DNA of 64,000 nt from an uncultured Pelagibacteraceae bacterium (GTDB lineage: Bacteria > Pseudomonadota > Alphaproteobacteria > Pelagibacterales > Pelagibacteraceae): positions 1 to 64,000 of the forward strand of contig CACHWN010000005.1 of the NCBI GenBank assembly GCA_902583585.1. Reading direction: 5' to 3'. The notes beneath the pieces are model-generated. The model was not told the origin of the DNA. It saw only the letters and a list, made by a program, of their open reading frames with translations, and searched no databases. Below, piece after piece: positions 1 to 64,000 of the stretch (positions are counted from its first letter, which is position 1; each line of letters opens with the position of its first letter). Made by a program: the position numbers and the translations under genes.

Positions 1-74
1 ACTGAGTTAAGTGATCGCATTTGACCATTCCTAATCCTTGAAAACATATCACCAATTGGGTCTGTAAATGTCAT
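1..74 (-). CDS. rpsH: 30S ribosomal protein S8, N-terminal fragment (runs off window)
   Basis: The reverse complement opens with ATG at 74 and reads MTFTDPIGDMFSRIRNGQM, which matches the conserved S8 start (M-x-M-T-D-P-I-x-D-x-L-T-R-I-R-N). Only about 24 codons lie inside the window and the rest continues to the left. It follows rpsN by 9 bp with an AGGAGA-type ribosome binding site, in the usual spc order rplE-rpsN-rpsH. S8 is a primary 16S rRNA binder in the small-subunit body. It is absent from the supplied ORF track because it is partial. Confidence 0.93.
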   Translation of the reverse strand, partial: MTFTDPIGDMFSRIRNGQMRSLNS

Positions 75-83
75 ATTTCTCCT

Positions 84-389
84 TTACCAACTTGATTTTG
101 TTATTCCTGGAATTTTTCCTGAAGACGCCATATCTCTAAGAGCAATTCTTGAAATTTTTAGTTTTCTATATACGCCATGTGGTCTTCCTGAAACCTCACA
201 TCTATTTCTAACTCTTATCTTTGAGGAATTTTTAGGTAATTTATTTAGTTTTAATTGCGCTTCAAATCTCTCAGATAATTCTAGTTTTTTATTATTTATA
301 ATTTTTTTAAGAGCGGCTCTTTTTTTCTCATATCTTTTCACTAACTTAATTCTTTTCAAATTTTTTTGTATTGCACTCGTTTTTGCCAT
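84..389 (-). CDS. rpsN: 30S ribosomal protein S14
   Basis: 101 aa, starting MAKTSAIQKNLKR, with the conserved C-terminal core RNRCEVSGRPHGVYRKLKISRIALRD typical of long, zinc-free bacterial S14. The four-cysteine zinc motif of the short S14 form is absent. S14 sits in the 30S head. The gene lies 10 bp after rplE and 9 bp before rpsH, the standard spc operon position. The overlapping plus-strand ORF 371-871 is a shadow. Confidence 0.97.
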   Translation of the reverse strand: MAKTSAIQKNLKRIKLVKRYEKKRAALKKIINNKKLELSERFEAQLKLNKLPKNSSKIRVRNRCEVSGRPHGVYRKLKISRIALRDMASSGKIPGITKSSW

Positions 390-399
390 TTTATTTACC

Positions 400-951
400 T
401 CAATTTTTTTTAGTTATTAAAGGAAAATTGAATTCCTTAAGTAATTCAATTGTTCCCTCTTTATTTTTACTTGTTGTTACTATCGTGATATCTAAACCTC
501 TTATTTTATCTACTTTATCAAAGTTTACCTCAGGAAAAATAATGTGCTCTTTAACTCCAAATGAAAAATTATTTGAGTTATCAATACCTTTTGCAGATAG
601 ACCTCTAAAATCTTTAATTCTTGGTAAAGCAATATTTACCAATCTATCAATAAATTCATACATTTTATATGACCTAAGTGTAACTTTGGCGCCTGCCTTC
701 GATCCTTTTCTTGTCTTAAAATTTGAAATCGATTTTTTAAATTTTGTAATTATTGGTTTTTGTCCAGATATTAAAGCTAAGTCATCTACGCAGGCTTTTA
801 ATTTTTTCCCATCTGATGCGTCTTCACCGAGTCCCATATTTAAAATTATTTTTGATATTTTAGGTACTTGATGTTTATTTTTAACTGAAAGTTTGTTCAT
901 AAGTCTTTCAACAATCTGTTTATCATACGATGTTTTTAATCTTGGTATCAT
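400..951 (-). CDS. rplE: 50S ribosomal protein L5
   Basis: 183 aa, close to the family's usual ~180. It shows L5 signatures such as VPKISKIILNMGLGE and the basic GQKPIITKFKKSISNFKTRKG stretch. L5 binds 5S rRNA and contributes to the central protuberance and a bridge to the 30S head. It overlaps rplX by 4 nt (ATGA type), indicating translational coupling. Confidence 0.97.
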   Translation of the reverse strand: MIPRLKTSYDKQIVERLMNKLSVKNKHQVPKISKIILNMGLGEDASDGKKLKACVDDLALISGQKPIITKFKKSISNFKTRKGSKAGAKVTLRSYKMYEFIDRLVNIALPRIKDFRGLSAKGIDNSNNFSFGVKEHIIFPEVNFDKVDKIRGLDITIVTTSKNKEGTIELLKEFNFPLITKKN

Positions 952-1196
952 TTATTTACCACTTTCTTTTCCTTTTTTTTTAAATCTATATTTTTTACAT
1001 TTGATTGGTCTATAAAACTTTCCCTAGAAATTATTCCACCTTTATTTTCTTTTGTGGGTTTAAGGTGTCTTTTAATCATATTAATTGCTTTTACTTTTAC
1101 TTTATTTAATTTTCTATCAATCTCCAAAATTTCACCGGTTTTTCCTTTGTCTTTACCCGAAATTATCTTTACCTGTGTTCCTTTTTTCAAAATCAT
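948..1196 (-). CDS. rplX: 50S ribosomal protein L24
   Basis: 82 aa with the N-terminal KOW motif, VKIISGKDKGKTGEILEID, and the following VNMIKRHLKPT-like region. L24 is an assembly initiator that binds 23S rRNA near the exit tunnel. It is slightly short against the usual 100-105 aa, lacking part of the C-terminal tail, as is common in compact genomes. A strong GGAGGTG ribosome binding site lies within the end of rplN. Confidence 0.96.
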   Translation of the reverse strand: MILKKGTQVKIISGKDKGKTGEILEIDRKLNKVKVKAINMIKRHLKPTKENKGGIISRESFIDQSNVKNIDLKKKEKKVVNK

Positions 1197-1197
1197 T

Positions 1198-1566
1198 TTA
1201 AAGCACCTCCGGAGCTAAAGAAATTATTTTTGTATGACCTCTAGATCTTAATTCTCGAGTAACTGGACCAAATATTCTAGTTCCAATTGGCTCTCCTTTG
1301 TCATCAGTTAAAACAACTGCGTTAGTATCAAATTGTACTTTAGATCCATCATCTCTATAAATTTCTTTCCTAGTTCTTACGACTACAGCTTTATGAACTG
1401 CGCCTTTTTTAACTTTTCCCTTGGGTATTGCGTCTTTTACGCTAATCACAATTATATCCCCCACGGAAGCGTAACGTCTTTTTGATCCACCTAAAACTTT
1501 AATACATTCCACTCTCTTAGCGCCTGTATTGTCGGCAACTGATAATTCAGTTTGAATTTGGATCAT
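1198..1566 (-). CDS. rplN: 50S ribosomal protein L14
   Basis: 122 aa, full length, with [21 protein letters not shown] at the N-terminus and the conserved [13 protein letters not shown] segment. L14 lies at the subunit interface next to L19 and helps form bridge B8. An excellent GGGAGGTGG Shine-Dalgarno sits within the 3' end of rpsQ. Its start overlaps the rpsQ stop by 1 nt. Confidence 0.97.
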
Positions 1567-1793
1567 TATTCTACCACCTCCCAGGTTTTCTTTTTTGACA
1601 TTGGTTTACACTCGATAATCGCAACTTTTTCACCCTCTTTAAATTTATTTTTTTCATCATGGGCATGATACTTTTTTGATCTTTTGATTACTTTTTCGTA
1701 AAAAGGATGTTTAAATTTTCTTGTAACTTCCACAACGACAGTTTTATTGTTTTTTGCACTTGTTACTATTCCTTTTAAAATTTTTTTAGTCAT
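1566..1793 (-). CDS. rpsQ: 30S ribosomal protein S17
   Basis: 75 aa OB-fold protein with the S17 core [16 protein letters not shown] and the KKYHAHDE motif. S17 is a primary 16S rRNA binder in the platform and body. It overlaps rpmC by 8 nt upstream and rplN by 1 nt downstream. Confidence 0.97.
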
Positions 1794-1974
1794 TATTTTT
1801 TAAGTTTGTATATAATCTTGCAATATTTTTTCTTATTAAATCAAATTGAGCCGGATTATCAATTTGATTGTTAGTTTTTTTAAATCTCAAATTAAACAGA
1901 TCTTTTTTTAAAGTAGCGATTTTCTTGACCGCTTGATCCTTTGTCAATTTTTTCACATCTTTTTTTTTTGCCAT
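1786..1974 (-). CDS. rpmC: 50S ribosomal protein L29
   Basis: 62 aa, lysine-rich helical hairpin. It contains [20 protein letters not shown] and the RKNIARLYT segment that mark L29. L29 sits beside the polypeptide exit and contributes to docking of trigger factor and SRP. It lies between rplP (4-bp gap) and rpsQ (8-nt overlap), the invariant S10-operon position. Confidence 0.95.
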
Positions 1975-1978
1975 ATCT

Positions 1979-2383
1979 CTATCTTTTTATAAATTTTGTT
2001 TTAATAGGTAATTTAGCAGAGGCTTTATAAAGTGCTTCTCTTGCTACTTCCTCACTCACTCCATCTATTTCAAATATAATTCTTCCCGGTTTTACTCTAC
2101 AAGCATAATACTCAGGTGATCCTTTACCTTTACCCATTCTTACTTCAGTAGGTTTTTTAGACACGGGTATATTTGGAAAAATTCTCGTCCAAACTTTACC
2201 AGTTCTTTTCATATATCTTGTTAATGCTACTCTGGCAGCTTCAATTTGTTTACCTATTATTCTTTCTGGCTGAGTGGCTTTAAGTCCAAATTGACCATAG
2301 TTTAACTTTACTGCTCTAGAGGCATTTCCGTGAATTCTTCCCTTAAATGCTTTTCTAAATTTAGTTCTTACTGGTTGAAGCAT
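1979..2383 (-). CDS. rplP: 50S ribosomal protein L16
   Basis: 134 aa, starting [16 protein letters not shown]. The conserved [21 protein letters not shown] region supports L16. L16 organises tRNA binding and the peptidyl-transferase surroundings in the 50S subunit. The start lies 23 nt inside the 3' end of rpsC, a longer overlap than elsewhere in the operon. Both reading frames are intact, so this is an overlap and not a frameshift. Confidence 0.97.
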
Positions 2384-3047
2384 TTTTTACCCTTTCCTTC
2401 TTTTCTTTTTCCACATCTTTAGCCATTAATTCACCTTTATAAATCCAAACCTTTACTCCGATTATTCCATATGTTGTTAACGCTTCTGCAAATCCATAAT
2501 CAATATCTGCTCTAAGCGTGTGTGAGGGGATGCTTCCATCTCGCAACCATTCGGTTCTAGCTATTTCATTCCCAGCCAATCTACCACTTAACATTACTTT
2601 TATGCCTTTTGCATTCAATCTCATTGCAGATTGCATAGCTCTTTTCATTGCACGTCTATAAGCAACTCTTTTAACTAATTGTTGAGCAATATTTTCTGCT
2701 ACTAAATTAGAGTTTAATTCAGGCTTTTTAATCTCTTTAATATTTACGTTTACATCTCCGTCTGTAATTTTCATTATATTCTTTTTTATTTTTTCAATAT
2801 CTGCACCTTTTTTACCAATCACAAATCCAGGTCTAGATGTGTGTATGGAAACAGTGCATTTTTTTGATGATCTCTCAATTATTATTTCTGAAACCCCTGA
2901 ATTAGTGATATTTTTTTTTATATAATTTCTTATTTTGAAATCCTCTATCAAATACCTGCCAAAATCCCTCTTTTTAGCAAACCACGTTGAGTCCCAACCT
3001 CTATTAATTCCAAGTCTTAGTCCGATAGGGTTAATTTTTTGTCCCAT
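2361..3047 (-). CDS. rpsC: 30S ribosomal protein S3
   Basis: 228 aa, starting [20 protein letters not shown]. It has the type II KH domain loop ([19 protein letters not shown], about residues 73-91) and the C-terminal S3 domain with [16 protein letters not shown]3 binds mRNA at the entry channel of the 30S head. It abuts rplV (1-nt overlap) and overlaps rplP by 23 nt. Confidence 0.97.
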
Positions 3048-3412
3048 TACTTATTCTCCTTTTTATCCTTAACCTCTTCAAGAATGATAGTGATTCTACT
3101 GAAGGGTTTTTTTATTGGACTTGCTCTACCTTTTGCTCTTGGTCTAAATCTTTTCATAACTAAAGATTTTCCCACATACGCTTCTTTTACGAACAGATTG
3201 TCAATATCGTACTGAAAGTTGTTTTCAGCATTAGATATTGCTGACTTGACAGTTTTACTAACATCTAATGCAACTCTTTTCCTAGTAAATTCTAAATCTC
3301 TTAGTGCTATGTCTGCTTTTTTACCTTTAATATGATTTAGTACTAAAGAAAGCTTTCTAGGACTAGATCTGACATTTTTGTTTATTGCTCTTATAACGTT
3401 ATTTTTTTGCAC
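3047..3412 (-). CDS. rplV: 50S ribosomal protein L22 (GTG start, shorter than ORF track)
   Basis: L22 homology begins at [21 protein letters not shown] and ends at [20 protein letters not shown]. The ORF track extends it to 174 aa from 3571, but the extra 53 residues merely read rpsS in another frame. A GTG at 3412 is preceded by GGGAG with about 6 nt spacing and gives a 121-aa protein, near the usual 110-120. That start overlaps the rpsS stop by 14 nt. L22 lines the exit tunnel and its beta-hairpin forms part of the constriction. Confidence 0.9.
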
Positions 3413-3728
3413 TAGTATCTCCCTGTTTTGTTGCTGGAGCTGCTGAAGCAGTAGCGGCAGCTTTTTTATCAGCTGGTGTGTGTCCTTTAAAAGTTCTTGT
3501 AGGAGCAAATTCCCCAAGTTTATGACCAACCATTTCTTCCGATATTGTGATCGGGATAAATGTTTTACCATTATGAATCATAAAACTGTGCCCTACAAAA
3601 TCAGGAATTATTGTTGAGTCTCTTGACCATGTTTTTATTGGCTTCTTATTTGGTGAACCTTTAAGCTTATCAATTTTTTTTAACAAGCTCGGGTGCACAA
3701 ACGGTCCTTTCCAAATAGATCTAGTCAT
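3399..3728 (-). CDS. rpsS: 30S ribosomal protein S19 with Ala-rich C-terminal tail
   Basis: 109 aa, starting [18 protein letters not shown], with the conserved core [22 protein letters not shown]. Typical S19 is about 92 aa and ends shortly after this core. Here about 18 residues of low-complexity tail ([20 protein letters not shown]) follow. S19 binds 16S rRNA in the head together with S13. The tail's DNA also encodes the ribosome binding site and start of rplV. Confidence 0.96.
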
Positions 3729-4561
3729 TATCCCTTTCTTTTCTTCCTACGTGTAATTATAAGTTTATCACTTCTTTTAGGTCTTCTGGTTTTCAAACCT
3801 TTTGCGGACTGTCCCCAAGGAGATACGGGGCTTCTTCCTCCTGAAGTTTTACCTTCACCTCCACCATGGGGGTGATCTACTGGGTTCATTGCTACTCCTC
3901 GAGTTTGTGGCCTTTTCCCTCTCCATCTATTTCTACCAGCTTTACCTATTTTTATATTTTTTTGATCAGGGTTTGATACAACTCCTATAGTGGCATTACA
4001 TAAATTACTGACTTTCCTAGTTTCTCCTGATGCTAATTTTAAAATCGCATATTCCCCATCATATCCTGATAACGTTACAGAGGAGCCTGCTGATCTTGCT
4101 AATTTCCCACCATTTCCAGGAATTAATTCCACGTTATGAATGAGTGTTCCTGGAGGGATATCTTTTAACTCTAAAGAGTTACCAGTTTTTATTTCAACAT
4201 TTGTCCCAGACTCAATAGTATCACCCTTTTTAAGACCTTGAGGGCAAATAATGTATGTCTTTTCTTTATCTTTATATGTTATTAAAGCTATATAGGCAGT
4301 CCTATTAGGATCGTATTCAATACGTTCTACAGTACCTAAAACATTTTTCTTTTTTCGATAAAAATCAATTATTCTATATTTATGTTTCGAACCGCCACCA
4401 ATATGTCTAGATGTAATTCTGCCATTATTATTTCGTCCACCAGTAAAATTTTGCCCTTTTGTCAAAGGTTTGAAAGGAGCACCCTTCCATAATTGGCTTT
4501 TGTCAAGAACGACTGTTCCTCTTGTAGATTTTGTGTAAGGTTTAAATGATTTTAATGCCAT
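3728..4561 (-). CDS. rplB: 50S ribosomal protein L2
   Basis: 277 aa, full length. It contains the RNA-binding core [19 protein letters not shown]-like region and the highly conserved [17 protein letters not shown] loop near the peptidyl-transferase centre. The functionally important histidine of DHPHGGG is present. L2 is needed for subunit association. Its stop overlaps the rpsS start by 1 nt. The two plus-strand ORFs here are shadows. Confidence 0.98.
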
Positions 4562-4564
4562 AAA

Positions 4565-4858
4565 TTAAATTCCGGTTGTAAGATCTATACTTTGACCTTT
4601 TTTTAAAGTAACTATTGCTTTTTTGTACCCACTTTTGAATGATTTTTTCCCTTGTTTCATTTTTAATTTGGTTTTTTGATTAATTATGTTTACTTTAACA
4701 ACTTTAACTTTAAATATTTTCTCAATATTTTTCTTTATAATTTTTTTATTTGCTTTTACGTGGACTTTAAAAACATTTTTATTCTGTTCAGACAGAATTG
4801 TAGCTTTCTCAGTCATTATTGGATTTCTAATAGAGTCAATATAATTAATTTTTTTCAT
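4565..4858 (-). CDS. rplW: 50S ribosomal protein L23
   Basis: 97 aa, with IRNPIMTEKATILSEQNKNVFKVHVKANK at the N-terminus and VKVNIINQKTK... GYKKAIVTLKKG downstream, the usual L23 pattern. L23 lies at the exit tunnel rim and is the docking site for trigger factor and SRP. It overlaps rplD by 14 nt. Confidence 0.96.
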   Translation of the reverse strand: MKKINYIDSIRNPIMTEKATILSEQNKNVFKVHVKANKKIIKKNIEKIFKVKVVKVNIINQKTKLKMKQGKKSFKSGYKKAIVTLKKGQSIDLTTGI

Positions 4859-5480
4859 TTAAAATCCTATTTTGAATTTTCTTCGCAGAAGAAGAAGTTA
4901 TTAATACATTTTTGAATTTTAATAAATCAAAAATATTTGCACCCTCGTCTTTTATAAGTTTTACATTCTTTATGTTTCTTGCTGATTTATTAATGTTTTT
5001 GAGCGAGTCAGTATCAGAAATTATTAATGTGTTAGATAAATTGTTTTTTAATAAAAATTGATTGAATTCTTTTGTTTTTTTAATCTCCTTTGTAACATCC
5101 GCTAGAATATACAAATTTTTGTCATTATTTTTTTTGGAGAGTGTTTGTGCTAAAGCAAGTTTTTTTACCTTTTTATTAATCTTTTTCACTTTATATTTAT
5201 TTCCTTTTGGTCCGTGAGCAACTCCTCCACCAACAAAGAGTGGTGCTTTTTTACTTGCGTGTCTAGCTCCACCACTTCCTTTTTGGGCAATGATTTTTTT
5301 AGTAGATCCTCTAATTTCATTTCTTTGTTTTGTTTTTGCTATTCTTGGTTTTGCTTGGTTTAATTGCCAATCAATTACAAATTTAATTAACTTATGGTTA
5401 ATTTTTAAATTAATTAATTTGTCAGAAATTTCGATTGAGGAAGATTTAGAGCCATCAATGTTAAGTAAAGGTATTTTCAT
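4845..5480 (-). CDS. rplD: 50S ribosomal protein L4
   Basis: 211 aa. The tunnel-loop segment TKQRNEIRGSTKKIIAQKGSGGARHASKKAP and GGGVAHGPKGNKYKVK identify L4. In enteric bacteria L4 also represses the S10 operon through a leader RNA. No obvious S10-type leader exists here because rpsJ follows fusA with a 3-bp gap, so that control is unlikely in this form (inference). Confidence 0.96.
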   Translation of the reverse strand: MKIPLLNIDGSKSSSIEISDKLINLKINHKLIKFVIDWQLNQAKPRIAKTKQRNEIRGSTKKIIAQKGSGGARHASKKAPLFVGGGVAHGPKGNKYKVKKINKKVKKLALAQTLSKKNNDKNLYILADVTKEIKKTKEFNQFLLKNNLSNTLIISDTDSLKNINKSARNIKNVKLIKDEGANIFDLLKFKNVLITSSSAKKIQNRILNEKN

Positions 5481-5483
5481 TTA

Positions 5484-6188
5484 TTATTTCTTCCCTTTCT
5501 TTGCAGATTGAGCTTTGATTTTTGCATCATATTTTTCTTTTAAAGTTTTTCGTCTAACATTTTTCACTGACTCTCTTAATAGTACTTCAGAATTTTTAGA
5601 TCCCGGAATTGAGCCTTTTACGTATATTAAACTATTTTCTAAATCAGATTTTATAATTTCCAAGTTCAACATTGTTCTAAATTTATCACCCATATGACCA
5701 GCCATTTTTTTACCTTTAAATACTTTACCTGGGTCTTGTCTTTGTCCAGTAGAACCATGTGATCTATGAGAAACTGAAACACCATGTGAAGCTCTTAGAC
5801 CACCAAAATTCCATCTTTTCATAACTCCCGCAAAGCCTTTACCTATAGTTTTAGATCTTACATCTATAAATTTTTTGTCTTTTAATATTTCTAAACCTAG
5901 TTCATTTCCCTCTTTATAGTTTTCATTGTTTTCAACTCTAAATTCCTTAAGAATTTTTTTGGGTTCTGTATTTTTTTTTGCAAAGTAACCTTTCATTTGT
6001 TTAGTGAGTTTAGAGTTTTTTTGTTTAAAAAATCCAACTTTTATTGCGTTATATCCTCTCTTGTCTTTAGATATCACATCCAAAACCCTTCCTTTTTCGA
6101 TCCTAATAACTGTTACAGGAACTGACTGACCTGTATCCATAAACTCTCTTGTCATTCCTATTTTGGTTCCTATTAATCCTATGCTCAT
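5484..6188 (-). CDS. rplC: 50S ribosomal protein L3
   Basis: 234 aa. It starts MSIGLIGTKIGMTREFMDTGQ, has GKGFAGVMKRWNFGG in the middle and a GSTGQRQDPGKVFKGKKMAGHMG core, all diagnostic of L3. L3 is an early assembly protein that reaches toward the peptidyl-transferase centre. A lysine-rich C-terminal tail ends in AQSAKKGKK. Gaps to rpsJ and rplD are 4 and 3 bp. Confidence 0.97.
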   Translation of the reverse strand: MSIGLIGTKIGMTREFMDTGQSVPVTVIRIEKGRVLDVISKDKRGYNAIKVGFFKQKNSKLTKQMKGYFAKKNTEPKKILKEFRVENNENYKEGNELGLEILKDKKFIDVRSKTIGKGFAGVMKRWNFGGLRASHGVSVSHRSHGSTGQRQDPGKVFKGKKMAGHMGDKFRTMLNLEIIKSDLENSLIYVKGSIPGSKNSEVLLRESVKNVRRKTLKEKYDAKIKAQSAKKGKK

Positions 6189-6192
6189 AAAT

Positions 6193-6501
6193 TTATATTT
6201 TAATTTCTATATCCACACCGGAAGCTAAATCTAATTTCATTAAGGCTTCTACAGTTTGGGGAGTTGGTTCTATAATATCTATTAATCTTTTATGTGTTCT
6301 AGACTCAAATTGCTCTCTACTTTTTTTATCAATATGAGGTGATCTTAAAACAGTATATCTTTCAATTCTAGTAGGTAACGGTATTGGACCTTTTACTTGA
6401 GCTCCAGTTCTTTTTGCGGTGTTCACAATTTCCTCCGTAGAAAGATCAAGTATTTTATTATCGTATGCCTTTAAATGAATTCTTATATTTTGGTTTTCCA
6501 T
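6193..6501 (-). CDS. rpsJ: 30S ribosomal protein S10
   Basis: 102 aa, with [45 protein letters not shown] and the C-terminal [11 protein letters not shown], all standard for S10/NusE. Besides its 30S role, S10 pairs with NusG and NusB in transcription antitermination; nusG is also in this window. It starts 3 bp after fusA, so the S10 block has no space for a promoter of its own. Confidence 0.97.
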
Positions 6502-6504
6502 AAA

Positions 6505-8577
6505 TTACGCTAGTTTTTTTGTTACTTCGTCTTGAACATTTTGTGGAACTTTATCATAATGACTAAATTGCATTGTATATTGTGCTCTACCTTGTGTTGA
6601 CGATCTCAAGTTATTTATATACCCAAACATATTTGCTAAAGGTACAACTGCGTTGATGGCAGTCGCGTTTCCTCTGGGCTCGGTCGATCCAACTTGTCCT
6701 CTTCGACTATTTAAGTCACCAATAACATCACCCATAAATTCTTCTGGAGTTACTACCTCGACTTTCATCATTGGTTCTAATAATTTTAGTGTAGCTTTTT
6801 GGCAAGCCTCCCTGAAGCATGACCTGCTTGCTATTTCAAAAGCTAGAACACTTGAGTCAACATCGTGGTGCAATCCATCTAAAATTTTGACCTTATAATC
6901 AATTATTGGAAAACCAGCTAAAATCCCGCTGTCTGCTACACCTTCAACGCCTTTTTCAACACCCGGTATATATTCTTTTGGTATTGCTCCTCCTTTTATT
7001 AAATTTTCTATTTCCCTTCCTTTGCCTGCCTCTAATGGCTCAACGCTTAGTCTGACTTTAGCAAATTGTCCTGCACCACCACTTTGTTTCTTGTGTATAT
7101 ATTCCATTTCTGCATTACCTAATATAGTTTCCCTATAAGCTACTTGTGGAGCTCCAACATTTGCTTCAACTTTAAATTCTCTTTTCATTCTATCTACAAT
7201 AATATCTAGATGAAGCTCTCCCATGCCTTTTATTATAGTTTGTCCAGACTCTTCGTCTGACGAAACTCTAAAAGAAGGGTCTTCTTTCGCTAATCTTGCA
7301 AGTGCTTCCCCCATTTTTTCTTGGTCACCTTTTGTTTTAGGTTCAACAGCTATTTCAATTACTGGGTCCGGGAATTCCATTGGTTCCAATAGAATAGGAT
7401 TTTTTGAGTCACACAAAGTATGTCCCGTTATCGTATGTTTCAAACCCGCTAAAGCAACAATGTCTCCAGCGCTAGCAGTTTTGATATCCTCTCTACTATT
7501 TGCATGCATTAAAAGCATCCTACCAATTCTCTCATCTTTATCTTTTGAGGAGTTTAATATTGAAGTACCTGCGTTAAGAGTACCAGAGTATATTCTGATA
7601 AAAGTAAGTGAACCCACAAAAGGATCATTAGCAACCTTAAAGGCTAGAGCAGAAAAATTTTCTTTCTCCTCAAATTTCATTGTAACTTTATCATCTGATC
7701 CAACTTTAGTTCCTTCAATAGATTTCAAATCACTCGGACTTGGTAAATAATCAATAACAGCATCTAATAAGGGTTGCACACCCTTATTTTTAAAAGCTGA
7801 ACCTGTGAGAATAGGAACAAAGTTAAATGATAAAGTTCCTTTTCTTATACATCTGACGAGGTCAGACTCTGAGGGCTCGGTACCTTCTAAATAAGACTCC
7901 ATCAATTTTTCGTCTTCCTCTACAGCTGTTTCTACTAAATCTTTTCTATATTTTTGTGCTTTTTCTTTTAATTCCTCGGGTATATCAACATATTCAAATT
8001 TTGCTCCTAAGTCCTCATTCTGCCAAACTACACCTTTCATTTTGACCAGGTCAATAACTCCTTTAAGGTCAGCTTCTGATCCAATTGGAAGCTGTAATGG
8101 TAAAGGTTTACATCCCAATCTATCTTTAATCATATCAACACATCGGTAAAAATCAGCTCCAGTCCGATCTAGTTTATTTACAAAACAAATTCTAGGGACT
8201 TTATATTTATCAGCTTGACGCCAAACTGTTTCTGATTGTGGTTCGACTCCTGCAACTCCATCAAAAACAGCAACTGCTCCATCTAAAACCTTTAGTGATC
8301 TTTCAACTTCGATGGTAAAATCTACGTGACCTGGTGTATCTATAATATTTATTCTATGGTCTCTCCAAAAACATGTAGTTGCAGCTGATGTTATTGTAAT
8401 TCCTCTTTCTTGTTCCTGCTCCATCCAATCCATCGTTGCTGCGCCATCGTGCACTTCTCCAATTTTATGACTCTTTCCAGTGTAATATAATACTCTTTCT
8501 GTTGTAGTAGTTTTTCCAGCATCAATGTGCGCCATAATTCCTATATTACGATATTTATCTAAAGTATATTTAGTCAT
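6505..8577 (-). CDS. fusA: Translation elongation factor G
   Basis: 690 aa, full length. The GTPase motifs are clear: G1 [19 protein letters not shown], the [12 protein letters not shown] switch I, G3 DTPGHVDF and G4 NKLDRTGAD. The C-terminal part keeps the domain IV/V pattern with [20 protein letters not shown] translocates tRNA and mRNA after peptide transfer. It lies between rpsG and rpsJ; tuf, which usually follows fusA in str operons, is absent here. Confidence 0.98.
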
Positions 8578-8583
8578 AAAAAC

Positions 8584-9054
8584 TTACCATCTAAAATGAG
8601 CAAAGGCTTTATTAGACTCAGCCATTTTATGCGTATCCTCTCTTTTTTTTATAGCTGAACCTTTGTTTTGTGATGCGTCCATTATTTCTGCATAAAGCTT
8701 TTCCGCCATTGTTTTATTTTTTCTTTTTCTCGTAGCATCCATTATCCATCTTAAAGCGAGTGCTTGGCCCCTTTTAGCTTTTACTTCTACTGGGACTTGG
8801 TAAGTTGCACCTCCAACTCTTCTTGATCTACATTCTAAATTTGGTTTTACATTAGTTATAGCTGCATTAAATATCTTTAAAGGATCTCCGTTATTTTTTG
8901 ATTTTATTTTTTCTAGCGCATCATATAAAATTTTTTCAGCGGTAGATCTTTTACCATCATACATTATTGAATTAATAAATTTTGAGACAACTTCAGAATG
9001 AAATCTTGGATCTGGATAAACTTTTCTAATTGGAGCTTTTCTTTTTCTTGACAT
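8584..9054 (-). CDS. rpsG: 30S ribosomal protein S7
   Basis: 156 aa, starting [20 protein letters not shown], with the conserved [24 protein letters not shown] loop. S7 nucleates 30S head assembly and contacts the E-site tRNA. It lies 5 bp after rpsL and 6 bp before fusA. In E. coli S7 represses the str operon through the rpsL-rpsG spacer, which here is too short for that structure (inference). Confidence 0.97.
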
Positions 9055-9059
9055 AAGTT

Positions 9060-9431
9060 TTACTTTGGTTTCTTAGCGCCGTATAAAGATCTTCTTTGTT
9101 TACGATTTGCGACGCCCTGTGTATCTAAATTTCCTCTCAAGATATGATATCTTACTCCTGGTAAATCCTTTACTCTACCACCTCTCAATAAAACGACAGA
9201 ATGCTCTTGAAGATTGTGGCCTTCTCCAGGAATATAAGCTGTTACTTCAAATCCATTAGATAATCTAACTCTTGCTACTTTTCTTAATGCAGAATTAGGT
9301 TTTTTAGGTGTAGTTGTATAAACCTTTACACATACGCCTCTTTTCAAAGGTTGTTTTTCTAAAGCCGGGACTTTATTTCTAGCTAAAGGTTTAACTCTAC
9401 TTTTTTTAATCAACTGGTTAATTGTCGGCAT
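9060..9431 (-). CDS. rpsL: 30S ribosomal protein S12
   Basis: 123 aa, full length. The decoding-centre loops are intact: [18 protein letters not shown] carries the lysine equivalent to E. coli K42/K43, and [14 protein letters not shown] includes the second streptomycin loop. Residues at these loops look wild type. It is the first gene of the fused str-S10-spc unit, preceded by a 148-bp gap from rpoC. Confidence 0.97.
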
Positions 9432-9579
9432 AAAATTATTTTGAAGTTGAAGTAAAGATAAGTTGTTATTTTTTGTTAGTGTTTAAGGTTATAAAAGACC
9501 TTACTTCTAACATTCAAAATGTGCCGTAAATTATCACTGAATTGACAAAAGTCAACATTTAAAGGGTTTTTTGATAAAT
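9432..9579 (-). promoter_or_regulatory. rpoC-rpsL intergenic region, probable str-operon promoter/leader
   Basis: This 148-bp gap separates rpoC (downstream end) from rpsL and is by far the largest gap in the ribosomal block, so a promoter is expected. On the minus strand a TTGACT (-35-like, 9550-9555) is followed after 16-17 bp only by a poor -10 (TAATTT/AATTTA). Two small hairpins are visible: 9542-9555 (5-bp stem, AAAA loop) and 9484-9503 (6-bp stem, 8-nt loop). Neither is followed by a clear U tract, so I cannot call an intrinsic terminator. The exact start site is not determined. Confidence 0.4.
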
Positions 9580-12500
9580 TTAAGCAGTCTGATCAGTAGC
9601 TGATGACGCGGATTCTAGCTCCTGTTTTTTTAATTCTTCAAGCCTCAGTTTATCCTGCTCTCTTGCTTGTTTATCCCATTCAATTTTGGTGAGGCCAGTA
9701 CCAGCAGGAACTAATCTTCCCACAATTACGTTTTCTTTAAGACCCTCAAGTGTATCTGTTTTTCCTTTAATAGATGCATCTGTTAATACTCTTGTTGTTT
9801 CTTGGAAAGAGGCTGCAGATATGAAAGAGTTTGTTTGCAACGATGCTTTTGTTATACCTAATAACACTCTTTCAAAAGTTGCAGGTTTCTTTTTTTCAGC
9901 TCTTAATTCTTCGTTTATTTTATTTATATCTAATAAGTCGATTACTTCACCAGTTAACAATTCCGAGTCTCCTGGGTCTTTCACCTCAACTCTTTTCAAC
10001 ATTTGTCTAACTATAGTTTCGATATGTTTATCATTAATTACCACACCTTGAAGCCTATAAACCTCCTGAACCTCTGAAACAAAATATTCCGTAAGTTTTT
10101 CAACTCCTAAAATTCTTAAAATATCATGTGGAGCTGGGCTTCCATCAAGAAGATATTCTCCCTTTTTAATTTTTTCGCCTTGATTAAAATTAACATGTTT
10201 TCCTTTCGGGATTAGATAATTTGAGGATTCTCCGCTAGATGAAACAATTGATATTTTTTGTTTTCCTCGCACTTCTTTCCCAAATTCTATAACTCCATCA
10301 TTTTCAGCTATTATCGCACTATCTTTTGGTCTTCTAGCTTCAAAGAGTTCTGCCACTCTTGGTAGTCCCCCTGTTATATCTTTGGTCTTTGAAGTTTCTT
10401 TGGGTAGTCTTGCTAACACGTCTCCTGCAGAGATCTTTTGCCCGTCTTTAACTGATAAGATGGTATCTGGAACTAAATAATATCTAGCCTCATTGCCATC
10501 AGCTTTTTTAATTATTTCACCCTTTTCATTTCTAAGTGTTATCCTAGGTTTTAGTTCAGAGTTTTTTGAAGAAGATTTCCAGTCTGTTACAGATTTTGAA
10601 GAAAGTCCTGTTGCGTCATCAAGTGTTTCTGTAAGAGAGCTTCCCTCCATTAAATCCATGTAATTGACTATACCACTAGTCTCAGCAATAACTGGTAGCG
10701 TGTATGGATCCCATTCAGCAATTTTTTTTCCTTTATCAATAGTTTCACCATCTTTAAAAAATAATTTTGAGCCATAGTTCACTCTGTAAATAGCAAGCTG
10801 ACGCTTATTTTCATCTTCAATACTTAATTGGGTATTTCTCCCCATCACAATTATATTTTTTTTTGAGTCTTCAATTAAATTTTTATTAATAATATTTAAT
10901 TTTCCTTTTGTTTGTGAAATTATTTGAGACTCTTCTTTAATTTGAGCAGTACCGCCTACGTGGAAAGTTCTCATTGTTAACTGAGTTCCTGGTTCTCCAA
11001 TTGACTGGGCAGCTATCATTCCAACAGCTTCTCCAATGCTTACTAGCTTTCCACGTGCTAAATCTCGCCCATAGCAAACTTGGCAGACACCTCGTGTTGA
11101 GGCACAGGTAATCACTGAATATACATTTACAGATTTGACACCAGCAGCATCAATTTTTTCACAATCAAATTCGTCAATTAGTTTATCTTTTTTAATTATT
11201 ATTTCTCCAGTTACAGGGTTTTTAATATTTTCAGCAATCACTCTACCTAATACTCTCTCGGATAAACTTACTAAAATATTTCCACCCTCAATAATTTCAG
11301 AAATAGATACGGATGATCTTTTTTTAGGATCACACTCAGACTTTGTAATTTGCACATCCTGAGCTACGTCACATAACCTTCTTGTTAAATAACCAGAATT
11401 TGCTGTTTTTAAAGCTGTGTCAGCCAATCCTTTTCTAGCTCCATGCGTAGAATTAAAATACTCCAATACTGATAGTCCCTCTTTAAAATTAGATATAATT
11501 GGTGTTTCAATAATCTCTCCAGATGGCTTTGCAATTAGACCTCTCATACCTGCTAATTGTTTCATTTGTGCTTGTGATCCTCTTGCACCGGAGTCGGCCA
11601 TCATGTAAACAGAATTTGTTTCAATTCTATCATCCTCATAAATTTTTTCGGCAGATGAAATTTCTTTCATCATTTCATTAGCAACTGTATCAGTACATTT
11701 TGACCAAACATCTACAACTTTATTATATTTTTCTCCTCTTGTAATTAATCCATCCGAATACTGTTTTTCGTAATCTTCTATTTGTTTTTTTGTATTATTT
11801 ATTAAGCTCTCCTTAGTTTTAGGAATTATTAAATCATCTTTACCAAACGAGATTCCTGCCTTAAATGCATGTCTAAAACCAAGAGTCTTAATTCTATCAC
11901 AGAAAATCACCGTTTCTTTTTGACCGCAGTATCGAAATATAGTGTCTATGACCTCAGAGACGTTTTTTTTAGTCAATAATTTATTAATTAAACTAAATTT
12001 AATATTACTATTCTTTGGTAATAAGTTTGCTAAAAGAAATCTTCCAGCTGTACTTGTATATTTTTCAAGTATTTTATTTCCTTTTTCATCTATAGTCTCA
12101 AAAGTCGAAATAATTTTTGAATGCAAACTAATTGATTTATTTTCCAATGCTTGTTCAATTTCCTCTACACTTGAAAATATAGCACTAGGTTTTTTTTCCT
12201 CATTTTCAGATGATTGTGATAGATAATAAATTCCTAAAACAATATCCTGACTAGGTACAATAATTGGTTTTCCATTGGATGGGCTTAAGATATTGTTGGT
12301 AGACATCATTAAGACTCTTGCTTCCAGTTGCGCCTCTAAACTCAAAGGAATATGAACAGCCATTTGATCTCCATCAAAGTCTGCATTAAATGCTGCACAA
12401 ACTAATGGATGAAGTTCTATTGCATTACCTTCAATTAATTTTGCTTCAAATGCCTGCACACCCAATCTATGTAACGTAGGAGCTCTATTTAAAAGTATCG

Positions 12501-13770
12501 GGTGCTCTCTGATTATGTGTTCTAATGAGTCCCATACTTCACTTTTCTCTTTTTCCACAAGTCGTTTCGCTTGCTTTATTGTAGTAGCTAAACCAAGTTT
12601 ATCTAACCTTGCATAAAGAAAGGGTTTAAATAGCTCAAGAGCCATTTTTTTCGGAAGACCACACTGATGAAGTTTTAACTCGGGGCCAACCACAATTACC
12701 GAACGACCAGAATAATCAACTCTTTTTCCTAATAAATTTTGTCTAAACCTTCCTTGCTTACCTTTTAACATTTCAGCTAAAGATTTTAATGGTCTCTTAC
12801 CAGTTCCAGTTATAACTCTTCCCCTTCTTCCATTGTCGAATAATGCGTCAACTGATTCTTGCAGCATTCTTTTCTCATTTCTAACAATTATGTCTGGAGC
12901 TTTTAAATCTAATAATCTTTTTAAACGATTATTTCTATTTATCACTCTTCTATAAAGGTCATTTAAATCTGATGTTGCAAATCTTCCTCCATCTAAGGGC
13001 ACTAAAGGTCTTAGTTCTGGTGGAATTACTGGAACGGAAGTTAAAATCATCCACTCAGGTTTATTTCCGGAAGATAAAAAAGATTCAATTAACTTTAATC
13101 TTTTTATAGTTCTTTCCTCCGTAACTTTTGATTTTATCTCACTAAGAGATTCTCTTAACTTTTTTTGTTCTTTTTTTAAATCCAAATTAACTAGAATTTC
13201 TCTCACAGCCTCTGCACCTATACCAGCTGTAAAAGCATCTTCTCCAAATTCCTCCTGTGCTTTAGTTAGACCTTCTTCTGATATTAATTGGCCTTTTTTT
13301 AAATTTGTTAATCCAGGTTCAATTACAATAAAACTTTCAAAGTATAATACTTTTTCAACCTCTTTTAATTTCATGTCAATGGCTAATGAAATTCTACTCG
13401 GGAGTGATTTTAAAAACCATATATGTGCAACAGGGCAAGCTAAGTCGATATGCCCCATTCTTTCTCTTCTTACGTTTGACTTAGTTACTTCAACTCCACA
13501 TTTTTCACAAATTATTCCTCTAAATTTCATTCTTTTGTATTTACCGCAAAGACATTCATAATCTTTAACAGGACCAAAAATCCTTGAACAGAATAATCCA
13601 TCTTTTTCAGGTCTAAATGTTCTATAGTTGATTGTCTCTGGTTTTTTTATTTCTCCATAAGACCATGATTTAATTTTTTCAGGACTGGCAAGAGTAATTT
13701 TTATACTATCAAAATTATTTTCATTGGTTAAATTCTGATTATCAAATGTTTTGCTTAAATTTTTTTCCAT
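9580..13770 (-). CDS. rpoC: DNA-directed RNA polymerase subunit beta'
   Basis: 1396 aa, full length. The N-terminal zinc-binding cysteines ([19 protein letters not shown]) are present. The catalytic Mg-binding motif [12 protein letters not shown] is intact, and a second zinc cluster (CDPKKRSS... CQVCYG) is kept. The bridge-helix/trigger-loop region [18 protein letters not shown] is canonical. It follows rpoB by 2 bp. Plus-strand ORFs inside are shadows. Confidence 0.99.
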
Positions 13771-13772
13771 AA

Positions 13773-16700
13773 TTAATTTAATTCTATGTTAAGTCCTAAA
13801 GCTCTTATTTCTTTTACAAGTACGTTAAAAGACTCTGGCACGCCAGACTCAAAATTATTATTTCCTTTCACTATTGTTTCATAAACTTTAGTTCTACCTG
13901 CAACATCATCAGACTTAACTGTTAAAATTTCCTGGAGAGTATAAGATGCACCATAAGCCTCTAAAGCCCATACTTCCATCTCACCAAATCTTTGCCCACC
14001 CAACTGAGCCTTTCCACCTAAAGGTTGTTGAGTAACTAAACTATAAGGACCAGTGGACCTTGCATGAATTTTGTCTTCAACCAAATGATTAAGTTTTAAC
14101 ATATAAATTATTCCTACCGTCACGGGTCTATCAAACCTCTCTCCCGTTTGACCATTCCATAAATGAGTTTGACCAGTACCTGGTAATTTTGCTAAGTTTA
14201 ACATTTCATTAATATCTTTTGTACTAGCACCATCAAATACCGGAGTGGCTATAGGCACACCACTAGATAAGTTTTCAACAAGTTCTGCAATTTCTTTATT
14301 GGAAAGTTTCGAGATAATTGACTCATAGTAACTTATTCCGTAAATTTCTTTTAATTTTGACTTAATCTTATCAATCTCCTTTTCAAAGTTTTTTAAATAC
14401 TCTTTAATTTGATCACCAAGTTCAGAACACGACCAACCTAAATGGGTTTCTAAAATTTGGCCAACATTCATTCTACTAGGAACACCTAGTGGATTTAATA
14501 CTATATCTACGGGCTTACCGTTTTCCATATATGGCATGTCCTCAACTGGAACTATTTTACTCACCACACCTTTATTTCCATGTCTTCCAGCCATTTTATC
14601 TCCAGGCATGAGCCTTCTTTTTACTGCTACAAATACTTTTACTACCTTCATTACTGTTGGGAGTAAATCATCACCTTGCTGAATTTTTGAAACTTTATCT
14701 TCAAATCTTATTTTGATATCTTCAGACGCATTTTCAAACTGATTTTTAAGTTTTTCAAGATTATTATTTATCTCAGATTTTTGGAATGAAATTTTCCATA
14801 GATCTTTTAAATTTAAATTTAAAAAATCATTATTATTCAAAGTTGTTCCTGGTTTTAAATCTTTAAATTGTTTGTTAATACTTTGACCATTTAATAGATC
14901 AATAGCTCTGAGTTTAATATTTCTATTAAGAATTTCTTCTTCAACTTTCTTATCTTCTTGAACTGATTCTATTTCTGCTCTTTCGATTGCTATCGATCTT
15001 TCATCTTTTTCAATTCCGTGCCTATTAAATACTCGAACATCGATTACTACACCTGTACTTCCAGATGGAAGTTTTAAAGATGAGTCTCTAACGTCTGTTG
15101 CTTTTTCTCCAAATATAGATCGTAAAAGTTTTTCTTCAGGACTTGAAGATGTCTCACTCTTTGGCGTTACTTTACCAACTAGTATATCTCCAGGTTTAAC
15201 TTCAGCTCCAACATAAACAATACCAGATTCATCTAAATTTCTTAAGCTTTCCTCACTAACGTTTGGAATATCTCTGGTAATTTCCTCAGCGCCAAGTTTA
15301 GTGTCTCTAGCCATCGACTCGTACTCTTCAATATGAACTGAGGTAAATACATCATCTGTTACACATCTTTCAGATATAAGAATGGAGTCCTCGAAATTAT
15401 AACCTTGCCATGGCATGAACGCTACAGTTACATTTTTCCCTAACGCTAATTCACCAAGTTTTGTCGCAGGACCGTCAGCGATAATATCTCCTTTTTTAAT
15501 TTTGTCTCCAACCTTAACTAAGGGTTTTTGGTTTATGCAAGTATTTTGATTAGATCTTTGGAATTTAGATAAATTATAGATATCAACAGCTGATTGTGAT
15601 AAGTCGGTCACCTCTGTTGCTTTAACTACTATTCTTTTTCCATCAATTTTATCAACTAATCCATTTCTTTTTGCTACGATTGTAACACCTGAATCTAATG
15701 CAACATCAGATTCGATCCCAGTGCCAACTAAAGGAGACTCTGGTTTAAGTAGCGGAACTGCTTGCCTCATCATATTAGAGCCCATTAATGCTCTATTAGC
15801 GTCATCATTTTCTAAAAATGGAATTAACGCTGCAGCTACAGAAACTAATTGTTTTGGAGAAACATCAATATAATCAATATTATCTCTATTAGATAATTCA
15901 AAATTTAAATTTTTTCTGCAAGCTACTAATTCCTCAAGGAAAGATCCGTCTTTATTTAGTTGAGAATTAGCTTGAGCAATCGTAAATTTTTCCTCCTCGA
16001 TTGCTGATAAATATTTTATTTCAGAAGTAACTTTACCGTTTACAACTTTTTTATAAGGACTCTCAATGTACCCAAATTTATTTACTCTGCAATAAGTAGC
16101 TAAACTATTAATTAGTCCAATATTAGGTCCCTCTGGTGTTTCAATCGGACATATTCTACCATAATGCGTAGGATGAACATCTCTTACCTCAAAACCTGCT
16201 CTTTCTCTTGTAAGTCCACCTGGCCCTAATGCTGAGACTCTTCTTTTATGAGTAATCTCTGATAATGGGTTTGTTTGATCCATAAACTGAGATAATTGTG
16301 AAGTAGCAAAAAAATCTTTTAATGATGTCGTGATAGGTTTGGCATTAATCAAATCTTGTGGCATTGCAGACTCTATCTCAAGAAAGGTTGACATTTTCTC
16401 TTTTACAGTCCTTTCCATTCTTAAAAGTCCAATCCTAAATTGATTTTCAACTAATTCACCCACTGATCTCACCCTTCTATTTCCAAGATGGTCAATATCA
16501 TCTACATCGCCCTTGCCATCTCTAAGATCTAACATAAATTTAATAATTTCTACGATATCAGTTGTTTCCAGTATTGTTTTTTTAGCACTTATATTGAGAT
16601 TTAATTTCGAGTTAAGTTTTACTCTTCCAACTTCAGAAAGATCATATCTTTCTTTTTTGAAATATAAATTATTGAAAATTTCTTCAGCGATTTCAACTGA

Positions 16701-17864
16701 AGGTGCCTCTCCGGGCCTTAAAACTTTGTATATATCATTTAATGCATCTGACTTAGTATTGTTTTTATCAATTTTAAGTGTTTCTAAAATATAAGGACCT
16801 TTATTTATCGGGTCGATATTAACGATATGAAGTTCTTTTTCCCCTTGATTAATAATTTTTTGAAGTTGTTCCTCAGTAAGATCAAAGCCAGCTCCAACTA
16901 AAATTTCACCACTTTTATCTTTTATTCCCTTTGATAAATATTTTCCAATAACTTGTTCATTTGCTACAGAAATATTTTTTAAACCTTTTTCTTTTAATTT
17001 TTTTGCAATTACAATATTTAATTTTTCTCCTTTGCTAAGTATCTTTTTGTCGTTATTTGCATCAATTAAATCATAAGAAAGTTTAATTGGTCTTTTGAAG
17101 TTATGTGGTTCAAATTCTGTGGTCCAATTATTTTTTTCAGCATTATATAAGAATTTATTAGTAGTATAAAATGTTTCAATTATTTTTTCTTTATTAAATC
17201 CTAAAGCTAGTAATATTGTTGAGATAGGTAATTTTTTCTTCCTGTCTATCCTAAAATATAAAATATCTTTTGGATCAAATTCAAAGTCTAACCAAGATCC
17301 TCTACCGGGAATAATTCTACAATTAAATAATAGTTTACCGCTAGCGTGTGTTTTTCCTTTATCATGGTCAAAGAATACACCTGGGCTTCTATGCATTTGA
17401 TTAACAACAACTCTTTCAACTCCATTAGTAATAAAAGTTGCGCTTGGAGTCATTAATGGCAAATCGCCTATGAATACCTCTTGCTCTTTTGCTGATAAAA
17501 TTTGTTTTGTATTATTTTCAACATCTATGTCATAAACAACTAATCTAAGAGTCGCTTTTAATGCAGCAGAGTAAGATAAACTTCTTTGTTTGCACTCAAT
17601 TACATCAAATTTTGGTTTTTCTAGTTTATAAGAAATATATTCTAAAGTTGACTTGTCGTTACCATCTTCAATAGGAAATATACTTTTAAAAACTTTATCT
17701 ATTCCCTTAGATAAGTCGCTAAGTTGCTCATTTAGTGATTTTGATTTTAAAAATTCATTATAAGAGTTTTTTTGAACCTCGATAAGATTTGGAATCGACA
17801 GTCCTTCAACTAATTTTCCAAAATTTTTTCTAATATGTTTCTTTTGAGTAAAAGATAATTGCAT
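13773..17864 (-). CDS. rpoB: DNA-directed RNA polymerase subunit beta
   Basis: 1363 aa from ATG at 17864. The ORF track starts one codon earlier at a TTG (17867), which is less likely. Conserved blocks include the rifampicin region ([21 protein letters not shown]), [15 protein letters not shown] near the catalytic site and the C-terminal [15 protein letters not shown]. The rifampicin-cluster residues D, H, R and S appear wild type. No Shine-Dalgarno is visible; translation starts just after the U tract of the attenuator-like hairpin. Confidence 0.97.
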
Positions 17865-17871
17865 CAAATAT

Positions 17872-17902
17872 AAAAAAACATTGTGAGCGATTTACTCACA
17901 AT
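17872..17902 (-). terminator. Attenuator-like hairpin between rplL and rpoB
   Basis: On the minus strand an 8-bp perfect stem (ATTGTGAG / CTCACAAT, 7-nt loop) at 17880-17902 is followed after one G by seven T residues (17878-17872), the form of an intrinsic terminator. It lies in the 59 bp between the rplL stop and the rpoB ATG. Partial termination at this place sets the ratio of L7/L12 to RNA polymerase in E. coli. An equivalent role here is inferred from position and structure. Confidence 0.72.
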
Positions 17903-17923
17903 AATTTCTTTTTCAAATTTTGT

Positions 17924-18295
17924 TTACTTTAATTCTACTTTAGCTCCAGCTGCTTCAAGTTTTTTCTTAAATTCCTCGGCGTCTTTTTTAGCAACTCCGC
18001 CTTTAATTTCTTTAGGCGCACCCTCAACTAAATCTTTTGCCTCTTTTAAACCTAAACCAGTTATTGCTCTTACTTCTTTTATAACGTTAATTTTTTTATC
18101 ACCCGCTGCTGCTAAGAAAAGTGAAAACTCTGTTTTTTCTTCACCTGCAGGTGCTGCTGCTGCTCCCGCTGGAGCTGCTGCTACTGGTGCTGCTGCTGTT
18201 ACTCCCCATTTTTCTTCTAGTTGTTTAGATAACTCTGCTGCTTCAACAACTGTGAGCGTGGATAGTTCATCTATAATTTTATTTAAATCTGCCAT
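17924..18295 (-). CDS. rplL: 50S ribosomal protein L7/L12
   Basis: 123 aa. It has the N-terminal dimerisation domain ([20 protein letters not shown]), an Ala/Gly/Pro-rich hinge ([18 protein letters not shown]) and the C-terminal factor-binding domain with [20 protein letters not shown] and LVEGAPK. L7/L12 forms the stalk that recruits EF-G and EF-Tu. The hinge codons create the unusually GC-rich short tract at 18140-18210. It lies 14 bp downstream of rplJ. Confidence 0.98.
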
Positions 18296-18309
18296 GTGTA
18301 TCCTATGAA

Positions 18310-18822
18310 TTAATTTTTTAAACTCTTTGCGCGCGCTAAATTAGCAATTTTTGAGCCTGGTGCAAGTAAAATACTCACTAATTTCTGTGCTGGAGTGGCT
18401 AAAATCCCTACTATTTTCGCCCTTGCTTCCTCTAAAGATGGGAGTGTGGCTATTATAGCCACCTCTTTTTCGTCTAAAACTTTACCATCCATGAATCCAG
18501 CAATAATTTTGAGCTTGTTATTTGATTTAGAAAATTTTGTTAAAATTTTTGCAGTAGTGATTGGATCAGATGATAAAGCTGCTGCAGTCGGACCAATAAA
18601 ATATTTTTCTAAACCTTTTTTTGATGTTTCTTTTATAGCAATTTTAGTAATCCTATTTTTAGTAATTTTAAATAAAATACCTTTTTCTCTAAGCTGCTTT
18701 CTTAATTCATCTAATTCATTTACATTCAAACCTTGATATTGAGCTATCATAACAGACTCGTTTGAAGTAAAATTTTTTTTCATTTCTTCAACGTAATTTT
18801 TCTTAGCTTCTTTGTTCATCAT
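18310..18822 (-). CDS. rplJ: 50S ribosomal protein L10
   Basis: 170 aa, with the N-terminal rRNA-binding part ([23 protein letters not shown]) and [18 protein letters not shown], typical L10. It anchors L7/L12 dimers at the stalk base. The spacer from rplA is only 3 bp, so the long L10 autoregulatory leader seen in E. coli is missing. Two adjacent ATGs (18822 and 18819) could serve as start. Confidence 0.96.
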
Positions 18823-18825
18823 TTT

Positions 18826-19512
18826 TTACTTCGCTCCAACTTTGTAAGAAATACCCATAGTAGATGTTATAAAAATACTTTTTATTAATTCTCCTTTAAT
18901 TGTCTCAGGTTTGGTTTTTTTAATGCTATCAATTAGGTGATTAAAGTTTTCATGAAGATTTTCGATTGAAAAACTTTTTCGTCCAATAGTGGACCCTAAA
19001 TTGCCATCTTTATCATTTTTAATCTCCACCAGGCCATTTTTGATTTCTGTTACAGATTTTGAGATATCATTAGAAACTGTTCCTAATTTTGGATTAGGCA
19101 TTAAACCTTTCGGACCTAAAACTTTTCCATGTTTACCAATTTTTGCCATCATCGATGGCGTACAAATTAATTTTGTAAAATTTATTTTTCCTGCTGCAAT
19201 ATTTTCAATTAAATCTTCTGAACCAACTATATCTGCTCCGCTCTTCTTGGCTTCCTCTAATTTATTTGACTCACATAAAACTGCTACTTTTTCTTTTTTA
19301 CCTGAACCGTGAGGAAGTTTGACTACTGTTCTCAAAACAAAATCACCACCCTTTGATTGTTTGGTATTTATTCTTAAAGATACATCAATAGACTCTTCAA
19401 AATTCACTGATGAATTTTTTTTAACTAAATCCAAAATATCTTTCAAAGCAGACTTCTTATCTTTGACTTTTGATTTCAATAAATTTTTGTATCTTTTTGA
19501 TCTTTTCTTCAT
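18826..19512 (-). CDS. rplA: 50S ribosomal protein L1
   Basis: 228 aa. L1 signature blocks are VKLPHGSGKKEKVAVLCE, MAKIGKHGKVLGPKGLMPNPKLGTV and the C-terminal IFITSTMGISYKV. L1 forms the mobile E-site stalk of the 50S and represses the L11 operon in enteric bacteria. It overlaps rplK by 1 nt. Confidence 0.97.
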   Translation of the reverse strand: MKKRSKRYKNLLKSKVKDKKSALKDILDLVKKNSSVNFEESIDVSLRINTKQSKGGDFVLRTVVKLPHGSGKKEKVAVLCESNKLEEAKKSGADIVGSEDLIENIAAGKINFTKLICTPSMMAKIGKHGKVLGPKGLMPNPKLGTVSNDISKSVTEIKNGLVEIKNDKDGNLGSTIGRKSFSIENLHENFNHLIDSIKKTKPETIKGELIKSIFITSTMGISYKVGAK

Positions 19513-19937
19513 TAATCTTTAACCTCTATTCCCATTGATCTGGCCGAACCACAAATAATCTTAGTAGCTTCTTTTAAGTCAAACGCATTAAGATCTTTCA
19601 TTTTCTCTTTTGCGATTGCCTCAGCTTGTTTCATTGATATTGAGCCAGCTATAACTCTTCCTGGTTCACTGGATCCACTTTTCAATTTGGCAGCTTCTCT
19701 AATAAAATGAGATGCTGGTGGTGATTTAATTATAAAATCAAATTTTTTATCTTTGTAAACAGTAATAACAACAGGAACAGGTTTGCCCATGAAAGCTTTA
19801 GTTTTTTCATTAAATGCTTTACAAAATTCCATGATATTGATTCCACGTTGACCTAGAGCGGGCCCCACAGGTGGAGCTGGGTTTGCTTGACCACCCTTAA
19901 TTTGTAATTTAACGTAACCTGCAATTTCTTTAGCCAT
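19512..19937 (-). CDS. rplK: 50S ribosomal protein L11
   Basis: 141 aa, full length, with [34 protein letters not shown] at the N-terminus and [12 protein letters not shown] at the C-terminus. L11 binds the GTPase-associated centre of 23S rRNA and takes part in stringent-factor sensing. It overlaps nusG by 1 nt. Confidence 0.98.
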
Positions 19938-20461
19938 TAGTTTTTCTCCACTTGATTAAATTCTAAATCTACAGGAGTAGCCCTACCAAATATAGAAACT
20001 GACACTTTAAGTCTAGATTTTTCTTCATCAATTTCTTCAATAAGTCCGTTAAATGAAGCAAATGGTCCATCACAAACCTTTACTTTTTCACCGATTTCAA
20101 AAACTACTCCAGTTTTTTGTGTTACGGCACTTTCGGACACTTGTCCTAAAATTCTTTGAATTTCTTTATCAGATATTGGTGTTGGTTTATCTGAGGAACC
20201 AAGGAACCCACTTACTTTCTGGAGATTTTTAATAAGATGGTATATTTGTTTTGTAAGCTCTATTTTAACCAATACGTAGCCTGGAAAAAACTTTTTTTCT
20301 TTTTTAGTCCTTTTACCTTTCTTAACCTCTGTAACTTGGTGAGTAGGAACTAAGATTTCTTGAAGGCTGTCAGATAATTTATTTTTTTTAAGCTCTTCTT
20401 TAATAGCCTCAACTACTTTTTTTTCAAAACCAGAATATGCTTGCACAATGTACCAATTCAT
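19937..20461 (-). CDS. nusG: Transcription termination/antitermination factor NusG
   Basis: 174 aa, starting [20 protein letters not shown]. It has the NGN domain with [11 protein letters not shown] and a C-terminal KOW domain ([25 protein letters not shown]). NusG binds the RNA polymerase clamp and links it to Rho or ribosomal S10. It overlaps secE and rplK by 1 nt each, the standard order. Confidence 0.97.
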
Positions 20462-20652
20462 TAAAAATTAATTGTTAGGATTAAATTCAAAAGAAATCTC
20501 AAAATTTGGTCTAAAATCAAAAAAAAAATAGCTGCGATTGATGCAAGTGCAAAAACCATTATCGCACCCATCATTGTATCTTTTTTAGTAGGCCAAGTAA
20601 TTCTAAAAGTCTCTTGTTTTACTTCTTGGATAAATTTTAGAGGATTTTTCAT
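20461..20652 (-). CDS. secE: Preprotein translocase subunit SecE
   Basis: 63 aa with the conserved cytoplasmic helix FIQEVKQETFRITWPTKKDTM and one C-terminal transmembrane segment (about residues 29-58). This is the short single-helix SecE of most bacteria. SecE clamps SecY in the SecYEG channel. It lies between tRNA-Trp and nusG, the usual context. Confidence 0.96.
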   Translation of the reverse strand: MKNPLKFIQEVKQETFRITWPTKKDTMMGAIMVFALASIAAIFFLILDQILRFLLNLILTINF

Positions 20653-20670
20653 ATCAAATTATTTTAAGTT

Positions 20671-20746
20671 TGGCAGGAGCGGAGGGACTCGAACCCACAA
20701 CCTCCGGTTTTGGAGACCGGCGCTCTACCAATTGAACTACGCTCCT
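20671..20746 (-). tRNA. tRNA-Trp (anticodon CCA)
   Basis: The minus strand gives a complete cloverleaf: acceptor AGGAGCG/CGCTCCT, D arm with GTTCAATTGGTAGAGC, anticodon arm CCGGT-CTCCAAA-ACCGG, and a T arm containing GGTTCGAGTCC. The loop reads CCA and CCA is encoded at the 3' end; length 76 nt. It lies between tuf and secE, a widely conserved location, and is probably cut from the operon transcript. Confidence 0.96.
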
Positions 20747-20752
20747 AAGCGA

Positions 20753-21952
20753 TTACTTTACTATTTTAGTTACTACTCCTGCTCCAACTGTTTTTCCACC
20801 TTCTCTAATTGCAAAGTTTAAATTCTCGCTCATGGCAATTGGCGTTATTAATTTCACAGAAAATTTACCATCATCTCCCGGCATCACCATTTCTGTTCCA
20901 GATGGCAAGGTAACTTCACCTGTTACATCTGTAGTTCTAAAGTAAAACTGAGGTCTATACTTTGTAAAGAATGGTGTATGTCTTCCACCTTCTTCTTTTT
21001 TTAAAATATATGCCTGACATTCAAATTCTGTATGTGGTGTGATTGAGCCAGGTTTACAAAGCACTTGTCCTCTCTCAACGTCGTCTCTTTCGACGCCTCT
21101 TAAAAGAGCTCCAATATTATCTCCGGCTTCCCCGCTGTCCAAAAGTTTTCTGAACATTTCTACACCTGTGCAAACTGATTTCTTTGTGTCTCTAATACCT
21201 ACTATTTCAATTTCTTCTCCTACTTTAATTACTCCGGACTCTACTCTACCTGTAACTACAGTACCTCTTCCTGATATTGAAAAAACGTCTTCTACCGGCA
21301 TTAAAAAGGGTTTATCTTTTGGTCTGTCCGGTTGCGGGATAGTTTCATCAACAGCTTTCATTAACTCCATGATAGCATTTTTTCCAGTGGCTTCGTCTTT
21401 TCCTTCAACTGCATTTAAAGCAGATCCTTTTATAATTGGAATTTTATCTCCTGGAAACTTATATGAGGTTAATAATTCTCTAATTTCTTCTTCAACTAGA
21501 TCGACCAATTCTTTATCTTTTACAGTATCTATTTTATTTAAAAATACCACTATTGCAGGAACTCCTACTTGTCTTGCTAGAAGAATATGTTCTCGAGTTT
21601 GTGGCATAGGACCATCTGCGGCATTAACCACTAAAATAGCTCCGTCCATCTGTGCTGCTCCTGTAATCATATTTTTTACGTAATCTGCGTGTCCTGGACA
21701 ATCCACGTGAGCATAGTGTCTTTTCTCAGTTTCATATTCAACGTGTGCTGTAGAAATTGTAATACCTCTCTCTTTTTCCTCAGGAGCTTTATCTATCTGA
21801 TCGTAAGCAACAAAGTTTGCGCTACTTGAGCCCCCTGCTTCGGACAAAACTTTTGTTATTGCAGCAGTTAGAGTTGTTTTACCATGGTCTACGTGACCTA
21901 TTGTACCGATATTACAATGTGGTTTGTTTCGGTTAAACTTTTCTTTAGACAT
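20753..21952 (-). CDS. tuf: Translation elongation factor Tu
   Basis: 399 aa. GTPase motifs are [16 protein letters not shown], the [12 protein letters not shown] switch I, DCPGHADY and NKIDTVKD. Domains II/III end in [19 protein letters not shown]-Tu delivers aminoacyl-tRNA to the ribosome. It sits in the tRNA-tuf-tRNA-secE arrangement (tufB type). It is the only tuf in the window, the str-operon position being empty. Confidence 0.98.
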
Positions 21953-21984
21953 CTATTTTTCCTCACTTTATTTTATTTTAATTT

Positions 21985-22058
21985 TGGAGCGGGTAAAGGG
22001 AATCGAACCCTTACATCCAGCTTGGAAGGCTAGCGTTCTACCATTGAACTACACCCGC
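21985..22058 (-). tRNA. tRNA-Gly (anticodon TCC)
   Basis: The minus-strand cloverleaf starts GCGGGTGTAGTTCAATGG and has anticodon loop CTTCCAA (TCC). The T arm reads GGGTTCGATTCCC and the end is CCCGCTCCA with encoded CCA; 74 nt. The UCC anticodon reads GGA and GGG codons. It is co-transcribed upstream of tuf, as in the tufB operons of proteobacteria. Confidence 0.95.
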
Positions 22059-22104
22059 AATATCCAAACTTATCGCGCTCTTTATTATTAAATTTTTTTA
22101 AGTT

Positions 22105-22190
22105 TGGTGGAGGGGGAAAGATTCGAACTTTCGAAGACCGAAGTCAACGGGTTTACAGCCCGCCCCATTTGACCGCTTTGGTACCCCTCC
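22105..22190 (-). tRNA. tRNA-Tyr (anticodon GTA)
   Basis: Long-variable-arm tRNA on the minus strand, 86 nt. The acceptor is GGAGGGG/CCCCTCC, the anticodon loop CTGTAAA gives GTA, a class II variable arm follows, the T loop is GTTCGAATC, and CCA is encoded. It is the first gene of the tRNA-tuf-rpoBC unit. Confidence 0.95.
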
Positions 22191-22244
22191 TTAAATTTAA
22201 TGTTGGGATACCCACTAACTTAAAAAGCATTTAACAACAAGCGT

Positions 22245-22272
22245 TTTATAAGCATTTATGGAATAATTGCAA
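22245..22272 (-). promoter_or_regulatory. Candidate sigma-70-type promoter for tRNA-Tyr/tuf operon
   Basis: On the minus strand TTGCAA (22267-22272) and TATAAA (22245-22250) are separated by 16 bp and lie 55 bp before tRNA-Tyr. This is the best -35/-10 pair in the 136-bp spacer shared with the divergent rlmB. A small inverted repeat (GTGGGTATCCCAA-like) lies between promoter and tRNA. AT-rich sequence makes chance matches likely, so this is a candidate only. Confidence 0.45.
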
Positions 22273-22326
22273 TAAATCATTTTGCCTTAAAATATGCTAG
22301 TAATTTGAAAAAATTGCTTAAAAATC

Positions 22327-23076
22327 ATGAAAAAAACCACTTTTTTAATTGTCGGAAAACATCCCGTTTTAGAAGCCCTAAAAAACCCATCAAGAAAAAT
22401 AGAAAGAATATTTTTAACGGAAGATGCTCAAAAAAAGTTAAATAGAGAAAACCAGTCATTAAATTTATTTAAGTCAGTAAGTGTTTTTTATAAGTCACGA
22501 AAAGAACTAGATAATTTATGTGGCAGAGATGAAACTACACATCAAGGTTTAGTAGCTGAAGTTGAACATCTAGAGGAAATAACTCTTAAAGAATTTGTGA
22601 TAGATAATAAAAATAAAAATATTAATTTAATTGCATTGGAAGAAGTAACAGATCCACGCAATATCGGCTCAATTATTAGAAGCGCTGTAGCGTTTAATAT
22701 TGACGGATTAATTGTTAAAGAAAGGTCTTTTCCATCTAAAAGTAAGTTGTTATTTAAAAGTGCAAGCGGTGGGACTGAACATATTAAGATATTCAAAGTT
22801 TCTAATTTAAATACAGCCCTTAAATTTTTGAAAACTAAGGAATTTTGGGTAAGCGCTTTTGATGTTACCGCTACAAAAGATTTCACGAAAAATAATTGGA
22901 AAGGAAAAAATGTTTTATTATTCGGATCTGAAGGATATGGGATTAAAGCAAAAACTTTAGAAAATTCCGATTTTAAGTTTAAAGTGAATATGAACGATAA
23001 TATAGAGAGTTTAAACATCTCAAATACTGTATCCGTAGTGTGTCACCATATTTTTCAATCAAACAAAAAGATATGA
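22327..23076 (+). CDS. rlmB: 23S rRNA 2'-O-methyltransferase RlmB-type (SpoU family)
   Basis: 249 aa SpoU/TrmH methyltransferase. An N-terminal substrate-binding domain starts IVGKHPVLEALKN. The knotted SPOUT domain has the motifs LEEVTDPRNIGSIIRSA, VLLFGSEGYGI and VNMNDNIESLNISNTVSV. RlmB methylates G2251 of 23S rRNA in E. coli. A tRNA-specific relative such as TrmH is possible, but the N-terminal domain favours RlmB. It is divergent from the tRNA-Tyr unit. Confidence 0.87.
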   Translation: MKKTTFLIVGKHPVLEALKNPSRKIERIFLTEDAQKKLNRENQSLNLFKSVSVFYKSRKELDNLCGRDETTHQGLVAEVEHLEEITLKEFVIDNKNKNINLIALEEVTDPRNIGSIIRSAVAFNIDGLIVKERSFPSKSKLLFKSASGGTEHIKIFKVSNLNTALKFLKTKEFWVSAFDVTATKDFTKNNWKGKNVLLFGSEGYGIKAKTLENSDFKFKVNMNDNIESLNISNTVSVVCHHIFQSNKKI

Positions 23077-23126
23077 TTTAAAATATATTGTTTTTTTAGT
23101 AAATTTATTTTAAACATCTGTTTCGT

Positions 23127-23202
23127 GCCCTCATAGCTCAATTGGTAGAGCAATTGATTTGTAATCAATAGGTTCGCGGTTCGAGTCCGTGTGAGGGCAC
23201 CA
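23127..23202 (+). tRNA. tRNA-Thr (anticodon TGT)
   Basis: 76-nt plus-strand cloverleaf starting GCCCTCATAGCTCAATTGG. The anticodon stem ATTGA/TCAAT encloses TTTGTAA (TGT), the T arm is CGGTTCGAGTCCG, and CCA is encoded. It lies 50 bp after rlmB and ends 2 bp before the convergent nadK stop. In the related E. coli tufB operon the Thr tRNAs sit beside tRNA-Tyr and tRNA-Gly. Here it is on the opposite strand. Confidence 0.95.
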
Positions 23203-23204
23203 AA

Positions 23205-23972
23205 TTAAGAAGTTTCTTTTATCAATTGTTCTAATTTAATTTTTTTTTGCAAACTTTTATTTTTATCATAAAGAAGATTAAATTTTATTTTATTTTGAAC
23301 TGATATAGTAATTTTTTTGGCGTTTCTTACTTCAATATTATCCGCAACTGCACTAACTGGTCTTTTTAAATAGTTTAAATTTGTAATAATTATTTTTGAC
23401 TTATCACTTACAATTTTTCCACTCCATCTTCTTGGTCTAAATGGGCTAATCGGAGCGACTGATATTTTTTTTGAATTTAAACTTAATATAGGACCGTGGA
23501 CTGATAAGTTGTATGCAGTACTTCCAGCTGGTGTCGAAACAAGAACGCCATCCGCAACTAGTCTTCTCATTAAATAGTTAGATTTATTTTTAATTGATAA
23601 ATTTGCAGCTTGCCTGCTTTGTCTAAGAATTGAGACTTCATTGATAGCTAAAATTTTTCTTGTTTTATTTTTTGTAATCACTTTCATTTCTAAAGGAGAA
23701 ATGTGAATCATTTTCGATTTATCAATATTCTTAATTAATTGTTTTTTGGAGAATTTATTCATAAGGAATCCATAATTACCTGAGTTGATTCCATAAAAGA
23801 GTTTACTTTTTTTTTTATATTTTTTTAATGTTTGGAGCATAAACCCATCTCCGCCTACTACTAAAATAATATTGGGTTTATTTAGTCTACTAAATTTAAA
23901 AATACGGGTTATAATTTTTTTTAATTTTACGGATTTTAAATTTTTATCTGAAATAATTATTGGTTTATACAT
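23205..23972 (-). CDS. nadK: NAD kinase
   Basis: 255 aa. The nucleotide-binding motif VVGGDGFMLQTLK (GGDG) and the conserved DGVLVSTPAGSTAYNLSVHGPIL and SPFRPRRW segments identify NAD kinase. The enzyme phosphorylates NAD to NADP. GGDGFML replaces the common GGDGTML, as in other alphaproteobacterial forms. It lies 9 bp after tRNA-Leu on the same strand, so the two may share a transcript. Confidence 0.93.
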   Translation of the reverse strand: MYKPIIISDKNLKSVKLKKIITRIFKFSRLNKPNIILVVGGDGFMLQTLKKYKKKSKLFYGINSGNYGFLMNKFSKKQLIKNIDKSKMIHISPLEMKVITKNKTRKILAINEVSILRQSRQAANLSIKNKSNYLMRRLVADGVLVSTPAGSTAYNLSVHGPILSLNSKKISVAPISPFRPRRWSGKIVSDKSKIIITNLNYLKRPVSAVADNIEVRNAKKITISVQNKIKFNLLYDKNKSLQKKIKLEQLIKETS

Positions 23973-23981
23973 GTTTTAATT

Positions 23982-24067
23982 TGGTGCCCTCGGCCAGACT
24001 CGAACTGGCACTCCCAAAAGGGCAAGGATTTTAAGTCCTTTGTGTCTACCAATTTCACCACGAGGGC
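23982..24067 (-). tRNA. tRNA-Leu (anticodon TAA), target of duplication
   Basis: 86-nt class II cloverleaf on the minus strand. The acceptor is GCCCTCG/CGAGGGC with discriminator A and encoded CCA. The anticodon stem AAGGA/TCCTT encloses CTTAAAA (TAA), a long variable arm follows, and the T arm is CCAGTTCGAGTCTGG. Its 5' half, from 2 nt before the acceptor to the anticodon loop, is repeated exactly at 25518-25558. If an element inserted here, this gene's promoter-side DNA is element-derived. Confidence 0.95.
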
Positions 24068-24069
24068 AC
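24029..24069. repeat. 41-bp direct repeat, copy 1 (within tRNA-Leu)
   Basis: It covers the anticodon loop through the 5' end of tRNA-Leu plus 2 bp outside it. It is identical over 41 bp to 25518-25558 in the same orientation, 1,489 bp away. On the inner side the match breaks at one base (GGA versus GGG) and then ends. The arrangement is what site-specific integration into a tRNA gene leaves (attL/attR). Confidence 0.93.
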
Positions 24070-24147
24070 GTCGTTATTTTTGTTGTTATTGTTAATATAT
24101 TAATACACAAGTGATTTAAATAAGTAAAAATAATTTATTTTCCGCCT

Positions 24148-24170
24148 CTATCGTCCAGTTTGAGTCCAGT
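24148..24170. repeat. 23-bp terminal repeat of mini-island, left copy
   Basis: CTATCGTCCAGT followed by TTGAGTCCAGT: two GTCCAGT units (24153-24159 and 24164-24170) 11 bp apart. The right copy at 25371-25393 matches at 21 of 23 positions in the same orientation. It lies about 80 bp inside the left 41-bp repeat, on the tRNA side of the protease gene. Confidence 0.85.
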
Positions 24171-24196
24171 CATCATTTATTTTATAGGAATATATT

Positions 24197-25345
24197 TTAA
24201 TTAAATTCACTAAAAAAAGCTTTTCTGGAATTTTGAGCTGCAATTAATTCTTTAACTTTTGCCACGGACATCCAGCATTCTAAATAAACTGTAGCATCTG
24301 TTACAAGTTTTCCAAGTTTTTCATTGTTTAATTCAAAAAATGGTTCACTTGAAAATTTAACTTTATTTCCGCTAGCAAAGATTTTTAAAGTTGATGACTT
24401 AATACCAAAGTTAAAACTTTCTATTCCAGATTTTTTACCATAATGTGAAACTGCTACACCAACAACTCCACCATATTTATTAATTATTGGACCTCCACTA
24501 TTCCCTTTGTTCATTGCTGCATCGGTTTGAAAATTTGATGAATTGTCCTGAAAGCCAACAAGCGCAGTAACACTTCCTTTTGAAGTTTTTATTGCTGAGC
24601 TCACTTTTTTTCCTAACGGGAATCCTGCAATAACTACTTCTTGAAGGAGAGCTACATCTTTTTTAGAAACAGGAAAAAATTGTTTTGGTCTTATATCAGT
24701 TTTTAAAATAGCTAAATCATTTGTTTTATCTTGAGCTACTAATTTTGCCTTATGTTGTTTGTCGTTGTAAGATAATTTAATATCTTTACACCCAGCTATG
24801 ACATGATGATTAGTTATTACATGACCTTGTCGTGTAACAAAAAAACCACTCCCGGATGAAGCAGCAATAATTTTACTATCATCTACAAAAATTTTAGGAG
24901 ATGATCTCTGTTCCTTTTTTCCGGCTGTATTATTGTTACCTAGGTAAGTTGACCATCTTTTTGCTATTGAATTAGTAGATTTATACCTTCGAGTCCATGA
25001 ATTACAATCAGCGTCTGACCGTTGCATTACTCTTCCATTTATTACACCAACAAGGCAATATTTTTTTTTAGGACTAGAAGCATGTAAAATTATTTTTACT
25101 ATTTTGCCCTCTTGTTTCCATGTGCAATCTTTTTCTCTATGAGTATATAAATCCCACCATGATCGCTCACAAAAACCATTGGACATAAATTTCATTGTAA
25201 TAACTCTATGTCCAGCCAACTCGCCGATAAGACCCCCTATTCCCTCGTCTCTCCATTCAGAATTAGTTACATCAATAATTTTTTCAGCATACGAAATACT
25301 GGGTAAAAAAAATATAAAACTCATGATTATTAATAAATTTCTCAT
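24197..25345 (-). CDS. Secreted trypsin-like (S1C/DegP-type) serine protease
   Basis: 382 aa. Residues 1-20 form a signal peptide ending SYA-EK. Residues about 22-140 are a Cys-containing N-terminal region of unknown function (FCERSWWDLYTHREKDC, YCLVGVINGR). A chymotrypsin-fold protease follows with His in VITNHHVIAG, Asp in KTNDLAILKT and Ser in AMNKGNSGGPI. No PDZ domain follows; the ~60-residue tail includes YLECWMSVAKVKELI. It is the only gene between the tRNA-Leu repeats. A periplasmic or outer-surface role is inferred; the substrate is unknown. Confidence 0.85.
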   Translation of the reverse strand: MRNLLIIMSFIFFLPSISYAEKIIDVTNSEWRDEGIGGLIGELAGHRVITMKFMSNGFCERSWWDLYTHREKDCTWKQEGKIVKIILHASSPKKKYCLVGVINGRVMQRSDADCNSWTRRYKSTNSIAKRWSTYLGNNNTAGKKEQRSSPKIFVDDSKIIAASSGSGFFVTRQGHVITNHHVIAGCKDIKLSYNDKQHKAKLVAQDKTNDLAILKTDIRPKQFFPVSKKDVALLQEVVIAGFPLGKKVSSAIKTSKGSVTALVGFQDNSSNFQTDAAMNKGNSGGPIINKYGGVVGVAVSHYGKKSGIESFNFGIKSSTLKIFASGNKVKFSSEPFFELNNEKLGKLVTDATVYLECWMSVAKVKELIAAQNSRKAFFSEFN

Positions 25346-25370
25346 AACTTATCTTATCAAATTTTCCTAC

Positions 25371-25393
25371 CTATCGTCCAGTCTGCGTCCAGT
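25371..25393. repeat. 23-bp terminal repeat of mini-island, right copy
   Basis: CTATCGTCCAGT followed by CTGCGTCCAGT, with GTCCAGT at 25376-25382 and 25387-25393 (11-bp period). It matches the left copy at 24148-24170 in 21 of 23 positions. It lies just upstream of the protease start (25345), so it could instead be a regulator binding site. The presence of a copy at the other end argues for a recombination role. Confidence 0.85.
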
Positions 25394-25468
25394 TTGAACA
25401 AATTAATTATTGTCTAATTCTAATAATAATTGAGTAACAAATTTAAAAGTTAAAATTTTAATTGTTTT

Positions 25469-25494
25469 GAGACTGTATGAGACTAACAGAGACT
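25469..25494. repeat. Three GAGACT repeats with exact 10-bp period
   Basis: GAGACT occurs at 25469-25474, 25479-25484 and 25489-25494, each unit preceded by a similar T/A-G/A context (GTAT, AACA spacers). The array ends 23 bp from the right 41-bp repeat. Exact helical phasing next to an att-like core is typical of arm-type sites for tyrosine recombinases, but it could also be a repressor operator. Confidence 0.8.
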
Positions 25495-25517
25495 ATTGAA
25501 TTTGTGAATCCCTAGGG

Positions 25518-25558
25518 TTTTAAGTCCTTTGTGTCTACCAATTTCACCACGAGGGCAC
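25518..25558 (-). pseudogene. Truncated tRNA-Leu (5' half), direct repeat copy 2
   Basis: On the minus strand positions 25556-25518 reproduce the tRNA-Leu 5' acceptor strand, D arm, and anticodon stem and loop up to TTAAAA, then diverge (CCCTAGGG). No 3' half follows, so no tRNA can form. The fragment is the displaced half expected after integration into the tRNA. The ORF-track start at 25531 is a GTG inside this fragment. Confidence 0.92.
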
Positions 25559-25626
25559 ATCAAGTTTATTTTATTATGTTTAGACATTTATATTATTATT
25601 TTAAATTTATAAAGTATATTCATTAT

Positions 25627-26580
25627 ATGAAAAAAATTTTAATATATAATTCTGGTGGAGGATTAGGTGACTCAATACAATTATTTCCATTATTAATAAG
25701 TTTAAAAGGCCATTTTAGAAAATCAAAATTTTATTATTTGGGAGCTCATTCAAATCATTTTGATGGAAAATTAAAAGAATATAACATTAATTTGGAAACA
25801 TTAGATTTAGGGTTAAAATATTTTGGTTTCAGATGGTGGCACATGTTGATGGCAAGAAAAAGAACATCTAATAAATTTTCTGGTAAATTTGATCTAATAA
25901 TTGACTTACAAACCAAGTTTAGAAATTCTCTCATCCTCAAAAGAATACCTCATGAGTCATTTTATTCCAGAACTTTGGGAGGTTTTTTTTCATCAAAAAA
26001 AATACAATCTAGTTCTTTAAATCACTTAGAAAACTTAAGTTTATTTATAGAAGAAGATATAGTTGAATTGGATTTTAAAGTTAATAAATTATCAAAAGAA
26101 ATTTTAAAGGAGGCTAAAAGGCTATTACCTGGCTCAAATTATGTAGGTTTTTCTATCACACAAGGAAATGAATATAGAAAAAAAAGTTGGTCTATTTATA
26201 AATTTACCTCACTTGCTAATAAGATTCTCTCAAAAGATAAAGTTCCAGTTTTTTTTATCGAAAAAAATAAAATTGATTTGATTAATAAAATAAAAAATCA
26301 AGTACCCTCAGCAATATTTCCTGAACTAAACTCAAATTTATCCTGTCCAGCATTAGTAACAGCTCTTTCTGCAAGACTTAACATAGCAGTTTCTATCGAC
26401 AATGGAATTATGCATATGATGTCCTTAGCAAATATACCGATGATAGTTTTATTTGGCCCAACTAATTCGAAAAAATTTGCCCCTAAAAATAATTTTACGA
26501 AAGTCTTAGATAGTAAAATAATTCATAAAACAAAAGATATAAACTCTATTGAGGTTGATGAAGTACTCAGTCTAATTTAA
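25627..26580 (+). CDS. Glycosyltransferase family 9 (heptosyltransferase-like)
   Basis: 317 aa from ATG at 25627; the track's 32 extra N-terminal residues start within the tRNA fragment and are rejected. The N-terminus ILIYNSGGGLGDSIQLFPLL is the GT9 acceptor-domain glycine-rich motif. The C-terminal VSIDNGIMHMMSLANIPMIVLFGPT is the donor-binding D-x-G-x-x-H motif. GT9 enzymes add heptose or related sugars to lipopolysaccharide core in the inner-membrane cytoplasmic face. The exact sugar is not determined. It converges with the next gene, overlapping by 4 nt. Confidence 0.85.
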   Translation: MKKILIYNSGGGLGDSIQLFPLLISLKGHFRKSKFYYLGAHSNHFDGKLKEYNINLETLDLGLKYFGFRWWHMLMARKRTSNKFSGKFDLIIDLQTKFRNSLILKRIPHESFYSRTLGGFFSSKKIQSSSLNHLENLSLFIEEDIVELDFKVNKLSKEILKEAKRLLPGSNYVGFSITQGNEYRKKSWSIYKFTSLANKILSKDKVPVFFIEKNKIDLINKIKNQVPSAIFPELNSNLSCPALVTALSARLNIAVSIDNGIMHMMSLANIPMIVLFGPTNSKKFAPKNNFTKVLDSKIIHKTKDINSIEVDEVLSLI

Positions 26581-27332
26581 ATGTTTAAAATTTTTATTTT
26601 TTTAGATTTAATTGCTTTCATGAGATCTTTATTAACAAGCATTAACTTTGATTTAGAAGTCGATCTTGAAACAACTGATACACCAATTTTTCCTAATCGA
26701 AAAAAAGGATAGCTACCAATATCAACAAATTTGAAATATTTTTTTTGAATTTTTTCTAGTTGTTTGGCGATATTACTTTCAACTGTGAAAAGATTGACTG
26801 TTTTGCTATGAACTTTAAGACCCTTAACTAAATATTTTTTACAGTTTTCTATCATAGAATTTAAAATTGATGGCACACCTGGAAGAGACAAAACATTTTT
26901 AGTTATAAATCCTGGTGCAGCACTAGACGGATTGTAAATTAATTTTGCTATTTTAGGCATCTTGGCCATCTTTTTTCTTCCATCATTAAATTTTTCTTTA
27001 CCATAATAGGTTTCAAGTATTTTATAGGCTTCATTGTGAAATCCATATTTAACCTTAAAAGCTTTAGCTATAGACTTCGCTGTAATATCATCGTGAGTTG
27101 GTCCTATACCTCCGGTGGTAAATACATAATTAAACTCTTTTGATAAAAACCGAATATTTTGAATTATAGTTTTTTCAACGTCAGGTATAATTCTAACTTC
27201 AGAAACAGTTATACCACAATTTAAGTTTAGCCAATTGCTTAAAAAGGCAATATTTTTATCTTGCGTTCTACCTGATAAAATTTCATTTCCAATTATTAAA
27301 ATTGCTGCATTTACTTTTTTTTTTTTCTTCAT
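26577..27332 (-). CDS. CinA-type molybdopterin-binding domain protein
   Basis: 251 aa. It has the MoCF/MoaB-like domain signatures AAILIIGNEILSGRTQDKN and VFTTGGIGPTHDDIT, followed by PGVPSILNSM, matching COG1058 (CinA N-terminal). The C-terminal NMN-deamidase (PncC) domain of full CinA is absent. CinA N-domains can act on ADP-ribose or NAD(P)-derived compounds; the function of stand-alone versions is not settled. The start is 15 bp from the divergent sfsA ATG. Confidence 0.82.
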   Translation of the reverse strand: MKKKKKVNAAILIIGNEILSGRTQDKNIAFLSNWLNLNCGITVSEVRIIPDVEKTIIQNIRFLSKEFNYVFTTGGIGPTHDDITAKSIAKAFKVKYGFHNEAYKILETYYGKEKFNDGRKKMAKMPKIAKLIYNPSSAAPGFITKNVLSLPGVPSILNSMIENCKKYLVKGLKVHSKTVNLFTVESNIAKQLEKIQKKYFKFVDIGSYPFFRLGKIGVSVVSRSTSKSKLMLVNKDLMKAIKSKKIKILNI

Positions 27333-27347
27333 AGATTGTTAATATAT

Positions 27348-28046
27348 ATGAATTTTATAGGAACATTAATATCAGGTGAATTCATTAAAAGATATAAACG
27401 TTTTTTTGTGGACGTTAAAGTTGGTAATAATGTTATAACTGCGCATTGTCCTAATACAGGTTCAATGATGGGTTTATTAAAAAAAGGTAATATAGTTTGG
27501 CTGAGCAAATCAGATAACCCTAATAGGAAGCTCAAATATACTTTACAAATCATCGAAGATAATAAATCAAAAGTTGGAGTAAATACACATCTAACTAATA
27601 TGATAGTATTTGATGCACTTAAAAACTCAAAAATAAGTGAATTTAAAAATTTCGATACAATTAAACGTGAGGTAAAATTCGGCCACAAAACCAGATTTGA
27701 TTTTCTGGTTTCTAAAAAAAAACAAAAAACATTTATTGAAGTAAAAAATGTTACTCTTTCAAGAAAAAAAGGTGTTGCAGAATTTCCAGATGCTATTACA
27801 GATAGAGGTCTCAAACATATAAACGAATTGTTAAATGCTAGTAAAAAAGGATTTCAAATATATCTCATTTTTGTAATTCAAAGAGATGATTGTAATAAGT
27901 TTGATTTAGCTAATGATATAGATTCTAATTATTGTGAATTATTAAAAAAAGCTCTTAAAAAAAAATTAAATGTACTTTGCTACGATTGTAAATTTTCATC
28001 AAAAAGCATAAAACTAAATAAAAAGATTAATTTAAAAAATTTATGA
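27348..28046 (+). CDS. sfsA: SfsA family DNA/RNA nuclease-like protein
   Basis: 232 aa. IGTLISGEFIKRYKRFFVDV, AHCPNTGSMMGLL and RFDFLVSKKKQKTFIEVKNVTL give the SfsA fold with its nuclease-like E-V-K-N core. SfsA was named for sugar-fermentation stimulation; the biochemical role is unclear. The track starts at a TTG (27336); the ATG at 27348 fits the family start better. It overlaps map by 4 nt and opens the sfsA-map-pur operon. Confidence 0.9.
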   Translation: MNFIGTLISGEFIKRYKRFFVDVKVGNNVITAHCPNTGSMMGLLKKGNIVWLSKSDNPNRKLKYTLQIIEDNKSKVGVNTHLTNMIVFDALKNSKISEFKNFDTIKREVKFGHKTRFDFLVSKKKQKTFIEVKNVTLSRKKGVAEFPDAITDRGLKHINELLNASKKGFQIYLIFVIQRDDCNKFDLANDIDSNYCELLKKALKKKLNVLCYDCKFSSKSIKLNKKINLKNL

Positions 28047-28792
28047 ATGAAAATTATAAAGAGGCTTTTGAAAGAACAAGAATAGCTGGAGAGATAGCTG
28101 CTGGAGCTTTAGAAGAAGTTGCAAAGATTATAAAGCCAGGCACTAAAACCGATGAAATTGATAAGTTATGTTATGAATACATTAATGATCATGGTGCTTA
28201 CTCTGCTCCCCTTTTTTATAGGGGTTTTCCAAAATCATGTTGTACGTCTACGAACCATATTGTTTGTCACGGAATACCATCTGACAAGGTATTGAAAGAT
28301 GGAGATATTGTTAATGTAGATGTTACTGCAATTAAAGACGGGTGGCATGGTGATACTAGTAAAACTTTTAAAATTGGCGAAGTATCTATTAAAGCAAATA
28401 AATTAGTGGAGACTACATACGAGGCTATGATGAAAGCAATTGAGATAATTAAAGAAGATGTTTTTTTGGGTGATATTGGGGCAACAATACAGAACCATGT
28501 TGAAAAGCAAGGTTTTTCAGTGGTACAAGATTTTTGTGGACATGGTATCGGCAAAACATTTCATAAAGAACCTAATGTTTTGCACTATGGAAAAAAAGGA
28601 ACAGGTGAAAAAATAAAAGCTGGAATGATATTTACGATAGAACCAATGATTAATATTGGTACTTATGAAACAAAAACACTTAATGATGGATGGACTGCTG
28701 TAACAAAAGATAAATCATTATCAGCACAATTTGAACATACTATAGGTGTAACAAAAGAAGGTTGTGAAATTTTTACTTTAAAAAAAATTTAA
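28043..28792 (+). CDS. map: Methionine aminopeptidase, type I
   Basis: 249 aa. Metal ligands are visible in DVTAIKDGWHGDTSKTF (the two aspartates), DFCGHGIGKTFH (His), the FTIEPM glutamate and the QFEHTIGV glutamate. The N-terminal CCTSTNHIVCHGIP is type I typical. The enzyme removes initiator methionine from nascent proteins. It is coupled to sfsA (ATGA overlap) and followed 9 bp later by purB. Confidence 0.96.
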   Translation: MNENYKEAFERTRIAGEIAAGALEEVAKIIKPGTKTDEIDKLCYEYINDHGAYSAPLFYRGFPKSCCTSTNHIVCHGIPSDKVLKDGDIVNVDVTAIKDGWHGDTSKTFKIGEVSIKANKLVETTYEAMMKAIEIIKEDVFLGDIGATIQNHVEKQGFSVVQDFCGHGIGKTFHKEPNVLHYGKKGTGEKIKAGMIFTIEPMINIGTYETKTLNDGWTAVTKDKSLSAQFEHTIGVTKEGCEIFTLKKI

Positions 28793-28801
28793 ATTATTTA
28801 G

Positions 28802-30097
28802 ATGATAGAGAGATACTCACGAAAAGAATTAAAAAGCATTTGGAATGATCATAATAAATATTCAATTTGGCTAGATATAGAATTAGCAGCTTCTGAGGCT
28901 ATGGAAAAGCTGAAAATTATTCCGAGAGGTGTTACAAAAAAAGTTAAAGCCAAAGCAAAAATTAATGTTAAAAGAATTTTACAAATAGAAGATAAGGTTA
29001 AGCATGATGTTATAGCTTTTTTAACTTCTATCACCGAAAAAGCTGGTAAAGAGGCAAGATATCTTCATAAGGGTATGACTTCATCTGACGTCTTAGATAC
29101 CTGTTTCAATCTTCAGCTAAAAAAGTCTGGTGAAATTTTATTAAAAGATATTGATCAATTGCTCTCGTCGATAAAACGACAAGCAATTAAACATAAATTT
29201 ACTCTTTGTATCGGGCGTAGTCACGGCATACACGCTGAACCTATAACATTCGGTTTGAAGCTGCTCACCTATTACCAAGAGTTTTTAAGAAACAAAAAAA
29301 GACTAGAAAACTCTATCGAAGAAATATCTACTTGTGCAATTTCTGGAGCTGTGGGAACTTTTGCTAATATTGATCCAAGAGTCGAAAATTATGTGGCTAA
29401 AAAACTTAAATTAAAAGTAGAGCCAATTTCTACTCAAGTAATACCGAGAGATAGACATGCTCAATTCTTTTCCACATTAGGAATTATTTCTAGCTCAATC
29501 GAGAGATTGGCTATTGAAATTAGACATCTACAAAGAACAGAAGTGCTAGAAGTTGAGGAATTTTTTGGAAAAAAGCAAAAGGGTTCATCTGCAATGCCCC
29601 ATAAGAGAAACCCAATTCTTAGTGAGAATTTAACAGGTTTGGCTAGACTTATTAGATCAAGTGTAATTCCTGCTTTAGAAAATGTGGCTTTGTGGCATGA
29701 AAGAGATATTTCTCATTCTGCAGTGGAAAGAAATATAGGACCAGACTCAACTATAACATTAGACTTTGCATTAAATAGATTAAACTACGTAATTAAAAAT
29801 TTAAATATATATCCAAAAAACATGAAAAAGAATTTAGATATTACTAATGGTATATTTTTTTCACAAAGAGTTCTTTTAGAATTAACCACAGTAGGTTTTA
29901 CAAGAGAGGACTCATATAAAATTGTTCAAAAAAATGCAATGAAAGCTTGGAAAGAAAATTCCTCATTTTATGAGAAAATTATATCTGATAAAAAAATTAC
30001 AAATAAAATACCTGTTAATAAACTTAAAAAATTATTTAATTTTAGTTACCATACAAAAAAAATTAATATAATTTTTAAAAGAAGTCTAAATAAATAA
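28802..30097 (+). CDS. purB: Adenylosuccinate lyase
   Basis: 431 aa. The fumarase/aspartase-superfamily signature KQKGSSAMPHKRNPIL is present, with HKGMTSSDVLDTC and SHGIHAEPITFG as the other two conserved active-site blocks. It cleaves SAICAR and adenylosuccinate, used twice in purine synthesis. It lies 4 bp before purC, joined to purS, purQ and purL. Confidence 0.97.
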   Translation: MIERYSRKELKSIWNDHNKYSIWLDIELAASEAMEKLKIIPRGVTKKVKAKAKINVKRILQIEDKVKHDVIAFLTSITEKAGKEARYLHKGMTSSDVLDTCFNLQLKKSGEILLKDIDQLLSSIKRQAIKHKFTLCIGRSHGIHAEPITFGLKLLTYYQEFLRNKKRLENSIEEISTCAISGAVGTFANIDPRVENYVAKKLKLKVEPISTQVIPRDRHAQFFSTLGIISSSIERLAIEIRHLQRTEVLEVEEFFGKKQKGSSAMPHKRNPILSENLTGLARLIRSSVIPALENVALWHERDISHSAVERNIGPDSTITLDFALNRLNYVIKNLNIYPKNMKKNLDITNGIFFSQRVLLELTTVGFTREDSYKIVQKNAMKAWKENSSFYEKIISDKKITNKIPVNKLKKLFNFSYHTKKINIIFKRSLNK

Positions 30098-30101
30098 TCT
30101 A

Positions 30102-30893
30102 ATGAATAAAGGCAAAAAATTATATGAGGGTAAAGCTAAAATACTTTATGAAACAAAAGATAAAGATTTAATTATTCAACATTTTAAAGATGACGCTACA
30201 GCTTTTAATAACTTGAAAAAAGCGAGCGTTGAGGGCAAAGGTGTGCTCAATAATAGAATTTCAGAGTATATTTTAAAGAATCTATCTCAATGTGGAATTA
30301 AAACTCATTTTATTAAACGCTTAAATATGAGAGAACAACTTATAAAAAAGGCTGAAATTTTTCCAATTGAATTTATAGTCAGAAATATAGCAACCGGTTC
30401 ATTAACCAAAAGATTGAATATTCCAGAAGGGACTATTTTAGATCAACCTTTGTTAGAGTACTGTTACAAAAAAGATGAATTAAATGACCCTTTGATTTCT
30501 AAGGAGCATATTTTTACTTTTGATTGGGCCACACCTAAAGAATTAAAAATCATCGATAAAATGACATTACGAATTAATGATTTATTGTCAGGTATGTTTA
30601 GAGGAATAGGCATCAAACTTGTAGATTTTAAAATTGAATATGGAAAAACTTGGAATCAAGAAACTGAGGAAAAAGAAATTGTCTTAGCAGACGAAATTAG
30701 CCCAGATACATGTCGTTTATGGGACTCTAAAACTGAAAAAAAATTAGATAAAGATAGATTTAGAAAAGATCTAGGTAATATCATCCAGGCATACCAAGAG
30801 GTTGCTAGAAGATTAGGAATTATGCATGAAGAAACAAATATCAGTGAAGTTAATTTTGGAAAAACAGTTCCAATAAAATTTAATAAAAAATAA
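30102..30893 (+). CDS. purC: SAICAR synthetase (phosphoribosylaminoimidazole-succinocarboxamide synthase)
   Basis: 263 aa. The N-terminus LYEGKAKILYETKDKDLII and the motifs IVRNIATGSLTKRL and LADEISPDTCRLWD are PurC hallmarks, the latter containing ATP/Mg-binding acidic residues. The enzyme joins aspartate to CAIR using ATP. It is followed by purS with no gap beyond 1 nt. Confidence 0.97.
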   Translation: MNKGKKLYEGKAKILYETKDKDLIIQHFKDDATAFNNLKKASVEGKGVLNNRISEYILKNLSQCGIKTHFIKRLNMREQLIKKAEIFPIEFIVRNIATGSLTKRLNIPEGTILDQPLLEYCYKKDELNDPLISKEHIFTFDWATPKELKIIDKMTLRINDLLSGMFRGIGIKLVDFKIEYGKTWNQETEEKEIVLADEISPDTCRLWDSKTEKKLDKDRFRKDLGNIIQAYQEVARRLGIMHEETNISEVNFGKTVPIKFNKK

Positions 30894-30894
30894 A

Positions 30895-31134
30895 TTGAAA
30901 TTCTCAGTAACAGTCACACTTAAGAAAGATGTTTTAGATCCTCAAGGAAAGGTTGTTGAAAACACTTTAATGAACATGGGCATGAAAGATCTAAGAAATA
31001 TAAGACAAGGAAAATATTTTCAAATAGAAGTTGACGAAAATGATCAATCATTAGCTGAAAAAAAAATAGATTTGATGTGTAAAAAGCTTTTGGTCAATCT
31101 TATAATTGAGGATTATAAAATTAACAAAATTTAA
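30895..31134 (+). CDS. purS: Phosphoribosylformylglycinamidine synthase subunit PurS (TTG start)
   Basis: 79 aa. FSVTVTLKKDVLDPQGKVVE and the NTLMNMGMKDLRNIRQGKYF core are typical PurS. Translation appears to start at TTG (30895), one nucleotide after the purC stop; no in-frame ATG lies before the conserved KFSVTVTLKK, so the TTG start is well supported. PurS bridges PurL and PurQ in the FGAM synthase complex. The stop overlaps the purQ ATG by 1 nt. Confidence 0.93.
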   Translation: MKFSVTVTLKKDVLDPQGKVVENTLMNMGMKDLRNIRQGKYFQIEVDENDQSLAEKKIDLMCKKLLVNLIIEDYKINKI

Positions 31135-31811
31135 TGAGATCATCTGTAATTGTTTTCCCTGGTTCAAATTGTGACAGAGATATAGCTGTAGCCTTAGAAA
31201 AAATGCAATTTAAAAATCAAATGGTTTGGCATAAGGAAACTAAATTACCAAAATCAGATTTAATAGTATTACCTGGAGGTTTTTCTTATGGTGATTATTT
31301 GAGGTCAGGTGCTATCGCCGGGAAATCTTTAATTATTGATGAAGTAATTAAGGAAGCTAACGCAGGATGTTTGATCTTGGGTATATGTAATGGATTTCAA
31401 ATATTAACTGAAACGGGTCTCTTAAAAGGTACATTGTTAAGAAATAAAAATTTAAAATTTATTAATAAAGATGTTCATGTCAAAGTAATAAATAATGAAA
31501 CAAAATTTTCAAATAAATATAAAAAAAATCAAATATTGAATATTAATATTGCTCACAACGAAGGCAATTATTTTACAAATTCCAAACATCTAGATCAATT
31601 AAAAAAAGATAATCTAATTGCATTTAAATATTGCAATGAAGATGGTAAAATTAACGAGAGCACTAACCCAAATGGATCATTAGAAAGTATTGCAGGAATT
31701 TATAACTCTAAAAAAAACATTTTAGGAATGATGCCTCACCCAGAAAGAATGGTAGAAGAAATTGTGTCGAATAAAGATGGCATAAATTTATTTTCAAGTT
31801 TGCTAAGTTAA
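31134..31811 (+). CDS. purQ: Phosphoribosylformylglycinamidine synthase subunit PurQ (glutaminase)
   Basis: 225 aa class I glutamine amidotransferase. [14 protein letters not shown] is the N-terminal motif. The nucleophile is in [10 protein letters not shown] and the His/Glu pair is in [23 protein letters not shown] forms the oxyanion region. It supplies ammonia to PurL. It is separated by 1 nt from purL. Confidence 0.97.
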
Positions 31812-31812
31812 A

Positions 31813-33993
31813 ATGAAAATTACAAATAAAATAATTGAAAAACACGGTTTAAAATTAGAAGAATATGAAAATATAAAAAGATTGCTTCAGAGAGAACCTA
31901 ATTTGTTAGAACTTGGGATTTTCTCAGCAATGTGGAATGAACACTGTTCTTACAAATCTTCTCGATTACACTTAAAAAAATTACCTACAAAAGGAAAACA
32001 AGTTATTCAAGGTCCTGGGGAGAATGCAGGAGTAATAGATATAGGTGACGATGACGCTATTATTTTTAAAATTGAAAGCCATAACCACCCATCTTATATA
32101 GAACCATACCAAGGAGCAGCTACGGGAGTTGGTGGAATATTAAGAGATGTTTTTACAATGGGTGCGAGACCTATAGCCTTACTTAATTCTATACATTTTG
32201 GCTCTCCTGACCATCCTAAAACTAAAAGCCTACTTAATGGTGTTGTATCTGGTATTGGAGGGTATGGTAATTGTATTGGCATACCGACTGTAGCGGGAGA
32301 GACTAAATTTAATGCAACCTATAATGAAAATATTTTAGTCAATGCAATGGCAGTTGGGCATGCAAATAAAAACAAAATTTTCTACTCAAAAGCAAAAGGT
32401 GTAAATAAATCTGTTGTTTATGTGGGGTCAAAAACTGGTCGAGATGGAATTCATGGTGCTTCTATGGCATCAGCAGAGTTCGATGAAAATTCAGACGAAA
32501 AAAAACCAACTGTTCAAGTTGGGGACCCCTTTACTGAAAAACTTTTATTAGAAGCTTGTTTAGAGTTAATGAAAGATAATTCTATTATTTCAATTCAAGA
32601 CATGGGTGCCGCAGGTTTAACATCATCAAGTGTTGAAATGGCATCAAAAGGAGGTTTGGGTATGGAATTAGAACTAGACAAAGTTCCATGTAGAGAAGAG
32701 AATATGACTCCTTATGAAATGATGTTGTCTGAAAGCCAAGAAAGAATGCTTATAATTCTTGATGATGGTAAAGAAAATAGTGCAAAAAAAATATTCGAAA
32801 AATGGGACTTAGATTTTGTAATAATTGGCAAGACCACAAATACAAAAAACCTTACTTTAAAGTTCAATAATAAAATTGAAGGAGAAATTCCAATCAATGC
32901 ACTAGCATCTAAAGCTCCTGTTTACGATAGAGAATGGGTTAAAAAAAAACCGACAAAGGAAAAAATTAATCTTAAAGATTTAAAAAAAATTAAAATTGAG
33001 GATGCTTTAGTAAAAATTTTATCCAGTCCAAATCATTCAAATAAGAGTTGGATAACAAATCAGTATGATCAAAGTGTTATGTGTGATACGATTCAAAAGT
33101 CTGGATCTGATGCTGCAATAATAAGAATTCACAATAAAGATAAAGCGATTGCTGTTTCGGTGGACTCTTCTGCAAACTATTGTAAATCCAATCCTATTTT
33201 AGGTGGTAAACAAATTGTTTGTGAAAATTGGAGAAATTTAATTACAGTTGGAGCTAAACCACTAGCTATAACTAATTGTTTGAATTTTGGTAACCCTGAG
33301 AATAAAGAAGTTATGGGTGAGTTTACAGAATGTTTAGATGGCATAAAAGAAGCTTGCGAATTTTTAAATTACCCTGTTGTTTCTGGAAATGTATCATTTT
33401 ATAACGGGACAAATAAAAAGAACATTTTTCCAACACCTGTTATAGGTGGCGTCGGTTTAATTAAGAAGCTATTCAAACCTTTGGGGCATAGTTTTAAAAA
33501 AGATAAAAGTAAATTAATATTGATTGGAAAAACTTTTGGTCATTTAGAACAAAGCTGTTTTTTAAAAGAAAATTACTCAATAAATAAAGGTATGCCTCCT
33601 GAAATTAACCTCCTCAATGAAAAAAATAATGGTGAAAACTTACTAAAATTAATTGATAAAAATCTCATTTTATCATCGCACGATGTTTCAAATGGTGGAC
33701 TTCTTGTTACTGTTTCTGAAATGATATTTAATTCAAATTATGGAGCTAAATTACATAAGCCAAAAAAATTAACTAGTCTATGTGAATATTTTTTTGGTGA
33801 AGATCAAGCAAGATATGTTGTTGAAATAGATGAAAATAATTACTCTAAAGCTGAAAAAATATTGAAAGATAACAATATATATTATGAAATGATTGGTAAT
33901 ACTCAAAAAGACTATTTAGAAATTGACGGTGAGTTAAAAATAAGTACTAAAGATTTATTTAAAGTTAATAACAAATGGTATAATAATTATTAA
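31813..33993 (+). CDS. purL: Phosphoribosylformylglycinamidine synthase subunit PurL (small type)
   Basis: 726 aa, the short PurL that needs PurS and PurQ (the single-chain enteric form is about 1,290 aa). Typical blocks are [48 protein letters not shown] and [17 protein letters not shown]. It converts FGAR to FGAM with ATP and ammonia. The stop overlaps the bolA ATG by 1 nt. Confidence 0.97.
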
Positions 33994-34223
33994 TGCCTCT
34001 TCCAATTAACGAGATCAAAAAACTTATACTTGAGTCTATTCCTGATGCAACTATTGAAATAGAGGATCTAATGGGTGACAATAATCATTATTCTGCGACT
34101 ATAAAATCTTCAAAATTTAATAATTTAAGTAAAATTGAACAGCATAAACTTGTATATAAGTCACTTAAAGGTAAGATGGGAAATGAATTACATGCTTTAT
34201 CAATAACAACTCAAGGAAAGTAA
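33993..34223 (+). CDS. BolA family protein
   Basis: 76 aa. LILESIPDATIEIEDLMGDNNHYSATIKSSKF and the C-terminal GNELHALSITT contain the invariant His of BolA. BolA proteins pair with CGFS monothiol glutaredoxins to bind [2Fe-2S] clusters, and the grxD-like gene follows 2 bp downstream. The partner is thus genetically linked (see next entry). Which BolA paralog this is cannot be decided. Confidence 0.92.
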   Translation: MPLPINEIKKLILESIPDATIEIEDLMGDNNHYSATIKSSKFNNLSKIEQHKLVYKSLKGKMGNELHALSITTQGK

Positions 34224-34225
34224 AA

Positions 34226-34537
34226 GTGAGAGAAAAAATAGAGGACTTAATTAAAAATAACGATATATGTTTATTCATGAAGGGAACGCCAGACTCTCCA
34301 CAATGCGGTTTTTCAATGGCAGTATCAAACATTTTAAAACATGTTAATGTGAAATTTAAAGGTATTAACGTACTGGAAGATGAAAATCTTAGACAAGGAA
34401 TTAAAGATTTCAGTGACTGGCCTACAATACCCCAACTTTATATTAAAGGTGAATTTATTGGTGGGTGCGATATTGTAAAGGAAATGTTTGAAAAAGGAGA
34501 ACTTCAAAACCTTTTAAAGAAAAAAGAAATCTTATAA
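34226..34537 (+). CDS. grxD: Monothiol glutaredoxin, Grx4 type (GTG start)
   Basis: 103 aa. FMKGTPDSPQCGFSMAVSNIL contains the CGFS active site, and TIPQLYIKGEFIGGCDIV holds the cis-Pro and glutathione-binding GG. The family transfers Fe-S clusters and works with BolA. Starts at GTG 34226, since no ATG lies closer. It overlaps the following small membrane-protein gene by 1 nt. Confidence 0.94.
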   Translation: MREKIEDLIKNNDICLFMKGTPDSPQCGFSMAVSNILKHVNVKFKGINVLEDENLRQGIKDFSDWPTIPQLYIKGEFIGGCDIVKEMFEKGELQNLLKKKEIL

Positions 34538-34800
34538 TGAAAAGTTATATTTACAAAGTAATAATCGCTTCAATAGCGATTATTTTTGTTTTTAAATTTA
34601 CTATTGGTAAAGAAATATCCCAAATTAATGAAAAAATAAATTTTTTTTCAACTCCTGAAGGACGTAAACAAATAATAGCATCTGTAAAAAAAGAGTTGCG
34701 TAAAGCAAATGAAAAAGAAAATTATCTTGATGATGAGGAAAGAATTTTAATTCGAAATTTTTTGAAAAAAATAAATGATGAACTTAAAATTCAAAATTAA
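34537..34800 (+). CDS. Small membrane-anchored protein of unknown function
   Basis: 87 aa. One transmembrane segment, about residues 8-25 (VIIASIAIIFVFKFTI), is followed by a charged, probably helical tail rich in Lys/Glu (ISQINEKINFFSTPEGRK, KKELRKANEKENYLDDEE). I recognise no domain. It is coupled to grxD by a 1-nt overlap and closes the operon. A role in membrane-associated iron-sulphur or envelope processes would be a guess. It overlaps the convergent next gene by 4 nt. Confidence 0.7.
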   Translation: MKSYIYKVIIASIAIIFVFKFTIGKEISQINEKINFFSTPEGRKQIIASVKKELRKANEKENYLDDEERILIRNFLKKINDELKIQN

Positions 34801-36374
34801 TTACATTTATAAATTTTTGCTAATGTTAAATCTTCTGTAGAGAAATTCACTTTCGTTTTTTCTTCAAAAACAATTTGGCAACTATTTGGGCTACTCTTTT
34901 CAACACTTCTTTCAAAAAAGGCAACGTAAAAGGGTCTTTGATTTTTTTTATATAAATTTCTAAAAGATAAAAAACAACTGTTATTTTTAAGTAGAGCCTT
35001 CACACCACTGTTTCTATTTGAGATAATACATATTTTTTCATCTTCTTTATTTTGATTAAAATAATCAGCAACAGCTTTTGTGGATACGCCCCAATAATCT
35101 AATTCAAAAATACCATTTATTTTTGTAAAGTGAGAAAAATTATTTATCCATATATAGTTATAAGGATACAGAATTATATTTTGAGATAAAAAAAATAATA
35201 TAGAAAAAGATAAAAATATCTTAAAAATTTTTTTTGAATAAAAGTAAATAATTGTTAGAGAAATAAGAAATATTAAAGGTAGTAAAAACATTACTTGTCT
35301 GATTTCGTCATAAAGATTTACTTCAAATACAATCAATATCAAAATTATAAAAAAGATTGAAAAAGTAAGTGCTAGTATTATTAAAGAACTGAAAGACTCA
35401 TTGACTATTTTTTTTTCTACTAAAGGAAACATTATAATACCAAATAAGATTACTAACGGTAATTTGAAAAAAAACCAAATAGGCAAATAAGTAGAAGGTA
35501 AATTTTGAGCTTTCATACATTCCCCTAAAGTAATTGTACAAACTGTTTGTAAGTGTTTTGACATATATTTAATTGCTTCAAAAAAAAGAAAAGGATTTTC
35601 CCAATAACTAGGTTGCAAAATATAAAAAAGTAAAAAAATAGAAAAAAATGATAAAATTAATTGTTTATAATAATTTTTTATAAAACTATTTAAATCAATA
35701 TTCTTTCTATTAAGTAATAGAAAAAACATTATTATGTACTGAATAAAAATTAATATCCCGCTTATTCTTATTGATAGTAACAAAGCAGTAAAGATACTTA
35801 TATAAGCAAAATATTTGTTATTAATTTTTTCTTTATCAACTAAAATTTTTGCAATACTTATCATTAAATAAGTACAAATTAACCAAATACTTAAAAACGG
35901 AATATCTTTTACATTGAAAAAGCTGTGTCCTATTAAATAAGGATACATCAAATACAATATGCCACCTAAGTTTGAATAAAATTTATCTTGAATTATCAAA
36001 TTCAAAATTTTTTGAAAAAAAATTCCTGATAAAATGAATAAAAAAAAGACCGTAATATGTTTTGAGAGAATAGACTTTACTTCTTGAGAATAGATAGTGT
36101 CACTTAAAAAAAAATTTGAAATTAATTCAAATGGAATCGATAAATAATGAAAACCAACTCCATAAAATTTTCCACCACCATCTAAATACTGGCTATCATA
36201 ACTAGTTTCAAAAAAATTATTTTTAATTAAATTTTTATTAGCTTCCCAAACATAATAATCATGAAATTCGTCATGAGTAATTCCTACATTCATTGATAAA
36301 TAAATGCCAAATAAGAATAAAAAAACTACAAATATTAAAAAATATTGATTTTTTAAATCTTTAAAAATTTTCAC
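34797..36374 (-). CDS. Polytopic membrane protein, GT-C glycosyltransferase-like
   Basis: 525 aa with about 11-12 predicted transmembrane segments, starting IFVVFLFLFGIYLSMNVG. The first loop carries THDEFHDYYVWEANK, an acidic motif in the place where GT-C (PMT/ArnT-like) enzymes bind metal and lipid-linked sugar. The C-terminal ~90 residues are soluble and include cysteines (CIISNRNSGVKALLKNNSC). Family membership is inferred from topology and the acidic loop. Codon use is AT-rich like the rest. A function in surface glycan or lipid-A decoration is possible. Confidence 0.55.
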   Translation of the reverse strand: MKIFKDLKNQYFLIFVVFLFLFGIYLSMNVGITHDEFHDYYVWEANKNLIKNNFFETSYDSQYLDGGGKFYGVGFHYLSIPFELISNFFLSDTIYSQEVKSILSKHITVFFLFILSGIFFQKILNLIIQDKFYSNLGGILYLMYPYLIGHSFFNVKDIPFLSIWLICTYLMISIAKILVDKEKINNKYFAYISIFTALLLSIRISGILIFIQYIIMFFLLLNRKNIDLNSFIKNYYKQLILSFFSIFLLFYILQPSYWENPFLFFEAIKYMSKHLQTVCTITLGECMKAQNLPSTYLPIWFFFKLPLVILFGIIMFPLVEKKIVNESFSSLIILALTFSIFFIILILIVFEVNLYDEIRQVMFLLPLIFLISLTIIYFYSKKIFKIFLSFSILFFLSQNIILYPYNYIWINNFSHFTKINGIFELDYWGVSTKAVADYFNQNKEDEKICIISNRNSGVKALLKNNSCFLSFRNLYKKNQRPFYVAFFERSVEKSSPNSCQIVFEEKTKVNFSTEDLTLAKIYKCN

Positions 36375-36414
36375 GATTATTGATTATATTCCAAAAATTA
36401 AGATTAAAAAAATA

Positions 36415-37032
36415 TTATCTAGAGTAATATTCTATTACCAAATTTGGTTCCATCACTACCGGGTAAGGGACTTCTGAGAACTTTGGAATTCTCACTAATT
36501 TTGCAGTTTTGTTTTTATCATCGGATTGTATATATTCTGGAACATCGCGCTCTTTACTTTGTAAGGAACCATCAATAACAACAAGTTTTTTTGATTTTTC
36601 TCTTATTTCAATCAAGTCAGAAGCTTTAACTATATAGCTTGAGATATTAACTCTTTTTTTATTAACTTTAATATGCCCATGATTAATCATTTGCCTTGCA
36701 GAAAATACTGTGGGTGCAAACTTAGCTCTATAAATAACTGTATCAAGTCGGCTTTCTAGCAATGCTATTAAGTTTTCAGTTGTGTCCCCTTTTTTAGCCA
36801 GGGCTTTTCTATAAATATTTCTAAATTGTCTTTCGTTGATATTCCCATAGTAAGCTTTTAGTTTTTGTTTAGCCTGAAGTTGTATACCGTAGTCTGTTGG
36901 TTTACCTTTTTTATTTTGTCCGTGCTGACCGGGAGGATAAGCTCTAGAATTAAATGGACTTTTTGGTCTTCCCCATATATTTGCCTTTAATCTTCGATCA
37001 ACTTTATGTTTAGATTTTAGTCTTTTTGTCAT
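36415..37032 (-). CDS. rpsD: 30S ribosomal protein S4
   Basis: 205 aa. The N-terminal part lacks the cysteine zinc cluster of some S4 proteins. [40 protein letters not shown] is the S4 RNA-binding domain. S4 is a primary 16S binder and fidelity protein. It stands alone rather than in the alpha operon with rpsM/rpsK/rpoA, as in other alphaproteobacteria. Confidence 0.97.
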
Positions 37033-37083
37033 ATTTAATTATTCAGTGTTTATAAGGTTTAACTCTAGTTTGTCAATTATCGA

Positions 37084-37800
37084 TTATCTTTTTTTATTTA
37101 GCGAACTAATAATACTCGCTAAAATCCTTAATTCTTTATCATTTGGCTCTAATCTGTAAATTAAATTATTGATGTTAAGTATCATCGCATGTTTTTTTTC
37201 ATCCGGAGTAAAGAATTTTTTAGCATCTAGAAGTTCGATTAAATGTTTTGTTAATGAAAAAATTTTTGATTTAGAGGATACTTTTAATTTTTTTCCTATT
37301 TTATTAAACAAATTAATATTTGATATTTTGAAAATTTCATAACATATCAATGTTACAGAATGAGATAAATTTAAGGACTTAAAATTTTTTGAAGTTGGAA
37401 TTTGAAGAATATAATTCGAATAAGATAAATCTTTATTAGATAATCCTGATGACTCCTTGCCGAACATAAGTCCAATATTTTTATATCTGTTTTTTTTTAC
37501 TAAATTGTAAAAATCTAACATTGTAATATGTTTTTTATTTATATCTCTTTTTCTAGCACTCAATGAGATTACCATATCAAAAGTCTTTAAGGCATTTTCA
37601 ATTTTATTATAAACTTTTGCTTTATGAATTATCTCTAAAGCACCTACTGATGTTACTTTTGTTTTATGGTTAGGAAAAGTAAATTTAGGTGAGACTAAGC
37701 TGAGATTTTTAAGTCCAAAGTTTTTCATCGAACGAGCACATGCACCAATATTTTCACCAAGTTGGGGTTTTACTAAAACAATCCCAAATTTACTTTTCAT
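37084..37800 (-). CDS. trmJ: tRNA/rRNA 2'-O-methyltransferase, TrmJ type (SPOUT)
   Basis: 238 aa SPOUT protein. The N-terminus IVLVKPQLGENIGACARSMKNFG and the knot motifs GLMFGKESSGLSNKDL and SKNFKSLNLSHSVTLICYE define the TrmH/TrmJ group. The ~60-residue C-terminal extension matches TrmJ, which methylates position 32 of certain tRNAs. Substrate assignment is inferred. It overlaps cimA by 11 nt. Confidence 0.8.
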   Translation of the reverse strand: MKSKFGIVLVKPQLGENIGACARSMKNFGLKNLSLVSPKFTFPNHKTKVTSVGALEIIHKAKVYNKIENALKTFDMVISLSARKRDINKKHITMLDFYNLVKKNRYKNIGLMFGKESSGLSNKDLSYSNYILQIPTSKNFKSLNLSHSVTLICYEIFKISNINLFNKIGKKLKVSSKSKIFSLTKHLIELLDAKKFFTPDEKKHAMILNINNLIYRLEPNDKELRILASIISSLNKKR

Positions 37801-39394
37801 TTAAGTTAGCAGGTGCTTTTTCTTTGAAAAGTTTATAATCTAAACTATCTATAAGAGCTATAAAGGAAGCTTCAATTATATTTGGAGAAACTCCTACTGT
37901 GAACCAACTCTTGCCAGACTTATCAGTGCTTTCAATTAAAACTCTTGTTGTTGCCTCGGTACCGGTGTTTAAAATTCTTACCTTATAATCAAGAAGTTTT
38001 AAATCTGAAAAAAAATTATAATATTTTGTAACTTTTTTAAAATTCGATCTAATTGCATTATCTAGTGCGTTTACTGGACCGTTACCTTCACCATGACACT
38101 CGATCTCTTTACCGTCAATTAAAAAAACTACATTAGCTTTAGTTTTGATCGTTTCTGATTTTGAAACGTTAACATCGTAACTTTTAACTTTTAAATATTC
38201 TGGAACCTTTCCAAGCAGCCTATTAGCTAACAATTCAAATGAAGCGTCTGCACCGTCATACGAATAACCGCTAAACTCTCTATTTTTGACTTTATCTAAA
38301 ATTTTTTGAACTTTAGGATCTTTAGAGTCAATCTTAACACCATATTTCTCAAGTCTGGATAAAATATTAGATCGACCAGATTGATTTGAAATAATTATAT
38401 TTCTGTGGTTTCCAATTTCTTTAGGATCTATATGTTCATAAGTTTTTGGATCTTTTTTAACTGCTGAAACGTGAAGACCTCCTTTATGAGAAAAAGCTGA
38501 AGCGCCAACGTAGGCCATGTTCTTGTTAGGTTTTCTATTTAAAATTTCATCTAAAAGCCTTGAACATTCAGTTAATGAAGACAATTTTTCTTTTTTTATA
38601 TTTATTTCGTATTTGTCACTGAAGGTTTTTTTCAAACATAAACTTGGTATAATTGACATTAAGTTAGCATTTCCACATCTCTCACCTAAACCATTGATTG
38701 TTCCTTGAATTTGTCTTACACCACATTCAACAGCCGCCAAAGAGTTTGCAACTGCATTTTCAGTATCGTTATGGGCATGAATTCCTAAATTTTTTCCAGG
38801 AATTACTTTAGTTACTTTAGAAACTATTTCTCTAATCTCATTAGGTAAAGTCCCACCGTTGGTATCACAAAGAACTATCCATCTTGCCCCATTATCGTAT
38901 GCTTGTTTTAAACAATTTAAGGCAAAATCTGGATTTGATTTAAACCCATCAAAGAAATGTTCTGCATCAAATAAGAATTCTTTTTTGTTTTTAATAAAAT
39001 GCTTTGTAGTCTCTCTTATATTTTCTAAATTTTCATCATTTTTAATTCCTAATGCAACCTTGACATGAAAATCCCAAGATTTTCCAACCACGCAAACTGC
39101 TGGAGTGTTTGCATTTATTAATGATGCTAGTCCAGGATCATTATCTGCACTTCTACCTGTTTTTTTAGTCATTCCAAAAGCAGTAAACAAGGTTTTAGAC
39201 ATTTTTGGAGGGTTTGAAAAAAATTTTGTGTCTACTGGATTAGCACCAGGCCAACCTCCCTCGATATAGTCCACTCCCAAATCAGAAAGCACTAAAGCAA
39301 TCTTATTCTTGTCTTCGATTGAAAAATCTACACCCTCGGTTTGTGCTCCATCTCTTAAAGTAGTATCAAATATGTAAATTTTTTCTTTACTCAT
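37790..39394 (-). CDS. cimA: (R)-citramalate synthase
   Basis: 534 aa. The DRE-TIM metallolyase start IFDTTLRDGAQTEGVDFS, the HAHNDTENAVANSLAAVE Zn-binding region and a C-terminal LeuA-type regulatory domain (GPVNALDNAIRS) fit the long (~530 aa) CimA clade. Citramalate synthase condenses pyruvate and acetyl-CoA to start isoleucine synthesis without threonine deaminase. Homocitrate or 2-isopropylmalate synthases share the fold, but GGWPGANPVDTKFF is typical of this clade. It overlaps cysS by 4 nt. Confidence 0.85.
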   Translation of the reverse strand: MSKEKIYIFDTTLRDGAQTEGVDFSIEDKNKIALVLSDLGVDYIEGGWPGANPVDTKFFSNPPKMSKTLFTAFGMTKKTGRSADNDPGLASLINANTPAVCVVGKSWDFHVKVALGIKNDENLENIRETTKHFIKNKKEFLFDAEHFFDGFKSNPDFALNCLKQAYDNGARWIVLCDTNGGTLPNEIREIVSKVTKVIPGKNLGIHAHNDTENAVANSLAAVECGVRQIQGTINGLGERCGNANLMSIIPSLCLKKTFSDKYEINIKKEKLSSLTECSRLLDEILNRKPNKNMAYVGASAFSHKGGLHVSAVKKDPKTYEHIDPKEIGNHRNIIISNQSGRSNILSRLEKYGVKIDSKDPKVQKILDKVKNREFSGYSYDGADASFELLANRLLGKVPEYLKVKSYDVNVSKSETIKTKANVVFLIDGKEIECHGEGNGPVNALDNAIRSNFKKVTKYYNFFSDLKLLDYKVRILNTGTEATTRVLIESTDKSGKSWFTVGVSPNIIEASFIALIDSLDYKLFKEKAPANLNEK

Positions 39395-40740
39395 TTATAT
39401 TTCCACTTAGTTTTTCCTTTTTCATCTTCTATAAGTATTCCTGCTTCTGAAAGTTCATCTCTAATTTTATCAGCAAGATCGTAGTTTCCACTTTTCTTTG
39501 CGTTTATTCTTTCTTTAATTTTACTTTCAATATAATCCTCAGAAATTTTTATTTGCTTTTTTTTTAAATTTTGCCATTCATCTTTAGAAATATTAAATAA
39601 GCCTAAAAATCTACAAGCGCTATTAAATAATGATTTTTTTTTTAAATCACCGGAATTAGCTTGATTATATAGTTCGTGTATTTTTGCTATAAATCCTGGA
39701 GTATTTAGATCATCTAATAAAATATCAGTACTGTCCATAATATCTTGATTTTTTTGTTCTTCGTAAAGTTTGTACCATTTATCAAGCGTATTTTTTTGGT
39801 TTTCTAAAAGTTCATCATTCCAATCTAAAGGTTGACTATAATGGGCGCTAAGTAATGCTAATCTCACTACTTGTCCTGAATATTTTTTTACAGCATCAGA
39901 AATAGTTACAATATTTCCCAATGATTTTGACATTTTTTCTTTATTTATAGTAACAAATCCGTTGTGCATCCAATAATTTGCAAATTTATCAGTAGAATTA
40001 TTACTGCAAGACTGAGCAATTTCATTTTCATGATGAGGAAAAATTAAGTCAAGACCGCCTCCATGAATATCAAACACTTTTCCCAAATATTTTTCACTCA
40101 TAACCGAACACTCTAAATGCCAACCAGGTCTACCTCTTCCCCATGGAGATTCCCAACCTGGATCATCCTGATTTGAAGGTTTCCATAATACAAAGTCCAT
40201 TGGATCTTTTTTTAAATTAGAAACTTCGATTCTATTTCCGGATTTGAGTTCGTCTAATTTTTTATTCGATAATTTTCCATAATTCCCAAAACTTGATATT
40301 GAGAAATAAACATGACCATCATTCACGTAAGCGAATTTTTTTTTTATTAAAGAATTTGTCATTTCAATCATTCCATCAATATGTTCAGTAGCTTTTGGTT
40401 CAAAAGTTGGCTTTAGACAATTTAAGCTTTCACAATCTTTATGAAAAATCTCAGTAATATTTTTTGTAATTTCATTAATTGATTTTTTACTTTTTTTGGA
40501 TGCTTCAATTATTTTATCATCAACATCAGTTATATTTCTGACATATTTTACATTATTTCCATAGATATATTTTAAAACTCGAAAAAGAATATCAAAAACT
40601 ACTAATGTTCTTGCATTTCCTACATGAGGATAATCATAAACTGTAGGTCCACAGGCATATAAAGAAATCTTATTTAAGTTTATTGGTTTAAAAATTTCTT
40701 TTTTTCTAGTTAGAGAATTTGTTAGTTTTAAATTATTCAT
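39391..40740 (-). CDS. cysS: Cysteinyl-tRNA synthetase
   Basis: 449 aa class Ia synthetase. The HIGH-type motif is YDYPHVGNARTLVVFDIL and the KMSKS motif is NKEKMSKSLGN. The zinc ligands include ACGPTVYDY and WHLECSVMSEKYLG. DIHGGGLDLIFPHHENEIAQ is the conserved CysRS block. It charges tRNA-Cys. It overlaps nadE by 8 nt and cimA by 4 nt. Confidence 0.97.
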   Translation of the reverse strand: MNNLKLTNSLTRKKEIFKPINLNKISLYACGPTVYDYPHVGNARTLVVFDILFRVLKYIYGNNVKYVRNITDVDDKIIEASKKSKKSINEITKNITEIFHKDCESLNCLKPTFEPKATEHIDGMIEMTNSLIKKKFAYVNDGHVYFSISSFGNYGKLSNKKLDELKSGNRIEVSNLKKDPMDFVLWKPSNQDDPGWESPWGRGRPGWHLECSVMSEKYLGKVFDIHGGGLDLIFPHHENEIAQSCSNNSTDKFANYWMHNGFVTINKEKMSKSLGNIVTISDAVKKYSGQVVRLALLSAHYSQPLDWNDELLENQKNTLDKWYKLYEEQKNQDIMDSTDILLDDLNTPGFIAKIHELYNQANSGDLKKKSLFNSACRFLGLFNISKDEWQNLKKKQIKISEDYIESKIKERINAKKSGNYDLADKIRDELSEAGILIEDEKGKTKWKYK

Positions 40741-41470
40741 TAAATGTACAAACTGGTATAGGATTCATTTTGTGTAAATTCTTTTTTCTTATTTCTAAAT
40801 ATTTCTCATAGTTTGGATCATTTTTATCTTCCATAGCTTTTTCTAATTGCTCATAACTCATACCTAATTGTTGAACATCATTTCTTCCATCATCCCATAG
40901 ACCGTCTGTGGGAGGGGTATTAATGATTTTTTCCGACACCCCTAAGTGTCTTCCTAGTTCCCAAACTTGAGTTTTTGTACAATCAGCTATTGGAGAAATA
41001 TCTACTCCTCCATCACCATATTTAGTATAAAAACCGACACCAAAATCCTCAACCTTATTCCCAGTGCCTACAACAATTCCATTATTTGCTGCAGCTACCT
41101 GATACAAAGTTGCCATTCTTAACCTAGCTCTTGAATTTGCATATCCATGCTCATTATCAAAATTATTTAGAACTTGAGAAAATGAATTAAAGATTTTATC
41201 CATTTCTAATAAATGGTGCTCTACGTTTTTATACTTTTCCTTTAACCATTTCGCATGAGTTAAGCTCAAATCATGTTGTGATTTGATTTGTTTTATTGGC
41301 ATCGTTAACACAATTGTTTTACGACCAGTGTTTGCACATAAAGTACTAACAACGGATGAGTCGATTCCACCGGATATTCCAACAACTAAAGCTTTAGGCT
41401 TATAAGATGCGGACTCACAATAATTATTGATCCAATCAGTGATTATTTTCGCTCTTTTTTTTACTTCCAT
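40733..41470 (-). CDS. nadE: NH3-dependent NAD synthetase
   Basis: 245 aa. The P-loop ALVVGISGGIDSSVVSTLC and VGTGNKVEDFGVGFYTKYGDGGVDISPIAD mark the ATP-pyrophosphatase domain. No N-terminal nitrilase/glutaminase domain is present, so it uses free ammonia. It makes NAD from deamido-NAD. Together with nadK in this window it covers the last two steps to NADP. Gap of 52 bp from the DAHP synthase gene. Confidence 0.95.
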   Translation of the reverse strand: MEVKKRAKIITDWINNYCESASYKPKALVVGISGGIDSSVVSTLCANTGRKTIVLTMPIKQIKSQHDLSLTHAKWLKEKYKNVEHHLLEMDKIFNSFSQVLNNFDNEHGYANSRARLRMATLYQVAAANNGIVVGTGNKVEDFGVGFYTKYGDGGVDISPIADCTKTQVWELGRHLGVSEKIINTPPTDGLWDDGRNDVQQLGMSYEQLEKAMEDKNDPNYEKYLEIRKKNLHKMNPIPVCTFNE

Positions 41471-41522
41471 AATTAATACTCCTTTCCCTTTTAAGGTTTC
41501 GTCTTAATAATTACAATAACTA

Positions 41523-42905
41523 TTAAGACGCGGCTTGAATAATTTTATTAGATATTTTTGAATTTTTCTTAATTTCATCAGAAATCAGAAAAGCTAGCTC
41601 CAAGGCTTGATCGGCATTCAATCTTGGATCACAATGCGTTCTATATCTATTAGATAGATCGTTTTCAGAAATTTTTTGAGCACCGCCAGTGCACTCTGTA
41701 ACATCTTGACCTGTCATTTCTATATGTAATCCCCCTGCATAGCTACCCTCAGCTTGGCTAACTGCAAAAAAGTTTTTTACCTCTTTTAAAACGCTTTCAA
41801 AAGTTCTTGTTTTAAATCCAGTCGCAGCTTTAATAGTATTCCCATGCATTGGATCACATGACCAAACTACTTTAATTCCCTCTTTCTTCACAGCTTTAAT
41901 TAATTTAGGTAAATATTTCTCAACATTATCAGCGCCAAATCTAGAAATTAAAGTTAATCTTCCAGGTTCATTTTCTGTGTTAAGAATGTTGCAAAGTTTT
42001 AAAAGCTCATCCGGTTTCATAGTAGGTCCACATTTAAGACCTATTGGATTTTTGATACCCCTGCAAAATTCAACATGAGCTCCATCTGGTTGTCTTGTTC
42101 TATCCCCAATCCAAACAAAGTGCGCTGATGTATCATGATATTCTCCGGTTGTTGAGTCTATCCTTGTCATAGACTCCTCAAAAGGTAAAAGTAAAGCTTC
42201 GTGAGATGTATAAAAATTAACCGATCTTAATCTTCGATTATTATCAGAATTTATTCCACAAGCTTCCATAAAAGCTAGAGCATCACTAATCTTATCTTCT
42301 ATCTCTTTATATTTTCCTTTAGTTTTATCTTTTATAAATCCTAAGTTCCATAAGTGAACCTGTCTTAAATCTGCAAATCCTCCTTGTGAAAAAGCTCTTA
42401 ACAAATTTAACGTTGATGCAGATTGGGAATATGCTCTAAATAATCTTTTAGCATCAGGTATTCTCGCTTTTTCTGTAAATTCCATACCGTTTATATTATC
42501 TCCCAAATAACTTGGTAGTTCTTTTCCATCTTTTTTTTCCATAGGTGAGCTTCGAGGTTTAGAGAATTGACCTGCTATTCTTCCTACTTTTACAACTGGC
42601 ATTGATGCAGAAGCGGTTAGAACTAAAGACATCTGCAAAAGAACCTTAAATGTATCCCTTATGTTGTCTGGATGAAATTCTGCAAAACTTTCAGCGCAAT
42701 CACCTCCTTGCAATAAAAAAGCTTTGCCTTCAACTACATCGGCCAAAGCTTTTTTAAGTGATCTAGACTCACCTGCAAATACTAAAGGTGGATATTTTTT
42801 TATTTTGCTTAAAACTAAATCAAGTTCTTTTCTATCCTGATAAACAGGCAAATGTTTAGCAGGTAATTTAGTCCAACTATTTAAACTCCATTTTTTCATA
42901 TTCAA
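41523..42905 (-). CDS. Class II 3-deoxy-7-phosphoheptulonate (DAHP) synthase
   Basis: 460 aa plant-type (AroA-II) enzyme. [19 protein letters not shown] and [13 protein letters not shown], with the metal-site Cys/His region [13 protein letters not shown] and the [14 protein letters not shown] block, are diagnostic. It makes the first intermediate of the shikimate pathway from PEP and erythrose-4-phosphate. It may begin a transcription unit, since a good promoter candidate lies just upstream. Confidence 0.95.
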
Positions 42906-42914
42906 CTTACGGTA

Positions 42915-42943
42915 TATATATATTGCAAATGCAATTTTTCCAA
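42915..42943 (-). promoter_or_regulatory. Candidate sigma-70-type promoter for the DAHP synthase gene
   Basis: On the minus strand TTGGAA (42938-42943) and TATATA (42915-42920) are separated by 17 bp and end about 10 bp before the ATG at 42905. The start site would then lie within or very near the start codon, suggesting a leaderless or very short-leader mRNA. The spacer includes a small palindrome (ATTGCA-TTTGCAAT). This is a candidate only. Confidence 0.45.
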
Positions 42944-42982
42944 GCGGGAATATAAATAAATTGCTTTAAAAAATCAAAAAAG

Positions 42983-43396
42983 TCAAAATTTTTCAGCTTT
43001 TTTATTTAAAGAGATCAAAATTGTTTCAATGTCTAACGAAGGATACTTTTTTTTAAATTTGTTTTTAATCATTATGAAGGATTTACTGTGAATTTTTGTT
43101 TCATTAATCTTATTAAACTTTTTTTTACCATTAATCATTTTCGCAGCGCCACAATCATAATGATTAATTACAATAAGTTTTCTAATTTTATGTAATTTAA
43201 CAGAAACATCAATGTTATCCCAAAAAGATTTATGCCATTTTTTAAATCTAATTGCTGTAACTCCAATGGCAGATCCTGCTAAAGTGAAAGCACTATATTT
43301 TCCATTTAATTTTCTTTTTTTTAAATAATTATAAACAATAGGCTGGAACCTTGGGTCCATACATGAAAGAACCATGGCCTGATATTTTTTTTTCAT
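42983..43396 (-). CDS. Short beta-carbonic-anhydrase-like protein
   Basis: 137 aa, well below the usual ~200 of beta-carbonic anhydrases. The zinc ligands are in place: VLSCMDPRFQP (C-x-D-x-R, Cys12 and Asp14) and NHYDCGAAKM (H-x-x-C). The C-terminal helices of the standard enzyme are missing, and the dimer-stabilising part is largely absent. It could be a stripped CO2/HCO3 enzyme or a derived non-catalytic protein. It ends 77 bp from the DAHP synthase start and begins 1 bp after glmS. Confidence 0.65.
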   Translation of the reverse strand: MKKKYQAMVLSCMDPRFQPIVYNYLKKRKLNGKYSAFTLAGSAIGVTAIRFKKWHKSFWDNIDVSVKLHKIRKLIVINHYDCGAAKMINGKKKFNKINETKIHSKSFIMIKNKFKKKYPSLDIETILISLNKKAEKF

Positions 43397-43397
43397 T

Positions 43398-45215
43398 TTA
43401 TTCTACTGTAACTGATTTTGCTAAATTTCTAGGTTTATCAATATCACAATCTTTTAATAAAGCTACATGATAAGCTAATAACTGTAATGGTATAGTAAGT
43501 AATAATGGTGATAGAAGATTATCTATTCGCGGAACCCTCAAGCGATATCTTATATTAGTGCTTAATAATCTTTTTTTGTTATCTGTAATAAAAAAAATCT
43601 TACCTCCTCTTGCTATAACTTCTTGTGTATTAGATAAAGTTTTTTCATAGTATTTATCCTTTGGAGCTATTACAATTACTGGTAAGCCCTCTTCAATCAA
43701 AGCTAAAGGTCCATGCTTCATTTCTCCAGCTGGATACCCCTCGGCGTGTAAATATGAGAGTTCTTTTAATTTTAATGCTCCTTCAAGAGCGATAGGAAAT
43801 GAACTTCCTCTTCCTAAAAACATTGAACCGTTTGCATCTAAGAATTCTTTAGCCATCAATTGAATTTCATTTTCCAATTTAAAAGTATTTTTAATTGACT
43901 CTGGAAGTTTATGTAAATTTCTTAAATATTCATCATACTTGTTTTTATCGATATCACCTCTGACCTTAGAAAGTTTTAAAGATAAGATATATAAAACTAT
44001 TAACTGTCCTAAAAAAGCTTTTGTAGAAGCAACGCCAATTTCTGGTCCAGCGTGAATAGGTAAAACCCAGTCAGAACTTCTTGCGATTGTGCTTTCAACT
44101 ACATTAACAATTGAACAAGTTTTAACTTTATTTTTTTTACATATATCTAATGCAGCGGCAGTATCAGCTGTTTCACCGGATTGAGAAACGAATATATATA
44201 AATTTTTAGGATTAAATTTAATATTTCTATATCTAAATTCTGAAGCTATATCTATTTCTACGTCAATTGTTGTTAATTCTTCAAGCCAATATTTTGCTAC
44301 TAAACATGAATGATAAGCCGTACCGCATCCAATCAAAATAATTTTATTTATTTGTTTAGGTTCAATAGGAAAATTATAAATATTTATGTCTTTTTTAATA
44401 CTATCAGTATATTCATTTAAACATTTCTTGATCGTACTAGCTTGTTCAAATATTTCTTTAGACATAAAATTTTTATAATCACCCTTGTCAGAAATGTTCT
44501 CGTCATCTGAAACTGTATAAATTTTTTTATTTATTTTCTTTAAATTAACGTCATAAAAAGCAATATCACTTTTCGTAAGCATACATAATTCTCCATCATC
44601 TAAATAAGAAATTTTATTTGTCATAGATTTCAATGCATAAGAGTCTGATCCCAAATAATTTTCCTCGTTAGAGTAACCTACAGCTAATGGGCTGCCTCTT
44701 CTAGCTCCGACAATAATATCTGAAAAATTTTTGAATATAATTCCTAAAGCAAAACTGCCCTTTAATTTTCTTAAAGTTTTAAAAACTGCCTCTAAAGGTT
44801 CAGATTTTTCCAAAAACTGTGTCACTAATAACGTGATTACCTCAGTATCAGTTTGCGACTTAAACTTAAAACCCTTTATTTCAAGATCTTTTTTAAGTTC
44901 ATCTGAATTTTCAATAATTCCATTATGAACCACAGAGACTTTTTCTGATGAGTGAGGATGCGCATTGATAATATTGGGTACACCGTGAGTAGCCCATCTT
45001 ACGTGACCTATTCCAATATTTCCTTCAGACGGGTTTTTAAATAATATTTTTTCGAGCTCATCTACTCTTCCAGAACATTTTTTTTCATTTATCTGACTGT
45101 TGTTCAAAGTTGCTAGGCCTGCAGAGTCATAACCTCGATATTCTAATTTCTTAAGAGAGTTAATTATATTGATTGAAACAGGTTTGTTACTTGCTATACC
45201 AATAATTCCACACAT
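43398..45215 (-). CDS. glmS: Glucosamine-fructose-6-phosphate aminotransferase
   Basis: 605 aa. N-terminal class II glutaminase ([13 protein letters not shown], Cys2 as nucleophile; GHVRWATHGVPN) plus two SIS domains (IFVSQSGETADTAAALD; SMFLGRGSSFPIALEGALKLKE) and the C-terminal DKPRNLAKSVTVE. It makes glucosamine-6-phosphate for peptidoglycan and lipid A. It overlaps the glmU-type gene by 1 nt, so both steps are co-expressed. Confidence 0.97.
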   Translation of the reverse strand: MCGIIGIASNKPVSINIINSLKKLEYRGYDSAGLATLNNSQINEKKCSGRVDELEKILFKNPSEGNIGIGHVRWATHGVPNIINAHPHSSEKVSVVHNGIIENSDELKKDLEIKGFKFKSQTDTEVITLLVTQFLEKSEPLEAVFKTLRKLKGSFALGIIFKNFSDIIVGARRGSPLAVGYSNEENYLGSDSYALKSMTNKISYLDDGELCMLTKSDIAFYDVNLKKINKKIYTVSDDENISDKGDYKNFMSKEIFEQASTIKKCLNEYTDSIKKDINIYNFPIEPKQINKIILIGCGTAYHSCLVAKYWLEELTTIDVEIDIASEFRYRNIKFNPKNLYIFVSQSGETADTAAALDICKKNKVKTCSIVNVVESTIARSSDWVLPIHAGPEIGVASTKAFLGQLIVLYILSLKLSKVRGDIDKNKYDEYLRNLHKLPESIKNTFKLENEIQLMAKEFLDANGSMFLGRGSSFPIALEGALKLKELSYLHAEGYPAGEMKHGPLALIEEGLPVIVIAPKDKYYEKTLSNTQEVIARGGKIFFITDNKKRLLSTNIRYRLRVPRIDNLLSPLLLTIPLQLLAYHVALLKDCDIDKPRNLAKSVTVE

Positions 45216-45859
45216 TATTTTTTCTTTCTTTTATAGTTTTTAATTTCAAGCTGAGGTGCTCTCGTGATTGCCAATGACTTTTTTTTCACGTTTTTTGTGA
45301 TTACAGATCCAGCTCCAACAACACTATTTTTATTAATACTTACTGGAGCAACTAAGGAAGAATTTGACCCTATTAAAACATTATCAGATATTTTTGTTTT
45401 ACGTTTTTTAAAACCATCGTAATTACATGTAATTGTGCCTGCGCCAACGTTGGAATTTTTTCCAATTGAGGTATCGCCAATATACGACAGGTGACTTACT
45501 TTTGAATTTTGATTAATTGAGGATTTTTTTGTTTCTACAAAATTTCCAATTTTAGTATTTTTTTTCAAAATAGTTCCCTCTCTTAATCTAGCGTAGGGAC
45601 CGATGATTACATTTTTTTCAATTTTAGTTCCTTCTAAATGACTAAAAGATTTTATATGAGAATTGTCTCCAATTTTTACTTTTGGACCGATTACAACATA
45701 TGGATCTATTGTTACGTTTTTTCCAAATGAAGTATCTTCCGATAAAAATATTGTTTCTGGTGCAATTAAATTTACCCCATTCTTCAATGCTTTGTTTCTT
45801 AATAATTCTTGCAAAAGCCTGTATGAATTAGCTTTGTTTAATTTATTATTTGTATTCAT
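45215..45859 (-). CDS. glmU: GlmU-type acetyltransferase, left-handed beta-helix domain only
   Basis: 214 aa from ATG 45859 (the track uses GTG 45901, 228 aa, with no homology in the added residues). Hexapeptide repeats make a beta-helix: [30 protein letters not shown] and [30 protein letters not shown] with the catalytic-histidine region. This matches the GlmU C-terminal domain. The N-terminal uridyltransferase domain of ordinary ~450-aa GlmU is missing, and nothing upstream encodes it. It acetylates glucosamine-1-phosphate; UDP-GlcNAc formation would need another protein. Confidence 0.8.
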
Positions 45860-45928
45860 TAAAAATTTCTTTACATTATTAATGTAACTGAAATAAGTCA
45901 CAAAATATTTCTTTTTAATACTTTAAAA

Positions 45929-46591
45929 ATGAGTCAAATTTACACAATTCTTTTTGATCTTGACGGAACCATAGTAAATACTGCGCCAGATTTAATGGCT
46001 GCTCATAATCATGTAATGAGAAAGTTTGGTCACTCAGAAAAAAAACTTGAGGACATTAAGTCTCTTGCAGGAAAAGGTGCATGGGTGATGATGCAAAAAT
46101 CTTTTAAACAAGAAATAAAAGATGAGAAAATAAAACAAGAAATGACTAAAGAGTTTATTGATTTTTATTCAAAAAATATTGATAAAGAGAGTGTTCCAGT
46201 AAAAGGTGTAATTGATTTTTTTAATTGGGCAAAAAATAAAAATATCTCAATGGCAGTTTGCACCAATAAACAAGAGAGGCTAGCGATAGATTTATTAAAA
46301 AAACTAAACTTATTCAAATTTTTTGATTATGTCGCTGGTTCAGATACTTTTGCATTTAATAAACCTGACCCTAGACATCTAACAGATGTGGTTGAAATTA
46401 TTGGCGGTGATTTAAAAAAAACAATTATGGTCGGAGATAGCGAAGTTGATGCCTTATCTGCGCAAAATGCTACGTTACCATTTGTTTTAGTTAAAGATGG
46501 ATATACGGAAAAAACTGAAAAAGAAATTAAGCACGATGAGCTAATTTCCGACTATATTAATTTTGAAAAAATTATTGAAAAATATTTATGA
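45929..46591 (+). CDS. gph: HAD-family phosphatase, phosphoglycolate phosphatase-like
   Basis: 220 aa HAD hydrolase. DLDGTIVNTAPDLMAAHNHVM is motif I plus cap start, CTNKQ is motif II, and MVGDSEVDALSAQNA is motif IV. The sequence resembles Gph of alphaproteobacteria, which removes phosphoglycolate. HAD specificity cannot be fixed from sequence alone. The stop overlaps the LysE-type gene by 4 nt. Confidence 0.8.
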   Translation: MSQIYTILFDLDGTIVNTAPDLMAAHNHVMRKFGHSEKKLEDIKSLAGKGAWVMMQKSFKQEIKDEKIKQEMTKEFIDFYSKNIDKESVPVKGVIDFFNWAKNKNISMAVCTNKQERLAIDLLKKLNLFKFFDYVAGSDTFAFNKPDPRHLTDVVEIIGGDLKKTIMVGDSEVDALSAQNATLPFVLVKDGYTEKTEKEIKHDELISDYINFEKIIEKYL

Positions 46592-47187
46592 TTAATTTTG
46601 CTCTCTTTTCAGCATTATCAACTTTTTATTTCACAATGTTTTTTACCCCAGGACCTAATAATGCAATGCTCACTGCGTCAGGTATGAAATTTGGATTTGT
46701 GAGGACTTTGCCGCATTTAATTGGCATACCTTTAGGTCATATTTTTCAAATTGGGCTTACTTGTTTTGGCTTAGCAAACCTATTCTTGATTTATCCTCAA
46801 ATCCAATTTTACATGAAAATCTTATGCTTTGTTTATTTGCTTTACTTGGGCTGGAAAATGATTGGATCATTTTCTATGGTTCAAAAAGAGACTGGAAGAC
46901 CATTAAGATTTTACGAAGCATCATTATTCCAATTCATAAATCCAAAAGCTTGGTCAATTGCAGTCACTGTTGCCTCAGGTTTTTTTCCCACTGATGAAAA
47001 TATATTTATAGGGGTTGCGTTTGTAACCATCACCGCAGCAGTAATTTGTTTTCCAACAATCAGTCTTTGGGCTCTATTTGGAAGTGGATTAAGAAAATTT
47101 GTGGGAGATATTAAAATAAAAAAAATTATAGAATATGTGTTAGCGCTATTATTAGTATTAACTGGTATATTTATTCTTATTAAATAA
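46588..47187 (+). CDS. LysE/RhtB family amino-acid exporter
   Basis: 199 aa with six predicted transmembrane helices. The signature FTPGPNNAMLTASGMKFGFVRTLPHLIGIPLGH is near the N-terminus and KIIEYVLALLLVLTGIFIL is the last helix. FQFINPKAWSIAV is a conserved family segment. The substrate is unknown; members export lysine, homoserine, threonine or cysteine derivatives. It is translationally coupled to gph. Confidence 0.88.
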   Translation: MINFALFSALSTFYFTMFFTPGPNNAMLTASGMKFGFVRTLPHLIGIPLGHIFQIGLTCFGLANLFLIYPQIQFYMKILCFVYLLYLGWKMIGSFSMVQKETGRPLRFYEASLFQFINPKAWSIAVTVASGFFPTDENIFIGVAFVTITAAVICFPTISLWALFGSGLRKFVGDIKIKKIIEYVLALLLVLTGIFILIK

Positions 47188-47230
47188 TAGCCTTTGATTT
47201 TTATTATTCTCTTTAATATAAACTTCGCAG

Positions 47231-48127
47231 ATGCATTTTACAAAAAAAAACAGTTTTGAAAAAAGATTAGAATTTGTAAAAAATTTACAATCAAAAAAAC
47301 TTCTTAGATTCCCTGGTGCTTTTAATCCGTTGTGTGCGAAACTTATAGCCGAAATTGGATTTGATGGAGTTTACATCTCAGGTGGTGTTATGTCCAATGA
47401 CCTAGGTTTACCTGATATAGGATTAACAACTCTGGACCAAGTAAGTTACAGGGCTAAACAAATTTCTAGGGTAACTGACCTTCCTACCATAGTCGATGCG
47501 GATACAGGATTTAAAAATTGTAAAAAAACAATTATTACTTTTGAGGAAAAAGGTTTAGCAGGTTGTCATATAGAAGATCAAATAGCTGAGAAAAGGTGCG
47601 GACACTTAGATAACAAAGAGTTAATATCAAAAGATGAAATGGTAAAAAAGATCCAAGAGTCTGTAAATGCTAGAAAAGATAAAAATTTTCTTATTATCGT
47701 AAGAACTGATGCAAATACTGTTGAAGGTATTGATAAAACATTAGATAGAATTAAATCTTATGAGGATGCTGGCGCAGATATGATTTTTCCAGAGGCTATG
47801 AAAGATGAAAAGGAGTTTGAAAAAGTCAGAAAAGTATCAAAAGGATTTTTACTGGCGAACATGACAGAATTTGGAAAATCTAAATTATTGAATAAATCAC
47901 AATTAGAAAATTTAGGATATAATTTAGTTATTTATCCTGTAACAACGCAAAGACTAGCTATGCAAAATGTTGAGTTAGGACTTAAATCAATATTTAAAGA
48001 TGGTCATCAAAATAATATAATTGACAAAATGCAGACTAGAAAAAGGTTGTACGAGTTAGTAGAATATGAGAAATACAATACGCCTGATAAAAAAATCACA
48101 GATTTTTCTACAGAGGGACATGAATAA
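47231..48127 (+). CDS. prpB: Methylisocitrate lyase
   Basis: 298 aa ICL/PEP-mutase superfamily. LRFPGAFNPLCAKLIAEIGFDGVYISGG, the Mg-binding DADTGFKN and the catalytic loop AEKRCGHLDNKELIS are present. It splits 2-methylisocitrate into pyruvate and succinate in propionate oxidation. The linked prpC supports this over related phosphorylmutases. Its stop overlaps prpC by 1 nt. Confidence 0.9.
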   Translation: MHFTKKNSFEKRLEFVKNLQSKKLLRFPGAFNPLCAKLIAEIGFDGVYISGGVMSNDLGLPDIGLTTLDQVSYRAKQISRVTDLPTIVDADTGFKNCKKTIITFEEKGLAGCHIEDQIAEKRCGHLDNKELISKDEMVKKIQESVNARKDKNFLIIVRTDANTVEGIDKTLDRIKSYEDAGADMIFPEAMKDEKEFEKVRKVSKGFLLANMTEFGKSKLLNKSQLENLGYNLVIYPVTTQRLAMQNVELGLKSIFKDGHQNNIIDKMQTRKRLYELVEYEKYNTPDKKITDFSTEGHE

Positions 48128-49251
48128 TGAGTGAAGAAATTAAAAAAGGTTTGTTAGGAATAGTTGTTGACGAAACTACTATATCACACGTAGTTCCAGA
48201 ACTAAGTGCCTTGACCTATAGAGGTTATACAGTTCAGGAACTTTGTGATAAATGTGATTTCGAAGAAGTTGCATATTTAGTACTGAATGGGGAACTGCCT
48301 AACAAAAGTCAGCTGAAAAAATTCATCAAACAAGAAAGATCAGAGAGAAAACTTTCTAAACAAATATTAAATGATATTAAAAAAATGCCTCGAAACGCTC
48401 ATCCTATGGATGTAATCAGAACGTGTGTAAGTTTAATGGCCTTAGAAGATAAAGACACTAAAGACAATTCTCCTAAAGCAAACATGAGAAAAGCAATGAG
48501 AATATTTGCTAAAACGCCGACAGCTGTTGCTGCTTATTTCAGAACACGAAAAGGCAAATCAATTATAGCTCCAAGTAAAAAATTATCTTTTTCAGAAAAT
48601 TTCTTTAAAATGATGTTTAACAAAGTTCCGGATAAGGAGATAGTAAGAGCATTTGATATTTCTCTAATTTTATACGCGGAACATAGTTTTAACGTTTCAA
48701 CATTCACAGCTAGAACAATTACATCCAGCTTATCTGATTTACATGGTGCAATAACTGGAGCTATAGCTTCTTTAAAAGGTCCATTACATGGTGGAGCTAA
48801 TGAAGCAGTAATGCATATGATGAAAGAAATTGGAAAGCCTGAAAAAGCAAAAGCTTGGATTGAAAATGCATTAAATAAAAAAAAGGTAGTAATGGGATTT
48901 GGGCACAGAGTTTACCGTACAGGGGACTCGAGAGTACCAACAATGAAACACTATATGTTTAAAGTAGCTAAGCTTTTGAAAAAAGAAAAATATACGAGAA
49001 TGTACGAAATTTTAGAAAAAGTAATGTTACAAAGAAAAAATATCCATCCAAATGTAGATTTTCCATGTGGTCCAACTTATTATATGATGGGTATCGATAT
49101 AGATTTTTACACACCAATATTTGTCATGTCACGTATCACAGGTTGGTCCGCTCACATCATGGAACAACATGCTTCAAATAAACTTATTAGACCTTTATCA
49201 AAATATAGAGGAGCAGAAGTAAGAGAAGTTATGCTTTTGAATCAACGATGA
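48127..49251 (+). CDS. prpC: 2-methylcitrate synthase (citrate synthase family)
   Basis: 374 aa. The citrate-synthase histidines lie in PLHGGANEAVMHMMKE and GFGHRVYRTGDSR, and the catalytic Asp region is FPCGPTYYMMGI. The short length and linkage to prpB fit PrpC (propionyl-CoA plus oxaloacetate). An ordinary citrate synthase is the main alternative. The small ORF that follows starts within its stop. Confidence 0.9.
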   Translation: MSEEIKKGLLGIVVDETTISHVVPELSALTYRGYTVQELCDKCDFEEVAYLVLNGELPNKSQLKKFIKQERSERKLSKQILNDIKKMPRNAHPMDVIRTCVSLMALEDKDTKDNSPKANMRKAMRIFAKTPTAVAAYFRTRKGKSIIAPSKKLSFSENFFKMMFNKVPDKEIVRAFDISLILYAEHSFNVSTFTARTITSSLSDLHGAITGAIASLKGPLHGGANEAVMHMMKEIGKPEKAKAWIENALNKKKVVMGFGHRVYRTGDSRVPTMKHYMFKVAKLLKKEKYTRMYEILEKVMLQRKNIHPNVDFPCGPTYYMMGIDIDFYTPIFVMSRITGWSAHIMEQHASNKLIRPLSKYRGAEVREVMLLNQR

Positions 49252-49427
49252 TGATTACATTAACAGATTTACTTTTATTTTTTATTTTAGTTACACTAGC
49301 TACTTACACTTTCATGCCTTGGAAGGGTATAGACAAAGGCTCAGGTTTGAAACTCTACGGACAGTGGTTTATTTGGTTTGCCATTTTTGGTGTAGTTATC
49401 TTAGTGTTTAATAGTGTCATCAATTAA
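49248..49427 (+). CDS. Small two-helix membrane protein (unlisted ORF)
   Basis: 59 aa, below the length cut of the ORF track. It starts ATG ATG at 49248 overlapping the prpC stop (ATGATG) and ends TAA at 49427. The sequence has two hydrophobic helices: LLLFFILVTLATYTF (about 8-22) and FIWFAIFGVVILVFN (about 41-55), joined by a polar loop MPWKGIDKGSGLKLYGQW. No known family recognised. It overlaps the start of the homocysteine methyltransferase gene by 14 nt, and the overlaps on both sides argue that it is translated. Confidence 0.6.
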   Translation: MMITLTDLLLFFILVTLATYTFMPWKGIDKGSGLKLYGQWFIWFAIFGVVILVFNSVIN

Positions 49428-50313
49428 AAAATTTTTTCAAGAAACTAGAATTCTTGATGGCGGAATGGGTCAAGAGCTTCTAAATAGAGGAGTCAAAACC
49501 CACGGTTCTCTTTGGGGAGCGTCTGCACTTTTGAATAAGAAATATCATAAAGTTGTAGTGAAAACCCATTTAGATTTTATCAACGCAGGAGCTGAAGTAA
49601 TTGTTACAAATAGTTTTGGAAGCAGGCGAAGAAGATTAATTGAAAATAATTTAGAGAATAAATATGCACAGTTAAATAAACTTGCAGGATTCTTAGCAAA
49701 AAAAGCAGTAAAAATCTCAAAAAAAAAAATTATGATCGCAGGAAGCCTTCCTCCTCAAAATTTTACATATATGGCAGACCTCGGGAGGGATAAAAAGTTC
49801 ATCAAAGATAGTTTTAAAAGCCAAGCGAAATATTTATTTCCTTATGTAGATTTTTTTTATTTAGACGTTATGAGTAGTTATGAGGAATGTAAAATCGGTT
49901 TGGATGTTACTAAAAATTTAAAAAAAGAAACTCTAATTGGTATTCATTTGAGAAAAAACGATACACTTCCATCAGGTGAAAAGTTTTTTGATGTAGTAAA
50001 AAAATTAGAGAAATATAAGCCTCTAGGTTTTATTGCATCCTGTGTTTCGGTAGAAGACGCTGGCAAAATAATGAAAAAAATAAAAAAAGTAAATTATCCA
50101 ATAGGATTTAAGATAAATGCATTTAGACATATACCAATAGGATGGAAGCCAGATGCTAACAATCCCAATTTACAACTAGGGATGAGAAAAGATTTAACTC
50201 CAAAAAAATTTTTTAATGTTTGTAGAAAATTTAAAAATTTAGGTGCAAAGATAATTGGTGGTTGTTGTGAAATCAGCCCTAAACATATTCAATTATTAAA
50301 GGATTTAAAGTAA
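49414..50313 (+). CDS. Homocysteine S-methyltransferase family protein (GTG start)
   Basis: 299 aa. ILDGGMGQELLNRG is the family N-terminus. The zinc ligands are IASCVSVEDA (Cys) and the GGCCEISPKHI pair. YADLGRD-like loops fit BHMT/MmuM. These enzymes move methyl groups from betaine, S-methylmethionine or related donors to homocysteine. The donor here is not determined; the neighbouring betaine-type transporter genes (convergent) make betaine or a related sulfonium plausible. It starts at GTG 49414, inside the small ORF. Confidence 0.85.
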   Translation: MSSIKKFFQETRILDGGMGQELLNRGVKTHGSLWGASALLNKKYHKVVVKTHLDFINAGAEVIVTNSFGSRRRRLIENNLENKYAQLNKLAGFLAKKAVKISKKKIMIAGSLPPQNFTYMADLGRDKKFIKDSFKSQAKYLFPYVDFFYLDVMSSYEECKIGLDVTKNLKKETLIGIHLRKNDTLPSGEKFFDVVKKLEKYKPLGFIASCVSVEDAGKIMKKIKKVNYPIGFKINAFRHIPIGWKPDANNPNLQLGMRKDLTPKKFFNVCRKFKNLGAKIIGGCCEISPKHIQLLKDLK

Positions 50314-51204
50314 TTATTTTTTTGCCTCTTTATGTTTTTGAATTCTTCTAGCGTAATTTTGAGAAATTCGATCAAATATTATTGCTAGTGCAACTATAGC
50401 TAATCCATTCATTAAACCCAATGCGAGGAATTGATTGGAAATAGATCTTAAAATTGGAACACCTAAACCACTTACACCAATCATTGAAGCAATAACAACC
50501 ATCGCTAACGCCATCATTATGGTTTGATTTACTCCAGTCATGATTGAAGGGAGTGCTAAAGGTATTTCAATTTTAAATAAGATAATTCTTTTTTTAATAC
50601 CCAAAGCTTTTGCTGCCTCAACCACTCTCCTATCAACCTCCCTGATTCCTAAATTTGTAAGTCTCACAATTGGTGGAATTGCATAAACACAAACAGCTAA
50701 TAAACCAGGCACTTTTCCAATACCTAAAAGCATTATAATTGGAATTAAATAAACGAAAGTTGGAATAGTTTGCATCATATCTAATACTGGAGACAAAATA
50801 TTTTTTAATCTTTCAGATCTAGCCATTAAGATTCCAATAGGGGTGCCTAGTATTAAACAAATTAAAGTGGCTACAGATATGATGGCCATTGTAGACATAG
50901 TATCTTTCCACATACCAAAATAACCAATTACAAAAAAACTTATCGCTGTACCTATTGATAACTTAAAACTTCTTGAGCTTAGCCAGGCCAAAAAAGACAA
51001 TAAAAAGATTATTAAAGGCCAAGGAGTAGTAATTAAAAACTTTTCAAACCAAACTAAAAATTTTAATAGAGGGCCAAAAAAGCCCTCTATTGAATCTCCA
51101 TACTCTCGAGAAAAGTCTTTAAAGGTAAGGTCAATACCTTTTTTCAAATCTCTTAAACTTTCCCTCTCCATTGAGGGAAATTTTAAGAAGAATTCGAGTT
51201 GCAT
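50314..51204 (-). CDS. proW: Glycine betaine/proline-type ABC transporter permease
   Basis: 296 aa with about 6-7 transmembrane segments. The BPD permease EAA motif is in VVEAAKALGIKKRIILFKIEIPLALPSIMTGV, and TPIGILMARSERLKNILSPVLDMMQTIPTFVYL matches ProW/OpuAB. It imports betaine-like osmolytes with ProX. The ATP-binding subunit is not next to it. The short gap to proX is 18 bp. Confidence 0.88.
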   Translation of the reverse strand: MQLEFFLKFPSMERESLRDLKKGIDLTFKDFSREYGDSIEGFFGPLLKFLVWFEKFLITTPWPLIIFLLSFLAWLSSRSFKLSIGTAISFFVIGYFGMWKDTMSTMAIISVATLICLILGTPIGILMARSERLKNILSPVLDMMQTIPTFVYLIPIIMLLGIGKVPGLLAVCVYAIPPIVRLTNLGIREVDRRVVEAAKALGIKKRIILFKIEIPLALPSIMTGVNQTIMMALAMVVIASMIGVSGLGVPILRSISNQFLALGLMNGLAIVALAIIFDRISQNYARRIQKHKEAKK

Positions 51205-51222
51205 CTAAAACAGTAATTTAAA

Positions 51223-52227
51223 TTAAATTCCTGCTTTAATTTTTTTTGCAACAGATGAAGAAACCCACTTAGACCAAACTTTTTCGTGTTTCTTCATAAA
51301 CTCAATTGCTGCATCTTCACCTTCAGCTTGATTATCAGTCATGTAAACTAACATTGAATTCATCACTGTACCTGGATAAATTCTTTTTTTCATGAATTTC
51401 ATAGCTTCTGGTCCTGCAGATTTTTTAAAGTTATCGGTAACAACTGAATAAACTTCTGAGTCTACCCATCTTGTTTTTTTTGGTGTAGCACATTCTTGTT
51501 CTGGTTTTACTACACATTTGTGCCAATTATCATCTCCACCCCACTTAACTCCAAAATCTAAAAGTCTCATATCATACTTTCCAATTATTGCAGTTGGGCT
51601 CCAATAATAACCAACCCAGTTTTCTCCTCTTTCAACAGCTTTAGCGATTGAACCATCAAGTCCTGCTGCTGATCCTGGATCAACTAATTTCCAACCTTTT
51701 GCTTCCATATCAAAAGCTTTAAAAAGTTGATTGTTTATCAGTTGGCATCCCCAACCGGCTGGACATCCTACAAACGCACCTTTAGATTTGTCTTCAGGAT
51801 GTGGAAATAGATCAGGTCTTTTTAACAAGTCCTGAACAGTTTTAATTCCATGTTTTTCCATAGTGTAAGGTGGAACAAACCAACCCTCTCCAAGTCCAGT
51901 TATTGGACCTTTATTTACAATATGAATTCTTCCCTCACCCACAGCTTTTTTAAGTGGACTCATTACTGAATTAGCCCAAAGCTCAGGTGCAACATCCGGT
52001 TGACCTTTTTCATTCATAGAAGTGAATGATGGCATCGTGTCACCAGGTAATAATTCTACCTCGCAACCATATCCTTTTTCTAAAATAATTTTATCAATAT
52101 TCGCCATTAATGAAGCTGAAGCCCAGTTCATGTTTGCATAAGTAATTTTTCCGCACGCAGCGTTTGCGATATTATTGAAAAATAAGGCAGCGAATATTAC
52201 TGCCAGTAGCTTTGTTAATGATCTCAT
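51223..52227 (-). CDS. proX: Glycine betaine-type substrate-binding protein
   Basis: 334 aa. The signal peptide is residues 1-22 (LLAVIFAALFFNNIANAA-C), with a Cys right after it that may make a lipobox-like site or simply a paired cysteine. The OpuAC/ProX fold is supported by KITYANMNWASASLMANIDKI and VGCPAGWGCQLINNQLF. A tryptophan/aromatic cage typical of betaine binding is likely (GYYWSPTAIIGKYDM). Upstream there is a strong AGGGGGG ribosome binding site and an A/T-only hairpin. Confidence 0.88.
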   Translation of the reverse strand: MRSLTKLLAVIFAALFFNNIANAACGKITYANMNWASASLMANIDKIILEKGYGCEVELLPGDTMPSFTSMNEKGQPDVAPELWANSVMSPLKKAVGEGRIHIVNKGPITGLGEGWFVPPYTMEKHGIKTVQDLLKRPDLFPHPEDKSKGAFVGCPAGWGCQLINNQLFKAFDMEAKGWKLVDPGSAAGLDGSIAKAVERGENWVGYYWSPTAIIGKYDMRLLDFGVKWGGDDNWHKCVVKPEQECATPKKTRWVDSEVYSVVTDNFKKSAGPEAMKFMKKRIYPGTVMNSMLVYMTDNQAEGEDAAIEFMKKHEKVWSKWVSSSVAKKIKAGI

Positions 52228-52242
52228 TTAACCCCCCTAGAG

Positions 52243-52262
52243 TTATTTAATTTTTTAAATAA
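52243..52262. repeat. Perfect A/T palindrome in proX leader
   Basis: TTATTTAA-TTTT-TTAAATAA, an 8-bp perfect inverted repeat with a 4-nt loop, 16 bp upstream of the proX start on the minus strand. It lies next to the AGGGGGG ribosome binding site and could act as an operator or weak leader hairpin. Because it contains only A and T, chance occurrence in this genome is not negligible. Confidence 0.5.
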
Positions 52263-52362
52263 TGTAACAAAATGTAGTGTGTATTGTAACCGGAACACAA
52301 CTAAAAAGTGAAATATGGAATATATACGTCTGAAATATATTTGATGGCTTATATAGAAAAAA

Positions 52363-52755
52363 TTACTTACATTTTTTACATAATCCGAAAAATTCTAAGT
52401 TAAATCTTTTAAATTTCATTCCTTTTTTATGATTAAAACTCGATAAGTATTTTGAAAGTTTAGCGTCACTTATTTCATCAACCATCTCGCAACTTTCGCA
52501 AATTGAAAATGCTGTAGCTTTAGAAATTTCACAATCTGAACTTCTACATGCGACGAAAGCATTTTTGCTTTCAATTTTATGAATTTTACCCATTTCAATT
52601 AACTTGTCTAAAGCTCGGTAAATTTGCTGAGGTGCGTTAATTCCTTTTTTTTGTACATTAAAAAGTATGGAATAAGCTTTTAAAGGACCTTTTGCTTTTT
52701 CGATAATATCCAAAACAATTTGTTGATTTCTAGAAAGTATTTGTACTTGTGTCAT
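52363..52755 (-). CDS. zur: Fur-family regulator, Zur type
   Basis: 130 aa. The winged helix covers residues 1-75 (GPLKAYSILFNVQKKGINAPQQIYRALDKL). The zinc-site cysteines are CRSSDC, ICESCEM and LCKKC. It is encoded as the last gene of znuC-znuB-zur, so the regulator of zinc uptake is expected. Zur represses zinc importers when zinc is plentiful. The two Zur-like palindromes before znuA/znuC would be its operators. Confidence 0.87.
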   Translation of the reverse strand: MTQVQILSRNQQIVLDIIEKAKGPLKAYSILFNVQKKGINAPQQIYRALDKLIEMGKIHKIESKNAFVACRSSDCEISKATAFSICESCEMVDEISDAKLSKYLSSFNHKKGMKFKRFNLEFFGLCKKCK

Positions 52756-52778
52756 AAATGTAAATTACCAATTAAATA

Positions 52779-53582
52779 TCATTTTTTCAATTCAGAATAA
52801 TTTTTGATCTTAATAAGTGTAAGACAAAATAAAACTAATGCAGCTGTAATTATCGAAGGTCCGGAAGGGGTATTAATTTCTAAAGATGAAAATAAACCAA
52901 TTATTACTGATAACAGGCCTCCTATAATTGATAACTTAACCATCTGCTTTGGATTGTTAGAAATATTTCTTGCCATTGCAGCTGGCATAATTAACATTCC
53001 TGTAATCAGCAAAAGACCTACAATTTTAATTGATATTGCAATTATCGCTGCTAATAAAACTGTAAAGATTGCATTTACCTTATCAGGATTCATGCCTTCA
53101 GCTTCAGCTAGTTCGTGATTAACTGTTGAGGCAAACAAAGGTTTCCAAATGTATTTTAGTATAAATAAGATTAATGCTCCACCGATCCAAATTATTAAAA
53201 GGTCTATTTCATTCACGGCTAGGATGTCTCCAAATAACAATCCCATTATATCAAATCGTATTGTAGTTAAAAAACCAATAACAACCAATCCAACTGCAAG
53301 AGATGAGTGTGCTAATAAACCTAATAATGCGTCTCCAGGTAGTTTTGTAGTTTTTTGAAGTTTTAATAATATTAGTGCAATCGCTGATGAAATTAAAAAA
53401 ACAGAAAATGCTATATTTAATTCAAAAAAGAAAGCTATAGTTACCCCAAGAAGTGCAGAGTGAGATAATGTATCACCAAAAAAAGATAATCTTCTCCAAA
53501 TTATAAAACATCCAAGGGGTCCAGTTACTAACGCAATCCCAATTCCAGCAATTAAAGCTCTTATAAAAAAATCATCTAACAT
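52779..53582 (-). CDS. znuB: Zinc ABC transporter permease ZnuB
   Basis: 267 aa with about 8 transmembrane segments. The family block GPLGCFIIWRRLSFFGDTLSHSALLGV is near the N-terminus, and KIVGLLLITGMLIMPAAMARNIS is near the C-terminus. The neighbours (ATPase, binding protein, Zur) fix zinc rather than manganese as the likely substrate. It directly abuts znuC. Confidence 0.93.
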   Translation of the reverse strand: MLDDFFIRALIAGIGIALVTGPLGCFIIWRRLSFFGDTLSHSALLGVTIAFFFELNIAFSVFLISSAIALILLKLQKTTKLPGDALLGLLAHSSLAVGLVVIGFLTTIRFDIMGLLFGDILAVNEIDLLIIWIGGALILFILKYIWKPLFASTVNHELAEAEGMNPDKVNAIFTVLLAAIIAISIKIVGLLLITGMLIMPAAMARNISNNPKQMVKLSIIGGLLSVIIGLFSSLEINTPSGPSIITAALVLFCLTLIKIKNYSELKK

Positions 53583-54335
53583 CTATTGTTTCCTTTTTAT
53601 TGTTCCGTCTGGTGAATGGGTATGATCGTGTTTGTGTTCATATACAGATAAAATTGTTGAAGCACGGTCTCCAAACAGTTCTTGATATTTATTGTTGTTA
53701 GCTACAGATTGAGGTGTGCCAGAGCAGCAAACATGTCCATTAAGACAAACTACATAATCTGTGGAAGACATAACAACATGTAAATCGTGAGATATTAATA
53801 AAATTCCACAATTAACCTTTTCCGAGATTTCTTTTATTAATTCATAAAGAGAGATTTCACCTTTAAAATCTACTCCTTGAACTGGTTCATCCAACACCAA
53901 AAGATCTGGATTTTTTGCGATCGCTCTTGCAATTAAAACTCTTTGAAATTCACCTCCAGATAAATTACTTAAATTATTATTTTTAAGATGTTCAACTCCA
54001 GTTAATTTTAAAGCATTTATTATTTCCTCATTACTTAGATTTTGGGTGAGTAACATAAAATCAACAACTCTTATTGGTAATGTCCAATCTATAGAAATTT
54101 TTTGAGGAACATAGCCAACTTTTTCTGTAAATTTTAAAACTTTTCCTTCTATATTCTTGTAAATACCAAGAGCAATTTTTGCCGTTGTTGTTTTTCCTGA
54201 TCCATTTGGTCCGATTAAAGTAACAATTTCTCCCCTTTTTACTTCTAAGGAAACTCCCTTTACTAACCATTTATCGTTTTTAAATAGACCTACGTTTTCT
54301 ACTTTAATTAATGTCTCTGAATTTAATTTATTCAC
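53583..54335 (-). CDS. znuC: Zinc ABC transporter ATP-binding protein ZnuC (GTG start)
   Basis: 250 aa. Walker A GPNGSGKTTTAKIALG, signature LSGGEFQRVLIARAI, Walker B DLLVLDEPVQGVD and the H-loop LLISHDLHVV are all present. A His-rich tail (YEHKHDHTHSPDGT) follows. It starts at GTG 54335. It powers ZnuB-ZnuA. The plus-strand frame 54061-54270 listed on the minus strand in the track is a shadow. Confidence 0.95.
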   Translation of the reverse strand: MNKLNSETLIKVENVGLFKNDKWLVKGVSLEVKRGEIVTLIGPNGSGKTTTAKIALGIYKNIEGKVLKFTEKVGYVPQKISIDWTLPIRVVDFMLLTQNLSNEEIINALKLTGVEHLKNNNLSNLSGGEFQRVLIARAIAKNPDLLVLDEPVQGVDFKGEISLYELIKEISEKVNCGILLISHDLHVVMSSTDYVVCLNGHVCCSGTPQSVANNNKYQELFGDRASTILSVYEHKHDHTHSPDGTIKRKQ

Positions 54336-54360
54336 AATATTTATCCTTGCATTAATAAAC

Positions 54361-54373
54361 GTTATATTATAAC
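54361..54373. promoter_or_regulatory. Zur-box-like palindrome 1 (znuC-znuA spacer)
   Basis: GTTATATTATAAC, 13 bp, near-palindromic, agreeing with the G-T-T-A-N(5)-T-A-A-C pattern of Zur boxes in proteobacteria. It lies between divergent znuC and znuA in the 61-bp spacer. Its centre is 18 bp from the centre of the second box, which would place two Zur dimers on nearly opposite faces of the helix. Confidence 0.72.
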
Positions 54374-54378
54374 ACTAT

Positions 54379-54391
54379 GTTACTTTATAAC
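54379..54391. promoter_or_regulatory. Zur-box-like palindrome 2 (znuC-znuA spacer)
   Basis: GTTACTTTATAAC, 13 bp, the same pattern as box 1 with two changes. It ends 5 bp before the znuA ATG, so binding would block initiation or even the ribosome binding site. Tandem operators of this kind suggest tight or graded zinc control of both divergent genes. Confidence 0.72.
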
Positions 54392-54396
54392 ATATT

Positions 54397-55407
54397 ATGA
54401 ATAAAATACTTAAATTAATTTCAGCTGTATTTATTGCACTTTTCACAACCATTTCAGTATCCAAAGCTGAAGTAAAAGTTGTTGCATCAATCAAGCCAAT
54501 ACATTCCTTAGTTAGCTACGTTATGGATGGTGTTGGAAAACCTGATGTAATTGTGGACGGCTATAATTCACCACATGGATTTAGCCTTAAACCTTCACAT
54601 GCAAAAATGATTGAAAAAGCTGACTTAATTATTTGGGTTGGTGAAGATTTAGAAGCATTCTTAGAAAAACCATTAAATACAATTGCTAAAAAGGCAGTGA
54701 ATGTAGAAATAATGGACTTGAGTGGAATTAAAAAACTTGAGTTCAGAGAAAAAAATATATTTGAGGGTCATGATGATCACGGACATGGACATAAGGAGAA
54801 AAAACATGATGATCACGGACACGGTCATAAAGAAAAGAAACACGATGATCATGGTCATAAAAAAGCTAAACATGATGACCACGGGCATGAGGGACATGCT
54901 CACGGTGAACACGATCCACATGTTTGGTTAGATCCAATGAATGCTAAAGTAATTATAAAAGAAATCGAAAAACAATTAGTTAAATTAGATCCAGGTAACG
55001 GCTCTAAATATAAATCTAACTCTAAAAAGGCTCAGACAGAATTAGATAACTTAACTAAAAATATTAAAAAAGATCTCAAAGGCAATTTAAGGTTTGTAGT
55101 TTTCCATGATGCCTATCAATATTTTGAAAATAGATTTGGTATAAAAGTTCTTGGAGCTTTAACAGTAAATCCAGATGTTTTACCTGGAGCTGAACAATTA
55201 TCTGAAATTAGGGAAGTAATCGAACATGAAAAAGTTAATTGTCTATTTTCAGAACCTCAGTTTAATCCTGCAATTATAAAATCAATAGCAAAAGATACTA
55301 AAATTAAAACTGGTGTCCTAGATCCTCTTGGTGCAACTTTAGACAAAGGTAAAAATATGTATTCTGATCTTTTGCAAAGTATGTACGCTTCCTTTAAAGG
55401 TTGTTAG
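54397..55407 (+). CDS. znuA: Zinc ABC transporter substrate-binding protein ZnuA
   Basis: 336 aa. The signal peptide is residues 1-24 (IALFTTISVSKAE-V). The cluster A-I fold has zinc-ligand His in YNSPHGFSLKPSHAKM (about residues 60-70), HDPHVWLDP and FVVFHDAYQYF. A long His/Asp/Lys loop (residues about 125-175) precedes the second lobe. It captures periplasmic zinc for ZnuBC. It is divergent from znuC and convergent with the ATP-grasp gene (5 bp apart). Confidence 0.93.
   Translation: MNKILKLISAVFIALFTTISVSKAEVKVVASIKPIHSLVSYVMDGVGKPDVIVDGYNSPHGFSLKPSHAKMIEKADLIIWVGEDLEAFLEKPLNTIAKKAVNVEIMDLSGIKKLEFREKNIFEGHDDHGHGHKEKKHDDHGHGHKEKKHDDHGHKKAKHDDHGHEGHAHGEHDPHVWLDPMNAKVIIKEIEKQLVKLDPGNGSKYKSNSKKAQTELDNLTKNIKKDLKGNLRFVVFHDAYQYFENRFGIKVLGALTVNPDVLPGAEQLSEIREVIEHEKVNCLFSEPQFNPAIIKSIAKDTKIKTGVLDPLGATLDKGKNMYSDLLQSMYASFKGC
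54769..54921 (+). repeat. Tandem His-rich repeats in ZnuA
   Basis: Two 36-bp units encode HDDHGHGHKEKK, followed by degenerate versions HDDHGHKKAK and HDDHGHEGHAHGEHDPH. The loop holds about 20 histidines and is the flexible metal-trapping loop known in ZnuA. Synonymous differences between units (GGACATGGACATAAG versus GGACACGGTCATAAA) show the repeats are not very recent. Confidence 0.9.
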
Positions 55408-55412
55408 GAAAT

Positions 55413-56855
55413 TTATCTTTCAATAACTAAAGTGTCTTTAGAGCCACCACCTTGAGAACTATTCACGATAGTACTGCCTTTTTTAAGAGCTACTCTAGTA
55501 AGTCCACCTGTTGTAACCCAAGATTTTTTACCAGTTAAGACAAATGGCCTGAGATCTAAATGTCTTGGTTCAATTCCTTCCTCAGAAATCGTTGGGTTAG
55601 TAGATAAAATTTCTAATGGTTGTGCAATATAATCACAAGGTTTAGCTTTAATTTTATCTATCATTTTTTCTCTCTCTTCTTTTGAGGCTTTAGGACCAAT
55701 TAATATTCCATTACCACCTGATCCATTGGTAGGTTTTACAACTAATTTAGAAATATTTTCAATAACATGATCTTTATGGATTTTTTTTCTACATAAAAAT
55801 GTTTTTACTTGTTTTAGTTTTGGTTCTTCGTTCAAATAGAATTTAATCATTTTATCAACGTAAGAATAGATAGCTTTATCATCTGCAATTCCAGTTCCTG
55901 GTGCATTAACAATTCCTACATTGCCTTTACGCCAACATTTAAATAAGCCAGGCACTCCTAGTAAAGAATGTTTATAAAAAACTTTTGGATCCAGAAAGTT
56001 ATCATCTATTCTTCTGTATATACAATCAACTTTCATTGGACCTGTTACAGTTTTCATATAAACAAAATCTTTTTCGACGAATAAATCTTTACCCTCTACA
56101 AGCGCGATACCCATTTGTTCAGCTAAAAATCTATGTTCGAAATAAGCTGAGTTATATCTTCCCGGAGTTAAAACACACATGTGTGGGTTTCTTGTTTTTC
56201 GAGGCACACATTCAAGCATGCAGTGATATAATTTATTTGGATATTGGTGTACTGAGGAAACTTTATATTTTGTAAATAATTCGGGAAAGACATCTCTCAT
56301 TACCATTCTGTTTTCAAGCATGTAAGAAACTCCTGATGGAACTCGCAAGTTATCTTCTAGAACCATAAATTCTCCATCAATATTTCTTATTAAATCTATT
56401 CCCGAGATATTTGACCATGCTTTATATTTTGGTGAAAAACCATAGCACTCTCTTAGATAAAACGGAGAATTGAAAACCAAATCCTCAGGAATAATATTAT
56501 CTTTAAAGATTTTTCTGTCGTTATAAACATCGTCTATAAAAAGGTTAAGAGCTTTTACTCTTTGAAGTAATCCCTTTGAAACTTTAGCCCAATCTTTTTT
56601 TAGAATAATTCTTGGAATAATATCTAGAGGCCACTTTTTTTCTTGGAGTTTTTTCCCAGAAGAATAAACTCGGAAATTTATTCCCCTTGCATTTATTGTA
56701 CTTGCACAGTTCTTCTCAATTTCGTTTAATTTCTTGATTCCATGTCTCTCTAAAATGTGAGAGATAATTACAGCTTGCCTACGTAACTTATGGTCAGAGT
56801 TTAAGTACTCGTCATAAGTTTTTTTAGAGTCATATTTTTTCCACAAATTAACCAT
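55413..56855 (-). CDS. Circularly permuted ATP-grasp protein (COG2308 type)
   Basis: 480 aa. NMARGINFRVYS-like N-terminus, LRVPSGVSYMLENRMVMRD, RNPHMCVLTPGRYNSAYFEH, DCIYRRIDDNFLDP and VVKPTNGSGGNGILIGP are the conserved blocks of the circularly permuted ATP-grasp type 2 family (DUF404/DUF407). Such proteins are predicted peptide or amide ligases linked with alpha-E-domain proteins, transglutaminase-like proteases and proteasome-type peptidases. Only the peptidase gene, divergent 105 bp away, is found here. The substrate is unknown. Confidence 0.85.
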   Translation of the reverse strand: MVNLWKKYDSKKTYDEYLNSDHKLRRQAVIISHILERHGIKKLNEIEKNCASTINARGINFRVYSSGKKLQEKKWPLDIIPRIILKKDWAKVSKGLLQRVKALNLFIDDVYNDRKIFKDNIIPEDLVFNSPFYLRECYGFSPKYKAWSNISGIDLIRNIDGEFMVLEDNLRVPSGVSYMLENRMVMRDVFPELFTKYKVSSVHQYPNKLYHCMLECVPRKTRNPHMCVLTPGRYNSAYFEHRFLAEQMGIALVEGKDLFVEKDFVYMKTVTGPMKVDCIYRRIDDNFLDPKVFYKHSLLGVPGLFKCWRKGNVGIVNAPGTGIADDKAIYSYVDKMIKFYLNEEPKLKQVKTFLCRKKIHKDHVIENISKLVVKPTNGSGGNGILIGPKASKEEREKMIDKIKAKPCDYIAQPLEILSTNPTISEEGIEPRHLDLRPFVLTGKKSWVTTGGLTRVALKKGSTIVNSSQGGGSKDTLVIER

Positions 56856-56960
56856 GTATCAATTCTTTATAGTTTAATGCCTTAATCAAATGCACAAATT
56901 CGATAATAGCTATGATAATTAAGAATTGAATATTTACTGTTTTTTAAATAAGAATTCACC

Positions 56961-57683
56961 ATGACATATTGTATAGGTATTAAGACCAATGAAGGCGTTG
57001 TATTAGCGTCTGACTCAAGAACAAACGCTGGTTTAGATAATGTAAACATTTATTCTAAAATGCTTACTTACGACGTTGGCGATAGAACGGTTGTTATAGT
57101 TACTTCAGGAAATTTAGCAACTTCACAGGCAGTTTTTAAGTCTATAGAGAAGGATATAAAAGATAATTCTGCTTTAAATCTTAACAAATGTAAAGATTTT
57201 GAGCAAATTGCTTCATATGTTGGAAAACTTACAATCAAGCATTCATCTCCAGACGGTGTGAACACGGATAGCTTAGTTTTAGGAGCTACATTTATTATTG
57301 GAGGACAAATAAGAGGACAGGATTTAGAATTGTACCTCGTTTATCCTCAAGGAAATTATATAAGACCAGCAGATAGCAAGCCTTACTTAGTAATTGGTGA
57401 AGTAAAGTATGGTAAACCTATACTTGATAGAGTTATAACACCAAATGTATCTATAGGCGATGCATCTAGATGTGCATTGATCTCTATGGACTCAACACTT
57501 AAAAGTGATTTAACAGTTGGCCCACCAATAGATATTGCAGTTTATAAAAAAGATCAGAAAAAATTATCTTACCTTAAGTGTTTAAATACATCTGACGAGG
57601 ATTACAAAAAAATTTGTAATCAATGGTCTGATAAAGTTCTTCAGGTGTTTGATACTTTTCCGAAATTTGATTGGGAAAAATAA
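56961..57683 (+). CDS. Proteasome-type (Ntn-hydrolase) peptidase
   Basis: 240 aa. It starts MTYCIGIKTNEGVVLASDSRTNAGL; loss of Met would expose a Thr nucleophile at position 2. Motif VVIVTSGNLATSQA and the SLVLGATFIIGGQIRG strand pattern give the Ntn fold of COG3484 proteasome-type proteases. These are usually next to circularly permuted ATP-grasp genes; here it is divergent from one. It converges on nrdB with a 3-bp gap. Confidence 0.85.
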   Translation: MTYCIGIKTNEGVVLASDSRTNAGLDNVNIYSKMLTYDVGDRTVVIVTSGNLATSQAVFKSIEKDIKDNSALNLNKCKDFEQIASYVGKLTIKHSSPDGVNTDSLVLGATFIIGGQIRGQDLELYLVYPQGNYIRPADSKPYLVIGEVKYGKPILDRVITPNVSIGDASRCALISMDSTLKSDLTVGPPIDIAVYKKDQKKLSYLKCLNTSDEDYKKICNQWSDKVLQVFDTFPKFDWEK

Positions 57684-57686
57684 TCT

Positions 57687-58694
57687 TTATGCAAAAACCT
57701 CACCCCATGTACCTTTTGTAGATGCTTTAGAATATTCTGTTGCTCTACCTTCGAAAAAGTTCATGTGCTCTACTCCGTTAAGCATAGTATCCAACCAAGT
57801 TAATGGATTTTTCTTAACGTCGTAAATAGGATTTAGACCTAATTGCTCTAATCTTCTATTACCAATAAATCTAATGTACTGTTTAACTTCATCCGCAGTT
57901 AAACCTTGCATTGGACCCATTTGAAAAGCAAGATCGATAAATGCGTCCTCGTGGTGAACAATTGTTTTACATGCTTCATAAATTTCGTTTTTTAATTTAT
58001 CGTTCCAAATTTGTGGTTCTTCTTTAATGAAATCTCTGAAGAGTCTAATCATAGAATTACAGTGCAAAGTTTCATCTCTAACTGACCAAGTTACTATTTG
58101 ACCCATACCTTTCATTTTATTAAATCTAGGGAAGTTTAATAAAATTGCAAAACTAGCAAACAGTTGTAAACCTTCTGTGAAAGCAGAGAATACTGCCATT
58201 GTCATTGCAATATTATGTTTTGATTTTACGTCAAAACCTTGCATATAATCGTATTTATCTTTCATTTCTTTATACTGTAAGAATGCTGAATACTCTGTTT
58301 CCGGCATACCGATAGTATCTAACAGATGCGAGTAAGCAGCAATGTGTACTGTCTCCATTGCAGCAAATGCTGTCATCATCATCAAAACTTCTGTTGGTTT
58401 AAATACAGTTGTGTAGTGTCTTAAATAACAGTTATTTACTTCAACATCTGCCTGAGTAAAAAATCTAAAGATGTGAGTTAAAAGATTTTTTTCTTCAACC
58501 GATAAATTTTTTTGCCAATCTCTAACATCGTCACCAAGGGGCACCTCCTCTGGCAGCCAGTGAATTCTTTGTTGAGTTAACCAGGCGTCATAACACCATG
58601 GATATCTAAAGGGTTTGTAAACTGGGTTTTCTACTAATAAGCCCATTTTATTAGGCTGGATTATTGTTGGTTTAGTTTTTTCTGCTACTGACAT
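57687..58694 (-). CDS. nrdB: Ribonucleotide reductase class Ia, beta subunit
   Basis: 335 aa from ATG 58694. The track's ATG at 58703 directly abuts the GAGGA site and is less likely; the second ATG has it 9 nt upstream. The metal ligands are TQADVEVNN (Asp), AMETVHIAAY (Glu, His and the radical Tyr spaced as in E. coli E115/H118/Y122), TEGLQLFASF (Glu) and RDETLHCNSM (Glu, His). It forms the diferric-tyrosyl radical. It overlaps nrdA by 10 nt. Confidence 0.94.
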   Translation of the reverse strand: MSVAEKTKPTIIQPNKMGLLVENPVYKPFRYPWCYDAWLTQQRIHWLPEEVPLGDDVRDWQKNLSVEEKNLLTHIFRFFTQADVEVNNCYLRHYTTVFKPTEVLMMMTAFAAMETVHIAAYSHLLDTIGMPETEYSAFLQYKEMKDKYDYMQGFDVKSKHNIAMTMAVFSAFTEGLQLFASFAILLNFPRFNKMKGMGQIVTWSVRDETLHCNSMIRLFRDFIKEEPQIWNDKLKNEIYEACKTIVHHEDAFIDLAFQMGPMQGLTADEVKQYIRFIGNRRLEQLGLNPIYDVKKNPLTWLDTMLNGVEHMNFFEGRATEYSKASTKGTWGEVFA

Positions 58695-60634
58695 GATAAA
58701 CATTCCTCATAGTTATTGCTTTCATTATTTGATTCTTGTTTTCCAGAGTAAACATTTTTTGTCACATCTGTTGAAGATCCATTGTTTACATTTTCAGCTC
58801 TCTGGATTGATTTGGATCTACAGTAATAAAGGCTTTTCAGACCTTTTTTCCATGCTTGAAAATGAATATCGTGAAGTTCTTTTTTATGAATATCTGCCGG
58901 AACAAAGATATTTACTGACTGTGCCTGTGAAATGTGAGGCGTTCTATCTGCACCAAGTTCAACAATCCATCTTTGATCAATTTCAAAAGCAGTTTTAAAT
59001 GTATCTTTCTCATTCGCAGTTAAAAAATTTAAATGTGATACGGATCCTTGATTGGTTGTTATAGTTGACCATACTTCATCTGTATCCTTATTATATTTTT
59101 GAAGTATCTTTTTTAAATATTTATTTCTTACATTAAAAGAACCTGATAGCGTTTTATGAGTATAGCTATTAGCAGCAATTGGTTCTATTCCCGGAGAAGA
59201 TCCTCCGCAAATAATTGAGATAGAGGCTGTTGGAGCTATTGCTGTTTTGTTTGAAAATCTCTCCTTCATTCCATATTCTGCCGCATCTGGACATGATCCT
59301 CTTTCATCAGCTAAAATCTTTGATGATTCATCAACTTTTTCTTGAATATTTTGGAATATTTTTTTGTTCCACACTTTGCTCATTACTGATCCAAAAGGAA
59401 TATTTTTTTGTTGGAAGTATGAGTGTAATCCCATAACTCCAAGACCAACACTTCTTTCTCTCATTGCTGAGTATTTTGCATGAGCAAATTCATCAGGGGC
59501 TCTATTGATAAAATCAGTCATAACATTATCTAAAAATCTCATTACGTCTTCAATGAATTGAGGATCATCTTTCCATTGATCGTAAGTATCTAAGTTTAAT
59601 GATGATAAACAACAGACTGCTGTTCTTTGGTTCCCTTCGTTGTCTATACCAGTTGGCAAAGTAATTTCACTGCAAAGATTAGATGTTTTAACTTTTAACC
59701 CGGCAAGTTTGTGATGCTGTGGAATTTGTCTGTTAACTGTATCAATGTAAACGATGTAAGGCTCACCAGTTTCAATTCTTGCAGTTAATAATCTTATCCA
59801 TAAATTTCTTGCTGGTATAGTTTGTTGAATAGATCCATCATAAGGACTTCTTAATGCCCACTGACCACCTGTTTCTACTGCTCTCATAAATTCATCTGTT
59901 ACTAAAACACCATGGTGTAAATTTAGAGATCTTCTATTCACGTCTCCACCAGTCGGCCTTCTCATTTCGATAAACTCTTCGATTTCAGGATGGTCAATTT
60001 GTAAATAACAAGCAGCTGAACCTCTTCTTAAAGAACCTTGACTAATTGCTAACGTTAAAGAGTCCATAACTTTGATGAATGGAATTATTCCAGAAGTTTT
60101 TCCAACTTTTCCTATTTTTTCTCCAATTGATCTCAAGTTACCCCAATAACTTCCGATGCCGCCACCTCTTGCTGCAAGCCATACATTTTCTTCCCAAAGG
60201 TTTGTAATGCCTTCTAAGCTGTCGCTTGCCTCGTTTAAAAAACATGAAATAGGCAATCCTCTCTCAGTTCCTCCATTGGATAAAACTGGTGTTGCTGGCA
60301 TAAACCAAAGATTACTTATATAATTATATATTCTTTGAGCGTGTAAATTGTCATCAGCATAAACACTTGCAACTCTTGCAAATAAATCTTGAAAACTCTC
60401 GTTCTGACCTAAATATCTATCCGTAAGTGTAGCTCTTCCAAAATCAGTTAGATTTGCATCTCTAGATCTATCTATCTTGATAGTTATACCCTTCTCGTTT
60501 TGAAATAATTCAGTCTCTCCTGATAAAGAAAACAAATCAGGCTTTTTAGGCCCGTTGTTCTTTAGTTCGTTTTGGTTTTTTTGGCTTAAAGAGTCGAAAG
60601 CTTTCTCTATTGCCAATGATACACTTTTATTCAT
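58685..60634 (-). CDS. nrdA: Ribonucleotide reductase class Ia, alpha subunit (no ATP-cone)
   Basis: 649 aa. The catalytic block SNLCSEITLPTG has the N-x-C-x-E residues, FNVRNKYLKK... is in the barrel, GLKSLYYCRS holds the radical-transfer Tyr pair, and the C-terminal ECLSCQ gives the C-x-x-C redox pair. The ~95-residue N-terminal ATP-cone of E. coli NrdA is absent; sequence enters the core near TDRYLGQNESFQDLFARVAS. The subunit makes dNDPs, with nrdB immediately downstream. Confidence 0.93.
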   Translation of the reverse strand: MNKSVSLAIEKAFDSLSQKNQNELKNNGPKKPDLFSLSGETELFQNEKGITIKIDRSRDANLTDFGRATLTDRYLGQNESFQDLFARVASVYADDNLHAQRIYNYISNLWFMPATPVLSNGGTERGLPISCFLNEASDSLEGITNLWEENVWLAARGGGIGSYWGNLRSIGEKIGKVGKTSGIIPFIKVMDSLTLAISQGSLRRGSAACYLQIDHPEIEEFIEMRRPTGGDVNRRSLNLHHGVLVTDEFMRAVETGGQWALRSPYDGSIQQTIPARNLWIRLLTARIETGEPYIVYIDTVNRQIPQHHKLAGLKVKTSNLCSEITLPTGIDNEGNQRTAVCCLSSLNLDTYDQWKDDPQFIEDVMRFLDNVMTDFINRAPDEFAHAKYSAMRERSVGLGVMGLHSYFQQKNIPFGSVMSKVWNKKIFQNIQEKVDESSKILADERGSCPDAAEYGMKERFSNKTAIAPTASISIICGGSSPGIEPIAANSYTHKTLSGSFNVRNKYLKKILQKYNKDTDEVWSTITTNQGSVSHLNFLTANEKDTFKTAFEIDQRWIVELGADRTPHISQAQSVNIFVPADIHKKELHDIHFQAWKKGLKSLYYCRSKSIQRAENVNNGSSTDVTKNVYSGKQESNNESNNYEECLSCQ

Positions 60635-60668
60635 ATATTCCTTGTTTTTACCTGATTTGTTAACAAAA

Positions 60669-60684
60669 CAACTACATGTTGTGT
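60669..60684. promoter_or_regulatory. NrdR-box-like site upstream of nrdA
   Basis: On the minus strand ACACAACATGTAGTTG fits the NrdR consensus ACACWATATATWGTGT at 12 of 16 positions, including all highly conserved ones (C4, A6, A8, T9, T11, G13). It lies 35 bp before the nrdA start. NrdR represses ribonucleotide reductase genes when dATP is high. The nrdR gene itself is not in this window. Confidence 0.65.
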
Positions 60685-60697
60685 TACAGTTATGTTA

Positions 60698-60713
60698 ATA
60701 TACCATATAACAT
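60698..60713. promoter_or_regulatory. Possible second, weaker NrdR-like site
   Basis: Minus strand ATGTTATATGGTATAT matches the NrdR consensus at about 10 of 16 positions but misses the key C4, T11 and G13. NrdR boxes usually occur in pairs about 31-32 bp apart, and this one is 29 bp from the first. I list it only because paired boxes are the rule. Confidence 0.35.
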
Positions 60714-60820
60714 CGAAATCAATAGAACATTATAAGAACATCTGATTAATTTTGCAAGTGGAAAGTTTTGTTAATAAACATTTAATAACAAATACCTATA
60801 TTCTCTAGTATTTATTACTA

Positions 60821-62263
60821 ATGAAAATCAATCCAAATGGTTTTAGAGAGTACGACGCTAGGTGGGTCTTTGAAAAAGATATCGATATTGAGGGAATCAC
60901 TAATTTAGGCAAAGGCCTTGGAACTCAAATAATAAGTTATACCAAAAAAAATAATCCGAGAGTAACAGTTGGTCATGATTATAGGTCATACAGTGAGAAA
61001 ATCAAAAAAGCTTTAACTGAGGGTTTAATTTCAACTGGATGCAATGTTGAAGATGTAGGTTTATCTCTTTCTCCAATGGTTTATTTTGCTCAGTTTAATT
61101 TAAACTCAGACGCAATAGCTATGGTAACTGCTAGTCATAATGAAAACGGTTGGACAGGAGTTAAAATGGGCATTCAAAAAGGTTTAACACATGCACCAGA
61201 GGAAATGGCAACTCTAAAAGATATCACTTTAAATGAAAAATTTTTAAATGGAAAAGGTTCAGTAAAAAAAATTGATGATTTTAAGGACGTATATATTCAC
61301 GATTTAATAAAGAAGAATAGATTAAATAAAAAGATTAAAGCCGTAGTTGCTTGTGGAAACGGGACAGCAGGAATATTTGCACCAGAAATTTTAAAAGGTA
61401 TTGGATGCGAAGTCATAGAATTAGATTGTAATTTAGATTGGTCATTTCCAAAATATAATCCAAATCCTGAAGATCTTGAAATGCTCCATGCTATTTCAAA
61501 AGCTGTAAAAGATAATAAAGCAGATATTGGATTTGGTTTTGATGGAGATGGAGATAGATGTGGAGTAATAGATGAGCAAGGAAATGAAATATTCTCAGAT
61601 AAAATTGGGTTACTAATTGCAAGAAATCTTTCAAGTAAACATAAGGATTCAAAATTTATCGTTGATGTAAAATCGACTGGGCTATTTAAAAATGATAAAA
61701 TCTTGAAAGAAAATAATTGTGAAACTATATATTGGAAAACCGGACATTCACACATCAAAAGGAAAGTTAATAAGGAAAAAGCATTAGCAGGTTTTGAGAA
61801 GAGTGGGCATTTTTTCTTTAATCAACCTTTAGGTTATGGTTATGATGATGGGATTAATTCAGCAATACAAGTTTGCCGCCTCATCGTAGATCAAAATAAA
61901 AAAATGAGTGAAATTATAAGATCATTACCAGTAACTTATCAAACCCCAACAATGGCTCCTTATTGTAAAGATGAAGAGAAATATAAAGTAGTTGATGAAA
62001 TGGTAAAAGAGGTAAATAAATTAAAAGATGAGGATATTAAAATTGATAATCAAAGTATTATAGAAGTATTGACAGTTAATGGTGTGAGATTTTCCCTAGA
62101 GGATGGGTCATGGGGCTTAATAAGAGCATCATCAAATAAGCCTTCTTTAGTTATTGTGACTGAGAGCACCAAATCTAATGAGAGTAAAAAAAAAATATTT
62201 GAATTTATAGATAATCTTTTACAAAAAACTGGAAAGATTGGAGATTATGATCAAAAAATTTAG
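60821..62263 (+). CDS. Phosphomannomutase/phosphoglucomutase
   Basis: 480 aa alpha-D-phosphohexomutase. The phosphoserine loop is VTASHNENGWTGVKMG, the Mg loop is FGFDGDGDRCGVID, the sugar-binding motif is GFEKSGHFFF, and the phosphate-binding C-terminal loop has SLEDGSWGLIRASSNKP. Domain layout fits AlgC/ManB enzymes that act on mannose or glucose phosphates for glycan building. Sugar preference cannot be decided. It is divergent from nrdA across a 186-bp spacer. Confidence 0.9.
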   Translation: MKINPNGFREYDARWVFEKDIDIEGITNLGKGLGTQIISYTKKNNPRVTVGHDYRSYSEKIKKALTEGLISTGCNVEDVGLSLSPMVYFAQFNLNSDAIAMVTASHNENGWTGVKMGIQKGLTHAPEEMATLKDITLNEKFLNGKGSVKKIDDFKDVYIHDLIKKNRLNKKIKAVVACGNGTAGIFAPEILKGIGCEVIELDCNLDWSFPKYNPNPEDLEMLHAISKAVKDNKADIGFGFDGDGDRCGVIDEQGNEIFSDKIGLLIARNLSSKHKDSKFIVDVKSTGLFKNDKILKENNCETIYWKTGHSHIKRKVNKEKALAGFEKSGHFFFNQPLGYGYDDGINSAIQVCRLIVDQNKKMSEIIRSLPVTYQTPTMAPYCKDEEKYKVVDEMVKEVNKLKDEDIKIDNQSIIEVLTVNGVRFSLEDGSWGLIRASSNKPSLVIVTESTKSNESKKKIFEFIDNLLQKTGKIGDYDQKI

Positions 62264-63090
62264 AGTTTAACATATTCGTATAAAAATCTAGTTCCAATAA
62301 CTATAAGAAACAGTCCAAAATATTTTGTCATTCTCATTTTATCGACTCTATGGCTAGCTTTTGCTCCAAGTCTTGCCATGAATGCGGTAATAGGAAAAAA
62401 AACTAAAAAGGCAGGAATATTCAAAAATCCAATACTCAAAGGTAAATCAGCATCTAGGTATGAGCCGGAGATTAAAAACCCCCCTGCGCCAAATAAAGCA
62501 ATAATAAAACCAATTGCAGCTGCACTACCAATAGCTTTATTTATTGGATAACCGAAAAATTTTAAAATTGGTACATTCATAACAGCTCCACCAATGCCCA
62601 TTGGTGCAGAAATAAAACCGCTTACAATACCTGAAATGGCTTTTGAGAATAATCCTATTTTGATTTCTATATTTGTCTCTTTTTCTTTTAAGAAAAGTAA
62701 GTAAAACGCAAGAACATATACAATTATAGTAAAAAATAATATCAAAGGTTTTGTTTCTAAGCTTGCAGCGAAAATTGTTCCTAGAATTACTCCAGTAGCA
62801 ACAAAAAACCCAAAACCTTTTACAATACTAAAATCTACAGCTTTGTGTTGATGGTGGGTTAGTACAGAAACTGTTGAGGTAGGTATAATAATTCCAAATG
62901 AGGTTCCTACTGCTAAATGCATAACATAAGCTGTTTCTATTCCAGAAAAACTGAATATATAAAACAATATAGGGACTGTTACTAATCCTCCCCCAATACC
63001 AAAAAGTCCAGCCGCAAACCCTGCAGGTATTGCTGTAGCAATCATTATTAAAACTAAATAAATTATTTCTGATTGAGAAAGGATATCCAA
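62260..63090 (-). CDS. TauE/SafE family transmembrane anion exporter
   Basis: 276 aa with about 8 transmembrane helices. The duplicated family motif appears as GFAAGLFGIGGGLVTVPILFYIF at the N-terminus and GIVSGFISAPMGIGGAVMNVPIL in the second half. Members export sulfite, sulfoacetate or related organic acids. The substrate is not inferable from neighbours. It overlaps the convergent phosphohexomutase stop by 4 nt. Confidence 0.88.
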   Translation of the reverse strand: MDILSQSEIIYLVLIMIATAIPAGFAAGLFGIGGGLVTVPILFYIFSFSGIETAYVMHLAVGTSFGIIIPTSTVSVLTHHQHKAVDFSIVKGFGFFVATGVILGTIFAASLETKPLILFFTIIVYVLAFYLLFLKEKETNIEIKIGLFSKAISGIVSGFISAPMGIGGAVMNVPILKFFGYPINKAIGSAAAIGFIIALFGAGGFLISGSYLDADLPLSIGFLNIPAFLVFFPITAFMARLGAKASHRVDKMRMTKYFGLFLIVIGTRFLYEYVKL

Positions 63091-63092
63091 AA

Positions 63093-64000
63093 CTATCTCT
63101 CTAAAGAAACAGGATTAGTTTTTCTAACTTGATCCATAATATGATTTACTTTTTGTAAATCCGCATCTCTTATGCACATATTTTTAGATAGATATTGTTT
63201 CCAAGTTTTTGAACCATTTTGCCCATGAAACAAACCAACCGTATGTCTCATAATATGATTTAACTGCACACCTTTTGATGTTTGTTCTTGAATATAAGGA
63301 ATTAGATTTTCCATTACTTCTGTTCTTGTCGGTACATTTTCATTTTTAAAAATTTCTTTTTCAATATCTGCCAAAAAATAAGGTGAGTGATATATAGCTC
63401 TACCAATCATCACTCCGTCTACTTTTGTTAAATGATTTTTAATTTCTTCTGTTGTTTTTACTCCTCCATTAATAATTATCTCATCATCTTTAAAATAATT
63501 TTTCAATTTGTAAACAAAATCATATTTCAATGGTGGAATATTTAGATTTTCTTTTGGTGTTAGTTTTTTAAGTAAAGCTTTTCTTGCGTGAATTATAAAT
63601 TTTTTTGAACCTGCATCTTTAGTGGTTTGAATAAAAGATTTTAAAAATTCAAAATTTTCAACATCGTTGTAACCAATTCTTGTTTTGATTGTAACAGGTA
63701 ATTTAGTTGCTTTAGTCATTGCTTCAATACATTTAGCTACAAGATCTGGTTCTTGCATGAGACATGCGCCAAATTTATTTTTTTGAACTTTTTTACTTGG
63801 GCAGCCTAAATTTAAATTTATTTCCTTATATCCGTAGTCTTCAGAAATCTTACATGCTTCAGCAAGCTCGTTTGGATTCGATCCACCGACTTGAAGAGTA
63901 ACTGGATTATTTATTTTTTTAAAGGAAAGTAGTTTAGATCTATCACCTCTTATAATTGCATTAGCAACAATCATCTCGGTGTATAAATGTATGTTTTTAC
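63093..64000 (-). CDS. dusA: tRNA-dihydrouridine synthase A, N-terminus cut by window end
   Basis: The track starts at an internal Met (63974), but the frame stays open to the window edge and reads KNIHLYTEMIVANAI, which matches the conserved region that follows the DusA N-terminus. The FMN/tRNA-binding core shows INLNLGCPSKKVQKNKFGACLM, with the catalytic Cys in the GACLM segment, and VMIGRAIYHSPYFLADI. It reduces uridines 20/20a in the tRNA D loop. The first residues lie beyond base 64000. Confidence 0.93.
   Translation of the reverse strand, partial: KNIHLYTEMIVANAIIRGDRSKLLSFKKINNPVTLQVGGSNPNELAEACKISEDYGYKEINLNLGCPSKKVQKNKFGACLMQEPDLVAKCIEAMTKATKLPVTIKTRIGYNDVENFEFLKSFIQTTKDAGSKKFIIHARKALLKKLTPKENLNIPPLKYDFVYKLKNYFKDDEIIINGGVKTTEEIKNHLTKVDGVMIGRAIYHSPYFLADIEKEIFKNENVPTRTEVMENLIPYIQEQTSKGVQLNHIMRHTVGLFHGQNGSKTWKQYLSKNMCIRDADLQKVNHIMDQVRKTNPVSLER

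Follow-up and report, generated by a model that had tools for sequence, protein, structure and literature searches.

A protease-carrying unit in tRNA-Leu(UAA) of a Pelagibacteraceae genome as a probable non-autonomous gene cassette of SAR11

Introduction

How does a unit of about 1.5 kb, carrying one protease gene and no recombinase, come to lie between two copies of half a tRNA gene in the genome of a SAR11 bacterium? SAR11 are the most abundant bacteria of the ocean and have streamlined cells. The window analyzed here is a 64,000-nucleotide stretch of contig CACHWN010000005.1, from a genome assembly of 922 kb in 25 contigs that is 83% complete. A first-pass annotation of this DNA had described an exact 41-bp repeat of the 5' half of tRNA-Leu(UAA), with copies 1,489 bp apart, a single secreted protease as the only cargo, and no integrase. 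It had interpreted the whole as a decayed or trans-mobilized element that supplied the tRNA with a new 5' half and promoter side. We find that the unit is one member of a population-wide class of cassettes, and we argue that it is likely to be a non-autonomous integrative gene cassette of SAR11 mobilized in trans by satellite-type integrases.

Results

Boundaries and content of the window unit

The two copies of the repeat are identical at 41 of 41 positions, without extension on either side, and are the only two copies in the window genome. The features of the locus are as follows.

23205-23972, minus strand: NAD kinase, chromosomal flank, outside the element
23982-24067, minus strand: tRNA-Leu(UAA), complete and regenerated (ARAGORN), with its 5' half in the element-side core
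24029-24069, minus strand: core copy at the tRNA, right attachment junction, 41/41 identical to 25518-25558
24070-24113, minus strand: right-end block CTTGTGTATTAATATATTAACAATAAC..., upstream of the regenerated tRNA and supplied by the element, at most about 1.9 bits per position
24152-24170, minus strand: right-end iteron pair ACTGGACT/ACTGGACG, 11 bp apart (paired GTCCAGT)
24197-25345, minus strand: secreted trypsin-like (Trypsin_2) serine protease, 382 aa, cargo (Pfam 4e-26)
25375-25393, minus strand: left-end iteron pair ACTGGACG/ACTGGACG, 11 bp apart, same as at the right end
25469-25494, minus strand: triple AGTCTC, 10-bp period, 23 nt inside the left core
25518-25558, minus strand: displaced 5' half of the original tRNA-Leu, left attachment junction, 41/41 identical to 24029-24069
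25630-26580, plus strand: GT9 glycosyltransferase, chromosomal flank, outside the element

ARAGORN predicts one complete tRNA-Leu(UAA) at the locus, the second repeat copy being a 5' half only, and the unit has a tRNA fragment repeat at both ends together with an intact regenerated tRNA. This tRNA aligns through both halves with the empty-site tRNAs of congeners, and the 110 bp upstream of the displaced 5' half align with the native upstream DNA of those empty sites. The protease gene is the only long ORF between the two core copies, and its product combines catalytic-type motifs (TNHHV, NDLAIL, and GNSGGP) with a signal-peptide-like N-terminus. The G+C content of the insert equals the window average (0.31). 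Bounded by att-derived repeats, the unit encodes no integrase of its own, and the integrase domain PF00589 had no match anywhere in the 83% complete window genome; repeat, cargo, and lack of an integrase had thus all been read correctly in the first-pass annotation. Since no tyrosine recombinase is detectable in the window genome, the unit is immobile at present without a helper. As a separate observation, not even XerC or XerD was detected with this domain in the 83% complete assembly.

Two features had been missed, namely the triple (GAGACT as read on the forward strand), for which the chance expectation in the window is 0.00, and the paired GTCCAGT inside both ends. The triple is a candidate for excisionase or arm sites. 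In 24 right ends of the window's subtype, the block beside the regenerated tRNA is conserved at up to about 1.9 bits per position; it is promoter-like and may act as a promoter.

The tRNA-Leu(UAA) site in relatives

The locus was reached in congeners through GT9 orthologs, and the window flanks joined at the core served as an empty-site query. This query aligns through the tRNA and the native upstream DNA in G011, G010, G013, G022, and G015, giving at least five congeners with an empty site. A 5,026-bp insert occupies exactly the position of the window unit in G006 and G023, and relatives, rather than uniformly carrying the 1.49-kb unit, often have other units at the same tRNA site. Alignment with relatives lacking the island had been proposed as a check, and an old local duplication of the tRNA half was to be favored if all relatives carried this unit with diverged repeats or if no empty site turned up; neither was the case. 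The repeat itself, and nothing more, speaks for such a duplication, while empty sites and unrelated units at the same tRNA contradict it, and we give it almost no credence. The empty sites support the first-pass reading, in which an element inserts site-specifically in tRNA-Leu and brings a replacement 5' half with its promoter side. Use of the 5' half was likewise seen here, and the accompanying remark that such use is less common can be refined: it is standard for T7-like cyanophages that target tRNA-Leu (PMC8776855).

A family of units in Pelagibacteraceae

The AGTCTC triple at 10-bp period, present in both the window insert and the 5,026-bp insert, was used as a probe for further members. 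The search gave hits in 20 of the 397 genomes examined from the order and in none of the reversed controls, and every triple inspected lay 23 nt inside a tRNA-Leu core, one such core being partly replaced. Among 84,980 species searched, element ends occurred in 42 GTDB genome records, mostly single-cell, all of them titled Pelagibacteraceae, Pelagibacterales, or Pelagibacter; within this set the ends are specific to Pelagibacteraceae/Pelagibacterales. The tRNA-Leu core is present in 108 of 151 genomes of the genus, often in more than one copy.

The fetched regions contain 54 core-to-core intervals of 1,002 to 11,831 bp, with up to three in tandem, a count that includes three intervals with degenerate cores and no arms (L171, L181, and L187), which are probably old. 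Intact units share one plan: the core is followed on one side by 23 nt and three 6-mers at 10-bp period, and at either end two 8-mer repeats lie 11-12 bp from each other. The triple reads AGTCCA in some units or has diverged. Almost no core-to-core unit contains an integrase, and units without one far outnumber those that bear one.

The 8-mers, or iterons, vary by unit (ACTGGACG in the window, ACTAGAAG, ACTGGTAC, ACCAGCAC, ACTTGTAC, and others), and most units have an equivalent pair at both ends. The inner iteron is the same on the left and on the right in 37 of 43 deduplicated units, where shuffling expects 5.2 and reached a maximum of 15 in 20,000 shuffles; this test ignores relatedness between units, and among distinct left-right combinations 13 of 19 are identical. 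We infer that the iteron pairs are integrase arm sites.

Conservation of the ends extends over 100-200 bp, enough for cargo to be exchanged by homologous recombination between them rather than by site-specific excision and integration, and gene blocks do recur in differing combinations. However, such exchange does not fit the empty sites, the tandem arrays, the exact core boundaries, or the occurrence of protease units at several unrelated tRNA sites, and we regard it as very improbable.

Cargo and other integration sites

Homologs of the window protease are the cargo of other mini-islands as well. Eight of the 21 loci with such homologs are bounded by a direct repeat that overlaps a tRNA or tmRNA gene (Leu(UAA) twice, Val, Met, Glu, Gly, and tmRNA twice), compared with none of 27 loci of a DegP-like paralog. 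A further protease unit lies at tRNA-Leu(UAG) in G037, with a spacing of 2,967 bp; this locus was counted as negative among the 21 in its short version, L005. In another, L250, there are a 22-bp repeat and, at both ends, ACTAGAAC pairs, with no tRNA in the stretch, and in several of the units at other sites left-right repeats of their own were seen by eye only (e.g. CTGGGCACC in L252).

Across the cassettes, 87 of 89 distinct cargo ORFs of at least 90 aa lie on the tRNA strand (the orientation and conservation counts leave out L171, L181, and L187, with their degenerate cores and lack of arms). Many of the proteins look secreted by a crude signal-peptide rule, and restriction-modification proteins are frequent among the larger units scanned. 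The displaced tRNA promoter faces the cargo, which it may transcribe.

Two side observations concern the make-up of the cargo. One signal-peptide-coding stretch (MKKLLGIVVLGLLW...) precedes differing cargo proteins in L248, L137, L166, L175, L182, and others, and is also left over near some right ends, as if cargo had been swapped there by recombination. The cassettes L159 and L164 have multiple copies of pilin-like proteins with FTLIELLVVVAIIGILAAVG N-termini.

A candidate helper element

Viral contigs scanned with triple, integrase, and core yielded satellite-like, integrase-bearing elements (L084, L102, L108/L148, and L149) that have the same core as the cassettes, and most copies also share the cassette spacing, triple, and iteron pairs. 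Their gene set comprises an integrase of 545-549 aa, a primase-helicase-type protein (AEP-TOTE plus DUF5906 in L084), and a RusA-like protein, and none of the L084 proteins scanned matched a capsid or terminase. Terminal repeats of 99 bp in L084, 99 bp in L149, and 123 bp in L102 are consistent with circles of about 7.7, 8.9, and 7.8 kb, respectively, or alternatively with tandem copies. In G169, an element of this kind sits in tRNA-Leu(UAA) itself, 7,776 bp from core to core.

Five catalytic-type residues (R373, K400, R485, H508, and Y518), those conserved in the tyrosine recombinase family, are invariant in seven integrases. The L084 integrase matches phrog_1, a phage integrase family, at 4.3e-20, and its score against Pfam PF00589 (23.6 bits) is below the cut-off of 27.1. 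With an integrase alignment as query, 6 of the 297 genomes from the family gave a match, which was strong in three, and the window genome gave none; a single-sequence search gave no integrase in 121 congeners, back-translated integrase peptides gave no confirmed match in GTDB contigs, and no integrase was found with the window's exact iteron (ACTGGACG). The structure model of the integrase was unusable (pLDDT 34). For a 97-aa winged-helix candidate excisionase there was no PDB fold match below E 0.37, the weak, non-significant hits including excisionases.

The N-terminus of an integrase is the usual arm-binding part, and here no other segment varies as much when L084, L102, and L149 are compared. 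Over the first 150 columns, L084 is 76% identical to L102 (98% and 92% in the remainder) and 49% identical to L149 (87% and 72%), while L084 and L148, both with iteron ACTAGGGT, have N-termini that are 94% identical. L149 and L158 break this trend (73% in the N-terminus and 47% in the middle), and because this pair is off the pattern, we offer the link between iteron and N-terminus as a hypothesis, the integrases being too few to prove co-variation.

In L084 (143-240) and L158, the first codons of the integrase gene contain the left iteron pair. A diverged integrase element in G406 (L160, 561-2252) has a different triple (CACTAC...) at 10-bp period, like that of L250, which suggests that this element and the L250 protease unit form a second helper-cassette pair.

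Movement of units without an integrase

The 5,026-bp unit, a sister of the window unit and likewise without an integrase, is 99.94-99.98% identical across G006, G023, and G062 in flanks that are 79-83% identical. Near-identity within such diverged flanks is the chief indication that integrase-less units have been transferred. These genomes are single-cell assemblies in which cross-contamination is possible, yet every copy continues into a flank of its own, and G062 has the unit in second place in an array. No excised circle of an integrase-less unit was found.

These results bear on the choice between decay and trans-mobilization that had been posed for the window unit. In the former case, a complete integrase-bearing element would have lost its integrase by deletion and would now be immobile. 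A window genome without a recombinase agrees with this, as do G002, G012, and G004, where the DNA upstream of a single tRNA is a cassette right end that looks like a scar. However, both ends of the unit are intact and matched, integrase-less units are by far the more numerous kind, one of them was transferred recently, and the cargo of cassettes is unlike satellite genes. We therefore consider decay unlikely and favor mobilization in trans, to which the integrase-bearing element that shares core and arms also points.

The core in pelagiphage-like contigs

With its leading G, the core had no match in viral contigs, which have an A in that position, and the search was repeated without the leading G. 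The resulting 40-bp core is carried by T7-like contigs from IMG/VR that look like pelagiphages (L194, L196, L197, L199-L202, and L204), where a short ORF, mostly of 282-297 aa, and an RNA-polymerase-like ORF flank it, a placement that would fit attP. We assign these genes by position and appearance, the 282-297-aa ORFs as putative integrases.

Pelagiphage integrases could accordingly be the enzymes that mobilize the cassettes: the core lies just downstream of this ORF in L194, L196, L199-L202, and L204, and in L193 phage-like genes and a cassette right end meet at the core. The phage core flanks, however, have neither the triple nor the cassette iterons, both of which the satellites share, and the naming of the ORFs by position and appearance adds to our doubt. 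We judge a pelagiphage helper to be quite improbable and retain the satellite-type integrase as the preferred candidate.

Two junctions in these contigs are of separate note. In L193 (1-173), the core has a cassette right end on its upstream side and phage-like genes immediately after it, such as the insertion of a phage next to a cassette would leave. At its end (4900-5129), the phage-like contig L198 has the core and a cassette right end whose iterons are ACCTGTAC; it could be a phage-borne cassette or a chimeric assembly.

Discussion

In the reading that we favor, mobilization in trans by satellite-type integrases, the ends of a cassette would be an attachment site split by integration, made up of the tRNA-Leu(UAA) 5'-half core and of arm sites, with the triple 6-mer confined to one side and an iteron pair present on both. 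The tyrosine integrase of another element, probably of the satellite type, would recombine the cassette core in trans, whereby the cassette would excise as a circle and re-enter tRNA-Leu(UAA), and every insertion would replace both the 5' half of the tRNA and its promoter. The triple repeat may serve as an excisionase-type site, and transcription of the cargo could come from the displaced tRNA promoter. Both the excision of cassettes and the function of the arm sites we infer from the anatomy of the ends.

A broader hypothesis, which we hold with somewhat less than even confidence, is that SAR11 populations may share an integron-like cassette system based on tRNA attachment sites, in which the element-specific iteron pairs of integrase-less cassettes are matching end tags, each read by the variable N-terminus of a helper integrase from small circular satellites, insertions swap the tRNA promoter while the displaced promoter drives the cargo, and several further tRNA and tmRNA genes house systems of like design. 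If true, SAR11 would have a testable route of gene gain, a compact cassette pool with defined ends, a candidate helper, and abundant secreted proteins and restriction-modification systems among its cargo. The matched iterons would moreover provide a natural series for the evolution of integrase arm-binding specificity.

Comparison with known systems

Several known systems resemble these cassettes in part. Like integrons and CALINs, they form arrays of co-oriented cargo with the integrase encoded elsewhere and, possibly, a resident promoter; they differ in that the attachment core is a tRNA half and the candidate integrase matches the phrog_1 phage integrase family. CIMEs are remnants of conjugative elements, and the likeness to them lies in DNA that is bounded by recombination sites and lacks its own recombinase, whereas the SAR11 units make up a standing population, have arm repeats that are specific to the element, and mostly carry few genes. 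The same likeness extends to hitcher elements (CALIN, MITE), which are bounded by recombination sites, lack a recombinase of their own, and are moved by a helper enzyme (PMC11389934). With its integrase, primase-helicase, and RusA-like protein and without a capsid or terminase match, the candidate helper resembles phage satellites (PICI, PICMI, and VEIME), while the window cassette, with only a protease, has no recognized replication or packaging gene.

Among phages, the attP of T7-like cyanophages matches the first half of tRNA-Leu (PMC8776855), and tRNA-Leu(TAG) is the integration site of pelagiphages and of a related freshwater SAR11 phage (PMC6811365). The core is common to cassettes and pelagiphage-like contigs, but the phages have their own integrase and no triple or iterons beside the core. 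Tycheposons are, like the cassettes, marine cargo elements integrated in tRNA genes; they are described as 4-200 kb in size with a tyrosine recombinase (PMC10872708), and the window unit differs in being 1.5 kb long and lacking one.

A search of the literature covered, outside which most subscription journals fall, found no paper that names this SAR11 cassette system. The closest precedent is given by tRNA-associated cassettes with tell-tale repeats, described from additive flexible genomic islands in Actinomarinales (PMC7771536) and Methylophilaceae (PMC10872708), those of Actinomarinales having also been transferred between genera (PMC7771536). The accessible text of these descriptions mentions no conserved arm anatomy, end-matched iterons, or helper integrase, whereas in SAR11 conserved arms and end-matched iterons are found together with a candidate helper integrase. 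Cassettes inserted in tRNA genes are thus already known, and what appears to be new is the conserved arms, the matched iterons, and the candidate helper.
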